The notes under the pieces are model-generated. The model did no database searches. It was given only the letters and a program-made list of their open reading frames with translations, and was not told the origin of the DNA. A stretch of 64,000 bases of DNA, taken from Lachnospiraceae bacterium P6A3 (GTDB taxonomy: Bacteria > Bacillota > Clostridia > Lachnospirales > Lachnospiraceae). How positions within the stretch are numbered: the first letter of the stretch is position 1; every line of letters starts with the position of its first letter. Position numbers and translations under genes: made by a program. Positions 1 to 64,000 of this stretch are shown here, piece by piece. The stretch is from contig KL370861.1 in the NCBI GenBank assembly GCA_000702085.1, positions 1 through 64,000 on the forward strand, in the 5' to 3' direction.

Positions 1-19
1 GCGCACGCTTAGTTTTCAG

Positions 20-45
20 GCAGGACATAATGTCCTGCTTTTTTT
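20..45 (+). terminator. Rho-independent terminator in repeat A copy 1
   Basis: Hairpin GCAGGACAT-A-ATGTCCTGC followed by seven T residues. It would end transcripts entering from upstream before the TATAAT promoter element of the same repeat. Confidence 0.8.
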
Positions 46-74
46 GTGCCTCGGAGATGCGGAAAACATTATGA

Positions 75-80
75 TATAAT
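75..80 (+). promoter_or_regulatory. TATAAT -10 element in repeat A
   Basis: Consensus TATAAT 45 bases upstream of the first acetyltransferase gene; no good -35 at standard spacing was seen. The same element recurs at 2350-2355 in the second copy, so each repeat seems to carry a terminator plus promoter for the gene behind it. Confidence 0.5.
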
Positions 81-119
81 CGTTTTATATTTCAGCATAA
101 TTGACGAGGTGTATCAAAA

Positions 120-599
120 ATGATAATTCGAAAGTATGAGGAAAAAGACCTCCAGCAGATGATAGACATCTGGAATGAGGTTGTTGAAGCTGGAATAGCT
201 TTTCCGCAGGAAGACTTTCTTGATCCTGTATCAGGGAAGGAATTCTTTGAATCACAGAGCTATACCGGTGTAGCAGATGATGATGGCCGGATAGTAGGCT
301 TATATATATTGCATCCGAATAATGTTGGTAGATGTGGGCATATATGTAATGCGAGCTATGCGGTAAATTCTAAGTGTAGAGGGCGGCATATCGGAGAAAA
401 ACTTGTAAGTGATTGTTTGCGCAAAGCGAAAGATATCGGGTTTAGAGTATTACAATTCAATGCTGTAGTAGAGAGCAACATCCATGCAAGACATTTATAT
501 GAGAGACTTGGCTTTGTACAACTTGGAACTATCCCTGGCGGATTTAGGATGAAGGATGGGCATTATGAGAATATTTGCCCATACTATCGCACACTTTAA
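120..599 (+). CDS. GNAT family N-acetyltransferase
   Basis: A 159-residue single-domain acetyltransferase of the GCN5-related family, which moves an acetyl group from acetyl-CoA to an amine. The substrate cannot be told. The acetyl-CoA loop region lies near residues 86-96 (CRGRHIGEKLV), and the C-terminal signature LYERLGF lies near residue 127, both as in the family. Length is normal. A GAGG element lies about 10 bases before the ATG. The gene sits between repeat A with its TTTCAG end and another TTTCAG motif at 601, so it is flanked by short direct repeats, like a cassette. Similar enzymes can give resistance to amine antibiotics, but nothing here shows that. Confidence 0.88.
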   Translation: MIIRKYEEKDLQQMIDIWNEVVEAGIAFPQEDFLDPVSGKEFFESQSYTGVADDDGRIVGLYILHPNNVGRCGHICNASYAVNSKCRGRHIGEKLVSDCLRKAKDIGFRVLQFNAVVESNIHARHLYERLGFVQLGTIPGGFRMKDGHYENICPYYRTL

Positions 600-600
600 T

Positions 601-641
601 TTTCAGTTTTATAGACGATGACAAATCGGGATTTGTGGAGG
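601..641 (+). repeat. Cassette-boundary element (TTTCAG + CAAATC..GATTTG palindrome)
   Basis: Starts with TTTCAG right after the acetyltransferase stop and contains the palindrome CAAATCGGGATTTG at 622-635, ending in GTGGAGG. An element of the same layout lies at 8000-8040 (TTTCAG, about 20 bases, CAAATCGCAATTTG, GTTGAG). The 617-641 part is repeated with changes at 747-771, flanking the Nudix fragment. Confidence 0.6.
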
Positions 642-649
642 TGATTTTA

Positions 650-745
650 TTGAGAGCGCCATTTCAGATATTAGCAATTCCATATAGATTAAGGCTGACG
701 TGGGATTCCAATAAAACAGCATTGTATGAATTGTCGCTTGCTTGA
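650..745 (+). pseudogene. N-terminal fragment of a Nudix-type hydrolase
   Basis: Short reading frame of 31 codons with a TTG start at 650, preceded at good spacing by GGAGG (637-641). The first residues, RAPFQILAIPYR, match the start of a clostridial Nudix hydrolase type (RAPFQVLVIPYR is the form I recall). The reading then loses similarity and stops, so the Nudix box is missing. It is flanked by a direct repeat of about 25 bases (617-641 and 747-771), which suggests loss of the rest by recombination. The family assignment rests on about 12 residues. Confidence 0.5.
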
Positions 746-746
746 A

Positions 747-771
747 GCATGTCAAATCGGGGGATTGGAGG
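747..771 (+). repeat. Imperfect direct repeat of 617-641
   Basis: GCATGTCAAATCGGGGGATTGGAGG resembles the sequence at 617-641. Both supply the GGAGG ribosome site of the following frame, so the repeat seems to include the translation start signal. Confidence 0.6.
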
Positions 772-778
772 GGAAACC

Positions 779-1300
779 ATGTTAGAAATATTAAAAGCGA
801 GGTTTCAGGATAATATGAATCTTCATATGGAACTGAGTTGGCTTGATGTGGAGAAACGTTTGCTTGAGCATCCGGGCTCCATGGACGTTTTGAGAAGGAT
901 GGAGGAGAGCGGCGGAGAACCGGATACCATCGGCTATGACGAAAAGACGGGAAAGCTAATTTTCTGCGACTGCGCAAAGGAGTCCCCTTCTGGGCGCAGA
1001 AGCCTGTGCTATGACGAAAAGGCATTACAGGGGCGTGCTAAAAACCCGCCGTCAGGCAGCGCCGAATGGAAAGCAAAAGAAATCGGCGTTTTAATCATGA
1101 CGGAGGAACTCTATCGCCGACTGCAAAGTCTCGGGGAATTTGATTTGAAAACGTCAAGTTGGATCACTACGCCGGATGATATTCGCGACAAGGGCGGTGC
1201 ATTATTCTGCGAACGACGTTACGGAACGGTTTTCACATTCCATAACGGGGCGGATTCGTACTATTCCGCGCGCGGGTTCAGAGGTTATACTCTTATATAA
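779..1300 (+). CDS. DUF4256 domain-containing protein
   Basis: A 173-residue cytoplasmic protein matching the DUF4256 family as I know it. The conserved stretches are EESGGEPDTIGYDEKTGK near 41-58, a CDCAKESPSGRRSLCYD block near 65-82, and ALFCERRYGTVFTFHNGA with SYYSARGFRG near the end. The biochemical role is unknown. The start at 779 is chosen because GGAGGGG lies directly upstream; ten extra codons upstream lack such a site. Base use is clearly more GC-rich than the flanking cassettes, a sign of a different recent origin. The following spacer has two copies of the ATACCGGAA motif. Confidence 0.85.
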   Translation: MLEILKARFQDNMNLHMELSWLDVEKRLLEHPGSMDVLRRMEESGGEPDTIGYDEKTGKLIFCDCAKESPSGRRSLCYDEKALQGRAKNPPSGSAEWKAKEIGVLIMTEELYRRLQSLGEFDLKTSSWITTPDDIRDKGGALFCERRYGTVFTFHNGADSYYSARGFRGYTLI

Positions 1301-1370
1301 ATTCTGATTTGTTGTGATAATAACTGGAACACAATACCGGAATATATTTGCCAGGATATACCGGAAAATA
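1301..1370 (+). repeat. Intergenic boundary motif, two tandem copies
   Basis: Contains AATACCGGAATATA at about 1335 and GGATATACCGGAAAATAG at about 1352. The latter matches the start of the spacer at 2365 (CAGGATATAC). Lies between the DUF4256 gene and the ABC-like gene. Confidence 0.55.
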
Positions 1371-1397
1371 GTATGCAAAATATGCGATTAAAAAAAT

Positions 1398-2063
1398 ATG
1401 AAAATTAGAATTGATTCGTCCAAATGCAGCTCTGTAATTCAAGGATGGTCCCGTTTCAGTAATGGAATGGAGGATTATTGGTATTATTCTGATCAGTTTT
1501 TTGAAACCGGAAAATCTTATGGCTTGATCAGTGAGTATATGCAAGGATGTATGTATCTTTCATATTTGCTTGGAGGAAAAATCAAACCTGAAGATAATTT
1601 GGTAATCTATATAGATGACCAGAAGTCAGATGTTGATAAACTTAATGATTTTGGTTGGAATATCGAACCTTATTATGAAAAATACAAAAATCTGGTTGTC
1701 AAAAAGGCTATCGAAAATGGGTTGAAAAAAGGACTCGTTTCGGAATCGTTTGAACAGATTGCTAAAGCATTTGTTCTTACAGAACCTCGATATGATAGGA
1801 AACTCAGTCAATTGAGCGGTGAAAGATGGAGGGCCTCCGCAGCAATCGGATATGTATTGGGAAAGAAGGTTTTCTATGGACCATACCGTTCAAGCGAGTA
1901 CTACTCAAAAATGAATGCGTTACCAGAAATCATTAATTTCCTAAAAGAGAAGGATTGCATGGTGGTTCTTCCTGTCGGTTCTGACATATATATAAAAAGA
2001 TACGTTGATCAGTGTATATATTTAGAGCCAAAGAATTATCAGTTTCAAGATGCTCTTATATGA
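1398..2063 (+). CDS. Degenerate ABC-ATPase-like protein without Walker A
   Basis: A 221-residue protein whose C-terminal half follows the order of an ABC transporter ATPase. It has a signature-like LSQLSGERWRASAAIGY near 140-155, then GKKVFYGPY where the Walker B LLLDEP would be, then MVVLPVGSD at the H-loop position, and CIYLEP at the usual end strand. There is no P-loop in the N-terminal half, and the Walker B acidic residues are gone, so it should not hydrolyse ATP. A second, partial copy of its 3' end lies at 9088-9168. That copy has 11 more residues after FQDAL, so this copy seems cut short at FQDALI. Role unknown; it might be a regulatory partner of an ABC transporter. The ABC reading is by motif order only. 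Confidence 0.55.
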   Translation: MKIRIDSSKCSSVIQGWSRFSNGMEDYWYYSDQFFETGKSYGLISEYMQGCMYLSYLLGGKIKPEDNLVIYIDDQKSDVDKLNDFGWNIEPYYEKYKNLVVKKAIENGLKKGLVSESFEQIAKAFVLTEPRYDRKLSQLSGERWRASAAIGYVLGKKVFYGPYRSSEYYSKMNALPEIINFLKEKDCMVVLPVGSDIYIKRYVDQCIYLEPKNYQFQDALI

Positions 2064-2133
2064 GTTAAAAATATTGTTGATCGTAAGATATCCCGGAAGA
2101 ATTTTCCAAAGAGCTTTAGTTCTGTTCCGCGAG

Positions 2134-2286
2134 CAGACCCGAAGGCCTGTAAATAAAGAACGAGGCACAATGTTATGTAAGCCATCGTGTCTCAACCGTG
2201 TCTTTTGAATCAGAGGCTCTCCCAAACTATTGAATTTACTGGGTTTCTTAAAATTTTATCGATTCGAATCTTCTCGCGCACGCTTA
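2134..2286 (+). repeat. 153-bp direct repeat, copy 1 (repeat B)
   Basis: About 95% identical to 9174-9326 (roughly eight differences). It starts with a small hairpin CAGACC-CGAA-GGCCTG and ends in TTCTCGCGCACGCTTA, running into repeat A. No convincing gene lies in it. The 2064-2391 spacer is fully accounted for by this repeat, repeat A and about 70 bases without recognisable content. Confidence 0.85.
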
Positions 2287-2370
2287 GTTTTCAGGCAGGA
2301 CATAATGTCCTGCTTTTTTTGTGCCTCGGAGATGCGGAAAACATTATGATATAATCGTTTTATATTTCAG
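2276..2370 (+). repeat. 95-bp perfect direct repeat, copy 2 (repeat A)
   Basis: Perfect copy of bases 1-95, again ending in TTTCAG upstream of a GNAT acetyltransferase gene. Perfect identity over non-coding sequence points to recent duplication or recombination. Here it directly abuts repeat B (2134-2286), sharing 11 bases with it. Confidence 0.9.
2295..2320 (+). terminator. Rho-independent terminator in repeat A copy 2
   Basis: Same hairpin and T-run as at 20-45. It separates the degenerate ABC-like gene and repeat B from the following acetyltransferase gene. Confidence 0.8.
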
Positions 2371-2391
2371 GATATACGACTATAGGGGACA

Positions 2392-2871
2392 ATGATGATG
2401 CAATGTCTAATAAGAAAAGCAACAAACAATGATATAGGAGCACTTCGAGAGCTTTATTTAGCTTTAGAAGAGGACGGAGTCAGATATCAGCCTGAGCATT
2501 TTGTGATAGGAGAAAAAACTACAGAGTTTTTTCAAACTATCTTTGAAAGTGATAATCAAGAAATTCTTGTGGCGGATATTGAAGGAAAAGCAATAGGATT
2601 TGTACATGTTATGATTCTTCAGCAGAAGAAGGTTTCATGTCTGAAACCACAAAGCGTTGTGTATCTTCAGGATTTGTGTGTTAGAGAAGATATGAGAAAT
2701 AACGGAATCGGAGCAGTTCTTATACGTGCGGCAAAGGACTATGGAAAAGAACATAAAGTGGATTTCATACGCACACAGGTCTTTCCCGGGAATGTTGATG
2801 GGATGCGTTTCTATGAGCGTAACGGATTCTGTGAAATGATGAAAACAATAGAATGCCAATCTTTAGATTGA
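2392..2871 (+). CDS. GNAT family N-acetyltransferase
   Basis: A 159-residue acetyl-CoA-dependent acetyltransferase of the GNAT fold. The core strand VVYLQDLCVRED lies near 89-100. The cofactor loop is RNNGIGAVLIRAA near 102-114 (the Q/RxxGxG/A pattern), and FYERNGF lies near 143. Substrate unknown. Three ATG codons in a row leave the exact start open; GGGG lies just upstream. Like the first acetyltransferase gene it is preceded by repeat A ending in TTTCAG and followed by a related ACAGCATA motif (2872), so both acetyltransferases are packaged alike though their proteins are not close relatives. Confidence 0.88.
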   Translation: MMMQCLIRKATNNDIGALRELYLALEEDGVRYQPEHFVIGEKTTEFFQTIFESDNQEILVADIEGKAIGFVHVMILQQKKVSCLKPQSVVYLQDLCVREDMRNNGIGAVLIRAAKDYGKEHKVDFIRTQVFPGNVDGMRFYERNGFCEMMKTIECQSLD

Positions 2872-2912
2872 ATTACAGCATAACTGACTACTGACCGAAC
2901 GGGATACTACAA

Positions 2913-3092
2913 ATGGAGATAAAAACAAAACGATTGACACTAAGACCTATCCGCATAGGCGATGAAAATGAAATACATGAGTATGCCGGTGATAGAGAAA
3001 TAACAATGATGTTCTGGCTTCCAAATGACACTTTTACATCCGGGGAATACACCTGTATGATCACGCGTGATGAGTGGGAGAATTTGAAATAG
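2913..3092 (+). pseudogene. N-terminal fragment of a GNAT acetyltransferase
   Basis: An open frame of 59 codons starting MEIKTKRLTLRPIRIGDE, the classic start of RimJ/RimL-like acetyltransferases (TKRLTLRP). After residue 43 the similarity fades, and the frame ends at DEWENLK without the acetyl-CoA binding part (full length is about 170-180 residues). The tail could derive from another gene joined by recombination. No function is expected. Confidence 0.6.
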
Positions 3093-3122
3093 ATTCCTTG
3101 AAGATAATTGGGAACTTGAAAT

Positions 3123-3764
3123 ATGAGTGATAAGACTTATTTTGAAAATGCATATTTTATCATAGGCACAGCATATGCCGGTAAATCCACAATGGTAAAA
3201 GAGTTGGCCAAAAGACATAGCGGTATCGCCTGCGAAGAGAATTACCATGATAATTATCCGGAAACACTGGATGCAGGCGAATTTCCCTGCTTAACCTACA
3301 CCAGAGATCTTGAGGATTGGCATGATTTTATCAGAAGATCGCCACAGGAGTATAAAGCCTGGATAGACGGGGTGAAAAAAGAATGTGAAATATTGGAACT
3401 GCGTATGCTTCCGATAATCTGCAATCAGGGGAAACCTGTATTTGTTGATACAAATATCAGCATTGCGACTTTGAAGAAAATAGCACCCGTGGAGCATACA
3501 CTTGTAATGCTTGCAGATCCAATGATTTCTGTGCGGAGATTTTTTGAACGGCCGGATCCTGAAAAACAATTTCTCTATAAGCTGATTTTGGATGAACCTG
3601 ACCCGGAATATGCTATGCAGAATTACCGTAAAGGGCTTGAATTGATCAATTCAAAAGAGACATACGAGGAGTTCAAGAATTCCGGCTTTACTACAATCCT
3701 ACGTGACGAAAACAGAACAATAGAAGAGACGGTTGCTTTGGCAGAAAAAGCATTTCGGTTGTAA
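3123..3764 (+). CDS. P-loop NTPase / kinase-like protein
   Basis: A 213-residue protein with a Walker A motif GTAYAGKST near residues 15-23 and the general layout of small-molecule kinases such as the shikimate or adenylate kinase types. The phrase GKPVFVDTN near 114 may hold the second acidic motif, and RRFFERPD near 138 is an arginine-rich lid-like segment. Substrate unknown. Followed within 10 bases by the boundary motif TTTCAGTATA (3772). It is similar in size to the P-loop protein at 19857, but the two are not close in sequence. Confidence 0.6.
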   Translation: MSDKTYFENAYFIIGTAYAGKSTMVKELAKRHSGIACEENYHDNYPETLDAGEFPCLTYTRDLEDWHDFIRRSPQEYKAWIDGVKKECEILELRMLPIICNQGKPVFVDTNISIATLKKIAPVEHTLVMLADPMISVRRFFERPDPEKQFLYKLILDEPDPEYAMQNYRKGLELINSKETYEEFKNSGFTTILRDENRTIEETVALAEKAFRL

Positions 3765-3769
3765 GAATA

Positions 3770-3796
3770 TATTTCAGTATAAAAGGATAAGAAGAA
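3770..3796 (+). repeat. Cassette-boundary motif TTTCAGTATA
   Basis: ATTTCAGTATAAAAGGATAAG directly follows the stop of the P-loop gene and runs into the ribosome site of the next fragment. The TATAAAAGGATAAG part resembles TATACCGGAAGATAAG at 8793. Confidence 0.55.
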
Positions 3797-3976
3797 ATGA
3801 AAATAAGAGCATTTGATCTCGACGATGATTTTGATGTGATCAAGACGTGGATCACAGATGAGAGAACACATATGATGTGGTGCGCAAATCTGATTCCGTA
3901 TCCTCTCGAAAAAGAAAAATTCAGGAGTTTTTACGATCCCGACAATAATGTAATCTATTTTAGGCAGTTACAATAG
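3797..3976 (+). pseudogene. N-terminal fragment of a second GNAT-type acetyltransferase
   Basis: Frame of 59 codons beginning MKIRAFDLDDDFDVIKTW, with THMMWCANLIPYPLEKE and a break near YFRQLQ. It resembles the first third of GNAT proteins of the type that reads WITDERTH..W; the catalytic and cofactor parts are missing. It has a ribosome site (GGATAAGAAG), so it may still be translated. The phosphotransferase gene starts 11 bases later. Confidence 0.55.
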
Positions 3977-3987
3977 GAATAACAATC

Positions 3988-4941
3988 ATGGATGAAAAGA
4001 CTTTGCAAGATATATTGGCATTGAATTACGGAATAGAATCCCCGTCTTTGGAATTCTTAAGAGAAGGCGGCACCACTACATATATTGTCAATGGAAGGTC
4101 TAAGTATCTGCTTAAGGTTATTGGATCTGCTTTTTCGGATACAGCAAGACAGTCTGCATCCATTATGAGATACCTGGAAAAAAATGGATTCCCGGTGCCT
4201 AAAACGATACTTACAAATAGCGTGGAAGCCTTCTTTGAAACTGAAATTGACGGGGAGAAGAAACTGATTGTTCTCATGGAATTCATCGCCGGGGACGAGC
4301 CGGAACATGAAAAATGTGCATCCGAAGTAGGCAGGCTTGTCGGCAGATTTCATCAATTGATGGAGGAGTATCCCTCGGAGCTTGTCTACCGCGACAAAGA
4401 ATTCTTTATAGGTCGATATATTGAGTTCCTTCGTAAAAAGAAATATCCACGTATCAAAGAGTATGAGGAACTGGGAGAGCGTTTGTGGGATAAGGTTAAA
4501 AATCTTCCGCAGGGGAATTGCCACGGAGATCTTCACAAGGGGAACCTGTTGCAGAATGAGGATGGGAAGATTTATCTTGTGGATTTTGATACTGCTTGCA
4601 AGGCTCCGGTTATGTTCGATGTCATGGTTATGTGTGACATGACGGATTATTTTAATCTGAAGCAGGAAGATATTGAGCTTACTAAGGTAGTGTATCGGGA
4701 ATTTCTTTCGCGATATGTAGGTTATCATAAGTTGAGCCGTGAGGAAATTCTTTCTTTTCCGTATTGGGTTGCAATCAGGCATTTTCAACTGCAGGCTACA
4801 ATTCTTGAGATATATGGAGTGGACTGCATAGATGCAGGTTTTATAGATGGTCAGCTTTACTGGCTTAACAAGTGGCAGGAAGCAATCCCGGGATTTACAG
4901 AGGAGTTGGAGGAAAAAAATTGGCAGAGAAACGGAATATGA
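3988..4941 (+). CDS. Aminoglycoside/choline-type phosphotransferase (APH family)
   Basis: A 317-residue kinase-fold protein of the APH family, which transfers phosphate from ATP to a hydroxyl of a small molecule. The catalytic loop GNCHGDLHKGNLL lies near 176-188 (catalytic Asp in HGD), and the metal-binding LVDFDTAC lies near 197-204. The N-lobe has an invariant-lysine strand KYLLKVIG near 39-46. The substrate could be an antibiotic, a sugar or homoserine; the sequence does not say. It is followed by the deaminase gene with a 22-base overlap, so the two are translationally coupled. Confidence 0.85.
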   Translation: MDEKTLQDILALNYGIESPSLEFLREGGTTTYIVNGRSKYLLKVIGSAFSDTARQSASIMRYLEKNGFPVPKTILTNSVEAFFETEIDGEKKLIVLMEFIAGDEPEHEKCASEVGRLVGRFHQLMEEYPSELVYRDKEFFIGRYIEFLRKKKYPRIKEYEELGERLWDKVKNLPQGNCHGDLHKGNLLQNEDGKIYLVDFDTACKAPVMFDVMVMCDMTDYFNLKQEDIELTKVVYREFLSRYVGYHKLSREEILSFPYWVAIRHFQLQATILEIYGVDCIDAGFIDGQLYWLNKWQEAIPGFTEELEEKNWQRNGI

Positions 4942-5456
4942 TTGATATAAATGAGAAATATATGAAAAGGTGCTACGAATTAGCGATAAGCGCAGGTAAA
5001 AAAGGGTTTGACACTTTTGGTGCGGTATTGGTTTGTGACGGCAAAATTCTGGAAGAAGCTGAGAATAATGCTGATTATAAAAAGAAGATTTTTGGTCATG
5101 CAGAATTTAATCTTGTTCATAAATGTGCAAATAAGTATACAGACGACATTTTAGAAAAGTCTGTAGTCTACACAAGCTGTGCCCCATGTGAGAGGTGCCT
5201 GGCAGCAATAGCCTCACTTGGAGTTCATCAGGTTGTATGTGGGGTTTCATACAAAGAATTCTGCAAATTACTTCCGTTTGATTATCAGGCTGTGGACAGA
5301 GAAGGTTTGCTTAAGCAACTTGGAATAGATATGACACTTACTGAATCTGTGCTTGAAGATGAAGGTATGCACGTCTTTGAATGGTGGGGCGGGGAATATC
5401 GTCCTTTAGACGAGCTTATTGCAGAAATGGATGAGGTAAAACAGAATAGTAAATAG
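4920..5456 (+). CDS. Cytidine/deoxycytidylate-type nucleoside deaminase
   Basis: Zinc-dependent deaminase of the CDA/tRNA-adenosine-deaminase fold. The first zinc motif is HAEFNL (HAE with catalytic Glu) and the second is SCAPCERCLAAI (PCxxC), in normal spacing. Probably deaminates a free base, nucleoside or related small molecule. The start at 4920 (TTG) is chosen because GGAGG lies 7 bases upstream inside the preceding gene; an ATG at 4938 is the alternative and would give 173 residues. The C-terminus is acidic. Coupled to the phosphotransferase, it may modify the same or a related compound. Confidence 0.8.
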   Translation: MAEKRNMIDINEKYMKRCYELAISAGKKGFDTFGAVLVCDGKILEEAENNADYKKKIFGHAEFNLVHKCANKYTDDILEKSVVYTSCAPCERCLAAIASLGVHQVVCGVSYKEFCKLLPFDYQAVDREGLLKQLGIDMTLTESVLEDEGMHVFEWWGGEYRPLDELIAEMDEVKQNSK

Positions 5457-5458
5457 GC

Positions 5459-5525
5459 AAATTTCAGGTTGTCGAGATGATGCGATAGTAAGTTATTTCG
5501 GAATACAATGTGGAACGGTATATAT
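5459..5525 (+). repeat. Cassette-boundary element between deaminase and ATC-hydrolase-like genes
   Basis: Begins TTTCAGG (5462) after the deaminase stop and ends with the small palindrome CGGTATATATTACCG (5509-5523). The layout, with TTTCAG at the left and a TATA..CCGG motif at the right, is shared with 8000-8145. Confidence 0.5.
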
Positions 5526-5567
5526 TACCGGGACCCTGAAAAAAGTAGAAATGGAGCATGACATTTG

Positions 5568-6011
5568 ATGAGCATAAAGCAGACCATACTTCCTCGAATT
5601 GCTCTATACAAAGTTCTTGGGGAATATACTACCGACGAAGAGAGAGTAAAGATCCTTCGCCATTACATGATTGATATTGTTGCTTCAAAAAAGCATGCTT
5701 CTACAGCCGGGATGGAGATCATTCCGGGGTTCTTTTATATTTACAGAGCCGTATTTCTTAAGATAATGAGAACGACTGAATTGCAACAAAGCACCCAAGC
5801 AAAGGGCAAAGGCTGCTACGATATAACTATTACGAAATGTCTGTGGCACGATGCCTGTGTCAATTTTGAATGTCCGGAACTGTGCGCACTATTCTGTGAT
5901 GTTGATGACGTTACGTACGGAGGGTTAAGGAAGATAGGATTCTCCAGATCAAAAACATTGGGGTACGGTGGCGATTGCTGTGACTTCCATTTTTATTCAA
6001 ATAGGTTTTGA
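5568..6011 (+). CDS. ATC-hydrolase-like protein
   Basis: A 147-residue protein. The C-terminal half has the cysteine-rich pattern of the L-2-amino-thiazoline-4-carboxylate hydrolase family: KCLWHDACVNFECPELC near 89-105, FCDVDDVTYGG near 108-118, and a closing GGDCCDFHF. Such proteins are often of unknown real substrate in gut clostridia. A TTG three bases upstream (5565) is at a better distance from the GGAG at 5553 and may be the true start. The last codons precede the methyltransferase ATG by 13 bases. Confidence 0.7.
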   Translation: MSIKQTILPRIALYKVLGEYTTDEERVKILRHYMIDIVASKKHASTAGMEIIPGFFYIYRAVFLKIMRTTELQQSTQAKGKGCYDITITKCLWHDACVNFECPELCALFCDVDDVTYGGLRKIGFSRSKTLGYGGDCCDFHFYSNRF

Positions 6012-6024
6012 GGAGATTAAGGAT

Positions 6025-6624
6025 ATGTTTTGGGATAAGATTTCACCTTTATATGACATATTTGAAAATATTTATAACGGCAAGGTATATACCGGTACCG
6101 GGAAAAAGGTTGCAGAGCTTATAGACACTACAGATGAAGTGCTGGAGTGCGCATGCGGAACCGGAGCAATCAGCATTTATATCGCGAAGAAGTGTAAGAA
6201 GTTGATAGCAACAGACTTTGCACCTGGAATGCTTCGGAGAGCAGCAAAGAAATGCCGGAATTACCCGAATGCTGTTTTCAAGAAAGCTGATATTACAAAT
6301 ATCAAATGCAAAGATGACCGCTTTGATAAAGTGGTTGCAGGTAACGTGATCCATTTGTTGCCTGACCCGGAGAAGGCACTTCATGAATTGGAAAGGGTAG
6401 TTAAGCCGGGAGGTGAGATCATCATTCCGACTTATATCAATATGTCAAAGGGAACGGGAACAGCAGCGGTTAAGTTCATTACTTTGCTTGGAGCAGATTT
6501 CAAGAGACAGTTTAACCTGGATTCTTACAAGAAATTTTTTGAAGAGAAGGGATATACCGGAGTAGAGTATCATGTGGTCGACGGGCGCATGCCATGCGCT
6601 ATTGCTGTAATAACCAAAGCTTAG
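6025..6624 (+). CDS. Class I SAM-dependent methyltransferase
   Basis: A 199-residue Rossmann-fold methyltransferase. Motif I is VLECACGTGAISIYIA near 39-54. The acidic residue ending strand 2 is in LIATDFAPGML near 61-71. Motif IV is VVAGNVIHLLPD near 102-113, and the late GGEIIIPTYIN follows. The fold is that of the UbiE/Methyltransf_11 type acting on small molecules; substrate unknown. The start at 6025 has GAGGAG upstream; a longer frame starting at 5968 overlaps the previous gene and has no ribosome site. Followed by the motif GCGTTTTATACCGGAATATAA. Confidence 0.85.
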   Translation: MFWDKISPLYDIFENIYNGKVYTGTGKKVAELIDTTDEVLECACGTGAISIYIAKKCKKLIATDFAPGMLRRAAKKCRNYPNAVFKKADITNIKCKDDRFDKVVAGNVIHLLPDPEKALHELERVVKPGGEIIIPTYINMSKGTGTAAVKFITLLGADFKRQFNLDSYKKFFEEKGYTGVEYHVVDGRMPCAIAVITKA

Positions 6625-6650
6625 CGTTTTATACCGGAATATAAATGAAA
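6625..6650 (+). repeat. Cassette-boundary motif TTATACCGGAATATAA
   Basis: GCGTTTTATACCGGAATATAA follows the methyltransferase stop directly. It is close to GCGTTATACCGGAAGATAA at 8791 and GCGCTATATCGGAACATAA at 8127. Confidence 0.6.
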
Positions 6651-6671
6651 AAGTAATCAGAGGGATGCATA

Positions 6672-7016
6672 ATGAAAAAGACATTTATTGAGATGAAACT
6701 CTTTCAGGTAAAGCCCGATAAACTCGAGCAATTCGAAGCTAAGATCGAGGAAATGACCGCAAATCAGTTTAAATGTGAAGGCTGCATATCACTCAAGTAT
6801 TTCAAGAGATTCTATACCATAGATGGAGTCGAGCTTGGCGAGTCTCCGAGGGAGTTAACCAAGGTTGTAAAGTGCGTTAAGTATTATTCATACTGGGAGT
6901 TTGATACGAAAGAAAACTATGGCAAGGCCATAAAAATCTTTTTCGATAATTACAATAAAGATTTGCAAAAATTGCTGATTTCTCCATTTGATATTAACTT
7001 GGGGTATTCGGTTTAA
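6672..7016 (+). CDS. Small ABM-like (antibiotic biosynthesis monooxygenase fold) protein
   Basis: A 114-residue protein starting IEMKLFQVKPDKLEQFEAKIEEM, typical of dimeric ferredoxin-like ABM-fold proteins. GCISLKYFKRFY and YYSYWEFDTKENYGKAI fit the strands that follow. Such proteins can be heme- or quinone-active oxygenases or have no known activity. There are no clear catalytic residues to choose between these. Good GAGGG ribosome site. The phosphotransferase starts 10 bases downstream. Confidence 0.5.
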   Translation: MKKTFIEMKLFQVKPDKLEQFEAKIEEMTANQFKCEGCISLKYFKRFYTIDGVELGESPRELTKVVKCVKYYSYWEFDTKENYGKAIKIFFDNYNKDLQKLLISPFDINLGYSV

Positions 7017-7026
7017 GGTAATACTT

Positions 7027-7998
7027 ATGACGATAGAATACAGACAAAAAGCTTTAGAAGCGTTAGCTCATTACAATATAACAGCGACAGAAATAGAATT
7101 GCTGAGACACAATGAGAATCTGACCTATCGCGTGGGAAACGAGTATTTGCTGCAAATACATGAGCCGACAGAGGGGTTTTCAGCAGAGTTTTTTTACGAC
7201 GGTGTTGATCGTGTCGAGATATATAAGTCAGAACTTGATTTTCAAGCCTACTTAAAGAAACAGAGCATGCAGATACGCGAAGCAGTTGAAAACCGTTATG
7301 GTGAACTCATTACAAAGTTACAGAATGGTACATATGTTACGGTTTCGAAATGGTTGGATGGCGAATCGTTAGACAAGCTTGAGTTGAATGATGCGATCTG
7401 CTATCAGATAGGTGATATGCTTGCGCGTTTGCATCAGAAGGCAAAGGGATTCCGGGTATCACCGGTAAAAACCTATGGAAAGCAACATTGCGAATGCACG
7501 AAAAGGAGATTTCAGGCACTGGAAAATCTGGGATTAAGCAACGAGTATTCTTTAATCATGCAAAAGTGCTGTGATCATGCCGGAGCTGTATTGGAAAACG
7601 TGCAGGATGAATTTCAGATGATCCATGGGGATCTGTCTGCATCGAATATCTTGCAAACACCGGATGGGCTTGTGCCTATTGATTTTTCTTTTTTCGGTAT
7701 GGGACATCCGATGTATGATCTTGCTGTTCTGTTTGGAAATATCGGCGGATCATTGGCGCGTAGGCAACAAATGGCAGAAGGATATCGGAATACAGGCGGT
7801 ACGATCCGTTACGATGTGTTAGATGCCTGTTTTGTACTTACCTTGTTAGATTGTCTCGGAATTCATTATGAACAGTGGAGTAAGCAAGAGTGGTTTGCAC
7901 CGAGAATGCAACGGTGGAATAAGGAAAACCTGATCCCATATGTGCAGGGAGAGCGAATATATGCGGATGATTTTTATCTGTTACATGTGCAAGGATAA
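7027..7998 (+). CDS. APH-family phosphotransferase
   Basis: A 323-residue protein of the aminoglycoside/homoserine-kinase-like phosphotransferase family, the second in this region and not a close copy of the one at 3988. The catalytic loop is MIHGDLSASNIL near 199-210 (HGD), and the metal-binding motif is PIDFSFFGMGHPMYDLAV near 217-234. The N-lobe strand NEYLLQIHEP near 37-46 lacks the usual lysine and has a glutamine there, so activity is not certain. ATG at 7027 follows TAAGG at short spacing. Followed by a long palindromic spacer. Confidence 0.8.
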   Translation: MTIEYRQKALEALAHYNITATEIELLRHNENLTYRVGNEYLLQIHEPTEGFSAEFFYDGVDRVEIYKSELDFQAYLKKQSMQIREAVENRYGELITKLQNGTYVTVSKWLDGESLDKLELNDAICYQIGDMLARLHQKAKGFRVSPVKTYGKQHCECTKRRFQALENLGLSNEYSLIMQKCCDHAGAVLENVQDEFQMIHGDLSASNILQTPDGLVPIDFSFFGMGHPMYDLAVLFGNIGGSLARRQQMAEGYRNTGGTIRYDVLDACFVLTLLDCLGIHYEQWSKQEWFAPRMQRWNKENLIPYVQGERIYADDFYLLHVQG

Positions 7999-7999
7999 C

Positions 8000-8145
8000 T
8001 TTCAGTATATATGGTTAAGCAAATCGCAATTTGTTGAGCTGAGTCCATCTTCTTGACCTGGCGGTCAAGAAGCATCCCTCGCTCTAAAGAGCTCGGTCAA
8101 TTCTGATTTTTGGAGCTGAACAGTGGAGCGCTATATCGGAACATA
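8000..8145 (+). repeat. ~145-bp imperfect palindrome, attC-like
   Basis: Left end TTTCAGTATATA and right end CTATATCGGAA are imperfect inverted repeats. Inside are CAAATCGCAATTTG (8020-8033), mirrored by CAATTCTGATTTTTGG (about 8099), and a perfect central hairpin, CTTCTTGACC-TGGC-GGTCAAGAAG (8049-8072). No T-run follows the hairpin, so it is not a normal terminator. Size and folding recall integron attC sites, but the classical GTTRRRY core is not seen. Confidence 0.55.
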
Positions 8146-8185
8146 ATGTTGGCATCATCATTAACTTGCGGGAGAGTTACAGTTT

Positions 8186-8722
8186 ATGGGAAAGCAGATA
8201 AATTATTACATGGAATACGATAGCTTTTTTCTTTTGGCTCAAAAGGCTATTGAGTTGGGGTGTGAAATAATACCCTTTAGTGATGATGATTTGAAGCGAG
8301 GCTATTCATCTGATGTGATTTCGAAAGAAAACAGGAGGTATTGTTTTCATGTTCCTGAAGCTGGTGAAATAGAAACTGAGCAACTGGGTGGCAAAGAGCA
8401 TGTGGTTAACGGATATAATGCAAGCGGAATCACAATTATCGAAGCCGATTTTTCATTCATAGACAGTAAGCAGAGATTTATAACGAGGTCCCGAATTTAC
8501 TGTATTTCAGACTATTATGATGCGGATGGCAATCTGATTAAAAGGCCGGATTGCGTAACGAAGGTATATGAATCATTGGCAAGATACGTAAAAAAATTAG
8601 CTCCGTATACGGAAGTAGAGTACCGTCCTGCCAATACACGTTACGACAAGGTAAAGCAGAAAGTCTACATTACGCCACAATGCTTGGCATTAGTTAATGA
8701 ACAAGACTATGGTCTGCACTGA
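8186..8722 (+). CDS. Protein of unknown function
   Basis: A 178-residue soluble protein, not recognised. It begins MGKQINYYMEYDSFFLLAQKA, a start seen in small uncharacterised clostridial proteins. It contains an IIEADFSFID segment near 92-101 and has no signal peptide or membrane segment. GGGAGAG lies upstream of the ATG. It sits between two boundary elements (8000-8145 and about 8785-8815), so it looks like a single cassette. Confidence 0.65.
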   Translation: MGKQINYYMEYDSFFLLAQKAIELGCEIIPFSDDDLKRGYSSDVISKENRRYCFHVPEAGEIETEQLGGKEHVVNGYNASGITIIEADFSFIDSKQRFITRSRIYCISDYYDADGNLIKRPDCVTKVYESLARYVKKLAPYTEVEYRPANTRYDKVKQKVYITPQCLALVNEQDYGLH

Positions 8723-8784
8723 ATAACTATCAAGAACGGAGAATTAAAAACAATCTATAACTTTTCGTTTGCCGGAAAGAACAA

Positions 8785-8815
8785 CGGAGCGTTATACCGG
8801 AAGATAAGTTAGCTA
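8785..8815 (+). repeat. Cassette-boundary motif GCGTTATACCGGAAGATAAG
   Basis: GGAGCGTTATACCGGAAGATAAG lies 60-90 bases after the preceding stop. It is the best consensus copy of the right-hand boundary motif. Confidence 0.6.
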
Positions 8816-8852
8816 AGAATATTTTGGTATTCCTAAATGATGAGGGAAAGAA

Positions 8853-9050
8853 ATGACACGAGATGAACTGATTTTGCTGGTTGACAAAATAATGAAATGT
8901 CAAGGCACTGAAAAAGAAATTGATGAAATGATAAAATTATTAAAAAAGAATGTAATAGATCCGGAAGTCACTAATTATATTTTTTATGAAGAAAACACAC
9001 CGGAAGAAGTTGTTGATAAGGCCTTAGCTTATAAGCCAATTATTTTGTAA
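8853..9050 (+). CDS. E9imm-like / colicin-immunity-like small protein
   Basis: A 65-residue acidic helical protein. The pattern EEIDEMIKLLKKNVIDPEVTNYIFY followed by TPEEVVDKALAY resembles the DNase-colicin immunity (E9imm) layout, where LxxHFEExxxHPxxSDLIYYP is followed by a helix. No toxin gene is next to it. Orphan immunity-like peptides are common in Firmicutes, and this one may protect against a foreign nuclease toxin; this is inference. GAGGG ribosome site upstream. Confidence 0.5.
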   Translation: MTRDELILLVDKIMKCQGTEKEIDEMIKLLKKNVIDPEVTNYIFYEENTPEEVVDKALAYKPIIL

Positions 9051-9087
9051 TATTTTGGTTTTGCGCACTAACGTAGAGTTATATATC

Positions 9088-9168
9088 GGTATATATTTAG
9101 AGCCAAAGAATTGTCAGTTTCAAGACGCTCTTTCCGTTCTTTCCGGAGAACTCATAAAAAAGACATAA
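9088..9168 (+). pseudogene. Remnant 3' end of a second ABC-like gene copy
   Basis: Read in frame from 9091 it gives IYLEPKNCQFQDALSVLSGE and then LIKKT before a stop. The first 14 residues match the end of the protein at 1398-2063 with one change. Only the last ~26 codons remain. The extra 11 residues after FQDAL show how the intact protein ended and imply the copy at 1398 is truncated. Confidence 0.75.
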
Positions 9169-9173
9169 AAAAA

Positions 9174-9326
9174 CAGACCCGAAGGTCTGTAAATAAAGAA
9201 CGAGACATAATGTTATGTAAACCATCGTGTCTCACCCGTGTCTTTTGAATCAGAGGCTCTCCCAAACTATTGATTTTACCGGGTTTCTTATAATTTTATC
9301 GATTCGAATCTTCTCGCGCACGCTTA
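9174..9326 (+). repeat. 153-bp direct repeat, copy 2 (repeat B)
   Basis: About 95% identical to 2134-2286, in the same order behind an ABC-like 3' end. The starting hairpin CAGACC-CGAA-GGTCTG is perfect here. The 9051-9669 spacer holds the pseudogene, this repeat, two terminators and a repeated GAGCCTGCGGCTC hairpin; no other gene is seen. Confidence 0.85.
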
Positions 9327-9330
9327 AAAA

Positions 9331-9366
9331 AAGCAGAATCGGCATGAAGCCGATTCTGTTTTTTTA
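9331..9366 (+). terminator. Rho-independent terminator
   Basis: Perfect 10-bp stem CAGAATCGGC-ATGAA-GCCGATTCTG followed by seven T residues. A run of A before it makes it likely to work in both directions. It occupies the same place after CGCACGCTTA as the terminator of repeat A. Confidence 0.85.
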
Positions 9367-9550
9367 TGAGCCTGCGGCTCATATTCGAACGAGTTCGATC
9401 TACACTCCGTTTCGGTCGGCGCAGGACTGACATCCACTGGATGTAAGCAATAAGCGAAGCGTTTGCCAGCGCCTCTCTCACGCACACTCTAAAAAAGAAA
9501 AGGATAGGCATGAATGCTTATCCTTTTTCTTTTTATGAGCCTGCGGCTCT
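9367..9550 (+). repeat. Duplicated TTTTTATGAGCCTGCGGCTC tails around a non-coding spacer
   Basis: TTTTTATGAGCCTGCGGCTC occurs after the terminator at 9331 (about 9361-9380) and again after the next one (about 9531-9550). GAGCC-TGC-GGCTC is a small hairpin. The spacer between them holds hairpin-rich sequence without a supported gene and ends in CTCACGCACACTCTA, a degenerate form of CGCGCACGCTTA. Confidence 0.6.
9495..9531 (+). terminator. Rho-independent terminator, bidirectional
   Basis: AAAAGGATA-G-GCAT-GA-ATGC-T-TATCCTTTTT stem with A- and T-runs on either side. It closes the accessory region before the membrane-protein gene. Confidence 0.8.
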
Positions 9551-9669
9551 GAAATAGGACTATAGAGAGAAGACAGTAACATAAAAATTCTGTAAAATAG
9601 ATAAATGATAGAAGACAATCTATTAAAGCCGCTTTGCGGATAAGGAAATTCTAAAAATAGGAGTAAGTT

Positions 9670-10173
9670 ATGACATCTGATATTTCTGTAATAGGTGGAG
9701 CTGACGGCCCTACGTCGGTATTTCTGGCAGGAGAATTGGGGCCCGGTCCGTTAAATATACTTGGACTTATATTTGTAGTCCTGCTTTTGATCCCGAATAT
9801 TGTTTATGCGGTAAAGAACCGGGATGAGAAAAACCGGTGTACAAACAAGGTTATGAATGTGATCGAACAGACAGGCAGATACGGATGCATGTTCCTGATG
9901 ATATTTAATATAGGAATATTGGAATTCGGATTTGGCTCCGCGGGGATGTTTTTGACATACCTTTTCGGTAATACTTTGCTTATGCTCGGATACTGGATAA
10001 TATGGGTTTTTTATTTCAAAACGCGGACTTATCCCGTACAAATGGCTCTGGCTATAATACCTGCGGTATTGTTTTTGCTGAGCGGCATTACCATGAGGCA
10101 TTATTTGCTGGTCGTATTTGCGGTTTTGTTCGGAATCGGCCATATATATGTAACGAACAAAAACCGTGTATGA
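9670..10173 (+). CDS. Membrane protein with IGGADGPTS N-terminal motif
   Basis: A 167-residue protein with about five hydrophobic segments (roughly residues 28-46, 75-95, 98-118, 126-140 and 143-160). Its first 20 residues contain SVIGGADGPTSVFLAGE, a motif known from sodium-pumping decarboxylase beta subunits (IGGADGPTAI). The rest is not that family and is too short. I know this leader from other small clostridial membrane proteins only loosely, so no function is assigned. GGAG lies about 6 bases before the ATG. It stands alone, between the accessory region and the signalling operon. Confidence 0.7.
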   Translation: MTSDISVIGGADGPTSVFLAGELGPGPLNILGLIFVVLLLIPNIVYAVKNRDEKNRCTNKVMNVIEQTGRYGCMFLMIFNIGILEFGFGSAGMFLTYLFGNTLLMLGYWIIWVFYFKTRTYPVQMALAIIPAVLFLLSGITMRHYLLVVFAVLFGIGHIYVTNKNRV

Positions 10174-10195
10174 GCGGTAAAACGAGCTGTTTTCA

Positions 10196-10224
10196 TTGAA
10201 GAACGGTCGTTATAAGGATATAAT
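10196..10224 (+). promoter_or_regulatory. Sigma-A-type promoter for the sensor operon
   Basis: TTGAAG (10196-10201), 17-base spacer, TATAAT (10219-10224), about 80 bases upstream of the solute-binding protein gene. Confidence 0.65.
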
Positions 10225-10302
10225 GTAGATGCGTATGTGATCAGTGCTTTACCTTGTCAGAACAGCAAAGAGATTTGCTCAGATCCGGGAGGAAAAGATA
10301 GC

Positions 10303-11592
10303 ATGAAAAAGATGATCGGTATCATTTTAGCCATAAGCATTATAGCGTCCCTGACGGCCTGCGGCGGCAAACAGGCCGGAGATGAATCGGAAGGCTTCAC
10401 CCCGGCTTTTGATACAAACACAAGCTGCAGCATCACAATAGCCGGAACTTATGATAATTTTGAAGCTCTTGAGGCTGAATTTGACAGATTTAACGAGATA
10501 TATCCCAATGTTCAGTTAAACTATGTGAAGCTTGATGATTATAACAACATTTTGGGGACTGTCCTTGAAGGCAGTGACGCTCCCAATGTTTTCTTTTCCT
10601 ATACATGGATGTATGAAAACGCTAAATATGATCAGGTTATAGCTCATATGGAAGATCTTTCCGATTCCTCCCTGAACATAAATCTGGGCTGCATTCGTCC
10701 CAGCCTCCTTAATCACGATGACGCCGGCCACGTTATGATGGTTCCCGTTTTCTCCAGAAGCTACGGAATGCTGGTTAATAATGATCTGTTTGAAAAGGAA
10801 GGCCTCAGTGTGCCTGCTACCTGGACCGAACTGATTAATGTATGTGAAGAGTTCAGTAAAAAAGGTTACTCCAGTCCCATGATGGGATACAGTCAGAATT
10901 CGTCCAGCTGTTTCATGTATACTGTCGCATATCCGCTGTTTGCGGCTACGCTTTCGGATAATCCGGAAGCACTTGCACTTGCCAATGAATTGGACCCTGC
11001 TGCGGGTGAATATATGCGTCCCGCACTCGAAAAAGTGCAGCAGCTGATTCAAAGCGGATGTATAGATCTTAATGAATGCGATACGATCGAGGACAATTAT
11101 ACTCAGGTAATCCTTCGCTTCTTTGAAGGTGATGTGCCGATGATGATCTGCGCAGGGGATACCGTATCAGGTACCAAAAAGAGGGAAAGCCAGTCAGAGG
11201 CATTTTCAGCATCCCCCTTTGACTACACATTTGTACCGATTCCGCTTACGGATGAAGGCGGATATTTTATAGACAGTCCTTCCGTTGAGTTCTCGGTTAA
11301 CAAGGACTGTGATAATCTTGATATGACCAATGAGTTTATGAGATTTCTGATCTCAAATACCGAGCTGGATGAAATGGCTTCGGTGAAACGACTGGTAACT
11401 CCCACTGCCGATCTGTCATTTGATTCGGTCTATGCTCCTTTCGGTCAGGTGCCTTCTGAACGTATACTTTCTCCTGAGGTGCTCGGCATTACGGATTCTC
11501 TTACAACCCAGATAAGAATCGCAGCGTTTCAAGTCGGAAAAGGCGATATCACCATAGATGATGCTGTCGCTATGTATGGAACCTTTGAATAA
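10303..11592 (+). CDS. Extracellular solute-binding lipoprotein, family 1
   Basis: A 429-residue lipoprotein with a signal peptide ending in SLTACGG (lipobox LTAC, residues 16-19), so it is anchored outside the cell membrane. The body is a carbohydrate-type (MalE/UgpB) binding protein: EFDRFNEIYPNVQLNYV near 50-66, and FSRSYGMLVNNDLFEKEGLS with TWTELINVCEEF near 145-185. No permease genes follow. Instead a histidine kinase gene starts 15 bases downstream, so it probably presents a ligand to that sensor. The start at 10303 follows GGGAGG; a longer frame upstream lacks a signal peptide. Confidence 0.88.
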   Translation: MKKMIGIILAISIIASLTACGGKQAGDESEGFTPAFDTNTSCSITIAGTYDNFEALEAEFDRFNEIYPNVQLNYVKLDDYNNILGTVLEGSDAPNVFFSYTWMYENAKYDQVIAHMEDLSDSSLNINLGCIRPSLLNHDDAGHVMMVPVFSRSYGMLVNNDLFEKEGLSVPATWTELINVCEEFSKKGYSSPMMGYSQNSSSCFMYTVAYPLFAATLSDNPEALALANELDPAAGEYMRPALEKVQQLIQSGCIDLNECDTIEDNYTQVILRFFEGDVPMMICAGDTVSGTKKRESQSEAFSASPFDYTFVPIPLTDEGGYFIDSPSVEFSVNKDCDNLDMTNEFMRFLISNTELDEMASVKRLVTPTADLSFDSVYAPFGQVPSERILSPEVLGITDSLTTQIRIAAFQVGKGDITIDDAVAMYGTFE

Positions 11593-11607
11593 AACGGAGG
11601 AGGACTT

Positions 11608-14433
11608 GTGAAAAAAGCGCCGGTCATTATTCCCAATCTTCTTATAATCGGTTTTATTCTGCTCTTTATCGTTCTGTATGCAAATTTCAGGGTAAAAGAC
11701 AGTAACCAAAAATCCATAGAAGAATATGAGAAGATGACTGTTACCGTTAATCAGATCATCACCAACTATCTTGAGGATGAGCAGCATCTGTGCGATCTGT
11801 GGTCTAACTATGTCAACAGATCTGCTGAGAGCGGAACACCCATGACCGCAGAAGAGGTCATCTCTTATATCAGAAAGGTCAAGATATCTCCCGAGATATC
11901 AGGTCATCTTATTTTCATGGACGATCCCAAACTATCCGGAATATCAACAACTGAAAACCCGGTCAGCCCGGGCGATTTTTCGGTTTCCTATAAGAATGTT
12001 TCAATCTTCGACAATCTCGACAGTGTAAGTAACATTGACGGCGTGGTCAATCTTACAAGGGCTTACACAAATCCCATGAACGGCATACAATCCATTGCAT
12101 TTATGAATTATGTTCAGGTGCTCGACCCGGACACAGGGGAGTTAAAGACCGGCCTTTTAATGAGGGTGGTTCCTTTAAGCCGCCTTGAGCAGAAACTGGT
12201 ATTCTTAAGCGGAGAATACGAGAACGTTGAAATAAGTCTTATAGACAAGGATGGCAATTATATCATCCATGGAAAGTCATTTAAAAACAGCAATTTCTTT
12301 GAATATTATAAATCATACAATCAGGTAACTCGGGAAGAGCTGGAACGCGTTAAGAATGAGATCATCGGCGGAGTGGGCTCGATGACAATCAAAAACTCGA
12401 AGGGTGAGGACTGCATGTTATCCTATTTGCCCCTGGAGTCTTTGAAAGTCTGGTATCTGATTGCATACATTCCCAAGGACGAACTTGTGGAAGACCGGGT
12501 AGTTGACTGGCTTTTGCTGGGAACGGTTTCGGTCGGACTGATCATTTTGCTGGTATATAATTTTGTAATAATGATGATCTATAACCGCAAACTGGCAGAA
12601 GCGGCGCAGGAGGCCAATCAGGCCAATAATGCGAAGTCATATTTCCTGTCGACCATGTCACATGATATCCGAACTCCCATGAATGCCATTTTGGGACTTA
12701 ATGAAATGGTGCTGAGAGACAGCAACGACGAGACTGTTATCGGTTATTCCGAAAGTATCCGTACGGCCGGAAATACTCTGCTTGGGCTTATAAATGATAT
12801 TCTGGACTTTTCCAAGATTGAAGCCGGCAGAATGGATATCATCAATGTAGACTACAGCTTTGTATCTCTGCTGAACGATCTGGTAAATATGGTGCAGAAG
12901 AAAGCGGAAGATAAAGGCCTTGCCATCAACATCGATATCGACAGTGAGATTCCTTCGATCCTTCACGGAGATGAGATAAGGATAAAGCAGATCATAACAA
13001 ATATCCTTTCGAATGCAGTAAAATATACCAAGGAAGGCTCTGTTACATTCACCGCCGGATTTGAAAAGATACCGGACAACTCCGATACCATTATTCTGAA
13101 GATAAGTGTTGCCGATACGGGAATCGGTATCAAACCCGAGGACATGGACAGGCTGTTCAAGGCCTTCGAACGTATCGAAGAAAAAAGAAACCGTAACATC
13201 GAAGGAACCGGTCTTGGAATGACCATTGCCCAGAGTTTTCTTGCCATGATGGGAAGCTGCCTTCAGGTTAAGAGCACCTACGGAGAAGGCTCTGTGTTTT
13301 CTTTTGACCTGGAACAGAAAGTGGTTAAGTGGGAGCCTGTCGGAGACTACGAGGAAGCATTCAGACTTTCGCTTAAAGAAAGACATAATTATCGGGAGAA
13401 GTTTACGGCGCCTCATGCGAAGGTACTTGTTGTCGATGATACGCCCGTCAATCTTACGGTGTTTACAAGTCTGCTATCCCGTACAAAGATTCAGATCGAT
13501 ACCGCAGATAATGGAGATGAAGCGGTACGGATGTACAAAACCAAGCATTATGATGTCATTTTCCTGGATCATATGATGCCCGACAAAGACGGTATCGAAA
13601 CTCTTGCGGAAATGAGAAGTCTTAAAGATACACCGAACGATGAGACGAAGGTCATCTGTCTTACCGCAAATGCCATATCCGGAATGCGTGAGATGTATAT
13701 AAATGCGGGCTTTGATGATTATCTTACCAAGCCTATAGATCCCGACAGACTGGAAGCTATGCTTTTACATTATCTGCCGAAAGGTAAGATAGCGCCTGCA
13801 TCGGATGATGATTCGGATGATGATTTTGTTCTTCCCGATTTCATCTTCCGGTTGGAAGAAATCGATGTTAACTCGGGACTGACCCATTGCGGAAACAGAG
13901 AGTCGTATATGGCAACGCTTAAGATGTATCTTGATACCGCCTCTAAGAATGCCGATGACATCGAAAAGTTCTGGTCGGCCAAGGATTTAAGGAATACCAC
14001 CATAAAAGTTCACGCACTAAAGAGTACGTCCAGAGTTATCGGTGCATTGGAACTGGGAGAGTTTGCTGCAAAGCTTGAGAAGGCCGGAGACCTGGGCGAT
14101 ACGGAGACTCTTGAAAGGGAACTTCCAAAGCTCGTCTCGAGTTACAGGAAGCTGGCTGAGAAGCTGGAACCGTTAAACGAACAGGGTGATTCAAAGGGTG
14201 ATGACGAAAGACCTCTGATCACCGCAGAGGAATTAAGTGAAGCCTACAGGACTTTATCAGAGTTCTGCGAAAGCTATGATTATGACAGCGTGGTTCATAT
14301 TGCACAATCTCTGGAACGATACAGGATTCCCGAAGATGAGGCAACACGGGTTGACGCGATCATAAAAGCCGTGGATAATTTCGATTATGAATTAATTCCG
14401 GGGATAATATCCGGGGAAGTTGGACAGATATGA
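11608..14433 (+). CDS. Hybrid sensor histidine kinase with receiver and HPt domains
   Basis: A 941-residue membrane sensor. There is one transmembrane helix near 10-25, an extracytoplasmic sensing region to about 295 (Cache-like by length and LIDKDGNYIIHG), and a second helix near 305-330. HisKA follows with SHDIRTPMNAI (His about 352). The ATPase domain has N box NILSNAVKY, G1 DTGIGI and G2 GTGLGM. A receiver has VVDDTPVNL and phospho-acceptor Asp in FLDHMMPD near 653. The C-terminal HPt has VHALKSTS (His about 802). All key residues are present, so a full phosphorelay within one protein is expected. GTG start with GGAGGAGG just upstream. The preceding binding lipoprotein is the likely input. 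Confidence 0.92.
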   Translation: MKKAPVIIPNLLIIGFILLFIVLYANFRVKDSNQKSIEEYEKMTVTVNQIITNYLEDEQHLCDLWSNYVNRSAESGTPMTAEEVISYIRKVKISPEISGHLIFMDDPKLSGISTTENPVSPGDFSVSYKNVSIFDNLDSVSNIDGVVNLTRAYTNPMNGIQSIAFMNYVQVLDPDTGELKTGLLMRVVPLSRLEQKLVFLSGEYENVEISLIDKDGNYIIHGKSFKNSNFFEYYKSYNQVTREELERVKNEIIGGVGSMTIKNSKGEDCMLSYLPLESLKVWYLIAYIPKDELVEDRVVDWLLLGTVSVGLIILLVYNFVIMMIYNRKLAEAAQEANQANNAKSYFLSTMSHDIRTPMNAILGLNEMVLRDSNDETVIGYSESIRTAGNTLLGLINDILDFSKIEAGRMDIINVDYSFVSLLNDLVNMVQKKAEDKGLAINIDIDSEIPSILHGDEIRIKQIITNILSNAVKYTKEGSVTFTAGFEKIPDNSDTIILKISVADTGIGIKPEDMDRLFKAFERIEEKRNRNIEGTGLGMTIAQSFLAMMGSCLQVKSTYGEGSVFSFDLEQKVVKWEPVGDYEEAFRLSLKERHNYREKFTAPHAKVLVVDDTPVNLTVFTSLLSRTKIQIDTADNGDEAVRMYKTKHYDVIFLDHMMPDKDGIETLAEMRSLKDTPNDETKVICLTANAISGMREMYINAGFDDYLTKPIDPDRLEAMLLHYLPKGKIAPASDDDSDDDFVLPDFIFRLEEIDVNSGLTHCGNRESYMATLKMYLDTASKNADDIEKFWSAKDLRNTTIKVHALKSTSRVIGALELGEFAAKLEKAGDLGDTETLERELPKLVSSYRKLAEKLEPLNEQGDSKGDDERPLITAEELSEAYRTLSEFCESYDYDSVVHIAQSLERYRIPEDEATRVDAIIKAVDNFDYELIPGIISGEVGQI

Positions 14434-15203
14434 CGAAATCAAAAATACTTATTATAAGTCAGGGATCCGGCTTTATGGCGGATGCGCTCGACAATAATCT
14501 CAAAGGAATGGGATTTGAAACGGAATTTGCGGAGCCCGTGGTTAAGAAGATTGAAGCCGGAAGGGCAGACTGCGATATAGTTCTGTTGCTTGCCGGAGAT
14601 TATGTGTATGACTCCGTGGATGCTCTTGTTTACATCAAGGACATAACCGCGGATGATGACATTCCCTTGTGCGTAATCGGATATAATAAGGAACTTGTCG
14701 AAATAGGAAAGTATATTCCGGAAGAGTGTATTAGCAGAACATTCAAACGTCCCTTTGATGCAAAGTATGTTGCCGATGAGTTAAAGGCGGTTGCCGAAGT
14801 GGCGTCGGAAAACAGATTGGGGAAGCGCATTCTTTTGGTTGATGACGATCCGACTTTCCTTAAGATGCTCCAGGGATGGCTTTCGGATAGATACCGTATC
14901 ACGGCGGTCAAATCCGGAATGCAGGCCATTACCTATATTGCAAATCACAAGCCGGATCTTATATTGCTCGATTATGATATGCCCATAACTCCGGGACCGC
15001 AGGTAATGGAGATGATCAGAAGTGAGATCAGTGCATCCGAAATACCGATCATTTTCCTCACCGGCAAATCGGACCGTGAAAGTATTATGAACGTTATGAA
15101 GCTTAAGCCTCAGGGATATTTGTTAAAAGCAATGAGCAGAGATGAAATCGTGGCTGCCGTTGATAATTTCTTTATTGGACATAAGTGGGATTACCTTAAC
15201 TGA
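14430..15203 (+). CDS. Response regulator with one degenerate and one intact receiver domain
   Basis: A 257-residue protein, overlapping the kinase stop by 4 bases. Residues 1-120 have the fold pattern of a receiver (KILIISQGSG, CDIVLLLAGDY, PLCVIGYN, TFKRPF) but lack the acidic pocket and phospho-Asp. Residues 130-250 form an intact receiver: ILLVDDDPTF, LILLDYDMP with the Asp, IIFLTGKSD and a K in YLLKAM. No output domain follows, so it is probably a relay or partner protein between the kinase and the HD-GYP protein. Confidence 0.85.
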   Translation: MTKSKILIISQGSGFMADALDNNLKGMGFETEFAEPVVKKIEAGRADCDIVLLLAGDYVYDSVDALVYIKDITADDDIPLCVIGYNKELVEIGKYIPEECISRTFKRPFDAKYVADELKAVAEVASENRLGKRILLVDDDPTFLKMLQGWLSDRYRITAVKSGMQAITYIANHKPDLILLDYDMPITPGPQVMEMIRSEISASEIPIIFLTGKSDRESIMNVMKLKPQGYLLKAMSRDEIVAAVDNFFIGHKWDYLN

Positions 15204-15221
15204 TACTGAAAGAAAAGCGGG

Positions 15222-16241
15222 ATGACAAATATGGAAGAGAGAGTCGTTGTTGTCGATGATGATGCCATCATACTGAAAAATGCAAACGTGATCCTTTCGG
15301 AAGCCGGATTTAAAGTCACATGCTTAAAAAGCGGAAGGCTTTTGATGGATTACATCGCAAGAAACCCTGTCGACATTCTTTTGCTTGATATCAGAATGCC
15401 CGAAATGGACGGGTTTGAAACCATCCGTGCATTAAGAGACTGGGAGAGTGAGAAAAATCGGGAAGCTGTCCCCGTAATTTTCCTTACGGCCAACGAAGAT
15501 TCGGATTCCGAGGCAAAGGGTCTTTCTCTGGGAGCACTGGATTTTATCAGAAAGCCTTTTTCATCCGAGGCACTAAAGATCAGGGTACGTAACCTTATTG
15601 ATCTTATATGCCTTCAAAGAGATCTCCACAGGGAAGTGGCCAAAAAGACCGCACAGCTTGAAAGCCTTTCCCTGCATGTTGTACACACCCTTGCCAAGAC
15701 TATAGACGCCAAAGACGCTTATACGAACGGTCATTCCGAAAGAGTGGCTGACTATTCCAGGGAAATTGCCAAGAGATACGGATATGACGAACCCGGTCAG
15801 GAAGAAATCTACATGATGGGACTTTTACATGATGTAGGTAAGATAGGCGTTCCCGATACGGTTATCAATAAACCCGGAAGACTTACAGATGAAGAATTCG
15901 AGATGATCAAGCGTCATCCCGTGATCGGTGCGGAGATACTTGCAACGGTAAGCGAGATGCCGAAACTTGTGACGGGTGCAAGGTGGCATCATGAAAGGTA
16001 TAACGGGACCGGATATCCCGACGGTTTAAAGGGAGAGGACATTCCGGAAGAAGCCAGGATCATAGCTGTTGCGGATGCGTATGATGCTATGACCAGTCAC
16101 AGAAGCTATCGTGAGATAATGGCTCAGGACAAGGTGAAAAGCGAGATAGAAAAGGGAATCGGTTTTCAGTTTGATGAGAAGTTTGCCCGTATCATGCTGG
16201 AGATGATCGAGGAAGATACAGAGTATACCATGCATGAGTAA
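15222..16241 (+). CDS. Receiver-HD-GYP cyclic-di-GMP phosphodiesterase
   Basis: A 339-residue two-domain regulator. The receiver occupies residues 1-125, with VVDDDAII, phospho-Asp in ILLLDIRMPEMDG, a T in FLTANE and a K in IRKPF. The HD-GYP domain occupies about 150-335. It has TNGHSERVADYS, the catalytic LLHDVGKIGVPD, HHERYNGTGYPDGL with the GYP, and VADAYDAMTSHRSYR. It should hydrolyse cyclic di-GMP to pGpG/GMP when phosphorylated. It ends the operon that starts with the binding protein, so ligand sensing is linked to c-di-GMP breakdown. An internal ATG at 15231 is an alternative start. Confidence 0.92.
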   Translation: MTNMEERVVVVDDDAIILKNANVILSEAGFKVTCLKSGRLLMDYIARNPVDILLLDIRMPEMDGFETIRALRDWESEKNREAVPVIFLTANEDSDSEAKGLSLGALDFIRKPFSSEALKIRVRNLIDLICLQRDLHREVAKKTAQLESLSLHVVHTLAKTIDAKDAYTNGHSERVADYSREIAKRYGYDEPGQEEIYMMGLLHDVGKIGVPDTVINKPGRLTDEEFEMIKRHPVIGAEILATVSEMPKLVTGARWHHERYNGTGYPDGLKGEDIPEEARIIAVADAYDAMTSHRSYREIMAQDKVKSEIEKGIGFQFDEKFARIMLEMIEEDTEYTMHE

Positions 16242-16262
16242 ACGGATACCGAAAAGGGGAAT

Positions 16263-17408
16263 TTATAATTTCCCGTCATAGTATCTGAGCATAAGAAGTA
16301 CTACACCGTCATAATCGTATTCCTGAAGGATCTCTGCCTGAGTACTCCAGCCGACATCGGAAATCTCAGCGGCTTCGTCGGAATAATCTTCCAGGTAATG
16401 TTCGTCCTGCTGATAGAGTTCATCGGCTTCTTTTTGAGCACTTATCACGTCAAAATAGACCTGAGGCAATAAGGGATGCTCTTCCGCATCCTTTATGTAC
16501 ATATCGACATTGCCCGAGGCAAGACATGATTCATAGTAGGCTTCATCCAGATATCTGAGCACATAGTAATAACCCGAGTAACGAAGTACGGGATCATCGC
16601 TGTTTACAAGGGCCAGATAGCTTAGGAAATTGGCTTCATGCTCCTTGTAATACCCCATATGGTGTGAGCTTTCGTGGGAATAAAGCGAAGGAAAATATAA
16701 CCGGTTGATATATTTGTTATAGGTTGTTTCCAAAGTGTAGGGATAGGTGTATCCCCCAATCCACATCCAGTCAAGTACATCAGAACACATGGCGGATTTT
16801 ATGGCAGGATAGTAACCTCTTAATCTTGGAAACTCATCGGAGATTCCGTTCATGGCGGCAGAGACTTTTTGCTCTGTCGCTTTTTTGCTGTCGTAGATTA
16901 TGTTTCCATTTTCGTCTCTGGGAACTCTTACACATTCTTCATTGATGTGATCGATGACATATATATAAAGAGTCCGCATATCCTCGAGCGTATATTCACG
17001 TTCGGCGGGAAGCGTGCCACCGAGTACGGAACTGCGGTACGGAGTAAACCATTGATATGTATAGATCAGGAGTGTTGTAAGGACGATGATCGCAAGGCTT
17101 TTGAAATATATGGAAACAAAGGCTTTATAGCGGTTATTTTTTCTGAAGAAGATAAGGAGTATAAGTATGGGGATTGGGAGAATGATCAACGTAGCCCCGA
17201 TATACATCAGGACTTCTCCGAGAGGAAACGGAATATTCTCGGTTATATGCGTGATCGGATCGCGCAGGCTTATGTAGATATGGTCCGTATAAAAGTCGGC
17301 CCATGCCCTGATCAGGGAAAGTAACAGTCCGCAGATAATTAAAGCAGTCATGATCAGAACTGTGGTAATGAATTTCCTGTTTTGTTTTATTTTTTCCACG
17401 GATTTCAT
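16263..17408 (-). CDS. DUF3810 domain-containing membrane protein, zinc-protease-like motif
   Basis: A 381-residue protein with three N-terminal membrane helices (about 13-35, 62-85, 100-120) and a large outer domain. That domain holds SLYSHESSHHMGYYKEHEANFLSYL, a HExxH-type zinc motif with a downstream EAN glutamate, as in the DUF3810 family. Peptidase activity is likely but not shown. There is no ribosome site before the ATG at 17408. Instead a TATAAT box lies 6 bases upstream, which suggests a leaderless transcript. A longer frame upstream has no start signals. It is transcribed away from the serine-hydrolase operon. Confidence 0.8.
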   Translation of the reverse strand: MKSVEKIKQNRKFITTVLIMTALIICGLLLSLIRAWADFYTDHIYISLRDPITHITENIPFPLGEVLMYIGATLIILPIPILILLIFFRKNNRYKAFVSIYFKSLAIIVLTTLLIYTYQWFTPYRSSVLGGTLPAEREYTLEDMRTLYIYVIDHINEECVRVPRDENGNIIYDSKKATEQKVSAAMNGISDEFPRLRGYYPAIKSAMCSDVLDWMWIGGYTYPYTLETTYNKYINRLYFPSLYSHESSHHMGYYKEHEANFLSYLALVNSDDPVLRYSGYYYVLRYLDEAYYESCLASGNVDMYIKDAEEHPLLPQVYFDVISAQKEADELYQQDEHYLEDYSDEAAEISDVGWSTQAEILQEYDYDGVVLLMLRYYDGKL

Positions 17409-17414
17409 ATCTGT

Positions 17415-17420
17415 ATTATA
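17415..17420 (-). promoter_or_regulatory. TATAAT box 6 bases before the DUF3810 ATG
   Basis: Consensus -10 on the minus strand with the ATG 6 bases downstream, where transcription would be expected to start. The -35 region is weak. Confidence 0.45.
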
Positions 17421-17504
17421 CAATGATTTCTCCCGAATACCTAAGTTTATGAATGCGGTTGTGCAAAAATATACAGGTGTTTGTGAGGCGGGATTATGCG
17501 AAAA

Positions 17505-17537
17505 TTGCAACAAGTGCTGCCTGATTTGCAACAACTG
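17505..17537 (+). promoter_or_regulatory. Tandem 12-bp repeats, 21-bp period: likely LytTR sites
   Basis: TTGCAACAAGTG (17505-17516) and TTGCAACAACTG (17526-17537) differ at one base and are spaced two helix turns apart. Read on the other strand they give CA(G/C)TTGTTGCAA, near the AgrA/LytTR-type consensus (ACAGTT). They lie upstream of a candidate -10 (TATGAT, 17571-17576) of an operon encoding a LytTR regulator. Confidence 0.6.
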
Positions 17538-17605
17538 TATGCATATATGGAAGGCAGAACATTATTCCTCTATGATCGGTATATGAAGATCATGGAGGAA
17601 TATTT

Positions 17606-18946
17606 ATGTGGAGAAAATTTACAGGGTTTGTAATCGCAGTATTGATGGGGCTTGGCTGCAGCATGGTAACATGCGCAGGTGAGCTTGATATGGATATTGA
17701 AATATATGTTGAAGATTTCTGCGAAAAGACGGGTTGTGAATCGGTAAGTGTTGCTGTGGTGGGCGGAGAAGATGTTACCTTCTACGGTGATCCCGATAAG
17801 CTTTATCAGATAGGATCCATGACAAAGGCGTTTACCGGCCTGGCTGTCCGGAAGCTTATAAATGAAGGGCTACTTTCGGAAGAGGATGTGGTTTCCGGCT
17901 TTTTGCCCGGGTTCACGGCTTATTTTGCATCGGAACCTGTGAACATCACCGTTCTTCAGCTTCTGAATCAGACAAGCGGATATACAAACAGTGAATCCGA
18001 ATATCCGAGTGCCGAAGCCGGAATGACCTTATATGATTGGGCAATGAGCATTTCGGGAAAGGAACTGAATTCATATCCCGGGTCGGAATATGCATATTCC
18101 AATGTAAATTACGATCTTCTGGGACTCATCATCGAGCAGGTGACCGGGATTTCTTATGAAGAATATATGGAAGAAGAGATTCTGATACCTCTGGGCCTTA
18201 CGAATACATATGTCGGAAAGCCTGAAAACGAAGAATGCATTGCAGCAGGCTCAAGACCCGGCTATAGAAATGCATTTGAATATGAGATACCGGTTGTGGA
18301 AGGAAGGATCCCTGCAGGTTATTTTTATTCAAATGCACGTGACTGTGCAAGATGGGTCATGATTTGGAACGGCACGGCCGATATTCCGGGCGAGTATCGG
18401 GAGATAATAAACGCGGTTAAAGACCGGCTTTCCGAAGAGGGAGATTATTATTCGGGATGGGAGCTTTTTGATGACGGAGTAATGGGTCACTCCGGCGGAA
18501 CCCCAAATTATTCTTCAAGGATAGTGTTTAATGAACTGACGGAAACCGGTGTATGTGTTCTGACCAATATGAATGTTGCAGCTTCCACCGACGGACTTTG
18601 CAACGGGATCTACTACAGTATTACGGGCAAAAACTTTGAAGATATTCCCACGGATGTATGGACTGTTTTTGATATTATCTTTACAATTGTTTCAGTGGCG
18701 GGACTCATAATGATTCTTGCCATTGTGCTCATGAAAAAACGCCTCCCGGTCATTATATCGTTGATCACCGTAATGATCCTGATAGCGTCACTTTGCATAG
18801 TGATGCCGATGATATTCGGAGCCGGGCTCGGAGAGATTCTGTTTGTCTGGGCACCTTACAGTCTGGCAGGATCCATGGCCATACTTGCGATCTGTGTAAT
18901 GACTTCAATCGTAAAACTGTGGAAAATAAGATCAAATGAGAATTGA
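17606..18946 (+). CDS. Serine hydrolase, class C beta-lactamase/PBP-like, membrane-anchored
   Basis: A 446-residue protein with a signal peptide (residues 1-25) and a beta-lactamase-fold domain. The nucleophile motif is IGSMTKAF (SxxK), the Tyr motif is YSNVNYDLLG, and the third motif region is MGHSGGTPNY. It is followed by three C-terminal membrane helices (about 350-372, 378-400, 405-435). The family includes peptidases and esterases; true lactamase activity is unlikely to be the main role. GGAGG ribosome site. Its stop overlaps the LytTR gene by 11 bases, so it is part of a three-gene operon. Confidence 0.85.
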   Translation: MWRKFTGFVIAVLMGLGCSMVTCAGELDMDIEIYVEDFCEKTGCESVSVAVVGGEDVTFYGDPDKLYQIGSMTKAFTGLAVRKLINEGLLSEEDVVSGFLPGFTAYFASEPVNITVLQLLNQTSGYTNSESEYPSAEAGMTLYDWAMSISGKELNSYPGSEYAYSNVNYDLLGLIIEQVTGISYEEYMEEEILIPLGLTNTYVGKPENEECIAAGSRPGYRNAFEYEIPVVEGRIPAGYFYSNARDCARWVMIWNGTADIPGEYREIINAVKDRLSEEGDYYSGWELFDDGVMGHSGGTPNYSSRIVFNELTETGVCVLTNMNVAASTDGLCNGIYYSITGKNFEDIPTDVWTVFDIIFTIVSVAGLIMILAIVLMKKRLPVIISLITVMILIASLCIVMPMIFGAGLGEILFVWAPYSLAGSMAILAICVMTSIVKLWKIRSNEN

Positions 18947-19379
18947 GAAAAGACATGTAGAGGGCAGACCTTTAACGGTTATAGTCGAATATCCCGAGTG
19001 GAACAATTCGGTTGCGTCCCTCATAGGAAGAATCGAAAAGATGGATCTTTCTTTTGTCGGAAAAAGTGAGGACAGATCCGTCAGTATCGGTATTTCGGAC
19101 ATTTATTATATCGAGAATGTGGAGAGGAAGCTGTTTCTGTATACCAAAGATGAGGTGTTCAGGCTTGACGGAACAATGCCCGATATAGAAAGCAAAATAC
19201 CGGATACCGGACTTGTACGTATCTCCAGGACATGCATCATGAATACGGATAAGCTCAGGGAAATAAAACAGATCCGGAACAGTCATCTTGAGGCGGTTCT
19301 TGATAATGATGAAAAGCTGATAGTGTCGAGGAAATATCTTCCGGATATAAAGAAGGTATTCAAAAAAGAGGAAGTATGA
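18936..19379 (+). CDS. LytTR-family DNA-binding transcription regulator
   Basis: A 147-residue regulator without a receiver domain. The LytTR domain spans about 45-145: IGISDIYYIENVERKLFLYT, VRISRTCIMNTDKL, and IVSRKYLPDIKKVF are typical. These standalone LytTR proteins are nearly always followed by DUF3021, as here. It probably regulates its own operon through the tandem repeats at 17505-17537. Confidence 0.9.
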   Translation: MRIEKRHVEGRPLTVIVEYPEWNNSVASLIGRIEKMDLSFVGKSEDRSVSIGISDIYYIENVERKLFLYTKDEVFRLDGTMPDIESKIPDTGLVRISRTCIMNTDKLREIKQIRNSHLEAVLDNDEKLIVSRKYLPDIKKVFKKEEV

Positions 19380-19765
19380 GAAGAATATTCAGAGATACCT
19401 GCATATTGTTTGCACTTGCGGTTTTAAGTGTTTTTGTAATGTCGATCATCTGGGTCGGTATAACCGATGAGATAAAACTGGTCCTGCAGCTGTTTGTCCT
19501 GTCGTTTGTGATCGCTTTTGGCAATTACTTTCTGGATGAATATGTAACACTTCCCATGATCGGAAGTTACGTAGTCAAATATATCACCGCAACGGCGGCC
19601 GTAATGCTGTTTGGCTTCATAGCAGGCTGGTTTTACAGATCCAATTTCTGGATGGCGTTTATATATGTGGGAATAGTCCTGGTGATCGCATACTTCATAG
19701 ATGCGTTCAGGATAAAGAGGGATATCGATTACATTAATTCGGGGATAAAGAATAAACAAAAATAG
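19376..19765 (+). CDS. DUF3021 membrane protein
   Basis: A 129-residue protein with four membrane helices (about 5-25, 32-50, 62-85, 90-110). It is the usual partner of standalone LytTR regulators and may hold the regulator at the membrane. Overlaps the LytTR gene by 4 bases. A strong terminator follows. Confidence 0.85.
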   Translation: MRRIFRDTCILFALAVLSVFVMSIIWVGITDEIKLVLQLFVLSFVIAFGNYFLDEYVTLPMIGSYVVKYITATAAVMLFGFIAGWFYRSNFWMAFIYVGIVLVIAYFIDAFRIKRDIDYINSGIKNKQK

Positions 19766-19776
19766 AGAATGTGATA

Positions 19777-19808
19777 CAAAAAGCTTCGGTGAACTCCGAA
19801 GCTTTTTG
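19777..19808 (+). terminator. Rho-independent terminator, bidirectional
   Basis: CAAAAAGCTTCGG-TGAACT-CCGAAGCTTTTTG, perfect stem with flanking A- and T-runs, ends the LytTR operon. Confidence 0.9.
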
Positions 19809-19856
19809 TACCTGATATATGGTAAAATAATAAAGTGTTTTCGAAAGGAAATGACA

Positions 19857-20375
19857 ATGATTATCCTGATCACCGGAGCATCTCATACGGGCAAGACTTT
19901 GCTGGCACAGAAGATGCTGGAAAAATACAAATATCCTTACCTGTCCGTAGATCATCTGAAGATGGGGCTTATCCGCAGCGGAAATACGGATCTTACTCCC
20001 ATGGACGATGATAAGCTTACGGGGTATCTTTGGCCAATCGTTCGCGAGATGGTAAAGACTGCGATTGAAAACAAGCAGAACCTGATCGTTGAGGGATGTT
20101 ATATTCCGTTTGACTGGCGTAAAGATTTTACGGATGAGTATTTGTCCGATATCAGATTCATCTGTCTTGCCATGACAGATGAGTATATAGATGAACACTT
20201 TGACGACATAGTCCGCTGCGAGTCAGAGATTGAAAAGAGGATCACCGAGCCGGACTATATGCCTGATAAAGTAAAGGCAGATAACAGGGCATTTATAAAA
20301 GGCTTTTCCGGAACCGGAGAGGATGTGACTTTGATAAATTCCGATTACATTAAAACCATAGAATCATTGCTTTGA
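19857..20375 (+). CDS. P-loop small-molecule kinase-like protein
   Basis: A 172-residue P-loop NTPase with Walker A GASHTGKT at residues 6-13 and an LSVDHLKMGLIRSG segment near 29-42, the usual place for substrate contacts. LIVEGCYIP near 75-83 is the second acidic motif region. It resembles uridylate/2-phosphoglycerate-kinase-like AAA_33 proteins. Substrate unknown. The ATG at 19857 is 8 bases after AAAGGA; the ATG at 19851 is too close to it. It starts a run of closely spaced genes reaching 22986. Confidence 0.7.
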   Translation: MIILITGASHTGKTLLAQKMLEKYKYPYLSVDHLKMGLIRSGNTDLTPMDDDKLTGYLWPIVREMVKTAIENKQNLIVEGCYIPFDWRKDFTDEYLSDIRFICLAMTDEYIDEHFDDIVRCESEIEKRITEPDYMPDKVKADNRAFIKGFSGTGEDVTLINSDYIKTIESLL

Positions 20376-20387
20376 GGTCCTGTCAGA

Positions 20388-20957
20388 ATGAAGAGAAAAT
20401 CAGTAGAACCTAAATTTTCTATGTGTGTACAGCCGTCTTTTATCATAGGAACTTACAATGAGGACGGCTCATATAATTTTGCCCCGATCACATGGGTCAG
20501 TGCAACTTGCGAAGGCGGGGACAGTTACATGCTTGTTATCAGCATGTTCGGATCCAAGAGGACAAAACAGAACGTTATCAGAAACGGGAAGTTCAGCGCA
20601 AATCTTGTTAACAAGTCAATGCTTCCTCTTATGGATTATCTTGGAACCAAGCATTCAAGTGACGCCAATACCGCTGAGGCTCATTACGGTGTGGGTAGCG
20701 GAGAAGTTATGGACGTACCCACTTTGGATGACAGTCCCTGGGTTTATGAATGTGAAGTTGCAAAGTCTGTGGAAACAGGTGAGTCCACTACATTCTTCTG
20801 TCCCATCCGTAATGTTCAGATGGATGAGAATGTTTTCTGCGAAAATACTTTTGATGTGGATCTTACTAAATTTGATCCCGTCATTTATTCCGGAAGATAT
20901 CACAGCCTCGGTAAATTCCTCGGCGGGATCGGTGATTTCAGAAATACCGGAAAATAA
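20388..20957 (+). CDS. Flavin reductase family protein
   Basis: A 189-residue FMN-binding split-barrel protein. Near the start, PSFIIGTYNEDGSYNFAPITWV is the typical signature. MLVISMFGSKRTKQNVIRNG and FSANLVNKSML follow in family order. It probably binds FMN and reduces flavin or acts on a small substrate with NAD(P)H. Spaced 12 bases after the kinase-like gene and 9 before the methyltransferase. Confidence 0.85.
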   Translation: MKRKSVEPKFSMCVQPSFIIGTYNEDGSYNFAPITWVSATCEGGDSYMLVISMFGSKRTKQNVIRNGKFSANLVNKSMLPLMDYLGTKHSSDANTAEAHYGVGSGEVMDVPTLDDSPWVYECEVAKSVETGESTTFFCPIRNVQMDENVFCENTFDVDLTKFDPVIYSGRYHSLGKFLGGIGDFRNTGK

Positions 20958-20966
20958 GGAGCGGTC

Positions 20967-21686
20967 ATGGCAGGTTCTATAGCAAATTACAGAAACATGG
21001 TTGAGCAGCCCTGGGGCAAGATGTTTTACGAGCAGATCTTTGCACAGCTGCCTCTGCCTGAAGATAATAGATTAAAGATTCTTGATTTCGGAGCGGGCTT
21101 TTGCATTACCTCGGAGCACTATGCAAAGTTCCATGATGTAATAGCAGTTGAACCTAACGAAGAAATGTACAGTGTAAGATTTGAAGGTGACTATACTCTT
21201 ATCACTAAGGGAATAGAGTTCCTTTCAGAGATTGCTGATAACACTTATGACGTCGTCATCTGCCACAACGTTTTGGAATATGTTGATGACAAGGACGTGA
21301 TTCTTAAAGAGCTTGGAAGAGTGCTAAAGTCCGGCGGAAAGTTATCCGTTATCAAGCACAACATTTATGGAAGAGCACTGGCAAGTGCGGTTTTCGGTGA
21401 TGATCCCAAAGCGTCTCTCGATCTTTTAAACGGAGAATCTGAGGACAGCATGTTCGGAAACAGGGATGTATATCCTAACGAGTATCTGACCGGTTTCTTT
21501 TCCGGAGAGATGGAACTTGAGAATGTTTATGGAATTAGAGCATTCTTCGGACTTTCCAAAAACAACGAGATAAAGTACACAGAAGACTGGTATACCGCCA
21601 TGCTTGAACTTGAAAACAAGGCAAGCTTCATGGATGAGTACAAGAAGATCGCATTTTTCAATCACCTGATATTCAGCAAGAATTAG
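20967..21686 (+). CDS. SAM-dependent methyltransferase
   Basis: A 239-residue class I methyltransferase. Motif I is KILDFGAGFCITSEHYA near 32-48, the acidic end of strand 2 is IAVEPNEEMY, and the motif-IV region is YDVVICHNVLEYVDDK near 94-109. LKSGGKLSVIKHN follows. Substrate unknown. GGAGCGG ribosome site at short spacing; sits in the 19857-22986 run. Confidence 0.85.
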   Translation: MAGSIANYRNMVEQPWGKMFYEQIFAQLPLPEDNRLKILDFGAGFCITSEHYAKFHDVIAVEPNEEMYSVRFEGDYTLITKGIEFLSEIADNTYDVVICHNVLEYVDDKDVILKELGRVLKSGGKLSVIKHNIYGRALASAVFGDDPKASLDLLNGESEDSMFGNRDVYPNEYLTGFFSGEMELENVYGIRAFFGLSKNNEIKYTEDWYTAMLELENKASFMDEYKKIAFFNHLIFSKN

Positions 21687-21697
21687 GTAAACCGTAT

Positions 21698-22291
21698 ATG
21701 AATATTTATGTTGATTTTGATGACTGTCTTTGTGAGACCGCGAGGCATTTCTCGGGTTTGGCAAGGGAGATGTTCGGGACCGATGTTCCGTATGAGAATA
21801 TAAATTTCTTCAATCTTCAAAAGTCGTTTTCACTTACGGATAAACAGTACGAGGATATGATGACGGAGGCACATAAGCCTGAGATCCTCTTATCGTATGA
21901 TGAGACTCCCGGAGCGGCGGATGCCCTTAATGCATGGGTTAACGATGGGCATGATGTATCAGTTATCACCGGCAGGCCTTACAGTGCTTTTGAAGCTTCG
22001 AGGGAGTGGCTCGACAGGCACGGGCTTGGAGCTGTAAAGCTCTACTGCCTTGATAAGTACGGACGAGACAATTTTATCAAGGGCAGCAAGTTCAGCCTTG
22101 AACTGGAAGATTATTACAAGATGCATTTTGATCTCGCTGTTGAGGATTCGCCTCACGCGTTTAAATTCTTTGACCATCTGCCCGGTCTTAAGATAATGGT
22201 CTATGACCGCCCGTGGAATCATGATATTGAACTGCCCGGAGCAAATTACAAAAGATGTTTTGACTGGGAGACCATTCGTAAGAGCGTTTGA
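21698..22291 (+). CDS. 5'(3')-deoxyribonucleotidase-like HAD phosphatase
   Basis: A 197-residue HAD-superfamily protein. The nucleophile motif is YVDFDDCLCET near 4-14 (DxD), motif II is SVITGRP near 87-93, and the late acidic motif is LAVEDSPHA near 147-155. The layout matches the 5' nucleotidase, deoxy (NT5C) family, which removes phosphate from deoxynucleotides, although related proteins act elsewhere. Directly followed by another HAD gene. Confidence 0.75.
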   Translation: MNIYVDFDDCLCETARHFSGLAREMFGTDVPYENINFFNLQKSFSLTDKQYEDMMTEAHKPEILLSYDETPGAADALNAWVNDGHDVSVITGRPYSAFEASREWLDRHGLGAVKLYCLDKYGRDNFIKGSKFSLELEDYYKMHFDLAVEDSPHAFKFFDHLPGLKIMVYDRPWNHDIELPGANYKRCFDWETIRKSV

Positions 22292-22311
22292 ACTGATGAA
22301 AGGAATGCATA

Positions 22312-22986
22312 ATGATTAAAGCAGTGATCTTTGATATGTTCGAAACCCTTGTATCTTTGTTCGAAGGAAGAACATATTTTGGCGAACACATAGCTGCGGA
22401 TGTCGGAACGGATCCTGCTGCTTTCAGAAAAGAATGGCATTCCATAGAAAAGGACAGAAGCATCGGAACATACACCATTGAAGAAGGACTTGAGGTTGTT
22501 CTTAAAAGGCTGGGCATTTATTCCGCAGAGAAAGTTGAACTTGCCGCATCGAAAAGGCGTGACAGCCTGGACGACACTTTTTCCGGAATCCCCGATGCGA
22601 CCTTTGAGATGCTGGATGAGTTAAAAAAGAGAAATGTTAAGATCGGACTGATCACGAATACTTTTTCCGACGAGCGCGATTACATACGGGCAAGCAAACT
22701 GTTTCCGTATTTTGATGTTGCACTTATCTCTTATGAGCAGGGAATATGCAAACCGGACCTTGAGATATTTTCCCGTATGACTGAGCAGCTTGGAGTCGAG
22801 GCGGGAGAATGCCTGTATGTGGGAGACGGCGGGTCAAGAGAGCTTTACAGCGCAAGAGATGCCGGAATGCATCCGGTGCAGTGTACATGGTTTCACGATA
22901 TGGCTTATGAGCCTCACGTACCCTGTCCCATACTGGATGAATTTGACCGTGCGGATAAACAGACTGATGTTTTAAAGTATCTGTAA
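22312..22986 (+). CDS. HAD-superfamily hydrolase (phosphatase)
   Basis: A 224-residue haloacid-dehalogenase-type hydrolase: nucleophile motif AVIFDMFETLVSLF near 4-17, motif II GLITNTFSD, lysine motif ICKPDLEIF, and the metal motif YVGDGGSRELYSA. The helical cap lies between motifs I and II (subfamily I). It likely dephosphorylates a small metabolite; substrate unknown. Good AAAGGA ribosome site. Confidence 0.85.
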   Translation: MIKAVIFDMFETLVSLFEGRTYFGEHIAADVGTDPAAFRKEWHSIEKDRSIGTYTIEEGLEVVLKRLGIYSAEKVELAASKRRDSLDDTFSGIPDATFEMLDELKKRNVKIGLITNTFSDERDYIRASKLFPYFDVALISYEQGICKPDLEIFSRMTEQLGVEAGECLYVGDGGSRELYSARDAGMHPVQCTWFHDMAYEPHVPCPILDEFDRADKQTDVLKYL

Positions 22987-23093
22987 GATGAAAAAGCGGC
23001 TATAACGATTACTTTACAAATAATTAACGCAGTTTATAAAAAAATAAGGATGGGTGTATTCCTATCTTTATTTTTTTATGTAATGATATGCGA

Positions 23094-23099
23094 TATAAT
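23094..23099 (+). promoter_or_regulatory. TATAAT element upstream of the hydrogenase-like sensor gene
   Basis: GATATAAT about 26 bases before the chosen ATG (23125), with AAGGA following at 23106. No good -35 was seen. Confidence 0.4.
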
Positions 23100-23124
23100 A
23101 GTTCAAGGAAAATGTTTTCCGATA

Positions 23125-25722
23125 ATGAATATGGCAAAAGGTCTGGTCTATACAAATGAAAAATGCGTAGGCTGTAACAAGTGCATTGCTGTATGCAGTG
23201 CATTGGGGGCCTGCATTTCTACCGATTCCGATATAAACGGTAATTCGAGAATAAACGTCGATCCTTCCAGATGTGTCGGATGCGGTGCTTGTTTTAGTGT
23301 CTGCGAACACGGTGCGAGAGAGTACTGCGATGACACGGATGCATTTTTTAATGACCTGGCTTCCGGCAAGGAAATCTCTCTTTTGGTCGCACCCTCATTT
23401 CGCGCCAACTATCCCGATGAATACGAAAAAGTACTCGGCGGTCTTAAGGCCCTGGGTGTCAAACATATTATCAATGTAGCCTTCGGTGCGGATATCACCA
23501 CCTGGGGCTATATCAAGTACATTCGGGAAAACGGCTTTACGGGCGGTATTTCACAGCCCTGTCCTGCGGTTGTCACATATATCGAAAAGTATCTTCCGGA
23601 ACTTCTTCCTAAGCTTTTCCCCGTACAGAGTCCTCTTATGTGTGCGGCCATTTATGCGAGAAAAGAACTGGGGATTACTGATTCATTTGCATTTATAAGT
23701 CCCTGCATAGCCAAAAAACTGGAAATAGACGATCCCGAAAACTCGGGTCTGGTAGATTACAACGTAACCTTCAACCATCTGATGAAGGTGGTTCGTGAGC
23801 GCTCGCTTTACGGAGAGCCTGCCACAGACGAGATAGAATACGGACTCGGCTCCATTTATCCTATGCCCGGCGGCCTTAAGGATCATGTGAAATGGTTCAT
23901 GGGAGACAGTGCTTTTATCCGCCAGATCGAAGGCGAAAAGCAGATGTATGAATATCTCAGAAAACAGTCCGCACACCTGGCCGGTAAGGATAATCCTTTC
24001 CTGTTTATCGATGCGCTTAATTGCAAGGACGGCTGTTTGTGCGGAACCGGTACGGAACCCGAACTTGCCTTTACCGATAAGGCATTGTTCAATCTTCTGA
24101 AGATCCGTGAAAATCTGAAAAAAGAAAACGATGACTCGTCTCTTTCACGCTCGCTCACTCCGGAGCAGCGTCTGGAAAAGCTGAATAAACAGTTTGAAAA
24201 TCTGCATCTGTCCGATTATATACGTCACTATACGGATCTTTCTTCCAAGTGCGCGATCAAGATTCCGAGTGAAGAAGAACTTGATAATATCTTCCTTACC
24301 ATGGATAAAGATACTCCGGAATCCCGCAGGATTAATTGCGGATCCTGCGGATACAATACCTGTAAGGAAATGGCTACGGCCATATTTAACGGATTCAATC
24401 ACCGGGACAATTGTGTTCACTACCTGAAGAATGCCATTGAATCCGAGCACAAGAGCCTTATCTATAATGCCCAGCATGACGAACTTCTCGGACTTTACAA
24501 CAGAAGCTATGCCATGGATCTTCTTATCATTAATTCGGATTACTGGAAGAATGCTTCCTTTGTGATGGCCGATATTGACGGTTTCAAGGGAATCAATTCC
24601 ACTTACGGACATGAACTTGCGGATCAGATCCTTATGAATGCCGCAGTAGGTCTTTTGAAACTGGCCAAAGAAAAAGGCTGGCTTCTTGCAAGATACGGCG
24701 GTGACGAATATCTGATATGCCTGCCCGAACCCATGACGGAAGATCATCCTTTCATGGAAATGATACGCGGTGTGTTTGAACAGCCCTTCAGACTTGGAAG
24801 CATAGAACTTCAGCTTTCCGCATGCCTTGGTATTTCCAATTCGGACGGTCAGCTCAGTGCCGAGGAACATATAAACCATGCCGAAGAGGCAATGCGTGAA
24901 GCCAAGAAACTCGGCCATGGTCATAGTGTTTTTTACAGTGAGATACTTCAGGAAAAGGCGAGAGAAGAAAAGATTATTCGTGAGAAGATCGTCGATGCCT
25001 TTGAAAATGACGGCTTCTATATAGTATATCAGCCCAAGGTTGATGCACAGTCGGTTAAGCTCTGCGGATACGAGGCTCTTATCAGAATGAAAGAACCGGG
25101 ATTCGGTCCCGCGCAGTTTATCCCTATCGCCGAAAAACACGGATGGATTTGGCGTATCGGGCGTATGACCACGGAACTTGTGGTGCGTCAGCTGGCCGAG
25201 TGGAGAGATGCGGGATATGAGCTTCATCCTGTCTCGGTTAATTTCTCCAGCAATCAGCTGAGCGATACGGGTTATGTCGATTATCTCGAAGAACTTCTGA
25301 AGCAGTATGACATTCCTCCAAAGTATGTGGAAGTGGAGATAACGGAAGGAATCTTCCTCGACAGGTCTTCCCAGGTTGAGGCTTTGTTCAAGAGATTTAA
25401 GGAGCTGGGAATAAGGCTTCTCATGGATGATTTCGGAACGGGATATTCGTCCCTCGGTTATCTGACATATATTCCCGTCGATACCATCAAGCTTGATAAG
25501 TCACTGGTGGACAATTATCTGATCGACGGTAAGGATGCATTTATCAATGACGTTATCAGACTGGTTCATCATCTTGATAAAGAAATGACCATTGAAGGCG
25601 TTGAGGAGAAGTGGCAGTACACCAGACTCAGGGAGTTCGGAGCAGATACGATCCAGGGATATTATTTCAGTAAGCCGCTGCCTGCGGATGAAGCGATAAA
25701 TTTCCGCCCGGGCGTAGATTGA
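23125..25722 (+). CDS. [FeFe]-hydrogenase-like iron-sulfur sensor fused to GGDEF-EAL
   Basis: An 865-residue cytoplasmic protein with four parts. First, two [4Fe-4S] ferredoxin motifs (CVGCNKCIAVC near 14-24, CVGCGACFSVC near 51-61). Second, a [FeFe]-hydrogenase large-subunit-like domain with the three H-cluster loops in changed form: SQPCPAVVTY near 143, SPCIAKKLEI near 192, and NCKDGCLCGTG near 299. Third, a further Fe-S motif CGSCGYNTC near 405. Fourth, GGDEF (YGGDEY near 525) and EAL (YEALIRMK near 650, DDFGTGYSSL near 769, IEGVEE) domains. It resembles sensory rather than catalytic hydrogenases, so it probably couples redox or H2 state to cyclic di-GMP turnover. The EAL metal residues look intact. 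The start at 23125 is weak: the nearest AAGGA is 14 bases away. Confidence 0.85.
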   Translation: MNMAKGLVYTNEKCVGCNKCIAVCSALGACISTDSDINGNSRINVDPSRCVGCGACFSVCEHGAREYCDDTDAFFNDLASGKEISLLVAPSFRANYPDEYEKVLGGLKALGVKHIINVAFGADITTWGYIKYIRENGFTGGISQPCPAVVTYIEKYLPELLPKLFPVQSPLMCAAIYARKELGITDSFAFISPCIAKKLEIDDPENSGLVDYNVTFNHLMKVVRERSLYGEPATDEIEYGLGSIYPMPGGLKDHVKWFMGDSAFIRQIEGEKQMYEYLRKQSAHLAGKDNPFLFIDALNCKDGCLCGTGTEPELAFTDKALFNLLKIRENLKKENDDSSLSRSLTPEQRLEKLNKQFENLHLSDYIRHYTDLSSKCAIKIPSEEELDNIFLTMDKDTPESRRINCGSCGYNTCKEMATAIFNGFNHRDNCVHYLKNAIESEHKSLIYNAQHDELLGLYNRSYAMDLLIINSDYWKNASFVMADIDGFKGINSTYGHELADQILMNAAVGLLKLAKEKGWLLARYGGDEYLICLPEPMTEDHPFMEMIRGVFEQPFRLGSIELQLSACLGISNSDGQLSAEEHINHAEEAMREAKKLGHGHSVFYSEILQEKAREEKIIREKIVDAFENDGFYIVYQPKVDAQSVKLCGYEALIRMKEPGFGPAQFIPIAEKHGWIWRIGRMTTELVVRQLAEWRDAGYELHPVSVNFSSNQLSDTGYVDYLEELLKQYDIPPKYVEVEITEGIFLDRSSQVEALFKRFKELGIRLLMDDFGTGYSSLGYLTYIPVDTIKLDKSLVDNYLIDGKDAFINDVIRLVHHLDKEMTIEGVEEKWQYTRLREFGADTIQGYYFSKPLPADEAINFRPGVD

Positions 25723-25749
25723 GTGTAATGGGGTTAACAGGAGGGAGTT

Positions 25750-26379
25750 ATGAACGAAAACATCGAAAAAAGAAACCGGCTGCTTGCACAGAAGGTTATC
25801 AAGGGTTTGGAATCCCGCAATATGAAAGGGTATTATGCGGATAACAGGGATGATGCCTTAAGACTTGCACTGGAACTGATACCCGAGAAGTCGTCCGTTA
25901 CCATGGGAGGCGCCATGAGCGCACATGAGATCGGACTGGTGGATGCTCTTAAAGAGGGCGATTATGATTTTATAGACAGGGATAAGGCGGAGGATAAGAG
26001 AGCTGCAATGCTTGCGGCTTATGATGCCGATTTCTTTTTGACATCAGCGAATGCCATGACGGAAGACGGTGTTATGGTCAATATTGACGGAAATTCCAAC
26101 AGAGTATCTGCAATAGCCCAGGGTCCCAAGCATGTTATTGTGATCGCCGGAATGAACAAGATCTGCCCCGATATAGATTCCGCCATGAAGAGAGCAAGGA
26201 ACGTTGCCGCTCCCATAAACGCACAGCGCTTCGGGCTTAACACCCCCTGCGCCAAAACCGGTTCATGCATGAACTGCAAATCTCCCGATACCATCTGCTG
26301 TCAGTTCCTTATCACCAGATATTCAAGACATGAAGGCAGGATCCATGTTATTCTTGTAAATGATTCTTTGGGATTCTGA
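25750..26379 (+). CDS. LUD domain (lactate-utilisation-type) protein
   Basis: A 209-residue LUD-domain protein of the short YkgG/DUF1121-like type: VTMGGAMSAHEIGL near 55-68, FFLTSANAMTEDGVMVNIDG near 96-115, and HVIVIAGMNKI near 128-138. The C-terminal cysteines (CAKTGSCMNC, then CC) may bind metal. Related proteins act in lactate oxidation, but alone this one cannot be assigned. GGAGGGAG ribosome site; it follows the sensor gene by 27 bases and may be co-transcribed. Confidence 0.85.
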   Translation: MNENIEKRNRLLAQKVIKGLESRNMKGYYADNRDDALRLALELIPEKSSVTMGGAMSAHEIGLVDALKEGDYDFIDRDKAEDKRAAMLAAYDADFFLTSANAMTEDGVMVNIDGNSNRVSAIAQGPKHVIVIAGMNKICPDIDSAMKRARNVAAPINAQRFGLNTPCAKTGSCMNCKSPDTICCQFLITRYSRHEGRIHVILVNDSLGF

Positions 26380-26394
26380 GGAGAGTTATTTACA

Positions 26395-26817
26395 ATGGCT
26401 GATGTAAAAGAATACGTACATACGGTCCAGTATTACGAGACCGACAGGATGGGAATAACCCATCATTCCAATTATGTAAGATGGATGGAAGAAGCAAGGG
26501 TGGATTTCCTGTCCCAAATAGGATGGGATTATGCCAGACTTGAAGAATCAGGCATCATTTCTCCGGTTCTGAATCTGAGCTGTGATTTTAAGAAAACGAC
26601 CACATTTTCGGATAAGATAATCATTAAAGCGTGGATTAAGGAATTTAACGGAGTCAAGCTTAAGTTCGGATATGAGATGAAAAACGAGGAAGGGACGGTG
26701 GTTTTTACCGCGACTTCCATGCATGCTTTTCTTAACAAAGAGGGAAGGCCGGTGAGGATGAAACAGGACTTTCCGGAGCTGTTTGAAACCATAGAAAATT
26801 TAATAGAAAAAGAGTAA
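26395..26817 (+). CDS. Acyl-CoA thioesterase (YbgC/4HBT hotdog family)
   Basis: A 140-residue hotdog-fold thioesterase. YYETDRMGITHHSNYVRWMEEAR near 11-33 is the 4-hydroxybenzoyl-CoA thioesterase-type signature, with the catalytic Asp in TDRMG. It hydrolyses acyl-CoA to free acid; chain preference is unknown. GAGGAGAG ribosome site. A terminator follows. Confidence 0.9.
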   Translation: MADVKEYVHTVQYYETDRMGITHHSNYVRWMEEARVDFLSQIGWDYARLEESGIISPVLNLSCDFKKTTTFSDKIIIKAWIKEFNGVKLKFGYEMKNEEGTVVFTATSMHAFLNKEGRPVRMKQDFPELFETIENLIEKE

Positions 26818-26825
26818 GTTTTCAG

Positions 26826-26880
26826 AGCCTGCCACGGATGCGTTAACCGGTTTACATAACGCACTGTGACAGGCTTATTT
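26826..26880 (+). terminator. Rho-independent terminator
   Basis: Imperfect long hairpin AGCCTGCCAC..GTGACAGGCT with GCGTTA..TAACGC inside, followed by TTATTT. Confidence 0.65.
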
Positions 26881-26904
26881 AATGGCTTAAAAAGCTTTAT
26901 TTTA

Positions 26905-26933
26905 TTGACTTAAAACCCCCGACAAATTATTAT
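26905..26933 (+). promoter_or_regulatory. Strong sigma-A-type promoter of the aldolase gene
   Basis: TTGACT (26905-26910), 17-base spacer, TATTAT (26928-26933); GGAGG ribosome site at about 26972. Fits high expression of a glycolytic gene. Confidence 0.8.
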
Positions 26934-26987
26934 TAATTCATGCGAGTCTTTTCGTAAACCCATACATTTTTAAGGAGGTTTTTCGTT

Positions 26988-27956
26988 ATGGCATTGGTAA
27001 CAACGAAAGAGATGTTCAAGAAAGCTTATGACGGCGGATATGCAGTCGGTGCTTTCAACGTCAACAACATGGAGATCGTACAGGGTATCACCGAGGCTGC
27101 AGGAGAGCTTGAGAGCCCTGTTATCCTTCAGGTTTCCAAGGGAGCTAGAGCTTATGCTAACCACACCTATCTTGTAAAGATGGTTGAGGCAGCTGTTGAG
27201 GAGAATCCTCAGATTCCCATCGCTCTTCACCTTGATCACGGCGATACTTTTGAGCTTTGCAAGTCCTGTATCGACGGCGGTTTCACTTCCGTTATGATCG
27301 ACGCTTCTTCCAAGTCTTTCGAAGACAACATCGCTCTTACCAAGCAGGTAGTTGAGTATGCTCACGATCACGGCGTAGTAGTTGAGGCTGAGCTCGGAAC
27401 TCTTGCAGGTATCGAGGATGAAGTTCAGGTTGAGGCAGGTAAGGAAGCTTACACCAGACCTGAAGAAGTAGAAGAGTTCGTAGACAGAACCGGATGCGAC
27501 TCCCTTGCTATTGCAATCGGAACCAGCCACGGCGCTTACAAATTCACCGCTGCTCAGTGCACCAGAAACGCTGACGGCATCCTTGTTCCCCCTCCCCTTC
27601 GTTTCGACGTGCTCGAGGAGTGCATCAAGAGACTTCCCGGATTCCCTATCGTTCTTCACGGATCATCTTCAGTTCCTCAGGAATTCGTTAAGATGGTTAA
27701 CCAGTACGGCGGAAACATGCCCGATGCTATCGGTATCCCCGAAGATCAGCTTCGTGAGGCTGCTAAGCTTGCTGTATGTAAGATCAATATCGACTCCGAT
27801 ATCCGTCTTGCAATGACCGCTAACATCCGTAAGTACTTCGTAGAGCATCCCGATCACTTCGATCCTCGTCAGTATCTCAAGCCCGCTCGTCAGGCTGTTA
27901 AGGATATGGTTGCTCACAAGATCGTTAACGTTCTCGGATCCGATCACAAGATCTGA
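26988..27956 (+). CDS. fba: Class II fructose-1,6-bisphosphate aldolase
   Basis: A 322-residue zinc-dependent aldolase that splits fructose 1,6-bisphosphate into glyceraldehyde 3-phosphate and dihydroxyacetone phosphate in glycolysis. Signatures: YAVGAFNVNN near 18-27, the zinc and proton-donor motif ALHLDHGDTFELC near 78-90, VEAELGTLAG near 133-142, and HGSSSVP near 225-231. Codon use is strongly biased, as expected for high expression. It has its own promoter and terminators on both sides, so it is a single-gene unit. Confidence 0.95.
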   Translation: MALVTTKEMFKKAYDGGYAVGAFNVNNMEIVQGITEAAGELESPVILQVSKGARAYANHTYLVKMVEAAVEENPQIPIALHLDHGDTFELCKSCIDGGFTSVMIDASSKSFEDNIALTKQVVEYAHDHGVVVEAELGTLAGIEDEVQVEAGKEAYTRPEEVEEFVDRTGCDSLAIAIGTSHGAYKFTAAQCTRNADGILVPPPLRFDVLEECIKRLPGFPIVLHGSSSVPQEFVKMVNQYGGNMPDAIGIPEDQLREAAKLAVCKINIDSDIRLAMTANIRKYFVEHPDHFDPRQYLKPARQAVKDMVAHKIVNVLGSDHKI

Positions 27957-27980
27957 TGATCTGAACAACTTTTGCGGAAT

Positions 27981-28010
27981 TAAGGCCTCGTTCATTCGGG
28001 GCCTTTTTTT
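27981..28010 (+). terminator. Rho-independent terminator after fba
   Basis: AAGGCCTCG-TTCATT-CGGGGCCTT stem followed by seven T. Confidence 0.85.
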
Positions 28011-28063
28011 CGCCTTTTTTGATATAATTATTGAAGTGTTTTTTGACAGACAGGAGGGACCGT

Positions 28064-28807
28064 ATGGCAAAACAGAACATCTATGATAACGAAGTCTTCT
28101 TTGAGGGCTACAGAAAGCTCCGGGAAAAGGAAAGTAATGCCAACGATCTCTTCGAGATTCCCGCATTGTTTTCTTTGCTTCCCGATCTGAAGGACAAGGC
28201 GATACTTGACCTCGGATGCGGATTTGGTGAGCACTGCAAAGGTTTTATCGAAAAAGGCGCTTCGAAAGTAGTGGGCATTGATATTTCGGAGAAGATGCTG
28301 GAAGTGGCAAAAGCGGAAAACAGCGATCCTAAGATCACCTATCTGAACATGCCCATGGAAGATCTGGAAACAATCGATGAAAAGTTTGATGTGGTTGTAA
28401 GTTCCCTTGCAATCCATTATGTTGAAGACTTCACCGGGCTTATAAAGAATATTTATAACCTCCTTAACCCCGGCGGAGTATTCGTCTACTCCCAGGAGAA
28501 TCCCATAAACACCACTCACTCGACGGGCGAGAGGTGGACAAGAGATGAGAACGGAGAAAAGCTCTATGTGAACCTGAGCAATTACGGAATCGAAGGCGAG
28601 CGTGAATCCGTATGGTTTGTCGATAATGTAAAGAAGTATCACAGAATGTTTTCAACCATAGTAAATACCATAGTGGATGGCGGACTTACCATTGAGAAGA
28701 TGATAGAGCCACTGCCCACTGAAGAACTTCTGGAGAAATATCCGGATCAAAGAGATCTGTTCCACAAACCTGATTTTCTGCTCATAAGAGCATCGAGGAA
28801 AGTATGA
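28064..28807 (+). CDS. SAM-dependent methyltransferase
   Basis: A 247-residue class I methyltransferase: motif I AILDLGCGFGEHCKGF near 46-61, strand-2 end VVGIDISEKMLEVA near 70-83, motif IV FDVVVSSLAIHYVED, and LLNPGGVFVYSQENP. It is of the type acting on small metabolites. GGAGGG ribosome site before ATG 28064; a longer upstream frame is not needed. Overlaps the next small gene by 4 bases, which implies coupling to the Fe-S-type genes downstream. Confidence 0.88.
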   Translation: MAKQNIYDNEVFFEGYRKLREKESNANDLFEIPALFSLLPDLKDKAILDLGCGFGEHCKGFIEKGASKVVGIDISEKMLEVAKAENSDPKITYLNMPMEDLETIDEKFDVVVSSLAIHYVEDFTGLIKNIYNLLNPGGVFVYSQENPINTTHSTGERWTRDENGEKLYVNLSNYGIEGERESVWFVDNVKKYHRMFSTIVNTIVDGGLTIEKMIEPLPTEELLEKYPDQRDLFHKPDFLLIRASRKV

Positions 28808-29034
28808 ATTCAATTTTGATCAAAGATACCACACGTGAAGAAAGAGAACAGATAGTCGCGGAGTCCATCGGTAACATAAACGGAAGCTGTGACGGATGCA
28901 TGGCGGGCCTTGCGGAGATGTATCAGGATTATATTGACGGTAAGAAAGAAATCCGTGATATAAACATGGAATTCAAAGCCCGTTATGAATCGGGTATAGA
29001 AGCTCCCGAAAGAAACGGCTGCGGGTATATGTAA
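28804..29034 (+). CDS. Small conserved cysteine-containing protein
   Basis: A 76-residue soluble protein. CDGCMAGLAEMYQDYIDGKK near 29-48 has a CxxC pair and the end is NGCGYM. I believe similar proteins are conserved in Clostridia without a firm function. Its start overlaps the methyltransferase stop and its stop overlaps the next ATG by one base, so all three are translated together. Confidence 0.7.
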   Translation: MNSILIKDTTREEREQIVAESIGNINGSCDGCMAGLAEMYQDYIDGKKEIRDINMEFKARYESGIEAPERNGCGYM

Positions 29035-29927
29035 TGAAAATCTGCTACCACCTTCCCGGATTATTTGAATTCTATGAATTCTACAAAGTATTCCTGAAGC
29101 TTTTTAACGAGCACAGGGAATACTTCTATGAGTGGTGCGAAATCGGATCAATCTACGGAGCACCTGCGGATTGTATCTGGGGAGGCGGAAGAGTGGGATT
29201 CGGCGATGCGGATCCCGTCAAAGTCGCTGAGCTGATGAGTGAGTACGATATTTCATCCCGTCTTACTTTCAGTAATTCACTGTTAACGGAAAAACATTTA
29301 AGTGATAAGAAGTGTAACAGTCTTTGTTCTCTTTTTGAAAAAAACGGCAAGATCCAAAACGGTGTGATAGTTTATTCGGATCTGTTGCTGGAGCACATTC
29401 GTAAGAAATATCCGGACTTTTATTTTGTCTCTTCAACCACCAAGGTGATCACAAGTTTTGACCGGTTTGAGGATGAGCTTAACAGGCCCGAATATAAATA
29501 TGTTGTTCCTGATTTCAGGCTGAATAAAAAACTGGACAGGCTAAACAGTCTGACAGAAGAACAGAAAGCCAAGGTGGAATTTTTGTGTAATGAGTGCTGC
29601 AGCATCGGCTGCAGTGACAGGAAAAACTGCTACGAGAACGTAAGCCGTAAGAGTCTCGGAGAAGACTGCGAAGATCATATTTGTACATCACCTTTGGCAG
29701 GCAGAGGATACAGATTTTCCGATGCCATGGAGAATCCTTCGTTTATCGGTACGGATGATATCAGAAAAATCTATGCTCCCGCAGGCTTCAGACATTTTAA
29801 GATCGAAGGCAGGAGCCTGGGAAGTGCGGTTGTTTTTGAAATGCTGATTTATTACATGACAAAACCCGAATACAGGCTTAAAGTAAGAGAAGAAGTTTAT
29901 TTGGACAGCAGTCTGGATCTGTTTTGA
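29034..29927 (+). CDS. U32-peptidase-like iron-sulfur protein, paralogue 1
   Basis: A 297-residue protein, one of three paralogues here (others at 60521 and 61499). Shared features are YHLPG at the start, a GGGR or NGGR motif near 43-46, RLTFSNSLLTE near 80-90, and SSTTKVIT near 133-140. A cysteine cluster follows, CNECCSIGCSDRKNC near 186-200, and the close is FRHFKIEGR near 257-265. The NxxCxxxC and FKIEGR features recall the U32 peptidase/UbiU-UbiV group, TIM-barrel proteins with a [4Fe-4S] cluster. Activity is unknown. Here the cysteine cluster has extra cysteines compared with the other two. Confidence 0.6.
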   Translation: MKICYHLPGLFEFYEFYKVFLKLFNEHREYFYEWCEIGSIYGAPADCIWGGGRVGFGDADPVKVAELMSEYDISSRLTFSNSLLTEKHLSDKKCNSLCSLFEKNGKIQNGVIVYSDLLLEHIRKKYPDFYFVSSTTKVITSFDRFEDELNRPEYKYVVPDFRLNKKLDRLNSLTEEQKAKVEFLCNECCSIGCSDRKNCYENVSRKSLGEDCEDHICTSPLAGRGYRFSDAMENPSFIGTDDIRKIYAPAGFRHFKIEGRSLGSAVVFEMLIYYMTKPEYRLKVREEVYLDSSLDLF

Positions 29928-29940
29928 TCAAAGGTTTCTT

Positions 29941-31677
29941 ATGCGCATCGGTGAAAAACTCTCAAAATTCCTATATTCCGCAGGCGGAGCGGTGGTATTT
30001 GTTTTTTCCGCAATAATTGCTGCATGGCTATTTTTTCTCAGTTCCTGCGTTACCGCCATTATGGCCTATGCAGACGAGCATGTTTTCTTTATCAAGGATG
30101 TGGGACCCGGAATGGTTATCGGAATCCTGATCCTTCTTTTTCTTTTTTCTCTTGTTTATTCAAAACATAAGAAATTTTGGAACAATGAAACAAAGGTCTT
30201 GAGTCTTTTGAAGGCGGTATCGATTGTTTTGACGATCCTGTTTGTGATACTCGGATTTGTGATCGTAAAGACAACTCATCTGGCTCCCATATATGACCAG
30301 TTTTGGGTCTTCTCGGCTGCGAAGGCTTTTCTAAGCGGAGATTATCAGGCCTGGCAGACCGGAAAGTATATGGATATGTTCCCGTTTCAAAACGGAATGG
30401 TTCTTCTGATGATGCCCTTTGCTTGTCTGGGTGATGACGGATTTTTTGTTTTCCAGTATCTGAATGTTTTCGTATTGATATTCATCAATGTCGGTGTTGC
30501 ATGGATTGCCCGTGAATACTTCGGACGAAAATGGGGCTATGCCACATATATCGGAGTGACCCTGACACTTCAGATGTGGGGCCAGATAACTTATGTATAT
30601 GGATTCCTGTTGCAGATTGCATTCGGTATCTGGGGGATTTATCACCTGATCCGCTATGACAAAGAACACAAAGTCCGGAATGCGGTCATGGGTGTGATAT
30701 TCCTTGCCCTTTGCCCGGCATTTAAATATAACGGAGTACTTTTTGTTATCACCGCTTCCCTTATGATGTTTGTACGGTTCCTTCGTTGCAGGGAAGGAAG
30801 ACTCAGGTATCTTATTATTATCGCAACACTTGTATTTTGTACTGTAGGATCACTCTGCGGAATAAGATTGTATTTTAACAGAGTTGCCGGAGGAAGCCCT
30901 GAATCCGGAATAGTTATGACCGGCTATGCGGCGGTCGGAATATCCGAAAGTTCAATTGCTCCCGGATGGTTTAATGATATTAATACTTCTGTGTATGAAG
31001 AATATGCAGGAGACGCCGCAAGGATCGAGGAACGGTATAAAGAGATCATTAATGAGAGACTGACCGTATTTAAAACCGATCCCTTATATTGCCTCAGGTT
31101 TTACGCCAGAAAAAATGCATCCATGTGGGCGGAACCCGCAATGCAGTGTTTTACAAATACCAGCATACGAAATGTATACGGAACACTTTCTTACACATGG
31201 AAGGATATTTTGTATAACGGCGGAATTATCAATACCGCTTTGTATATTATTCTGGATATCGGACAGTCCTGTCTGTATTTCGGATTAATACTGAAACTGT
31301 TTTGGATCTTCAGGAAGAGAAAAATACGTGAAAGTCTTGCGGAGGCTGACCTTCTTGTGTTATTCATCGGAGGGTTCATATATCACTTCATATTTGAAGC
31401 GCAGTGTTATTATGTGCTTCCGTATTTTCTGGCAATGGTTCCCTATGCAATAAAAGGATATGGGGAAACAATATCAGAGATAGCGACTGCGGGAGTTAAA
31501 AAGAGCAAAGGTATCCGCTTTACTCTTGCGGTAATGATACTTGGATTTGTTATTTATCTGATACCTTCCAAATTGCTGGATAACACAATGAGGCTCGGAA
31601 CTGCAACGGGAGACTATCTGTGGTATCTGCAGAATGAACTGGATTGGAAAGACCCCGAATACGGTAAGGAAAAGTAA
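29941..31677 (+). CDS. Polytopic membrane protein, PMT/GT39-like glycosyltransferase candidate
   Basis: A 578-residue protein with about ten to twelve membrane helices spread over its length. After the second helix, HLAPIYDQFWVFSAAKAFLSGDY near 111-133 resembles the first outer loop of protein-mannosyltransferase-like GT-C enzymes, where an acidic residue (here the D of YDQ) is catalytic. It would use lipid-linked sugar. Only the topology and this loop support the call. It starts 13 bases after the U32-like gene. Confidence 0.5.
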   Translation: MRIGEKLSKFLYSAGGAVVFVFSAIIAAWLFFLSSCVTAIMAYADEHVFFIKDVGPGMVIGILILLFLFSLVYSKHKKFWNNETKVLSLLKAVSIVLTILFVILGFVIVKTTHLAPIYDQFWVFSAAKAFLSGDYQAWQTGKYMDMFPFQNGMVLLMMPFACLGDDGFFVFQYLNVFVLIFINVGVAWIAREYFGRKWGYATYIGVTLTLQMWGQITYVYGFLLQIAFGIWGIYHLIRYDKEHKVRNAVMGVIFLALCPAFKYNGVLFVITASLMMFVRFLRCREGRLRYLIIIATLVFCTVGSLCGIRLYFNRVAGGSPESGIVMTGYAAVGISESSIAPGWFNDINTSVYEEYAGDAARIEERYKEIINERLTVFKTDPLYCLRFYARKNASMWAEPAMQCFTNTSIRNVYGTLSYTWKDILYNGGIINTALYIILDIGQSCLYFGLILKLFWIFRKRKIRESLAEADLLVLFIGGFIYHFIFEAQCYYVLPYFLAMVPYAIKGYGETISEIATAGVKKSKGIRFTLAVMILGFVIYLIPSKLLDNTMRLGTATGDYLWYLQNELDWKDPEYGKEK

Positions 31678-31729
31678 GGATTTTACTGCGTTATCCGTGA
31701 ATATATGAAAACCGTATAAGTCAAAAAAT

Positions 31730-31773
31730 GGGGCAATTATTCCAATTTTTCGGAAGAATTGCTCCTTTTTTTG
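31730..31773 (+). terminator. Rho-independent terminator
   Basis: GGGGCAATTATTCC..GGAAGAATTGCTCC stem with mismatches, followed by a T-run (31766-31772). Confidence 0.75.
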
Positions 31774-31848
31774 TTTTATCATCCTAATATCGCAAAGTAT
31801 TGCTTTGGGTAAGGAGAAGATAGGCCTTCCCAAAACCGAGGAAAGAGT

Positions 31849-32649
31849 ATGGACGAATTTTACGAGGTAGGAAGACTGGGCATGTGGTGGCTCGGTCAGA
31901 TGGGACTTATCATAAAATCGGGAAACACAAAAATCTGCATAGATTATTTTGCAACTCCCATGGCATCGAGACAGACACCGCCGCCCATCCCCGCTGAAGA
32001 ACTTAAGGATGTTGATATATTTATAGGAACACACGATCATCTCGATCATATAGATCATGATGCATGGAAAATATGGGCCCGGACCAACCCGAAAGCCAAG
32101 TTCGTTTTTCCGAAGAGACACATGAAAGCTGTTCTTGCAGACGGCGTTAAAGCCGAGAACGCGATAGGCATCGATGACGATGAAGTATGTCAGATCGGCG
32201 ATATTAAGATTCATGCCATTGCTGCCGCACATGAAATCCTTGACCGTGATCCCGGGACCTGGGAATATTCCTGCCTTCAATATGTGATCGAGGCGGGCGG
32301 ATTCAGGATCCATCATGCGGGAGATACCGTCAGATACGAAGGAATGCTTCTCAAACTCAGACGTTTCGGTAAGCTTGATGTTCAGCTTCTTCCCATAAAC
32401 GGACGCGATGCAAAACGCCTCGGCAATAATCTGATAGGAAACATGACCTATCAGGAGGCCGCAGATCTTGCGGGTGACTGTGATACGGAGCTTGTCATCC
32501 CCGGACACTGGGATATGTTCGCGGACAACAGTGCAGACCCCGAAGATTTTGCAGACTACGTAAACATTAAGTATAAAGGCAGAATACAGTGCCTTATCCC
32601 TAAGGTGATGCAGAAGATAGAGCTTATAAAAAATGAAAAGAGAAATTAA
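31849..32649 (+). CDS. UlaG-like MBL-fold hydrolase
   Basis: A 266-residue metallo-beta-lactamase-fold protein. The metal motif THDHLDHIDHDAW near 64-76 corresponds to HxHxDH, AAHE and HAGDT near 161-165 are further ligands, and VIPGHWDMF near 217-225 is typical of L-ascorbate-6-phosphate lactonase (UlaG) relatives. The natural substrate is not certain; no other ula genes are present. Overlaps the next gene by 17 bases. Confidence 0.8.
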   Translation: MDEFYEVGRLGMWWLGQMGLIIKSGNTKICIDYFATPMASRQTPPPIPAEELKDVDIFIGTHDHLDHIDHDAWKIWARTNPKAKFVFPKRHMKAVLADGVKAENAIGIDDDEVCQIGDIKIHAIAAAHEILDRDPGTWEYSCLQYVIEAGGFRIHHAGDTVRYEGMLLKLRRFGKLDVQLLPINGRDAKRLGNNLIGNMTYQEAADLAGDCDTELVIPGHWDMFADNSADPEDFADYVNIKYKGRIQCLIPKVMQKIELIKNEKRN

Positions 32650-33295
32650 TGTAAAAAGAATAGGAATGACATTATTCGGCGTCATCATATGCGCCGTAAG
32701 TGTGGGAATATTTAAGATTGCGGCACTCGGTGTCGATCCGTTCCAGTCTTTTATGGCGGGACTCGATGCGCTTATTCCCATAGGATTCGGAACTCTTTAT
32801 GTAATAACCAATGCGGTGCTCCTGGTATTTGCACTTGTTTTTGACAGACATTACATCGGAATAGCTACATTCATCAATCTGTTTTTACTGGGATATATCA
32901 CCCAGTTTACTTATGAATTTCTTCAGACGGTGATCGTAAATCCTACAATTGTCACAAGAGTGATCTGCCTTATAGTGGGAATTGTTATCATCTGTTTCGG
33001 TTCCGCATTTTATATGACCGCGGACCTTGGTGTTTCGACATATGATGCAATAGCACTTATAATCGTAAATACATGGAAAAAAGGTAAATTCCAGTATGTC
33101 AGGATAATCACCGATGTTGTATGTGTAATTCTCGGCTGCGTTCTTTTCCTGATGTCAGGAGGGGGGCCGGCGCAGATCCCTACCATTGCCGGAGTGGGAA
33201 CCATTATTACGGCATTTTTTATGGGACCGCTGATCGAGTTTTTCAATGTTCATGTAGCAAGACCGATACTGGGCAGTAAAAAAGAAAAAACCTGA
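32633..33295 (+). CDS. YczE/YyaS/YitT family membrane protein
   Basis: A 220-residue protein with five or six membrane helices. The repeated half-motif is ISVGIFKIAALGVDPFQSF-like near 23-41 and FYMTADLGVSTYDAIAL near 124-140, the signature ALG-x-DP / DLG-x-x-YD of this family. The function is unknown in general. It is coupled to the lactonase-like gene upstream, and the GH9 gene follows after 11 bases. Confidence 0.85.
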   Translation: MKREINVKRIGMTLFGVIICAVSVGIFKIAALGVDPFQSFMAGLDALIPIGFGTLYVITNAVLLVFALVFDRHYIGIATFINLFLLGYITQFTYEFLQTVIVNPTIVTRVICLIVGIVIICFGSAFYMTADLGVSTYDAIALIIVNTWKKGKFQYVRIITDVVCVILGCVLFLMSGGGPAQIPTIAGVGTIITAFFMGPLIEFFNVHVARPILGSKKEKT

Positions 33296-33306
33296 AGAGG
33301 ATTCTT

Positions 33307-34920
33307 ATGAATGATTCTTTACCTGTAATCAGAATAAACCAGACGGGGTATGCCGAATCGCTTCCGGTACAGGTTGCGGTTCTTTCTGCTGAGCCTGTTA
33401 TTGTGGCAGATTCGGACGGGACTACCATAAAAACAGTCACTACAGATGAACTTCCTTATGATGAAGCCTCCGGTGATAACGTTAAGGTGGCCGATCTCGG
33501 AAAGCTTCCCGCGGGGGAATATACCGTTTGGTGCGGCACTGAGTGCAGACAGATATCCGTAGAAAAAGACCCGTGGCAGGAGGTTACGAATGCACTTATA
33601 AAGGGTCTTTATTTTCAGAGATGCGGATGCGAGCTGGAAGAAAAGCATGCGGGAATCTACAAGCATCCCGCCTGCCATTTCAGACCTGCTCTTGAATGGG
33701 ATAATAAAGAGAATGAAAAGACCATAATCGGCGGATGGCATGATGCCGGAGATTACGGAAAATACGTGGGCCCCGGTGCGGTAACGGTCGCGCATATGCT
33801 TTACGCATATCTTTTGTGCGGGAAAGGCTGCAGCGACAAACTTAACATTCCCGAATCAGGAAACGGCGTTCCCGATATTTTAAACGAAGCCCGTTATGAG
33901 CTTGAGTGGATTCTTAAGATGCAGAGACAGGATGGTGCTTTTTACCATAAGCTCACCAAGGATCATTTTGCTCCTTTCATAATGCCTCAGGATGATGAAG
34001 ACCGCGAATATATGATGCCCGTTTCTCATACGGCAACGGGCGCTGCGTGTGCATGCCTTGCACTTGCTTCGAGAGTCTACAAAGATTTTGATAAGGATTT
34101 TTCGGACACCATGCTGGATAGTGCGCTTAAGGCATACGGCTGGCTTGAAGACAATCCCGACTTTGTGCCTTTTGTAAATCCCGAAGGTGTCAGAACCGGA
34201 ATGTATGGGGATAAGAGCGTAACGGATGAGCTGTTCTGGGCGGCATGCGAGCTTTATGCGGCAACCGGAGAATCTGTATATAAAGACAATGCGGAAAAGC
34301 TTTATTCCGAAGATATGAAACTGTATTCATACGGATGGGCCGATGTCAGCGGCCTGGGAGCAATATGCTGTCTTTTTGAAATAGGTGAAAAAGGCGGAAG
34401 CATTCTTTATACAGGATTGAAAGAAAGATTTATTGGGAACTGTAAAAAGATAGCGGAAATATCCGGCGAATCCGGATACGGAACCGCACTTCCCGCAGAC
34501 GCATATATATGGGGAAGCATTCTTCCCATAATGGGAAATGCCATGAGCCTTATCATGTATGAACTCCTTACGGGTGATGATTCTTACAGGGCTGCGGCTC
34601 TTCTTCAGTGGAACTACGCATTGGGACTTAATGCGCTTGATATAAGTTTTGTTACGGGATTCGGGGAAAGAAGAGTAATGAATATCCACCACAGACCCTC
34701 CGGGTCGGATGGCATAACAGAGCCTGTTCCGGGACTTATATCCGGAGGCCCCAATAACCGGATGAATTTTCCTCAGAATAAGGAACGGCTTGCATCGGTT
34801 GCACCGGCTAAGGCTTTTCTGGATGAACTCCCTTCCGCGGACACCAATGAAATAGCCATTTACTGGAATTCTCCCGCCATATTTACAGGTGCTTTTTTCA
34901 GCTCTCTTTGCAAGGGCTGA
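33307..34920 (+). CDS. Glycoside hydrolase family 9 enzyme, no signal peptide
   Basis: A 537-residue protein with an N-terminal Ig-like cellulase domain (RINQTGYAESLPVQVAV to about 90) and an (alpha/alpha)6 GH9 barrel. Catalytic aspartates lie in GGWHDAGDYGKYVGPGA near 144-160, the HHRPSGSD motif near 461, and the proton-donor Glu in DTNEIAIYWNSP near 514. It cleaves beta-glucans or cello-oligosaccharides. The N-terminus (MNDSLPVIRINQTG) has no signal peptide, so it should act in the cytoplasm on imported oligosaccharides. GAGG ribosome site. Confidence 0.92.
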   Translation: MNDSLPVIRINQTGYAESLPVQVAVLSAEPVIVADSDGTTIKTVTTDELPYDEASGDNVKVADLGKLPAGEYTVWCGTECRQISVEKDPWQEVTNALIKGLYFQRCGCELEEKHAGIYKHPACHFRPALEWDNKENEKTIIGGWHDAGDYGKYVGPGAVTVAHMLYAYLLCGKGCSDKLNIPESGNGVPDILNEARYELEWILKMQRQDGAFYHKLTKDHFAPFIMPQDDEDREYMMPVSHTATGAACACLALASRVYKDFDKDFSDTMLDSALKAYGWLEDNPDFVPFVNPEGVRTGMYGDKSVTDELFWAACELYAATGESVYKDNAEKLYSEDMKLYSYGWADVSGLGAICCLFEIGEKGGSILYTGLKERFIGNCKKIAEISGESGYGTALPADAYIWGSILPIMGNAMSLIMYELLTGDDSYRAAALLQWNYALGLNALDISFVTGFGERRVMNIHHRPSGSDGITEPVPGLISGGPNNRMNFPQNKERLASVAPAKAFLDELPSADTNEIAIYWNSPAIFTGAFFSSLCKG

Positions 34921-34942
34921 TACCGGATAAACTAATCCTCCT

Positions 34943-34994
34943 GCCCGCTGACAGATTTCTTAAATGAATTTTGTCCGCGGGCGGCTTTTTTTCT
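34943..34994 (+). terminator. Rho-independent terminator
   Basis: GCCCGCTGACAGATT..AATTTTGTCCGCGGGCGGC stem followed by seven T. Confidence 0.8.
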
Positions 34995-35065
34995 TTACAG
35001 CGGACCAAATTTGTTGCATCATTTACGCTATAAGAAACGTTATGAATATCCGGGGGAGTTTTTTG

Positions 35066-36136
35066 ATGAGTTTGTTCGGACTTATCAATAAAGACGTATC
35101 ATATGAGAACGAAAGCCGCGAAGGGATTGTAACTCTTCGCATTTTGTATATAATTCTTGCCCTTGTTCTTTTGTTCGACATCTTCTTTGCGGGCATTCAA
35201 TCAATTGTTAATTCCAAATATGTGATTATCGGCGCTTTTGCGCTTATTGTTGTCCTGTTTTTGCTGACGTACCGAATGAAAACAAGACCTGCCACCATCA
35301 CATATATTGTCTTTATGTCCCTTCTGATCCCCGGATTGATTCCCTGCTTCGGATGGAACGGAGGCATGCAGGATTTCTTTTTGATCATTCTGATGCTGAT
35401 CTTTTTGGCCAATCTCGGGAGTAACAGCTTTAAATTCGCACTGGCGGGCATAGTTTTTGCTGCAAGATCCGTTGTCATAGTCGTGTACGGTACAATGCCG
35501 TCAGCGGTATACATCGACGATCTGTCCAACAAGCATATTCACGTTGCAAATAATGCTGCGGTTTTCTTATCCGTTATCGCTATTTCCTACATATTCAGTC
35601 ATCGTGAGAATGAGGCCGAAAGCAAGCTGATGAAGTATAACGACAAGCTTGTAAAAGAGGCCAACACGGATCAGCTTACGGGACTTCACAACAGAAGAAG
35701 AGCGCTGGAGCTTTTGGATGAGATCAAGAACTCGTCATATCTGGGAGCTGTCACGATAGTCATGGGCGACATCGATTTCTTCAAGAAGGTAAATGACACC
35801 TACGGACATGATGTCGGTGACGAAGTGTTGAAATCCATTGCAAATACCATGAGGGAAGTCTGCGGTGCGAGGTCATTCCTGACCAGATGGGGCGGAGAGG
35901 AATTTCTTATGATCTTCATCGGAAAGAACGGAGACGAAGCACTGACTGACGTGGAAGCCCTGCGAAGACGGATAATGGATAATGCCATTGTTGTTGACGG
36001 AAATTCAATAAGCATCACCATGACATTCGGCCTTGCGGAATATGATTTCAGCGGAGATGTAGCCGGCACCATCAAGGAAGCCGATGATAAACTCTACATG
36101 GGTAAGGAAGCCGGAAGGAACAGAGTGGTTTATTGA
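35066..36136 (+). CDS. Membrane-bound diguanylate cyclase (GGDEF)
   Basis: A 356-residue protein with five or six membrane helices (about 20-185) and a C-terminal GGDEF domain: DQLTGLHNRRRALELL near 199-214, VMGDIDFFKKVNDTYGHDVGD, and active site RWGGEEFLMIF near 273-283. It makes cyclic di-GMP from GTP. The RxxD product-inhibition site is absent before the GGEEF. The start at 35066 follows GGGGGAG; the longer frame upstream has no ribosome site. Confidence 0.92.
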   Translation: MSLFGLINKDVSYENESREGIVTLRILYIILALVLLFDIFFAGIQSIVNSKYVIIGAFALIVVLFLLTYRMKTRPATITYIVFMSLLIPGLIPCFGWNGGMQDFFLIILMLIFLANLGSNSFKFALAGIVFAARSVVIVVYGTMPSAVYIDDLSNKHIHVANNAAVFLSVIAISYIFSHRENEAESKLMKYNDKLVKEANTDQLTGLHNRRRALELLDEIKNSSYLGAVTIVMGDIDFFKKVNDTYGHDVGDEVLKSIANTMREVCGARSFLTRWGGEEFLMIFIGKNGDEALTDVEALRRRIMDNAIVVDGNSISITMTFGLAEYDFSGDVAGTIKEADDKLYMGKEAGRNRVVY

Positions 36137-36215
36137 TATCAGGAAACGGAACAAAAAACGGGCAATTCCCGGAGCCGTGATTTCCTTGAAAAAAAGTGAA
36201 AACGGACTCCGAAAA

Positions 36216-36224
36216 TGATATACT
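36216..36224 (+). promoter_or_regulatory. Extended -10 promoter before the McrB-like gene
   Basis: TGATATACT, an extended -10 (TGn-TATACT), 35 bases upstream of the ATG; the -35 is poor. Confidence 0.45.
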
Positions 36225-36258
36225 GATTGAGTTAAGAATAATTCGAGGAGGGTCTCAA

Positions 36259-38424
36259 ATGGACAGTGTTAATCTCGGTTGGATACCATATTATCAGGAA
36301 ATGGCAAGATCACTTGCCAGATACAGAAACGACAGAAGGGAACTGGTCGACAGACTGAAGAAGGCTTACGCTAAGGCCAATGTCACCATGCCTATTCTGG
36401 AGCTTTATAATGAGCTTTTCGATCTCGATCCTTTTACGGTATTCGGTCTTTTTAACCGTCTCCATATGCCGGATGAGACCAGAATGAAGATAATGGGCCA
36501 GCTCGCCATGAGTATAGGTTTTACTCAGGATGCCGAGGTTCCTTCGGACTTCACCGCCATCCCCGTGCTTAATGAGCTGGATACCACATTCTACAGATTC
36601 AATGACCAGAGAGATATGAACGATATTGACCGTCTCTGGACTCTTTATGAGTGTGCGATGAATTATTCCGCATCACTTACTCCGCTGAACCGTCAGCAGC
36701 TCGGAGATTCCTTCGATACATGTCTGAAAGTAAAAGGTAACGGTAATATCAAGATCACCAAGGGTCTCTACTGGATCGCTCCCGGTGTATTCATGCCCCT
36801 TGATTATTCGATCATCTGGTATCTTCTTAAATCAGGCGTAGTTCCCGATGAGTATGTATCACAGTTCCCCGAGATTGTTGATGACATTCCTTCCGGAAGC
36901 TATTTCAAGATCCTCGATCTCGTATATACCATGATCAATGAGGGAAGAGTTCCCTTCCATAACATTCCCGAGCTTGTTTATCAGGCGTGGGAGGCTTCCA
37001 AGAACCAGTCCAGAGAGAGCAGAGTCGGAGATAAGTACTCCAAGGGTACCGGTCTTCCCGATGATGACGTAAAGACTGTTAAGTATTGGATGTTCGCACC
37101 CGGACAGTTCTCCGAAAGATGGGATATGTTCTATAAGAAGGGAATCATGGCCATCAGATGGGGCGCTCTCGGAGACCTCAGGGCCTACGATTCACAGGAA
37201 GAGGTCAGACAGGCCATGATGGCTAAGATCGACCCCAACAAGCCCTTCAAGCATTCCTCATATTCCGCATGGCAGTTTGTTAACGGAATCAAGCCCGGAG
37301 ATGTCATCTTCGTAAGAAAGGGTGACAACCAGATCCTCGGCCGAGGTGTTGTTACTTCGGACTATATTTATGATGATTCACCAGATGATGATTACAAGCA
37401 CTTCAGACTTGTAGACTGGGGCCAGAACGGAGCATGGGATATTCCTCTTCAGTCTGCTATCAAGGTGCTGGCAGATATCACTCCCTATACCGACTATGTC
37501 CTTAAACTCAATTCACTCTTCGGTTTCGAAAAAGACGGAAACGAAGACGGAAGTGCTCTTAACTGTCCCAAGTACGGTAAAGAGGAGTTCTTAAACGATG
37601 TTTATATGCAGCCCGAACAGTACGACAGACTGGTAAGGCTTGTTAAGAACAAGATGAACATTATCATCCAGGGTGCTCCCGGTGTAGGTAAAACCTTCAC
37701 TGCAAAGCGTCTTGCATACTCTATTATCGGTGAGAAGGATCCCGAAAGAGTTGAGATGATCCAGTTCCATCAGAGCTACAACTATGAGGACTTCATCGAA
37801 GGATTCAGACCGTCCGAAAAAGGAACGGGATTTGATATCAAGCGCGGAGCCTTCTACAAGTTCTGCCGTATGGCTCAGGAAGATCCCGATAACAAGTATT
37901 TCTTCATCATCGACGAGATCAACCGTGGTAATGTATCACGTATCTTCGGTGAGCTCTTCATGCTTATCGAGCCCGATAAGAGAGGCAATGAACTTCAGCT
38001 TCTGTACTCCGGAGAGAAATTCAACGTACCGAGAAATATCTACCTCATCGGACTTATGAATACCGCCGACAGAAGTATAGCGATGATCGACTACGCTCTC
38101 AGAAGAAGATTCGTATTCTTCGATATGAAGCCCGGATTCGAATCCGACGGATTCATCAATTACATGAGATCCTTCGGAAGCCCTGCTTTCGAGAGTCTTA
38201 TCAACTGTATAAAGCAGCTTAACCAGGCAATCACCGAAGATCCCGCACTCGGCGGAGGCTTCTGTGTAGGTCATTCATATTTCTCGAATCTTAAGTCCGC
38301 AGATGATGAGACTCTTAAGAACATCGTGGAATATGAGATGGTACCCCTTCTTCAGGAATACTGGTTCGATTCACCCGAAACCGTTGCATTGTGGGCTGAC
38401 AAGCTGAGGAATTCGATAGTATGA
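36259..38424 (+). CDS. McrB-type AAA+ GTPase/ATPase with EVE-like domain
   Basis: A 721-residue protein. After about 260 residues of family-specific helical sequence comes an EVE/PUA-like domain (KYWMFAPGQFSERW near 275-288, GDVIFVRKGDNQILGRGVV near 350-368, HFRLVDW). The McrB motor has Walker A GAPGVGKT near 472-479, FHQSYNYEDFIEGFRP, Walker B FFIIDEINRGN near 549-559, and the sensor motifs GLMNTADRS and DYALRRRF. In McrBC systems the EVE-like part reads modified DNA and the motor drives the McrC nuclease. GAGGAGGG ribosome site; overlaps the next gene by 4 bases. Confidence 0.88.
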   Translation: MDSVNLGWIPYYQEMARSLARYRNDRRELVDRLKKAYAKANVTMPILELYNELFDLDPFTVFGLFNRLHMPDETRMKIMGQLAMSIGFTQDAEVPSDFTAIPVLNELDTTFYRFNDQRDMNDIDRLWTLYECAMNYSASLTPLNRQQLGDSFDTCLKVKGNGNIKITKGLYWIAPGVFMPLDYSIIWYLLKSGVVPDEYVSQFPEIVDDIPSGSYFKILDLVYTMINEGRVPFHNIPELVYQAWEASKNQSRESRVGDKYSKGTGLPDDDVKTVKYWMFAPGQFSERWDMFYKKGIMAIRWGALGDLRAYDSQEEVRQAMMAKIDPNKPFKHSSYSAWQFVNGIKPGDVIFVRKGDNQILGRGVVTSDYIYDDSPDDDYKHFRLVDWGQNGAWDIPLQSAIKVLADITPYTDYVLKLNSLFGFEKDGNEDGSALNCPKYGKEEFLNDVYMQPEQYDRLVRLVKNKMNIIIQGAPGVGKTFTAKRLAYSIIGEKDPERVEMIQFHQSYNYEDFIEGFRPSEKGTGFDIKRGAFYKFCRMAQEDPDNKYFFIIDEINRGNVSRIFGELFMLIEPDKRGNELQLLYSGEKFNVPRNIYLIGLMNTADRSIAMIDYALRRRFVFFDMKPGFESDGFINYMRSFGSPAFESLINCIKQLNQAITEDPALGGGFCVGHSYFSNLKSADDETLKNIVEYEMVPLLQEYWFDSPETVALWADKLRNSIV

Positions 38425-38852
38425 CCCTTGATGAATGCGCAAAAACACTGGCCGACGGATTGACTCTTCAGGTCAAAAGGGGACTGGTCAAGGACTATGT
38501 CACTAGCGTTGATACGGAGACTGCCATAAAGGGCAGGATGGACGTGTCTGCTTCACTGCGCGACAGATCCATATATAAAAGGCAGATGGTGTGCATTTTC
38601 GAAGAGTATACCGAAAACTGCCTTCTCAACCGGATAGTCAAGGCAGGCTCCAAACTTCTTATCTCCAATCCCGAAGTGTCCGAGGAAAATAAGAAGCGTC
38701 TCATGGACCTTATGTTCTATTTCGGAACAGTCAGCGATATCAGTCTCCGAAGAATGGACTGGAGGATCAATTACGGTAAGCATATTGACTATAAGCCCAT
38801 GATAGAAGCGAGCAAATATGCGGCAAAAGTTATACTTAAGAAGAAAGATTGA
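38421..38852 (+). CDS. Truncated McrC-like protein without nuclease domain
   Basis: A 143-residue protein matching the middle of McrC-type subunits: LTLQVKRGLVKDYV near 14-27, IKGRMDVSASL near 37-47, FEEYTENCLLNRIVKAG near 59-75, and DWRINYGKHIDYKPMI. Full-length relatives start about 25 residues earlier (IPIKNIYYMLxYA) and continue another ~200 residues to a PD-(D/E)XK nuclease ending in DxKYY. Both are absent here, and the 120 bases after the stop show no remnant. The system may be inactive or may work with a nuclease from elsewhere. Coupled to the McrB gene. Confidence 0.75.
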   Translation: MTLDECAKTLADGLTLQVKRGLVKDYVTSVDTETAIKGRMDVSASLRDRSIYKRQMVCIFEEYTENCLLNRIVKAGSKLLISNPEVSEENKKRLMDLMFYFGTVSDISLRRMDWRINYGKHIDYKPMIEASKYAAKVILKKKD

Positions 38853-38921
38853 CCAATTTTTGCTACCAAGAAGAAAAATTGCTCAATTTGAGTCGATATT
38901 TGCTTACAACAATTATTGATA

Positions 38922-38950
38922 TTGAACAAAACCGACAAAGAAGGTATTAT
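38922..38950 (+). promoter_or_regulatory. Sigma-A-type promoter of the export operon
   Basis: TTGAAC (38922-38927), 17-base spacer, TATTAT (38945-38950), 25 bases before the chosen start of the first adaptor gene. Confidence 0.65.
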
Positions 38951-38974
38951 CTTGCCCGTGGAGTACTTAGTTTT

Positions 38975-40114
38975 ATGATTAGATCCTGGGTAAAGAAAAT
39001 AAGCAAATTTAAAAGAGTGCGCGTTTTTGGCGTACTCTTTTTTGGGTTGTTCCCTGTTTTGGGATCAAGCCTCTATGGATGTACACGTAATGTGGAGGAA
39101 TCGGATCCTGTTCTTCTGGTGACGGAGGAGACTGAAGAGGATGTGGCGGGCAATCTTCCGGTTGAATACGCGGACGTTGTTTCTACATTGTCATTCAGCG
39201 TAAGATACCGTACCGCTGCAACGCAGGATCTTTCTTTTGATGTGGAAAGAGCCAAGATTGATTCCGTTCTCGTAACCCCCGGCGAAACCGTCAGGGCGGG
39301 ACAACTTCTTATCACTCTTGAGACAGACACCGACATTGAAGCTGAGCGCGAAGATCTTCTTTATCAGATAGAAAGACTCGAACTTCTTAAGCTTGAGACC
39401 CAGCATCAGATCGAATATGAGAAGACCCTGGCAAGATTTGAGCACGCCATGGATACTCCTCTTACCGATGAGAAGAACAGAAAGCTTGAAGAAAAGCTTC
39501 AGGCCATCGATGATAAGTATTATTTCACTCTTCAGGATTATGATGACAAGATAACCATCTGCAATCTCAAACTCTATAATCTCGAAAACAACAATAACGA
39601 TCACAATATCTATGCCGGTATGGACGGCATAGTCGAATATGTAAGAGAAGGTCTTGAAGGATCCCAGACCGTTATCGGAAGAACCGTTATCACGATCAAA
39701 GATCCCAACGATATGTATTTCTATGCTTCGGACCGTTCCGCAATCGAATATCTGTCGGGACTTGAATCGGTGGTAATAAGTGTCAACGGTTCCTCCGCAG
39801 CCGAGTACGAAGCAAAACCCGAACTTACCGAAGAGGGAGACGGACTGAGATTTATCCTTATCGGTGATTCCGCATCGGCAATAATTAATGAGAACACAAA
39901 CGGAAACATAGTTATCGAAACCGGAAGAAAAGACAATGTGCTCAGTGTTCCCAAGGCTGCCGTCCACAGAGCGGGGGATAAAATATACGTATATGTGGTT
40001 GATGAAGACGGTTACAGAAGATACAGAGAAGTTCAGATCGGACTTGAAGGCGATTCAAGGATTGAGATTTTATCCGGACTTAGTGCCGGTGAGATAGTGG
40101 CGGTAAATTATTGA
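38975..40114 (+). CDS. Membrane-fusion (HlyD/RND-type) adaptor lipoprotein
   Basis: A 379-residue exported adaptor. The N-terminal signal ends at SSLYGC (lipobox Cys about residue 33). The biotinyl-lipoyl-like half AKIDSVLVTPGETVRAGQLLITL near 85-108 is followed by a coiled coil near 115-205 and a second lipoyl half (IYAGMDGIVEYV). The beta-barrel part closes with VLSVPKAAVHRAGDKIYVYV. In Gram-positives such adaptors work with MacB-like ABC permeases. Start at 38975 has GGAG 12 bases upstream. Overlaps the second adaptor gene by 4 bases. Confidence 0.8.
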   Translation: MIRSWVKKISKFKRVRVFGVLFFGLFPVLGSSLYGCTRNVEESDPVLLVTEETEEDVAGNLPVEYADVVSTLSFSVRYRTAATQDLSFDVERAKIDSVLVTPGETVRAGQLLITLETDTDIEAEREDLLYQIERLELLKLETQHQIEYEKTLARFEHAMDTPLTDEKNRKLEEKLQAIDDKYYFTLQDYDDKITICNLKLYNLENNNNDHNIYAGMDGIVEYVREGLEGSQTVIGRTVITIKDPNDMYFYASDRSAIEYLSGLESVVISVNGSSAAEYEAKPELTEEGDGLRFILIGDSASAIINENTNGNIVIETGRKDNVLSVPKAAVHRAGDKIYVYVVDEDGYRRYREVQIGLEGDSRIEILSGLSAGEIVAVNY

Positions 40115-42309
40115 TGCATTTCGGAAACAGACAATTTAAGAAGATGAGAAGAGTACTGGCTCTGGCACTTTCGGGAGTCATGCTTTTGTCGGGATGCGGT
40201 AACAATTCCGGCCCGCAGGATGAGATCGTTCTCATAGATCCTGTCTCGTCCGCCAATGTAACCGAGACCGTATCAAGACGTACCATCTATGATTATGAGG
40301 TATTGGACGGCGGAGTATTCCCCGTTATCACAGAGTATGCAACCTTCATCGGAATGAAGGCGGCGGATATAGGTTATTTTCCGGGACAGCATGTTTACAG
40401 CGGAAACGTTCTCTTTTCCGGTGATATGAAAGATTATTATGATCAGGAGAAGTCTGTCAGACAGACTCTTGACGATCTTATCGTTACGTATGCGGAAACC
40501 AGAAGAGTCAACGAGATCAAGCTCAGGGAACTTGGATACTGGATTGATGCAAGAGACGATAATCTGGAAAACAATCCTTATATGCAGGTTATCGTACAGA
40601 AGGCACTTTTTGAAAAAGAACTCCTGGAATATAAGATGAACGACGAGGATATGATCTATAACCTCGACGTGGCTCATTATAATCAGCTTCTTTACAGACT
40701 GCAGCAGAATCAGGAGAAGAGACTTGTTAAGTCTTACATGAACGGAACCATGGTTGCCGTTGCGACTCCTTCTCCCGGAACGCTTATCTCCGAAGGAACC
40801 AATGTTGCTGCGGTTACCGACGGACACAGCCTGAACATTCTCGCGGATTATCGTTCCGCCAGAGAGATTGAGGGAGCCAAGGAATATTATGCGATCATTG
40901 ACGGTAAGAGATATGAGCTTACCTACATGCCTTATTCCGCTACCGAACTCAGTGCTCTCAAAGCATCCGGAAGCGATATCTATTCAGTATTTCGTTTCAG
41001 CGATCCCGAAGGCAATGTGAAAGTGGGACAAAAGGCCAGCATTGTCGTGATCAAGGAAAAGCAGGAGAATCTCCTCTCGGTTTCCAATGCTGCAATCCAC
41101 AGAGATGACGGAGGGTATTACTTAAGTCTTTCGTCCGGCGATAAAGCATATATCACCAAAGGTATTACCGACGGTGTCTTTACCGAGATCGTATCAGGTG
41201 CAAATGAAGGAGATGTGGTTCTCCTCGACAGTTATAACGAAGCACCGGAAAATGTCGCCACCCTCACACGAGGTGATTTCTATATCAAGTATGAGGGCAC
41301 GGGATATTTGTACTATCCGGACATATCGAATATTTCCAACAATATCAAATACGGAACGGTCACTCTTACTCTGAAGAATGTTACCGAAGGACAGAGAGTA
41401 AAGAAGGGCGATGTCATTGCATATGTATCGGTTGCGGAGAATTCCGTAATCCTTGAAGAGCTTACTTTGAAGCTTACAAGGCTTTACGAAAAGAGAGACA
41501 AAGCTCAGGAGGCCGTCGACGATCCGCTTACCGAGTTTCTTGATAAGGATGTACAGGAGAAGCTGAAGAATGCGGTATCAGCGCTCGACAGACAGATCCA
41601 GTCCACATCCGATCAGATACTGGAGATTCAGGAAGCCTACTCCGTTACCGCATTTTATGCACCCTGCGATGGGGTTGTGGGATATATCACCGAGCTTTCC
41701 GACGGAGCGGTACTTAAAGCAAACGAGCTGATCGCTACCGTTGCGGCCGATTCCGCTGAGTATCTGTATGCGAAGAATGATTCGAAGATACTTCTCTACG
41801 GAATGGAACTTACCGGAGAATATACCGATCCCAATACCGGGGAAACGATACAGTTCCCCGCTACCGTATCCAGTGTATCCTTCGGCGCCGTAAGCTCCGA
41901 TCTGACTTCGGACAGAGTATTTATAATGCCTGAGGGCGTAACTCTTCCCGGCGGAGCTCATGATCCCAATGCTGAAATATCTGCCGAAATACCGTCGGGC
42001 GTGACTGTAGTTGCTTCAAATCCTTATGAAGAGTGGGTACTTCAGCAGGCTGCCGCAAATGCTCCCGCCAAGCAGTCATATACACTTACAGGTTATCTGG
42101 AATATGAGACCGATGTGGTTCTTGTTCCGGCAAAGGCTGTTACTTTCTCGGGAGATCAGGCATATGTCACGGTCTTTGACGGAGAAAAATATGTTAAGAT
42201 CGGGTTTATCGCAGGCGGTGCCAATCCCACCAAGAGCGTAATGATCGATAATGTCGCATACATCTGGGCTGCAGAAGGCCTGGAAGAAGGAATGGTTATA
42301 GTTTACTGA
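40111..42309 (+). CDS. Second, double-length membrane-fusion adaptor lipoprotein
   Basis: A 732-residue lipoprotein with lipobox VMLLSGCG near 18-25. It seems to hold two adaptor units. The first, residues 50-370, has lipoyl-like ADIGYFPGQHVYSGNVLF near 89-106, a coiled coil near 110-205, and LLSVSNAAIHRDDGGYYL. The second, residues 380-730, has KNVTEGQRVKKGDVIAYV near 425-442, a coiled coil near 450-510, and DVVLVPAKAVTFSGDQAYV. It likely joins the first adaptor and the permease in one complex. Its last base is the first base of the permease ATG. Confidence 0.75.
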   Translation: MMHFGNRQFKKMRRVLALALSGVMLLSGCGNNSGPQDEIVLIDPVSSANVTETVSRRTIYDYEVLDGGVFPVITEYATFIGMKAADIGYFPGQHVYSGNVLFSGDMKDYYDQEKSVRQTLDDLIVTYAETRRVNEIKLRELGYWIDARDDNLENNPYMQVIVQKALFEKELLEYKMNDEDMIYNLDVAHYNQLLYRLQQNQEKRLVKSYMNGTMVAVATPSPGTLISEGTNVAAVTDGHSLNILADYRSAREIEGAKEYYAIIDGKRYELTYMPYSATELSALKASGSDIYSVFRFSDPEGNVKVGQKASIVVIKEKQENLLSVSNAAIHRDDGGYYLSLSSGDKAYITKGITDGVFTEIVSGANEGDVVLLDSYNEAPENVATLTRGDFYIKYEGTGYLYYPDISNISNNIKYGTVTLTLKNVTEGQRVKKGDVIAYVSVAENSVILEELTLKLTRLYEKRDKAQEAVDDPLTEFLDKDVQEKLKNAVSALDRQIQSTSDQILEIQEAYSVTAFYAPCDGVVGYITELSDGAVLKANELIATVAADSAEYLYAKNDSKILLYGMELTGEYTDPNTGETIQFPATVSSVSFGAVSSDLTSDRVFIMPEGVTLPGGAHDPNAEISAEIPSGVTVVASNPYEEWVLQQAAANAPAKQSYTLTGYLEYETDVVLVPAKAVTFSGDQAYVTVFDGEKYVKIGFIAGGANPTKSVMIDNVAYIWAAEGLEEGMVIVY

Positions 42310-45116
42310 TGCTGCTTTTGGAACTGCAAAAGATCAGGAATAAGAAGTGGATGTTCGCATGTCTCCTCCTGGGAGCCGTGCTCTTGTTTGCGTCCACTGT
42401 CAGCTTTCCTATGTATAGAACCGCTGTGCTGGATCGTATGCTTGACGATCAGTTTGAGGAATATATGACCGAAACCGGTAACTGGCCGATGCAGATGAAG
42501 TTTTTCTTCCAGTTCGGCAAAAGCGGTAATGCGAATGTTCTTGATTCATATATTCAGGGAATTCGTTCCGTTTATTCTCAGATCGGAGTGCCCGAGAAGA
42601 GAACTATCTACTATTATTCGACCATTAATAATGCGGCAACGCCGGATCTGTCCAGGGGAGAAGACTATGAGTTTTCTCTTAAGGCATCCGCCATGTCCGA
42701 AATAGAAGATCATATTACGATTATTGACGGTACTCTTTGGGAGGATACAGACTCCTCCGATGGCACTTTGGATGTTATCGTAAGCGAGCAGACATTCCTC
42801 TCATCATCCATGGTTATCGGAGACGTGTTTACGATACAGGCCATTTCGGCAAAGGGATCTTCTCCCATCCGACTGAGACTGGTTGGAGTCTTTGATATAA
42901 CCGATCCTTCCGAAGTTTACTGGCAGGACGGTTCGAAGTTTTTTACCGGAGCACTCTTTGTACAGTTTGATTCATTTCTCGAATACTTCGTATATAATCC
43001 TCAGCGTTCCAAGTTCCCTGTCAATGCCGAGGTCTACACACAGTTTGATTATGAGACCGTAAATGCTGCGCAGGCAGGTGATATCAACGAAGCCACCAAT
43101 GCGTTCTTGAACGGAACATACGGCGGCCTTGCCAAAGACTGCGACTTTATGGAAGTGCTTGAGACTCACGAGAGCATGAGAAGAAGGATTTCCGTATCGC
43201 TTCTTCTCCTTGAGATCCCTCTTTTACTGCTTCTTGCGGCATTCATTCTGATGATCTCGGGCCAGCTCTACTCCATGGAGGAAAACGAGATTTCCATGTA
43301 CAAGAGCCGCGGAGCTTCTTCCATGCAGATTTTCCTGCTGTATCTGCTTCAGAGTGTTCTTATATCCGTGGTTGCCGCAGTGATAGGTGTCCCCATAGGA
43401 ATGGGGGTTACCAAAGTGCTCGGAAGTGCAAGTTCATTCCTTGAATTCGGTATAAGACGTGAACTTACTATTTCTTTTACCTCCGAGGCATTTATCTATA
43501 CTCTCGTTTCGGGTTTTGTCTGCGTACTTATCATGACGCTTCCTTCAATCCCCGCATCAAGGCTTTCCATCGTCGGTGCAAAAAGGGGCGGAGCCAAGAA
43601 AAAGAAACCTTTGTGGGAGAGATTCTATCTTGATGTTCTTTTCCTGCTGGTTTCATTGTACGGATTCTATAATTTCTCACATCATACGGATGATCTGCTT
43701 GAGAGCGCACTTAAGGGAGAGGCTCTTGATCCCCTTCTTTATTTCTCGTCCTCACTGTTTATCCTGGGTGCGGGAATGCTGCTTATTCGTATGAGACCGC
43801 TTCTGGTTAAATTCATCTTTTTCCTTGGGAAGAAGCATTTCAAGCCTGCATCCTATGCGGCAATGCTCGAGAGTATAAGAAGTGCAAGATCACAGCAGTA
43901 TATATCGCTTTTTGTTATCCTGACCGTCGCACTGGGAATGTTTGATGCGGTTTCCGCAAGAACCATTCTCGAGAACTCTCTTAAGAATACTTCCTATATA
44001 GACGGAACGGATATCAGGTTCAGAGAAGTATGGTATGACAACAGCGCAACAAGGCGCTTCGATCCCACCATAGAATTCACCTACGTTGAACCTTCCTATA
44101 CCGATTATGCGGAATTTGCCAAGTACAGCGAAGGATACACGAGAGTATATCTGGAAGACGGATATGTCAAAGCAGGTGCCGGCGCAAGAGAGTCCGTATC
44201 CATAATGGGTATTCATACCAAGGAGTTCGGAACCATCACCGATGTGGACAGTTCTCTTTTGGATACTCCTTACAGGCAGCTTTTGAACGATCTGGCCCTT
44301 TCACCCACAGGAGTACTTCTTTCCTCGGACTTCAGGGATATCAAGGGCGTTGCGGTAGGAGATAAGATTTCTTTTTACGACAGTAATAATTCATCCGCGG
44401 ATGCCGTGGTCGTAGGCTTCTTCGATTACTGGCCCGGATATAAGCCTGTTACCAGAGAACTCAGCGCGGCGGGTGAGATAACACAGAAAGATAATTATCT
44501 GATAGTTGCCAATTATTCATTCATAAGAAAGAAATTCGGACTTCAGCCCTATTATGTATGGATGGGTGTAGGCGAAAACGGAGACAACTCATTCTTCTAT
44601 GACTGGCTTGATGCAACCGGAACTCCTTTGACCTATCTATCGGACAGAAGCCAGGACCTTGAGAAGACGGTTGAAGATCCTCTTTTACAGGGAATGAACG
44701 GAATACTTACCATGAGCTTTATCGTAATGCTCATACTGTGTGCCGCAGGTTACCTGATATACTGGGTTCTTTCCATAAAATCCAGAGAGATGATGCTGGG
44801 TGTACTCAGGGCTATGGGTCTTCACTCAGGCGAAATGATAACAATGCTTTCGATAGAGCAGGCAATATGCGGACTGTACTCTGTTGCAGCCGGTGCTGTT
44901 GTCGGCGTTATAGCTTATACACTTTACGTGCCGATGCTTCAGACTGCTTATTCATCTTCCGCACAGATCCTGCCTCTTGTAATGATCAGAGACAGCTCGG
45001 ATATGATAAAGCTTTTTGCATCCATCGGACTGATGCTTGTGGTCAGCATTTTCGTACTGACAATGATCATCAGAAAACAGAACATGATAAGAGCTTTGAA
45101 ACTGGGGGAGGAGTGA
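42309..45116 (+). CDS. FtsX/MacB-type ABC transporter permease
   Basis: A 935-residue membrane protein with two FtsX-type modules. A helix near 15-32 is followed by a large outer domain to about 290, then three helices with the typical SGQLYSMEENEISMYKSRGA near 317-336 and later loop. A middle segment with helices near 435 and 475 comes next, a second outer domain follows, and the last helices lie near 795-925 (SIKSREMMLGVLRAMG near 823-838). It probably moves peptides, lipids or drugs, or acts mechanically on the envelope. It needs an ATPase dimer; two ATPase genes follow directly. Confidence 0.85.
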   Translation: MLLLELQKIRNKKWMFACLLLGAVLLFASTVSFPMYRTAVLDRMLDDQFEEYMTETGNWPMQMKFFFQFGKSGNANVLDSYIQGIRSVYSQIGVPEKRTIYYYSTINNAATPDLSRGEDYEFSLKASAMSEIEDHITIIDGTLWEDTDSSDGTLDVIVSEQTFLSSSMVIGDVFTIQAISAKGSSPIRLRLVGVFDITDPSEVYWQDGSKFFTGALFVQFDSFLEYFVYNPQRSKFPVNAEVYTQFDYETVNAAQAGDINEATNAFLNGTYGGLAKDCDFMEVLETHESMRRRISVSLLLLEIPLLLLLAAFILMISGQLYSMEENEISMYKSRGASSMQIFLLYLLQSVLISVVAAVIGVPIGMGVTKVLGSASSFLEFGIRRELTISFTSEAFIYTLVSGFVCVLIMTLPSIPASRLSIVGAKRGGAKKKKPLWERFYLDVLFLLVSLYGFYNFSHHTDDLLESALKGEALDPLLYFSSSLFILGAGMLLIRMRPLLVKFIFFLGKKHFKPASYAAMLESIRSARSQQYISLFVILTVALGMFDAVSARTILENSLKNTSYIDGTDIRFREVWYDNSATRRFDPTIEFTYVEPSYTDYAEFAKYSEGYTRVYLEDGYVKAGAGARESVSIMGIHTKEFGTITDVDSSLLDTPYRQLLNDLALSPTGVLLSSDFRDIKGVAVGDKISFYDSNNSSADAVVVGFFDYWPGYKPVTRELSAAGEITQKDNYLIVANYSFIRKKFGLQPYYVWMGVGENGDNSFFYDWLDATGTPLTYLSDRSQDLEKTVEDPLLQGMNGILTMSFIVMLILCAAGYLIYWVLSIKSREMMLGVLRAMGLHSGEMITMLSIEQAICGLYSVAAGAVVGVIAYTLYVPMLQTAYSSSAQILPLVMIRDSSDMIKLFASIGLMLVVSIFVLTMIIRKQNMIRALKLGEE

Positions 45117-45117
45117 T

Positions 45118-45804
45118 ATGGGATCTGTTATTGAGATCAAAAACATCACAAGGGATTTCCAGACTCCCGGCGGAAAAGTATCGGTTCTCAAAGGAATCAA
45201 TGCAACCATTGCTGCGGATACCATGTGTATCCTTAGAGGAAAATCGGGCTCCGGTAAGACAACTCTTCTTAATATTATCGGCGCTCTCGATGATCCCACA
45301 TCGGGTCAGATACTTATAGACGGCAGCTCGTTCCACGGCATGAGCAGCAGAGCCAGGGAGAATATGAGAAGGAGCAGGATGGGATTTGTATTCCAGTCCG
45401 TAAGCTTGATCCCTTCGATGAATGCCATTCAGAATGTTGAATTCGCAATGCGGATGGCGGGTATCAAGGACAATATGGAAAAGAGGGCTGCGGAGGTTCT
45501 CTCCATTGTGGGACTTTCAAACAGAATGACCCATATGCCTCAGGAGATGTCCGGAGGAGAACAGCAGAGGGTGGCGATAGCAAGAGCCATTGCCCATCAT
45601 CCGAAGATAATCCTGGCCGATGAGCCTACTGCGGAACTTGATTCCGGAATGGCGGTTGAGGTCACAAAGCTCTTCAAGCGGATATCCGAGGAAGAGAAGG
45701 TGACCATCATAATGACCACGCACGATGTGGGACTTATGGGAGCCGGCGACCAGCTCATCGAACTTAAAAACGGACGCATAGAAGGGAGTGAAGCAGATGG
45801 CTGA
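45118..45804 (+). CDS. ABC transporter ATP-binding protein (MacB/LolD type)
   Basis: A 228-residue ATPase: Walker A GKSGSGKTT near 40-48, Q-loop FVFQSVSLIPSM, signature MSGGEQQR near 142-149, Walker B IILADEPTAELDS near 162-174, and switch His in TTHD. All catalytic residues are present. It begins one base after the permease stop and probably pairs with the next ATPase. Confidence 0.93.
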   Translation: MGSVIEIKNITRDFQTPGGKVSVLKGINATIAADTMCILRGKSGSGKTTLLNIIGALDDPTSGQILIDGSSFHGMSSRARENMRRSRMGFVFQSVSLIPSMNAIQNVEFAMRMAGIKDNMEKRAAEVLSIVGLSNRMTHMPQEMSGGEQQRVAIARAIAHHPKIILADEPTAELDSGMAVEVTKLFKRISEEEKVTIIMTTHDVGLMGAGDQLIELKNGRIEGSEADG

Positions 45805-46696
45805 CGAAGAATTAAAAACTCCCGAATATATGATAGATGCGGAAGGCCTGGTCAAGATCTACAAGACCAAAGAGACTGAGGTCCTGGCACTTTCCGGACT
45901 GGACCTGAAGGTTGAAAAAGGTGAATTCACCGCCCTGATAGGCAACTCCGGTTCCGGTAAATCCACCTTCCTCAATATGATCGGCGGTCTGGATATACCC
46001 AGTGCGGGCAAGCTTTTCGTGGGAGGTAAAAACCTCTTCAGGATGACGGAAAGCGAAAGAGTTAAATACAAGCGTGAAACTGTGGGATTCGTCTGGCAGA
46101 ACAACGCCAGAAACCTCTTCCCGTATCTGACTGCGATAGATAATATCTGTATTCCCATGAGATTCAGCGGCGTGAAGAGAAAGAAGCAGAAAGCGGAAGA
46201 ACTTCTCGAAACCGTCGGAATGCAGGATCACCGTTTCAGCAGGCTGGGAACTCTTTCCGGAGGCGAACAGCAGAGAATAGCCATAGCCATTGCTCTTGCA
46301 AATTCACCGGGACTGCTGCTTGCGGACGAACCTACGGGATCCGTTGACGAGAGGACGGGAGATCAGATCTTTGAGATCTTCACCAAACTCAACGAGGCGG
46401 GCCAGACAATCCTGGTTGTCACCCACGATCTGGCACTTTCACGAAAGGTCCGTAGAGTTGTGGCCATAAGGGACGGAAGGATCAGTTCCGAGAGGATACT
46501 CAAAGAAAGCTACGCGGACAGACTCAAGGAGTCCGGAGTGGACTGGAGGAACGAGGAAACCCAGGAAGAGTACGTTGTCGTCGACAAGACCGGAAGACTG
46601 CAGCTACCCGCCGATGTTATCGAGAAAATGGGCGGTACAACGGGCAGATTGATGGTTTCGTACGAGGATGGTCAAATAAAGCTAAAAAAACCATAG
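45797..46696 (+). CDS. ABC transporter ATPase with C-terminal AbrB-like domain
   Basis: A 299-residue ATPase: Walker A GNSGSGKST near 49-57, Q-loop FVWQNNARNLF, signature LSGGEQQR near 153-160, Walker B LLLADEPTGSVDE, and THD. After the normal ATPase end (about 235) it carries an extra domain whose last 40 residues, VVDKTGRLQLPADVIEKMG and then MVSYEDGQIKLKKP, match the SpoVT/AbrB swapped-hairpin pattern (DxxGRxxxP). This tail may mediate dimerisation or regulation. ATG 45797 follows GGGAG at 8 bases; overlaps the first ATPase by 8 bases. Confidence 0.88.
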   Translation: MADEELKTPEYMIDAEGLVKIYKTKETEVLALSGLDLKVEKGEFTALIGNSGSGKSTFLNMIGGLDIPSAGKLFVGGKNLFRMTESERVKYKRETVGFVWQNNARNLFPYLTAIDNICIPMRFSGVKRKKQKAEELLETVGMQDHRFSRLGTLSGGEQQRIAIAIALANSPGLLLADEPTGSVDERTGDQIFEIFTKLNEAGQTILVVTHDLALSRKVRRVVAIRDGRISSERILKESYADRLKESGVDWRNEETQEEYVVVDKTGRLQLPADVIEKMGGTTGRLMVSYEDGQIKLKKP

Positions 46697-46833
46697 TCTT
46701 ACACGTTAAACTGTGTTAAAATCATACATATTGTACAAAAAGTCTTACGGCTTATTGACGATTCATTGATTTTTTGCATAAAATTAATACCGAAAAAGCA
46801 AGATTTAATTAGATTATTTAACATATCATCCAA

Positions 46834-46839
46834 TATAAT
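46834..46839 (+). promoter_or_regulatory. TATAAT box 7 bases before the binding-protein ATG
   Basis: TATAAT with the ATG at 46847 and no ribosome site between; suggests a leaderless transcript. The -35 is weak. Confidence 0.45.
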
Positions 46840-46846
46840 TAACACT

Positions 46847-49807
46847 ATGAAAAACGGAACTAAAAAACTTATAGGCACAGTTGTTTTCTGCGGAGCTTTC
46901 GCAGGCATTTGCGTTCTTCTCAACCTTAGAGATAAGGAGAACTTCAGCGAGAAGTACGCGGGATACGATCTTTCCACCGACATAGTCGGTCTAGAGAGGA
47001 CCGGGACCTATACCGGCTACCTTCTTGAACATGAGGGCGCTTCCTACCCCGATAAGACGGTAGACATTGACATCTTCAACTACACCGTCGAAAACGGAGA
47101 AGCGGAAGTGGTTACGGATTACCACGATGTGGCCAAGGCGTTATACACCGAGACCGAATCTGTGGTATCTTTTGATGTTAACGTACCCGAGAGCGGATAC
47201 TATTACGTCAAAATGGATTATCTGATCCCCGAATCAAGAGGCGTTCAGGCAGAGAGAAGCGTTTACATTAACGGCGAGCTTCCTTTCTCCGATGCCAGCA
47301 CCCTTACTTTCTCCCGTATCTGGACCGATGGCGGTGAAGTAAGAACCGATAATCAGGGCAATGAGATCAGACCTGCCCAGGTTGAGATAATCGACTGGCA
47401 GTCTTCATATTTAAGAGATGATATGGGTTATATCCAGCATCCCTATACTTTCTATTTTGAAAAAGGTTCTCAGACCATCGGCTTCGGCGCAGAAAGCGAA
47501 CCCATGGTCATCAAGGCTCTTTCTCTTGAGCCGGTCAAAGATTCCGTTACTTATTCAGATTACATAGCAGCAGGCCCTGCCGACACCGGTGCGGGATCCG
47601 ATTACATCCAGATCATTCAGGGTGAGGATTCGACCTGCCGCAGTGAGTCTTCGCTTTACGCCAAGTATGACAGAGCTTCACCCACTACCAGACCTTACAG
47701 CGTTACCACCACTGTTCTTAACTATACCGGCGGTGAGTCCTGGAGATCCGCAGGACAGTGGATCGAGTGGGAGTTTGAGGTTCCCGAAGACGGCTATTAC
47801 AACATTATGATAAAGGGCCGCCAGAATTATCAGAGAGGTCAGATCTCCGCAAGAGCCGTATACATCGACGGAGAGATTCCTTTCGCTGAAGCTGAGGCTG
47901 TTGACTTCCCTTACAGCAATGACTGGGAATCCGTCAGCGTAACCGATGATGACGGAAATGTCTGCAAGTTCTACCTTACCAAAGGTACTCATACCATCAG
48001 GGTTGAATCCGTTCTCGGAAGCGTAGGTCCCATCATCGAGGAACTTGAGGATTCTACCTACAGACTTAACCAGATTTACAGAAGAATTCTTGTATTCACC
48101 GGAGCGAATCCCGATCAGTACAGAGATTACCGTATCCAGGATAACTATCCCGAGATTATGGATGCGATGGAGCTCGAATACAGAAGACTCTACAGAATCG
48201 TTGACGAATATGTAGAACTCACCGGTCAGAAAGCAACCAATATAGCTTCCGCACAGACCGTTGCCCAGCAGCTTGAGCGTTTCTGCGAAAAGCCCGGCAA
48301 GATTACTCATGAGTTTGTTACCTTTAAGGACAATATCACTGCACTCGGTACCGCAATGCTCAACCTCAGCGAGACCAAGATGGATATTGACTATATTGTC
48401 ATCACGGGAACCGGAACCAATCCTCCCGTTGACAAGACCCACTTCTGGAACAAAGCAATCCATGAAGTAAAGAGCTTCATTTCTTCCTTCATAGTAGATT
48501 ACAACTCGGTAGGTAATGTATATGAAGGAGCAAGCCGCGAAGACACCATTAAGGTATGGGTTACCACCGGACGTGACCAGGGTACCATCCTTAAGACCAT
48601 GATCGATGATACGTTTACACCTGAGACCGGTATTAAGGTCAACGTGGAAATTGTCGATCCCAATGCACTTTTGAACGCGGTACTTGCGGGACGAGGTCCT
48701 GATGTCGTTCTTTCCGTCGGAGCCGACCAGCCCGTTAACTACGCACTCAGACATGCATCCGAAGATATTACCCAGTTTGAGGGATGGGAAGAAGTACTTA
48801 GCCACTATTCCGAAAGCTCATACGAGCAGTACAGACTGGATGACCATATTTATGCGGTTCCCGAGCAGCAGCAGTTCTGTGTAATGTTCTATCGTAAGGA
48901 CGTACTTGAAGAGCTCGGACTTGAGCCCCCCAACACCTGGAAGGAACTTATTGAGATGCTTCCCACCATTCAGGGTAACAATCTCTCGGTAGGTATTCCC
49001 ACGGCAGCGGGTTCCAGCACTACCGCAACCGCTTCCACCGCAGTTGCATCCAACACTCCCGACCTTTCACTGTACTTTACGCTCCTGTTCCAGTATGGCG
49101 GAGATATGTACAACGATGTCGGAAATAAGACCACTGTAGATACCGAGGCCGGTGTTAAGGCTTTCGATGATTACACCAGATACTTTAACGACTACGGTCT
49201 TCCTACCATTTACGATTTCGTAAGCCGTTTCCGTTCCGGCGAAATGCCCATCGGAATCTGCAACTACTCTCAGTACAACACACTGATGGTATCCGCTCCC
49301 GAGATTAAGGGACTTTGGGATTTCACTCTTATCCCGGGTACCGAGAGAGTAGATGAGAACGGCAACACTTACATCGACAGATCGGACTTCATAACAGGTA
49401 ATGCGACTATGATGATCGCAACCGATGATGAGATCGTTAAGCAGAACTCCTGGGAGTTCATGAAGTGGTGGGCCGAACCTGAAACTCAGGTAAGATTCGG
49501 ACGTGAGATCGAGGCACTCCTCGGATCATCCGCAAGATACGCCACCGCAAACCGTGACGCATTCTCACAGCTCTCATGGAGCTATAACGATATCCAGGTT
49601 CTCAACGAACAGTGGGATTCAACTGTAGGTATCAGAGAGGTTCCCGGCGGATATTACACCGGACGTCATATCGCAAATGCCTGCAGAAAGGTTATTAACG
49701 AGAAGACGGATGCCCGTGAGACGATCATCGATTACTCGATACTTATCGATAATGAGATTGACAGAAAGAGAAGAGAATTCGGCTTACCTGTATACGGAGA
49801 AATGTAA
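46847..49807 (+). CDS. Large extracellular solute-binding protein with CBM-like modules
   Basis: A 986-residue exported protein anchored by an N-terminal helix (residues 8-26). Two beta-sandwich modules follow, near 55-225 and 245-400. Each has the carbohydrate-binding-like SGYYYVKMDYLIPES / DGYYNIMIKGRQ and VYINGELPF / VYIDGEIPF pattern, so they are repeats of one domain. A helical linker (about 400-575) leads to a family-1 solute-binding domain to the end (TIKVWVTTGRDQGTILKTM, GPDVVLSVGADQP, NSWEFMKWWAEPETQVRFG). It binds a carbohydrate outside the cell and delivers it to the permeases encoded directly downstream. It is more than twice the usual length. Confidence 0.88.
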   Translation: MKNGTKKLIGTVVFCGAFAGICVLLNLRDKENFSEKYAGYDLSTDIVGLERTGTYTGYLLEHEGASYPDKTVDIDIFNYTVENGEAEVVTDYHDVAKALYTETESVVSFDVNVPESGYYYVKMDYLIPESRGVQAERSVYINGELPFSDASTLTFSRIWTDGGEVRTDNQGNEIRPAQVEIIDWQSSYLRDDMGYIQHPYTFYFEKGSQTIGFGAESEPMVIKALSLEPVKDSVTYSDYIAAGPADTGAGSDYIQIIQGEDSTCRSESSLYAKYDRASPTTRPYSVTTTVLNYTGGESWRSAGQWIEWEFEVPEDGYYNIMIKGRQNYQRGQISARAVYIDGEIPFAEAEAVDFPYSNDWESVSVTDDDGNVCKFYLTKGTHTIRVESVLGSVGPIIEELEDSTYRLNQIYRRILVFTGANPDQYRDYRIQDNYPEIMDAMELEYRRLYRIVDEYVELTGQKATNIASAQTVAQQLERFCEKPGKITHEFVTFKDNITALGTAMLNLSETKMDIDYIVITGTGTNPPVDKTHFWNKAIHEVKSFISSFIVDYNSVGNVYEGASREDTIKVWVTTGRDQGTILKTMIDDTFTPETGIKVNVEIVDPNALLNAVLAGRGPDVVLSVGADQPVNYALRHASEDITQFEGWEEVLSHYSESSYEQYRLDDHIYAVPEQQQFCVMFYRKDVLEELGLEPPNTWKELIEMLPTIQGNNLSVGIPTAAGSSTTATASTAVASNTPDLSLYFTLLFQYGGDMYNDVGNKTTVDTEAGVKAFDDYTRYFNDYGLPTIYDFVSRFRSGEMPIGICNYSQYNTLMVSAPEIKGLWDFTLIPGTERVDENGNTYIDRSDFITGNATMMIATDDEIVKQNSWEFMKWWAEPETQVRFGREIEALLGSSARYATANRDAFSQLSWSYNDIQVLNEQWDSTVGIREVPGGYYTGRHIANACRKVINEKTDARETIIDYSILIDNEIDRKRREFGLPVYGEM

Positions 49808-49810
49808 CAG

Positions 49811-50749
49811 ATGTCACAATTTTTAAAAGACTACGTCAAAGTAAAAAAGCATAATTTCAGAGTGGGGGTCAAGAGAGCAAGACTTTCCAGGAATTGCTAT
49901 CTCTTCCTCGCTCCCTATGCGATCATCTTCACGATGTTCTACATACTGCCCGTCGTGGTTTCGATCGTATTCGGATTCACATATTACAACATTCTGGAAG
50001 CTCCCAGATTTGTAGGCTTACAGAATTACATTTCCCTTTTCCTTGAGGACGATATATTCCTGATGGCAATCAAGAATACGTTCATGATAGCAATCATAAC
50101 GGGACCTCTCGGATATCTCGGAAGTTTCCTCTTTGCATGGCTGATAAACGAGCTTCCGAGATGGGTACGAAGCGTTGCGGTAGTTGTATTCTACGCACCT
50201 TCCATTGCAGGTAACTGTTATGTAATCTTCTCGGTATTCTTCAGAGGCGATGCTTACGGATATGTAAATGCATTCCTTATGAACACCGGTATTATCGACA
50301 CTCCGATTCTTTGGTTCATCGATCCCAGATATATGCTTCCCGTATGTATGCTGGTTATTCTCTGGATGAGCCTCGGAGCAGGATTCCTTTCATTCGTTGC
50401 AGGTCTTCAGGGTATTGATAAATCCCAGTACGAAGCAGGATATATGGACGGCGTCAAGAACAGATGGCAGGAGCTTTGGTTCATCACTCTTCCCAATATG
50501 AAGCCCATGCTCATGTTCGGTGCGGTCATGTCGATAACCCAGGCCTTCAGTGTCTGTGAGGTCACGATGACGCTCTGCGGATATCCTTCCACGGACTATG
50601 CAGCAAGAACCATAGTAACCCACCTTTTCGACTATGGTTTCAGCAGATTCGAGATGGGTTATGCATGTTCAATAGCAACTATCCTTTTCCTCATCATGAT
50701 ACTCTGCAACAAGGCAATACAGTCAATGCTCAGCAGGGTAGGTACCTGA
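49811..50749 (+). CDS. Carbohydrate ABC transporter permease, MalF/LacF type
   Basis: A 312-residue membrane protein with six helices starting near 30 (CYLFLAPYAIIFTMFYILP). The EAA loop EAGYMDGVKNRWQELWFITLP near 220 contacts the ATPase. It pairs with the next permease. No ATPase gene is in the window, which fits importers that share an MsmX-like ATPase. Starts 3 bases after the binding-protein stop. Confidence 0.92.
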   Translation: MSQFLKDYVKVKKHNFRVGVKRARLSRNCYLFLAPYAIIFTMFYILPVVVSIVFGFTYYNILEAPRFVGLQNYISLFLEDDIFLMAIKNTFMIAIITGPLGYLGSFLFAWLINELPRWVRSVAVVVFYAPSIAGNCYVIFSVFFRGDAYGYVNAFLMNTGIIDTPILWFIDPRYMLPVCMLVILWMSLGAGFLSFVAGLQGIDKSQYEAGYMDGVKNRWQELWFITLPNMKPMLMFGAVMSITQAFSVCEVTMTLCGYPSTDYAARTIVTHLFDYGFSRFEMGYACSIATILFLIMILCNKAIQSMLSRVGT

Positions 50750-50750
50750 T

Positions 50751-51845
50751 ATGTCCGATATGAATAAAAACAACACAACAGAAAATCAGAACATCATTGC
50801 GGAAGAGCAGGAGCTCGTTAATGCCGAAGTATTTAATGCCGAGGATGAAGCTCTTTCAAAACTCGAATCGGTCGGGAATGTGGAAGAGGAAGCAGCTAAG
50901 ACTCTGAACGCTCCCGTCACAGAGAAAACTTCCGTAAAAAAGACTAAGAAGTCTAAGAAGAAGGAAGAAGAGGAAGAGGTTTATCACAAGCCTCTCATCA
51001 AGCGCCGTAAACCCAACAGAAGTATTGCGGGAGATATTTTCCTGTATCTGTTCCTGCTCCTGGTTGCGATCATTATGTTCTTCCCGATCATTTATGCAGT
51101 AGAGTCGGCACTCAAGCCTCTCGATGAGCTGTTCAAATTCCCTCCCAGGATATTTGCTCAGAATCCGACGCTTGATAACTTCTCGGATCTGTTTGTAACA
51201 CTCGGTAAGTCATGGGTATCTTTCTCCAGATATCTGTTCAATACCGTATTTATTACAGGCTTGGGAACCGCAGGACATCTTGTTGTAGCATCTATGGCAG
51301 CATTCGTTCTTGCAAAGTATGATTTCCCCGGCGGAAAGACATTCTTCAAGCTCGTTACCGTAGCTATGATGTTCACGGGATATGTTACCGGTATTCCCAA
51401 CTACATCATTATGAGTAAGCTCCATATGATCGATACATATTGGGCGATAATCATTCCCGCTTTTGCATTCCCTATGGGTCTCTTCCTTATGAAGCAGTTC
51501 ATGGAAGGTCTTCCCACTTCACTTATCGAAGCAGCGAAGATCGACGGAGCAACCGAGTGGACTGTATTCAGTAAGATAGTAATGCCGAACGTCAAGCCCG
51601 CATGGCTGACACTTATCATTTTCTCGGTTCAGTCACTTTGGAATAACAAAGCTTCGACTGTCATCTATTCCGAAGAAATGAAAACCCTTCCCTTCGCAAT
51701 GCAGCAGATTCAGGCAGGCGGTATTGCAAGAACAGGTGAAGCGGCAGCCGTACTTGTCGTTCTGATGATAGTACCTATAGCAATATTCATATTCTCGGAG
51801 AGCCAGATCCTCGAAACAATGGCATCATCCGGACTTAAGGATTAA
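50751..51845 (+). CDS. Carbohydrate ABC transporter permease, MalG type, with long charged N-terminus
   Basis: A 364-residue permease. The first ~90 residues are an acidic then lysine-rich cytoplasmic tail (KKTKKSKKKEEEEEVYHK near 63-80), unusual for the family. Six helices follow from about 98, and the EAA loop is EAAKIDGATEWTVFSKIVMP near 261-280. Partner of the preceding permease. Confidence 0.92.
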   Translation: MSDMNKNNTTENQNIIAEEQELVNAEVFNAEDEALSKLESVGNVEEEAAKTLNAPVTEKTSVKKTKKSKKKEEEEEVYHKPLIKRRKPNRSIAGDIFLYLFLLLVAIIMFFPIIYAVESALKPLDELFKFPPRIFAQNPTLDNFSDLFVTLGKSWVSFSRYLFNTVFITGLGTAGHLVVASMAAFVLAKYDFPGGKTFFKLVTVAMMFTGYVTGIPNYIIMSKLHMIDTYWAIIIPAFAFPMGLFLMKQFMEGLPTSLIEAAKIDGATEWTVFSKIVMPNVKPAWLTLIIFSVQSLWNNKASTVIYSEEMKTLPFAMQQIQAGGIARTGEAAAVLVVLMIVPIAIFIFSESQILETMASSGLKD

Positions 51846-51847
51846 GA

Positions 51848-53500
51848 ATGATGAAAAAGCCCTTAAACTTACAAATCAAAAGAATAGGTGCAATCCTCGC
51901 TGCAACATTTATCGGGGTATTGAGCATTCCGATGCATTCGGACGCCATGGAGCACAGAAGTTATACCTACATTTATGATTACTGGGGCGATGTTCAGGAT
52001 ACCCCCGATATATATGAGGTATACAGAGTATTTACATCCTCCGAACTCGGACTTGATGTAAGACTCAATAATCCCAGCGGTATATATGCTACCGATGACA
52101 AGGTATATATCTGCGATACCGGTAACAACCGTATCGTGGTGCTTGCCAAGGATGAAACAGCAGGTCTTGTATATGAGTCGGAGATCAAATCAATCAAGTT
52201 TGCTCCCGGCCCCGCAGAACTCAGCGGCCCTACCGATATCGCAATATCCGAAGAGGGAAATCTCTTCATCGCGGATAAAGGAAACAATCGTATAGTCAAG
52301 GTGGATCAGAACCTGAATTACATTATGGAGTTTGTTCTTCCCAATGACAGCGCGCTTTCAGCGGATACGATATTCCTCCCCAATAAAGTAGTAGTCGATA
52401 CTGCGGAAAGAGTTTATTGCATTTCCGACGGTATCAACAAGGGACTTCTCAAGTATGAAGCCGACGGAACTTTCGCAGGATTCATCGGAGCTACCAAAGC
52501 TGCATACGACATGCTTGATTATATTTGGAAGAAGTTCGCTACTCAGGAGCAGATTGACCGTATGCCCGTAGATGTTCCCACCGAGTACAGTAATATCTAC
52601 ATGGACTATGAGGGATTCATTTATGCCAGCGTTCCCGCTACTGATGCACAGGCAATCGATGATCTTAAAGTAGATGCGGTCAGAAGACTTAATCTTCTCG
52701 GAAATAACATTCTTGTTAATAACGGAAACTGGGTGAATGTCGGTGATATTTACTGGGGATCCGCAGGCGGATATTCGGGACCTTCAAGCTTCTCGGATGT
52801 TACCGCGTTTACCAATGACATTTATGTATGCCTCGACAGAAACCGTGGCAGAGTTTTCGGATATGACGATCAGGGACGTATGGTCTTCGCATTCGGCGGA
52901 AACGGTAATATGGACGGATATTTCAGACGTCCCATCGGCATAGATCATATGGGATATGATCTCCTTGTTCTCGATCAGGCAGACTGTTCAATAACTTATT
53001 TCGTACTCAGTGATTTCGGTAAGGATATATTCAATGCAATCGACCAGTTCGATCGCGGCGAGTATGAAGCTTCCGGAGAATCATGGCAGAGAGTACTTGA
53101 TGTAGACGGTAACTACGATCTCGCATATATCGGAATAGGACGTTCCCTCCTCAGACAGAAGCAGTACAAGGAGGCAATGAGATATTTCGAACTTAAATAT
53201 GACGATGAAAACTATTCCAAGGCATTCAAGGAATATCGTAAGGAATGGGTTCAGAGCCATCTGTTCATAACGGTGGGCATCCTGCTTCTCATCTTCCTCG
53301 TTCCTCTCGGAATAGAGAAATACAGAAATATGAAGATCGAGATTGCTACATCCGATGTTTTCAGATTCCCGGATCCCGAGGATAACATGACCGGAGCCGA
53401 GATAAGAGAATATCATAAGAAGCAGCGTCAGGAATTCAGAGAAAGAGAAAAAGCCAAGAAGGAAGCACGTAAGCTGGCAAAACTCAGCAGCAACAGATAA
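51848..53500 (+). CDS. Exported NHL-repeat protein with TPR-like part and membrane anchor
   Basis: A 550-residue protein with a signal sequence (ending near HSDAME) and a beta-propeller made of NHL repeats: PSGIYATDDKVYICDTGNNR near 76-95, PTDIAISEEGNLFIADKGNNR near 122-142, and YVCLDRNRGRVFGYDDQGRM. A TPR-like stretch (YDLAYIGIGRSLLRQKQYKEA near 420-440), a C-terminal helix near 475-492 and a basic cytoplasmic tail follow. It could hold the importer complex or substrate at the membrane. It starts 2 bases after the permease stop. Confidence 0.75.
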   Translation: MMKKPLNLQIKRIGAILAATFIGVLSIPMHSDAMEHRSYTYIYDYWGDVQDTPDIYEVYRVFTSSELGLDVRLNNPSGIYATDDKVYICDTGNNRIVVLAKDETAGLVYESEIKSIKFAPGPAELSGPTDIAISEEGNLFIADKGNNRIVKVDQNLNYIMEFVLPNDSALSADTIFLPNKVVVDTAERVYCISDGINKGLLKYEADGTFAGFIGATKAAYDMLDYIWKKFATQEQIDRMPVDVPTEYSNIYMDYEGFIYASVPATDAQAIDDLKVDAVRRLNLLGNNILVNNGNWVNVGDIYWGSAGGYSGPSSFSDVTAFTNDIYVCLDRNRGRVFGYDDQGRMVFAFGGNGNMDGYFRRPIGIDHMGYDLLVLDQADCSITYFVLSDFGKDIFNAIDQFDRGEYEASGESWQRVLDVDGNYDLAYIGIGRSLLRQKQYKEAMRYFELKYDDENYSKAFKEYRKEWVQSHLFITVGILLLIFLVPLGIEKYRNMKIEIATSDVFRFPDPEDNMTGAEIREYHKKQRQEFREREKAKKEARKLAKLSSNR

Positions 53501-53525
53501 CACTTAGGCTTTAAGAGAACAGACT

Positions 53526-54221
53526 ATGGCAAAGACAGAAGCAAAAGAAAACAGCATAGTTTCAGGAATCTTCGGATGGTTCAGGAAAACATTCAATGCG
53601 AAATATTGGGATTCACTTAAATTCTCCCTTTATTGCCTGACACATCCCCTCGACGGATTCTGGGATCTTACTCATGAGAAGAGAGGAACTTATGCGGCAG
53701 CGAATACAATACTGTTTGCTACGGTATTGGTAAGACTTCTCAATCTGAAATATACAAGTTTCGTAATTCAGACTGTGTATTGGGAAGATCTGAATATCTG
53801 GTTATATATCGCCAGTATTCTTTTCCCGCTTTCACTGTTCGTTGTAGGAAACTGGGCGACCACTACACTATTCGACGGTAAAGGAAAACTTGGTCAGGTT
53901 TATATCGGTACCTGTTATGCACTTGCTCCTTACCCGCTGATGCAGGTACCCCTGATGATCCTTTCTAACGGTCTTACCACCAGTGAAGCGCAGTTTTATA
54001 CCGTGCTTTCGGTAATTTCGTTGGTATGGTGCGGAGCTCTTTTGGTCGCAGCAATGGGCCAGATTCATGAGTTCTCCGGAGCCAAGAATATCCTCTTCCT
54101 GGTCTTCTCGTTGTTTGCAATGCTCGTCATGGTATTCATACTCATGCTTTTCTTCAGTATGATCACCCAGGGTATCGGATATTTCTATTCACTGTACAGA
54201 GAGTTCATGTTCAGGATGTAG
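53526..54221 (+). CDS. Yip1-family membrane protein
   Basis: A 231-residue protein with a soluble start (KYWDSLKFSLYCLTHPLDGFWDLTHEKRG is the family entry region, near 27-55) and five membrane helices. DGKGKLGQVYIGTCYALAPYP near 116-136 is the Yip1 signature. It is found with importer and DUF5696 genes here and, as far as I know, in related bacteria; role unknown. Confidence 0.8.
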   Translation: MAKTEAKENSIVSGIFGWFRKTFNAKYWDSLKFSLYCLTHPLDGFWDLTHEKRGTYAAANTILFATVLVRLLNLKYTSFVIQTVYWEDLNIWLYIASILFPLSLFVVGNWATTTLFDGKGKLGQVYIGTCYALAPYPLMQVPLMILSNGLTTSEAQFYTVLSVISLVWCGALLVAAMGQIHEFSGAKNILFLVFSLFAMLVMVFILMLFFSMITQGIGYFYSLYREFMFRM

Positions 54222-54251
54222 TTCCATAAATATAGTCATACCGGAGATGTT

Positions 54252-56849
54252 ATGAGAAAAAGAAGTGCAGAACAAAAGAGAGAAACAAGGAATGCGATCA
54301 TCAAGAACCTCAAGGCTCTGATCGCACCCGGAATATTGGCCCTCATCATAGGCGGACTGATCTTTTTTGTAATTAACTATCAGAATAAAGAGGAAGAAGA
54401 ACAGATCATTCCTGTTCACGCTTATGCCGGAGACGGAAGAGAGATAGTGCTTGAAAACAGCGATCTTAAGTTTACTTTTGATCCTACGACAACCTATTTC
54501 ACTCTTCTGGTCAAATCATCCGGTAAGGTATGGTCGGCCGTTCCCGATGATGTGGACGATGATACCATAGCAATGAGTTCCGAGAAGGGACGTATCAGAT
54601 GTACTCTGAACGTTGTCTATGCAAATGAAATCGGTTCCGAGGTATCGTATAACAACTACGACTACAGTATCAAGAATCAGACATATGATGTAGAGACCGA
54701 CGGAGAATCCATTACCGTTCACTATTCAATCGGTAAGGTTCAGAAGGAATTTGTAATTCCTCCCGTATGTACCGTAGAACGCATGGAAGGGTATTTCGAA
54801 GGCCTCAGCCAGGGCGATCTTAATATCATCAAGCAGTACTACAAAAAATATGACATTAACAACCTTGGTAAGAAGGATGACAAGGAAGCTCTCCTTGAAG
54901 CGTATCCCGCACTTGCGAACGAACCTCTGTATGTTCTCCGTGATTCCGCAACGGATTCCATTAAGGCAAAGCTCCAGACCATATTTGAAGAATCAGTCGG
55001 ATATACTTACGAAGAGTTTCTTGAAGATAAAGAACTTGTTTCTGCAGAAGAGCAGGGCAGCAATTCGGTTTATAACATCGACGTCACTTACAGACTTGAC
55101 GGCGGAGACCTTATTGTAGAAGTTCCTTACTCTACCATGGAGTTTCCCAAAGAGCGTCCCATCCTCGCAGTCGATGTACTTCCTTTCTTCGGTGCGGGCG
55201 GTATGGATGACGAAGGATTCCTTCTTGTTCCCGAAGGAAGCGGCGCACTTATCAACTTTAACAACGGTAAGACCGCACAGAGCGTTTATTATGCTAACGT
55301 TTACGGCTGGGACATGGCACATGCAAGAGATGCTCTTGTACACAGTACCAGTACCGTATTCTCAACATTCGGTATTTCAACCGGAAACGATTCGTTCATC
55401 TGTAATGTTGAAGGTGGATCGGCATATGCCGCAATCGAGGCTGATATTTCCGGACGTTTTAACAGCTATAACAGTGTAAATGCCGAGTACGGCGTAATCG
55501 AAAGAGAAGAGTTTGATGTAGGTTCCATATCAAACAGCCGTATCTTCGCATTTCAGGAAGCGCTTCCCGATGAAGTAATGTCACAGAGATACACATTCAT
55601 CAATTCCGGAAGCTACATCGATATGGCTAAGGCATATCAGGCATATCTCCTTAAGAATGCCGAAGGCTATCTGGTCAAGAACGATGACACCGCAGCACCT
55701 TGTGTTGTTGAGGTTGTAGGTGCGGTTGACAAGGTAAAGCAGATTCTCGGTATGCCCGTATCAAGACCTTTGGAACTTACTACTTATAAAGAAGCTGAAA
55801 ACCTCGTAACTCAGCTTGATTCCGAAGGCATCGAAAATATGATCGTCAAGATGACCGGATGGTGCAACGGAGGCGTTGAGCAGCAATACATCAAGGATGT
55901 CGATACGATCTGGTCACTGGGATCCGGAAGAGATCTTAAGAATCTCTGTGATTCCGTAAATGCTCAGGGCAATCAGATCTACCTGGACGGAATTACCGAG
56001 TACGCATATAATTCAAATATTTTTGACGGATTCTTTGCTTACAGAGATTCCTCAAGATTCATAAGCAGAGAGCTCTGCAAGCTGTATCCTTTCAGCCAGA
56101 TCACTTACGGCGACAGAGATGATCTTGATGCACATTACCTTCTTCACGAACAGCTCATTCTTGATATGATGAGAAATCTTGTGAAGGCTAATGAGAAGTA
56201 TGGTGCAACCGGTGCTTCGTTCCAGGATGTAGGAACAGATCTTGCCAGTGATTTCTATCGCAGGAATCCTTACTCCAGACAGCAGGCACTTATCGATCAG
56301 AGCGCGGTTCTCAGAGAGATCAAGGATAACGGCGGATTTATAATGATTAATTCCGGCAACATCTATGCGGCGGTTTACAGTGATGTGATCACCCATATGG
56401 ATCTCAAGGGAAGTGAATATACCATAATTGATGAGTTTATTCCTTTCTATGAGCTGGCTCTTCACGGATATGTCAATTACACCGGAATGCCCGTAAATAT
56501 TTGCGGCAGCGAGCTTGATGAGATTCTTGCTTCGGCAGAATATGGCGCAGGTCTTTGCTACAGCGTGATGGATGAAGATCCCGAAACACTTCAGAAGACT
56601 CTTTATCCTCAGTATTACGGAAGCTCTTATGCTTCGGTTCATGACAGACTGGTTGAGACCTATACCAGATACAATAACGAACTCGGACATACCTTCAATC
56701 AGGAAATGACCGGTCATGACAATCTGTCAGAATATGTTTCCGTTACCGAATATGAAGACGGAACAAGAGTATATGTGAACTACGGATATACCGATTATTC
56801 CGGTGACGGAATAACAGTTCCGGCTAGAGATTATGTGGTTGTGAAATAA
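54252..56849 (+). CDS. Membrane-anchored DUF5696 protein
   Basis: An 865-residue protein with one helix near 26-46 and a large outer part. The N-terminal beta-rich segment (LKFTFDPTTTYFTLLVKSSGKVW near 73-95) and the later barrel-like part (MTGWCNGGVEQQYIKDVDTIW near 533-553) resemble glycoside-hydrolase-like arrangements. I recognise it as DUF5696 from its place between Yip1 and permease genes and from the sequence type. No catalytic residues can be named. Possibly a surface carbohydrate-acting or scaffold protein. Confidence 0.65.
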   Translation: MRKRSAEQKRETRNAIIKNLKALIAPGILALIIGGLIFFVINYQNKEEEEQIIPVHAYAGDGREIVLENSDLKFTFDPTTTYFTLLVKSSGKVWSAVPDDVDDDTIAMSSEKGRIRCTLNVVYANEIGSEVSYNNYDYSIKNQTYDVETDGESITVHYSIGKVQKEFVIPPVCTVERMEGYFEGLSQGDLNIIKQYYKKYDINNLGKKDDKEALLEAYPALANEPLYVLRDSATDSIKAKLQTIFEESVGYTYEEFLEDKELVSAEEQGSNSVYNIDVTYRLDGGDLIVEVPYSTMEFPKERPILAVDVLPFFGAGGMDDEGFLLVPEGSGALINFNNGKTAQSVYYANVYGWDMAHARDALVHSTSTVFSTFGISTGNDSFICNVEGGSAYAAIEADISGRFNSYNSVNAEYGVIEREEFDVGSISNSRIFAFQEALPDEVMSQRYTFINSGSYIDMAKAYQAYLLKNAEGYLVKNDDTAAPCVVEVVGAVDKVKQILGMPVSRPLELTTYKEAENLVTQLDSEGIENMIVKMTGWCNGGVEQQYIKDVDTIWSLGSGRDLKNLCDSVNAQGNQIYLDGITEYAYNSNIFDGFFAYRDSSRFISRELCKLYPFSQITYGDRDDLDAHYLLHEQLILDMMRNLVKANEKYGATGASFQDVGTDLASDFYRRNPYSRQQALIDQSAVLREIKDNGGFIMINSGNIYAAVYSDVITHMDLKGSEYTIIDEFIPFYELALHGYVNYTGMPVNICGSELDEILASAEYGAGLCYSVMDEDPETLQKTLYPQYYGSSYASVHDRLVETYTRYNNELGHTFNQEMTGHDNLSEYVSVTEYEDGTRVYVNYGYTDYSGDGITVPARDYVVVK

Positions 56850-56870
56850 GGGCGATACGGAGACCCGGAT

Positions 56871-57782
56871 ATGAAGAAGAAATTAAACGGAAAAGTTAGC
56901 GGACTTGAAAAAAGAAGGGCAGTAACAGGTTACCTGTTCATTTCCCCCTTTATACTTGGCTTCTTACTCTTTATGGTAAAGCCTATGTTCCAGTCACTCT
57001 ATATGAGTTTCTGTGATGTACAGGTAGGTGCCGGATCATTTGAGATGATCAGAAACGGTATTTACAATTACAATTACGCGTTCAGAGTAGACCCCGAGTA
57101 TTCAAGGCTGCTTATAGAGGGCTTTACCAAGATGATCGTGTACTCGCTTGCGATAATGGTATTTGCTTTCTTCGTTTCTCTGATACTTAATCAGGAATTC
57201 CACGGAAGAGCATTGGTAAGAGCGATATTCTTCCTTCCCGTTATCCTGTCGAGCGGTGTTATCCTCGGACTTGAAACAGATAACTCCGTCATCGCACAGA
57301 TGCATGCGACTGTTGAGGATTCAATGACCAACGTCAGCGTTACCGCGGTTCTTGAGAGCATCCTCAGAACAGCGGGTGTAGGTACCAGAGCTTATGAGAC
57401 AGTCTTTGAACTTATCGATAATATTTATGACATAGCTCTTGCATCCGGAATTCAGATTATCGTATTCCTTTCCGGACTTCAGACAATTCCCAAGAGCATG
57501 TACGAGGCAGCGTCTATCGAGGGTTGTACCGCATGGGAAAGCCTTTGGAAGGTAACTTTCCCCATGGTAAGCTCTATATTCTTAGTAAACTGGGTTTACA
57601 CGATAGTAGATTTCTGTATGAGATCCGACAACGAAGTCATGACCAAGATTACCGATACGATGGTCGATCAGTTAAACTACGGTCTGTCTTCCGCAATGGC
57701 GTGGTGTTATTTCCTTCTTACGATAATATTCCTTGCCATTAGCTCGTTCTTGATTTCCAGGAGGGTTTATTATTATGAGTAA
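56871..57782 (+). CDS. Carbohydrate ABC transporter permease, MalF type (second importer)
   Basis: A 303-residue permease with six helices; the first starts at VTGYLFISPFILGFLLFMV near 17-35. The EAA loop is EAASIEGCTAWESLWKVTFP near 211-230. The outer loop after helix 3 is longer than usual. Overlaps the next permease gene by 8 bases. Confidence 0.92.
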   Translation: MKKKLNGKVSGLEKRRAVTGYLFISPFILGFLLFMVKPMFQSLYMSFCDVQVGAGSFEMIRNGIYNYNYAFRVDPEYSRLLIEGFTKMIVYSLAIMVFAFFVSLILNQEFHGRALVRAIFFLPVILSSGVILGLETDNSVIAQMHATVEDSMTNVSVTAVLESILRTAGVGTRAYETVFELIDNIYDIALASGIQIIVFLSGLQTIPKSMYEAASIEGCTAWESLWKVTFPMVSSIFLVNWVYTIVDFCMRSDNEVMTKITDTMVDQLNYGLSSAMAWCYFLLTIIFLAISSFLISRRVYYYE

Positions 57783-58791
57783 TACTGCGGTGATGAGTGC
57801 TCCTGCAGCAACGGGCAAGGTAAAATCCAAGGACAAGCCTAAAATGTCCGCTTTGAAAAAGAAAAAGATAGCTATGAATACATTCATAAGCATCGTCCGT
57901 TTCATTCTGCTGTTCGGTCTTTGCTTTATGATAATTCAGCCTATCCTCAATAAGATTTCCGTAAGTTTCATGACTGAGGGTGATCTTTACGATCCCGTCG
58001 TCATAAACATTCCGGCTCATTTCACAACCGAGAATTACCAGCTTGCGGTCAAACTTATGAGTTACAAGACTGCTTTCAAGAATTCGTTTTTGACTTCACT
58101 TACCATCGGACTTCTTCAGGTAGCGGTTTGTACTCTTGTAGGATACGGATTTGCGAGATATGAATTTCCTCTCAAGAAGCTCTGGTTCGGATGCGTTCTT
58201 CTTATGATCATCATCCCTCCCCAGATCATGTCCACATCCCTTTACCTTCACTTTAAGTTTTTCGATATATTCGGATTGTTTAAGCTTTTAACAGGTGAAG
58301 CCAAAAACATGAGAGGTTCGATACTTCCTTACTATCTGATGAGTGCAGGCTGTATGGGACTTAAGAACGGTCTTTATATCTACCTTATAAGACAGTTCTT
58401 CAGAAATATTCCCAAAGAACTTGAGGAGGCAGCTTACGTTGATGGTGCAGGTACACTTAAGACGTTCATCATCATCATGCTTCCCGATGCAAAGCCCATC
58501 CTTACTTCCTGCTTCCTGTTCTCTTTTGTATGGCAGTGGACCGATGGTTTCTACTCAAGAATGTTCCTTGGAAATCTCAAACTGGTAAGTACTTCACTTT
58601 CGTCCATAGCGGATGACCTTTCAACGTACATTGCCAGCCAGACCGGTGTACAGTCTACGGTTTCAGTAGCATATTCGAACTGTATTCTTTCGACCGGTAC
58701 ATTGATGATCATTTTACCTCTTATCATCCTTTATCTCTTTGCTCAGAAGGGCTTTGTAGAGAGCCTTTCATCAACGGGTATAAAGATGTAA
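57775..58791 (+). CDS. Carbohydrate ABC transporter permease, MalG type (second importer)
   Basis: A 338-residue permease with six helices from about 42, and the EAA loop EEAAYVDGAGTLKTFIIIMLP near 220-240. The GGAGG ribosome site lies inside the preceding gene. The binding protein of this importer is encoded just downstream, behind its own promoter. Confidence 0.92.
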   Translation: MSNTAVMSAPAATGKVKSKDKPKMSALKKKKIAMNTFISIVRFILLFGLCFMIIQPILNKISVSFMTEGDLYDPVVINIPAHFTTENYQLAVKLMSYKTAFKNSFLTSLTIGLLQVAVCTLVGYGFARYEFPLKKLWFGCVLLMIIIPPQIMSTSLYLHFKFFDIFGLFKLLTGEAKNMRGSILPYYLMSAGCMGLKNGLYIYLIRQFFRNIPKELEEAAYVDGAGTLKTFIIIMLPDAKPILTSCFLFSFVWQWTDGFYSRMFLGNLKLVSTSLSSIADDLSTYIASQTGVQSTVSVAYSNCILSTGTLMIILPLIILYLFAQKGFVESLSSTGIKM

Positions 58792-58794
58792 AAA

Positions 58795-58825
58795 TTGGAC
58801 ATTCCGCGGGCAGATGTGGTATAAT
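58795..58825 (+). promoter_or_regulatory. Promoter upstream of the binding-protein gene
   Basis: TTGGAC (58795-58800), 19-base spacer, TATAAT (58820-58825), starting right after the permease stop; would allow extra transcription of the binding-protein gene. Confidence 0.6.
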
Positions 58826-58846
58826 TGTTCGTGGGTTTTAAGCCCG

Positions 58847-58885
58847 ATATATATCCGCAATAATGCGGGACATATATATTTTTTA
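58847..58885 (+). terminator. Terminator-like hairpin in the 5' leader of the binding-protein gene
   Basis: ATATATATCCGCA-ATAA-TGCGG-GAC-ATATATAT stem with a 3-base bulge, followed by a run of T. It lies between the promoter at 58795 and the ribosome site at about 58903, so it could act as attenuator or mRNA-stabilising hairpin. Confidence 0.55.
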
Positions 58886-58913
58886 TCAGACCTTTAGGGT
58901 CAAAAGGAGGATT

Positions 58914-60449
58914 ATGAAGAGAAAGTTTTTGAACCAGATTATTGCTGTTGGTGCAACTGCAGCAATGGTCGCAGGAATGGCCGGATGCCAGGGCAACAAC
59001 GGCGGCGGCAGCAGCGAACCCGCTCCTACCGACACTCCTGCAACCGATACTCCTGCTACTGACGCTCCCGTTGATGAGCCTGTAAGCGAGTATCCCGTAT
59101 ACACCGATGCTGATGGCAACCCCATCGATCTCGGTGGTGTAGAAGTTGAGATCGTTAACTGGTGGGCTGCTGATACCCCTGCTGATCCCGTAAATGATTA
59201 CGAGGAAGCTATGTGGGACTATCGTGAGTGGTGCGAAGAGACCTACAACTTCACCGTTAAAGAGACCAAGAATTTCTCCGGCAACGAGCTTACCTGGACC
59301 GACTGCATCCAGCAGTTCTCTGATTACGTAACTTCCGGCGGAGACGACGGATATTATGTATTCACCGGCCGTATGTGTGCAGCAGCTACCACCGCTGTTC
59401 AGTCCGGACTTATGTATGACCTCGCAACCATCGATTGCCTTGATTTCAAGAATGAATCAGTATTCACCAGAAACCAGGTAGACGAGTTCTTCCAGAAGGG
59501 AGACAGCATCTACACCATGTATGCTACCGGAAACGGATTCCCTGAGCCTCGTGAAGGAATCTTCTTCAACAAGAAGGTACTTGAGGATGCAGGAATCGAT
59601 CCTGAGAGCATCTATGATATGCAGGCAAACGGAACCTGGACTTGGGACGCTTGGAAAGAGCTCTGCGAGAAGGTTATGAGAGATACCGATAACGACGGTA
59701 CTCCCGATGTATACGGATTCACCTGTAACTATGACGACGCTGTTGAAGAGTTCGTTCTTTCAAACGGCGGATCATTAGTTAAGAATGAAGCAAGCGGACT
59801 TAGAGTAGCATTTGATGATGCTGACACTGCAGAAGCTCTCAACTTCTTCCAGGAGATGGTATCTACCTATGATGCTCACCTTTACTATCCCGCTGACGCA
59901 GCTTGGGACTTCTACAAGACCGATTGGCTTACCGGAAACACCGCTTTCTACATTGGCCAGGTTTGGGAGAAGGACAACGTAAGAGGAATCGGCGATGACG
60001 GCAGATCAATGGAAGACGAAGTTGGTTTCGTTTCCTTCCCTGTTGGACCTTCCGCAGGAAGCAACTTCACCTCTTATGCTTCGGACAACCTTTACTACAT
60101 CCCCGGATGTTATGATGCTGATAAGGCATTTGCTTGTGCATTCGCATACCTTTGCTTCTATCAGGATACTCCCGGATACGAAGACTTCATTAACAGCCTT
60201 GACGGAATCAAAGCTAGCTACTATTCAAACTTCGATGACACCAGAGCAGTTGATGAGACTATCGTAAGAATCATCAAGACCGGTGGCTATGAGCCCGCTG
60301 AATCTGTTGCTAACGTTGATATCGGACCTCAGTTCAGACATCATGTTGGTGTTAACGTTGCTGAAGGTACTGTAAATGATATGTCTGCAGCAATCGAAGA
60401 GGCAGCTACTCAGTGGAATACTTTCGTAGAGGAAGCTAACGCTAAATAA
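58914..60449 (+). CDS. Carbohydrate-binding lipoprotein of the second ABC importer
   Basis: A 511-residue lipoprotein. The signal peptide ends in GMAGC (lipobox, Cys about residue 24), followed by a low-complexity linker of TDTPA repeats near 37-55 that spans the wall. The body is a family-1 solute-binding protein (VEIVNWWAADTPADPVNDYEE, FFNKKVLEDAGIDPESIYDM, TWDAWKELCEKV). Very biased codon use points to high expression. AAGGAGG ribosome site. A strong terminator follows. Confidence 0.93.
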   Translation: MKRKFLNQIIAVGATAAMVAGMAGCQGNNGGGSSEPAPTDTPATDTPATDAPVDEPVSEYPVYTDADGNPIDLGGVEVEIVNWWAADTPADPVNDYEEAMWDYREWCEETYNFTVKETKNFSGNELTWTDCIQQFSDYVTSGGDDGYYVFTGRMCAAATTAVQSGLMYDLATIDCLDFKNESVFTRNQVDEFFQKGDSIYTMYATGNGFPEPREGIFFNKKVLEDAGIDPESIYDMQANGTWTWDAWKELCEKVMRDTDNDGTPDVYGFTCNYDDAVEEFVLSNGGSLVKNEASGLRVAFDDADTAEALNFFQEMVSTYDAHLYYPADAAWDFYKTDWLTGNTAFYIGQVWEKDNVRGIGDDGRSMEDEVGFVSFPVGPSAGSNFTSYASDNLYYIPGCYDADKAFACAFAYLCFYQDTPGYEDFINSLDGIKASYYSNFDDTRAVDETIVRIIKTGGYEPAESVANVDIGPQFRHHVGVNVAEGTVNDMSAAIEEAATQWNTFVEEANAK

Positions 60450-60474
60450 TCGGTTTTAACCAATGTTTCTTTTG

Positions 60475-60508
60475 CAGGGCGACGCTATATGCGCCGCCCT
60501 GTTTTATA
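60475..60508 (+). terminator. Rho-independent terminator
   Basis: CAGGGCG-ACGC-TATAT-GCGC-CGCCCTG stem followed by TTTT; ends the binding-protein transcript while allowing some read-through into the next genes. Confidence 0.8.
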
Positions 60509-60520
60509 GAAAGGCAAATT

Positions 60521-61495
60521 ATGGGTGAAGCATATTTTCATCTTCCCGGACTCAGAAAAAATTTCCCACTCAATATGATGGTCGTTAACCTCATGGATGC
60601 TCATCCGGAGTATTTTCGTGAGGGCGTTAAGATCAAAAGTTTTTACGGAGAATTTCCCGTTTCACTTTGGAACGGCGGAAGGAACGGAGCAGACGATCAA
60701 TGCTCCGCGGAATACGTTACTAATATAGTAAAGACCCTTAATTCTCACGATATTTCCGTGAGACTTACTTTTACGAATATGACATTAACAGAGTATGATC
60801 TGGAGGATCCGTACTGTAATTTCTGTCTGGATGAAATAGCACATGATGACAGAAACGCGGTTATTATCTTTTCTCCCATACTCGAGGAATATATACGAAA
60901 TAAATATCCAAATATTAAGATAGTATCTTCCACATGTAAGAGACTAACGGAGATTGATAAGGTTAACGAAGAACTATCCAAGCCGTATGATCTTGTTGTT
61001 TTGGATTATGACTTCAATAATAATTTTGAAGCGCTGGAGAAGATTCACAATCATGACAGATGTGAGATCTTGGTGAATGCCATATGTACTCCCGGATGTC
61101 CCAGACGTTCGGATCATTATAAAAACATCGCCGAAAACCAGCGTATCCTGTTCAAGAACAGGAGTATGCCCGAAGGGAAAAAGATCCCATACAAGAAGTG
61201 GGAGTGCAAGTACTACAAAGACAGCAATTTTTACTGCATAAAAGACTATCCTACGGTAGTTTTACCCGAGGATGTTGTGGGAAAATACAGTGAAGAACTT
61301 GGATTCCACAATTTCAAAATAGAAGGACGAACCGAGAAATATTTCTCGCTTATCGAAACATACAGCAATTATCTGGTCAAACCCGAATATCAGGGTATAT
61401 TCAGACTTAAGCTGTACGACGGATTGGTAAATAACAGACTTGTAAGCGTTGTAAGACCTAAGCCTCAGCAGTTTATCATGCCTTCTAAGGAGTAA
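60521..61495 (+). CDS. U32-peptidase-like iron-sulfur protein, paralogue 2
   Basis: A 324-residue paralogue of the proteins at 29034 and 61499. It has HLPG near the start, SLWNGGRNG near 50-58, DISVRLTFTNMTLTE near 79-93, SSTCKRLTE near 137-145, and the cysteine motif CEILVNAICTPGCPRRSDHY near 183-202. A further acidic and lysine-rich segment leads to FHNFKIEGRTEKY near 265-277 and VKPEYQ. A TIM-barrel Fe-S protein of the U32/UbiU-UbiV kind is likely; substrate unknown. It lies in the xylan-use locus. Confidence 0.6.
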   Translation: MGEAYFHLPGLRKNFPLNMMVVNLMDAHPEYFREGVKIKSFYGEFPVSLWNGGRNGADDQCSAEYVTNIVKTLNSHDISVRLTFTNMTLTEYDLEDPYCNFCLDEIAHDDRNAVIIFSPILEEYIRNKYPNIKIVSSTCKRLTEIDKVNEELSKPYDLVVLDYDFNNNFEALEKIHNHDRCEILVNAICTPGCPRRSDHYKNIAENQRILFKNRSMPEGKKIPYKKWECKYYKDSNFYCIKDYPTVVLPEDVVGKYSEELGFHNFKIEGRTEKYFSLIETYSNYLVKPEYQGIFRLKLYDGLVNNRLVSVVRPKPQQFIMPSKE

Positions 61496-61498
61496 AAA

Positions 61499-62434
61499 GT
61501 GGAAACAAACGGTAACAAGATTTATTGGCATATTCCCGGTTTCTGTGGTTTCAGAATTCTCAATCAGGTTCTGATGAATATGATGAAATCACATCCCGAT
61601 TATTTTAACGACGGATATGTGATCGGATCTTCATACGGAACATTTCCGGGAGCTATCTGGAACGGCGGAAGAGCGGTGGTAGGTTCTGTTTCCAAGAAGC
61701 AGATCGAATCCATATTAAACATTTATAACTCCAGAGAGGTTCCGGTCAGATTTACATGGACCAATTCTCTTATCGGAGAAAAGGAATGTTACGACACATA
61801 CTGCAACCTGATCATGAGACTTGCGGACAACGGACTGAATCAGGTGCTTGTTAATTCTCCGGCTTTGGAGAAACATCTTGCCGAAAATTATCCTTCGTTT
61901 AAGAGGATATCGTCCACAACCAAGAGAATTACCGATCCGGAGAAACTTGCCGAAGAACTTGGTAAGGATTACTTCCTTGTTGTGCTTGATTACGATCTGA
62001 ATCACAACGAAGAGGTTTTGAACAGGATAGTCGAATCGGGGAATGCCGGCAGATGCGAGATTCTTGTTAACGAAGTTTGTTTTCCCAACTGTCCCAAGCG
62101 GGCGGAGCATTATGCACAGCAGTCTAAGATGCAGCTCGAATTTGATACTTCGGTTTCATATCCCTGTCTTGTATCGAATGCACCGAGAAATTTTGAAGAG
62201 TGCATGAAGAGACCTGCTTTTATCAAAGACACGGAAATTAATTCTTATATTGAGAGGGGTTTCAGACACTTTAAGATTGCAGGCAGAGGTATGCCCGAAT
62301 CTTATACGATCGATTCTTATGTATATTTTCTTGTAAAACCCGAATACAGGAATCTGGTAAGAAACAAGATCGAAACTTCAATCAGAGATTTAAAGAATCA
62401 GGCGGCTGCGGGGGCTGCAAAGAGGAGATTATGA
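61499..62434 (+). CDS. U32-peptidase-like iron-sulfur protein, paralogue 3
   Basis: A 311-residue paralogue. Motifs in the same order: YWHIPGFCGF at the start, IWNGGRAVVG near 50-59, VRFTWTNSLIGE near 81-92, SSTTKRITD near 138-146, CEILVNEVCFPNCPKRAEHY near 184-203, FRHFKIAGRG near 258-267, VKPEYRN. The C-terminus is basic and alanine-rich. GTG start with AAGGAG upstream. Its stop overlaps the xylanase ATG, so the two are translationally coupled. That is odd, because one product is cytoplasmic and the other secreted. Confidence 0.6.
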   Translation: METNGNKIYWHIPGFCGFRILNQVLMNMMKSHPDYFNDGYVIGSSYGTFPGAIWNGGRAVVGSVSKKQIESILNIYNSREVPVRFTWTNSLIGEKECYDTYCNLIMRLADNGLNQVLVNSPALEKHLAENYPSFKRISSTTKRITDPEKLAEELGKDYFLVVLDYDLNHNEEVLNRIVESGNAGRCEILVNEVCFPNCPKRAEHYAQQSKMQLEFDTSVSYPCLVSNAPRNFEECMKRPAFIKDTEINSYIERGFRHFKIAGRGMPESYTIDSYVYFLVKPEYRNLVRNKIETSIRDLKNQAAAGAAKRRL

Positions 62435-64000
62435 GAAACAAAATGTTAGCAAAAAGGATTTGTGCCGTAGTGCTGGGGATTAGCATGGCGGCAGCCACGG
62501 TTTTGTCCGGATTTGCGAATACCGCAAGTGTAGTCAGAGCCGAGGGAGTCATGGATTATGAATCCATGGGATACCTTAAAAACGTATATGCGGATCGTTT
62601 TAAGGTAGGTGTTGCGGTTCAGGCCATCAGTCACTGGGGTGACCAGACTGCCGAGATCGGTAATGCGCAAAAGGAAGATTTTATCGTATCTCAGTTTAAT
62701 TCAATGACTTTCGGTAACGAGTTCAAGCCTGCATATAACTTTGATGCGGAATCCGATACTCTTTTTACCGTAAACAGAGCAGCAGAGGAACTTCTTGATT
62801 GGGCTAAAGAAAACGGAATCCCCGTAAGAGGACATACTCTTGTATGGCATTCTCAGGTTGATCCTTCGATCTTTGCCAAAGACTTTAAGGCTACTTCAAA
62901 CGGAAGTGTTACAAGAGATGCCAACGCAACTCTCGATGAAGATTGTCTTGTAGACAGGGCAACACTTCTCAGCAGACTTGAGAAGTACATAAACGGTGTT
63001 ATCGAGTACACTTATGCAAACGGATATGCAGATGTTATCTATGCATGGGATGTTGTAAACGAAGCAGCGGATGAGAGACAGCCCGACGGAATGAGAAGGA
63101 GCTACTGGTATCAGATCATCGGTCCCGATTTCCTTTACTATGCATTCCTTTATACAAGAGAAGCAGAGACCAAATATGCTGCACAGTATGCGGATCTCTA
63201 CGGTCTTGATCCCGAGGGAGACCTTTCCTCAATCACTCCCGAGCTTTTCTATAATGATTATAATGAATGGTTCCCTTCAAAGTGTGATGCCATTATCGCT
63301 TTCCTTACCGAAACCCAGTTCAATGCAGGCCACACAATGGTTAAGAGCGATGTCATCAATCCCGACGGAGACGGAACCATTTACGGAGACGGACTTATCG
63401 ACGGTATCGGTCTTCAGGGACACCTTACCGTATCAGATTCACTTTATCAGTACAAAGATGCGATTGAAAAGTACTCTGCAGCTATCAACAACCTGCATGT
63501 AACCGAGCTCGATGTAGGAAAAGCTGTTGCAGGTGAGGCCGGAGAGTTCAAGCAGGCGAAGTTCTTCTATGATTATTTCAAGATGCTTTGCGACTGCCAG
63601 GATGCGGGAGCCAATATTACTTCCGTAACCCTTTGGGGACTTACCGATACTTCTTCCTGGAGAAAGGAATCAGAGCCTCTTCTCTTTTATTCGGATCTGA
63701 CCGGAAAGCCTGCATATGAAGCAGTTATTATGGCAGGTAAGGGAGAGGAATTCACTCTCGTGGATACTGCCGGAATGGGCAGAGCGGAAGACATTCTCAT
63801 TGATTTCGAGCCTACCATAATCGACGGATCATCCTCCAATAAGACTCCCGAGGAGTACGGCTTTGTAAGCCGCGGATCAGGTCATCAGGCAATAATAATG
63901 CTCAAGATCAAGACCAACCATACCGAAGGAGCAAATCCCGGTTTCTCACTTCAGGTCAGAAGAGATGAACAGGATGCAACTCTTAAGTATGATATAAGCA
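62431..64000 (+). CDS. Secreted GH10 endo-1,4-beta-xylanase (3' end outside window)
   Basis: At least 523 residues, cut by the window end. There is a signal peptide of about 37 residues (ending near SVVRAEG) and then a GH10 barrel. The substrate-site motif is GHTLVWHSQ near 131-139, the acid/base Glu is about residue 211 in WDVVNEA, the nucleophile Glu is about 359 in VTELDV, and VTLWGLTDTSSW lies near 406. After about residue 450 comes the start of a carbohydrate-binding module (IDFEPTIIDGS.., YGFVSRGSGHQAI, FSLQVRRD) of the CBM22/CBM4_9 type. It hydrolyses xylan outside the cell; the importers encoded upstream would take up the products. Confidence 0.93.
   Translation, partial: MRNKMLAKRICAVVLGISMAAATVLSGFANTASVVRAEGVMDYESMGYLKNVYADRFKVGVAVQAISHWGDQTAEIGNAQKEDFIVSQFNSMTFGNEFKPAYNFDAESDTLFTVNRAAEELLDWAKENGIPVRGHTLVWHSQVDPSIFAKDFKATSNGSVTRDANATLDEDCLVDRATLLSRLEKYINGVIEYTYANGYADVIYAWDVVNEAADERQPDGMRRSYWYQIIGPDFLYYAFLYTREAETKYAAQYADLYGLDPEGDLSSITPELFYNDYNEWFPSKCDAIIAFLTETQFNAGHTMVKSDVINPDGDGTIYGDGLIDGIGLQGHLTVSDSLYQYKDAIEKYSAAINNLHVTELDVGKAVAGEAGEFKQAKFFYDYFKMLCDCQDAGANITSVTLWGLTDTSSWRKESEPLLFYSDLTGKPAYEAVIMAGKGEEFTLVDTAGMGRAEDILIDFEPTIIDGSSSNKTPEEYGFVSRGSGHQAIIMLKIKTNHTEGANPGFSLQVRRDEQDATLKYDIS

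Follow-up and report, generated by a model that had tools for sequence, protein, structure and literature searches.

An [FeFe]-hydrogenase-like module fused to GGDEF-EAL in a Lachnospiraceae bacterium, a candidate redox switch of c-di-GMP breakdown

Results

A hydrogenase-like sensor and a GGDEF-EAL output share one reading frame

The first 64,000 nucleotides of contig KL370861.1 of Lachnospiraceae bacterium P6A3 (GCA_000702085.1; hereafter the window) encode a protein in which an Fe-S module of the [FeFe]-hydrogenase type is joined directly to a GGDEF-EAL output (Table 1). We hold it somewhat more probable than its negation that this protein is a c-di-GMP phosphodiesterase, soluble in the cytoplasm, under the control of a redox relay that derives from a hydrogenase and carries [4Fe-4S] clusters only. 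The frame contains, in Pfam order, Fer4_7 (residues 13-64), Fe_hyd_lg_C (PF02906, residues 84-307; 98.9 bits, E 5e-28, cut-off 22.1), PF04060 (residues 403-431), GGDEF (83 bits) and EAL (202 bits, cut-off 31.3), with at least one model over its curated cut-off for each domain. This order, together with the hydrogenase fold of the AlphaFold model, bears out the sequence-only reading of the gene as a hydrogenase-like Fe-S sensor fused straight to GGDEF-EAL, and the Fer4 and PF04060 matches agree with the ferredoxin-type clusters that it placed before the H-domain and the extra Fe-S motif that it placed after. The model has a mean pLDDT of 89.6 over the full length, and the sensor part by itself reaches 93.3. 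A chance match or a frame artefact is ruled out by the E-values, the conserved orthologues and the confidence of the model.

The cysteines of the two N-terminal cluster motifs lie at residues 14, 17, 20 and 24 and at 50, 53, 56 and 60; seven of the eight are invariant in an alignment of 37 rows (A3) and C20 is found in at least 90% of them. At the other end of the sensor, the predicted helix 431-450 follows directly on C430, the final cysteine of the C-terminal cluster motif, and enters the GGDEF domain. No clear membrane helix is detected in the protein (the top 19-residue hydropathy is 1.54, the usual threshold being 1.6), and the hydropathy peak falls in a cysteine-rich ferredoxin motif.

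An in-frame ATG is also present at 23050, 25 codons upstream of 23125. We prefer the start at 23125 because the orthologues offer too little upstream open frame: fewer than 25 codons are available in 23 of the 28 fusion orthologues, and at most 11 in the three nearest relatives (L117-L119). The neighbouring genes encode a LytTR regulator, a flavin reductase, a methyltransferase, a HAD hydrolase, LUD, a thioesterase and an FBP aldolase. None qualifies as an operon partner, as counterparts of these neighbours occur in at most 4 of the 28 fusion loci, several of which end early at contig ends, and mainly in L117-L119; the fusion gene thus seems to stand alone. No sigma-70-like promoter was found upstream of it.

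Table 1. Features of the fusion gene, in window coordinates
Feature	Coordinates	Strand	Basis
CDS of fusion protein P0001, 865 aa	23125..25722	+	open frame with stop, Pfam domains, start choice
Two N-terminal [4Fe-4S] motifs, residues 13-64	23161..23316	+	Fer4 family matches, conserved Cys
H-domain Fe_hyd_lg_C, residues 84-307	23374..24045	+	98.9 bits, hydrogenase fold Z 34
Loop 1 ISQPCPAVV (142-150): C146 = CpI C300; P145 replaces C299	23548..23574	+	profile alignment
Loop 2 FISPCIAKKLE (190-200): C194 = C355, K197 = K358, S192 = M353	23692..23724	+	profile alignment
Loop 3 DALNCKDGCLCGTG (296-309): C300 = C499, C304 = C503, extra C306	24010..24051	+	profile alignment
C-terminal cluster motif Cx2Cx4Cx16C (C405, C408, C413, C430)	24337..24414	+	PF04060, invariant in alignment A3
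Predicted signalling helix, residues 431-450, from last cluster Cys to GGDEF	24415..24474	+	AlphaFold secondary structure
GGDEF domain, residues 449-598	24469..24918	+	Pfam match, motif inspection
EAL phosphodiesterase domain, residues 620-851, all eight signature residues	24982..25677	+	202 bits; 34/34 conserved

The H-domain keeps the cubane ligands and lacks C299

Profile match, fold and four ligand cysteines place the fusion protein in the [FeFe]-hydrogenase H-domain superfamily. The AlphaFold model aligns with CbA5H over 344 residues at 2.8 Å (Z 34) and with CpI entries at Z about 30, in a fold search made up of Foldseek matches and a VIA re-examination of those matches only. When the loops are aligned to solved [FeFe] hydrogenases through the family profile, PCP of loop 1 falls on CCP with Pro on the first C, SPCIAKK of loop 2 falls on MPCIAKK, and NC..GC of loop 3 falls on AC..GC. 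By this alignment, all four predicted ligands of the [4Fe-4S]H cubane are present (C146, C194, C300 and C304). The letters earlier quoted for the altered loops are correct, and the Pro of loop 1 stands at the position of C299, the proton-transfer cysteine of [FeFe] hydrogenases. The proposal that a structure prediction would tell which cysteines could hold a cluster is addressed only indirectly, by the sequence alignment of the loops with the known ligand loops and by a fold that matches.

The four cubane cysteines are found in 99 of 100 aligned sensor rows, and C299 is replaced in all 100 (by Pro in 96); this count uses 15 of the 49 named MCP loci and leaves out three with interrupted frames (L013, L019 and L026). 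None of the 29 members of the window's GGDEF-EAL clade has lost K197, whose counterpart in CpI contacts a [2Fe] cyanide. Position 306 is Cys in the same 29 of 29 sequences, compared with 17 of 57 MCP rows and 3 of 9 HK rows, and position 325 is Leu in the window protein, Gln being common in group A. A second, divergent GGDEF-EAL clade has lost K358 in three of its five members and one cubane cysteine in one of the five, and keeps the layout.

The fusion protein stays below the cut-offs of the NCBIfam hydrogenase models tried (TIGR02512, 99.4 bits against 405.95; TIGR04105, 132.7 against 450), and PCP takes the place of the TSCCP with C299 that marks catalytic group A or B1 enzymes. The earlier view that a catalytic hydrogenase is unlikely is therefore reasonable, in the sense that a sensing role is preferred to a metabolic one, but the loss of C299 is no proof by itself: TamHydS, which lacks C299 as well, is reported to turn over H2, though slowly, when supplied with the diiron site (PMC8163306).

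The conserved output is most likely c-di-GMP hydrolysis

All 34 GGDEF-EAL fusions keep the eight EAL signature residues, the positions of which we take to be catalytic sites. The A-site of the window protein is GGDEY (525-529), and RxxD, which we take to be the inhibitory-site motif of GGDEF domains, is absent upstream of it. An intact GG[DE]E[FY] motif is found in six of the 29 window-clade members (the window protein, L117, L118, L119, L127 and L152) and in none of the five members of the second clade. As EAL is intact in every fusion and GGDEF in so few, these motifs suggest that hydrolysis of c-di-GMP is the most likely conserved activity and that GGDEF serves a regulatory role; in the window's own lineage, a cyclase activity may exist beside it. 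The protein is thus a predicted c-di-GMP enzyme, as first proposed, and the proposed turnover is narrowed to breakdown by EAL as the conserved output, in preference to a balanced turnover.

The sensor is found on several outputs

A scan of named genomes confirmed at least 561 relatives among at least 589 candidate stretches. The best 80 of these comprise 28 GGDEF-EAL fusions, 49 proteins with MCP outputs (two of them at a contig edge) and three histidine kinases with a receiver. For 51 of the best 80, a Lachnospiraceae bacterium is named as the source, and many of these were sampled from the rumen or elsewhere in the ruminant gut. Carriers of the MCP form include Lachnospiraceae bacterium AD3010 and YSD2013, whose records bear no MAG label. 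The nearest relative among the matches listed is 91% identical over the sensor.

The sensor subfamily (E cut-off 6.4e-58, placed at a gap in the match list) is present in 52 of 250 genomes of the window's own family, where its outputs are MCP, MCP+REC, HK or HK+REC (some with Hpt or PAS) and GGDEF-EAL. For the 53 family rows with MCP, HK or GGDEF-EAL, outputs were assigned by hand, and blastp later confirmed every assignment. The window's genome itself carries a second sensor copy (L002), with an MCPsignal output. Thirteen local relatives of about 580 aa form a separate clade, with PAS in both of the two that were scanned.

The GGDEF-EAL label needs two changes on both trees, the first with 119 rows, a simple model and long branches flagged, and the second with 73 rows, from which L057, L058, L061 and near-duplicates were left out. 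A topology that unites the GGDEF-EAL rows used in one clade is rejected for the 73-row set (AU p 0.002), the tested clade having been chosen after the first tree was known. Because several outputs occur and the trees call for two GGDEF-EAL changes, the sensor looks like a portable cassette.

Maturases are not found in the window's genome and do not track the sensor

Assembly of the [2Fe] half of the H-cluster is the task of HydE, HydF and HydG. Neither HydG nor HydE has a match at E 0.001 in the window's genome (2.98 Mb in 9 contigs, 98.97% complete). HydF is not found there either, as the 13 matches are partial, cover its GTPase part and score no more than 88.5 bits, where 325.55 is the cut-off. 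The combination of HydE, HydF and HydG expected with a functional [FeFe] hydrogenase was thus not found in this genome.

Among the 250 family genomes, HydG exceeds its cut-off in 111, HydF is detected at 1e-40 in 137, and one or the other in 140. HydF occurs without HydG over the cut-off in 29 genomes; either a test for HydG alone misses cases or HydG is truly lacking there. A missing hydG, with HydE and HydF present, has been reported for some acetogenic clostridia (PMC9431212). The sensor is distributed independently of this machinery: 30 of the 52 sensor genomes have HydF or HydG and 22 have neither (odds ratio 1.09, p 0.88, statistics that ignore phylogeny). Three of the 22 are under 90% complete, and HydE was detected in one (G086) of the 15 that were tested. 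Through the named loci (43 of the 80 loci, in 42 genomes, data that do not include genome completeness), HydF was found in 9 of the 27 genomes that hold the 28 GGDEF-EAL orthologues and in 6 of the 15 genomes tried of MCP or HK relatives. Measured against the remaining positions of the domain, the loop residues show a similar degree of constraint whether HydF is missing (entropy 0.24 versus 0.82, 20 rows) or present (0.18 versus 0.66, 9 rows).

Group A hydrogenases served as a control. They are associated with HydF/HydG in the 250 genomes (odds ratio 2.7, p 3e-4), yet neither gene is found in 58 of the 163 genomes with a strong group A match, and HydE in those 58 is over the cut-off in three, weakly matched in one and without a match in 54. 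Given that this association is far from full, we reject maturase loss as a clean proof of a missing H-cluster. TSCSP in loop 1 was likewise rejected as a mark of maturase-less genomes, being found in 14 of 21 maturase-negative and 15 of 19 maturase-positive group A sequences (19 readable of 20, L098 left out). TSCCP in loop 1, together with the ligands of loops 2 and 3, is present in 7 of the 21 maturase-negative sequences, and the window's genome encodes a B1 hydrogenase with 564.6 bits against a cut-off of 450. Because canonical-looking group A and B1 hydrogenases persist without maturases, either many hydrogenase-like proteins work without the diiron unit or an unrecognised maturation route exists. 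In rumen butyrivibrios, H2 has been ascribed to Ech hydrogenase, and the HydA large subunit, found alone in twenty butyrivibrio genomes, was judged possibly inactive (PMC4478896).

Discussion

How the protein may signal

In the reading that we favour, a low-potential donor such as ferredoxin would pass electrons to the two N-terminal [4Fe-4S] clusters, and these would hand them on to a [4Fe-4S] cubane bound by the four H-cluster cysteines, the diiron [2Fe] half most likely being absent in this organism. The redox state of the domain would then act through the C-terminal Cx2Cx4Cx16C cluster region and helix 431-450 on GGDEF-EAL, and would set the rate of EAL hydrolysis. The sister MCP receptor with the same sensor would feed the same signal to chemotaxis. 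We read the H-site as a [4Fe-4S] site because it is conserved where no known diiron machinery is found. In TamHydS, described as the only characterised group D enzyme, the C-terminal cluster is reported not to be reduced by H2, whereas secondary structure changes on H2 (PMC13104023). Signalling through the redox state of that cluster is therefore doubtful, and we place the signal in the conformation of the domain.

The sequence-only reading proposed a switch responsive to redox or to H2. We favour the redox part, and the H2 part is weakened, because HydG, HydE and HydF are not found in the window's genome and the sensor is independent of HydF/HydG. A true H2 sensor, in which H2 binds to a fully assembled H-cluster that controls c-di-GMP breakdown, as HydDB supposes for the [FeFe] proteins of group C, is unlikely in our estimate. 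The pocket residues that replace M353 (by Ser) and M497 (by Leu) match H2-active TamHydS, all cubane ligands are kept, HydF occurs in a third of the orthologue genomes, and TamHydS still reacts with H2 without C299 (PMC8163306). The kept K197 would also fit the presence of [2Fe], and group A is a poor positive control for the maturase argument; both points weigh against a relay with [4Fe-4S] clusters only. Apart from the maturase results, a true H2 sensor is opposed by the Leu in place of Gln at 325, by a Pro at 299 that is not the Ala of TmHydS and TamHydS, and by the divergent GGDEF-EAL clade, which keeps the layout despite its losses at K358 and a cubane cysteine. Going further, many bacteria of this kind, the window's included, might complete an active H-cluster by an unrecognised route that bypasses HydE, HydF and HydG; the fusion and its MCP sister would then be true H2 sensors, and the maturase-less group A and B1 enzymes active. 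We consider this very unlikely.

Two further readings concern the ligand and the output. The cubane site could sense O2, NO or a small ligand, through cluster damage or through binding at an empty diiron site, with C306 as a tuning residue. The constancy of C306 in the window's clade, as opposed to the MCP and HK rows, speaks for this, but the two ferredoxin-type clusters are kept, which is a better fit to electron transfer, and no ligand-specific residues were identified; we regard it as quite unlikely. In the window's own lineage, regulation might instead act on the diguanylate cyclase activity of a bifunctional enzyme, which would account for the GGDEY kept in the window protein and in L117-L119. 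This is highly improbable, given a GGDEF motif that is not intact in 23 of the 29 clade members, all of which have an intact EAL, and a window protein without an RxxD inhibitory site.

The usual interpretation of sensory [FeFe] hydrogenases is that they detect H2, and the abundance of group C genes has led to the suggestion that H2 sensing is a general mechanism in ruminants (PMC6776011). If the sensor family described here works without the diiron site, part of the H2-sensor annotations would refer to redox sensors. If the fusion is a phosphodiesterase, c-di-GMP breakdown in gut bacteria would be coupled directly to the redox state of fermentation. The MCP paralogue raises the possibility of one sensor for both chemotaxis and c-di-GMP. 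A puzzle also arises at the level of the family, many genomes of which keep hydrogenase genes without detectable HydE, HydF and HydG.

Comparison with known systems

Hydrogenase-like proteins without a diiron site are known from eukaryotes, where Nar1/Narf keep the cubane and act as Fe-S assembly factors without a signalling output. For the output half, a parallel is DosP, which senses O2 by haem-PAS and has the same sensor-GGDEF-EAL order as the window protein. The GGDEF-EAL half of the AlphaFold model matches the structures of PA0575 and DosP, and the similarity to DosP amounts to 252.6 bits over GGDEF-EAL, below the 857-bit cut-off; the sensors differ, haem-PAS in DosP and an Fe-S hydrogenase module here.

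In the HydDB table, the sensory [FeFe] classes are C1 (histidine kinase-linked), C2 (chemotactic) and C3 (phosphatase-linked), a GGDEF-EAL output is not listed for [FeFe], and the one link to c-di-GMP is the putative, diguanylate cyclase-linked [NiFe] group 2c (PMC5037454). As in C1, C2 and C3, the H-domain of the window protein is tied to a signalling output, and its MCP and HK relatives resemble C2 and C1, respectively. The window protein itself has no HisKA/HATPase by Pfam, as C1 would require, and no fused MCP, the mark of C2, which is found instead in the paralogue L002 with its MCPsignal domain; linkage through adjacent genes was considered over ten neighbours of the fusion gene. Group 2c embodies the same idea of a hydrogenase-type sensor over c-di-GMP; it is an unrelated [NiFe] protein linked to synthesis, whereas the window protein appears linked to breakdown.

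Among [FeFe] proteins, TmHydS (group C, PAS-fused) has the same cluster layout ahead of a signalling domain, the window protein being without PAS. The likeness to TamHydS (group D, M2e), compared through published descriptions, extends to two N-terminal clusters, the missing C299, the C-terminal Cx2Cx4Cx16C motif, Ser at 353 (S192), Leu at 497 (L298) and the absence of PAS (PMC8163306). Of the proton path E252/E289 of TamHydS, E289 probably corresponds to D296 of the window protein. Both TamHydS and TmHydS are described with Ala at 299, where the window protein has Pro (PMC10407848), and unlike TamHydS the window protein has a fused output and comes from a genome in which no maturases were found. 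A literature search, with subscription journals mostly outside its coverage, returned no paper that describes the joining of an [FeFe] H-domain with GGDEF or EAL. Set beside these systems, the fusion is a sensory protein of the [FeFe] type whose output is most likely c-di-GMP hydrolysis and which probably reads redox rather than H2.

Cysteine positions in the sensor and its relatives

The fusion protein carries an additional cysteine, C306, two residues past the last cubane ligand. This position is cysteine in all 29 members of the fusion's clade and is variable among the chemoreceptor (MCP) forms, 17 of 57 of which have cysteine there. In the second GGDEF-EAL clade, the loops of the H-domain are decayed: the equivalent of K358 (CpI numbering) is gone from L055, L057, and L058, and L058 is also missing one cubane cysteine.

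Relatives of ~580 amino acids (L037-L049) form a clade of their own in the tree, and PAS was present in both of the members scanned. The cysteine at 299 (CpI numbering) is kept in loop 1 of 12 of the 13 proteins, the loop reading TTCCP in 11, SSCCP in L044, and SVCP in L049.

TSCSP is a common loop 1 in the group A hydrogenases of this family, replacing TSCCP in 29 of 40 readable sequences (L077-L116, with P0002 counted in).

Distribution of the maturases

A strong match to group A [FeFe] hydrogenase occurs in 163 family genomes; 58 of these lack both HydF and HydG, and 54 of the 58 also give no HydE match. Group A genes without HydE, HydF, and HydG may be matured by a route not yet known, or may have a function other than that of a hydrogenase. 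In 29 of the 250 family genomes (for example G025), HydF was found and HydG did not exceed the cut-off; G025, G071, and G243 do carry HydE.

Coordinates and sources of the features discussed
Feature	Positions	Strand	Location and remarks
C306, additional cysteine	24040-24042		window fusion protein
L001, B1-type [FeFe] hydrogenase	1327-2835	-	own genome, contig C1; 564.6 bits (cut-off 450)
L002, sensor as in the fusion protein, joined to an MCP signalling domain	472-2421	-	contig C2 of the same genome; the match spans 843216-844514
L050			locus from G025
L085, L088, L090, L093-L096			group A loci with TSCCP in loop 1, from genomes lacking HydF and HydG (examples, family sample)

L001 and L002 in the same genome

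HydE, HydF, and HydG were not found in the genome that encodes the fusion, which carries the B1-type hydrogenase L001. The same genome encodes L002, which is probably a soluble chemoreceptor that reads the same signal as the GGDEF-EAL fusion.
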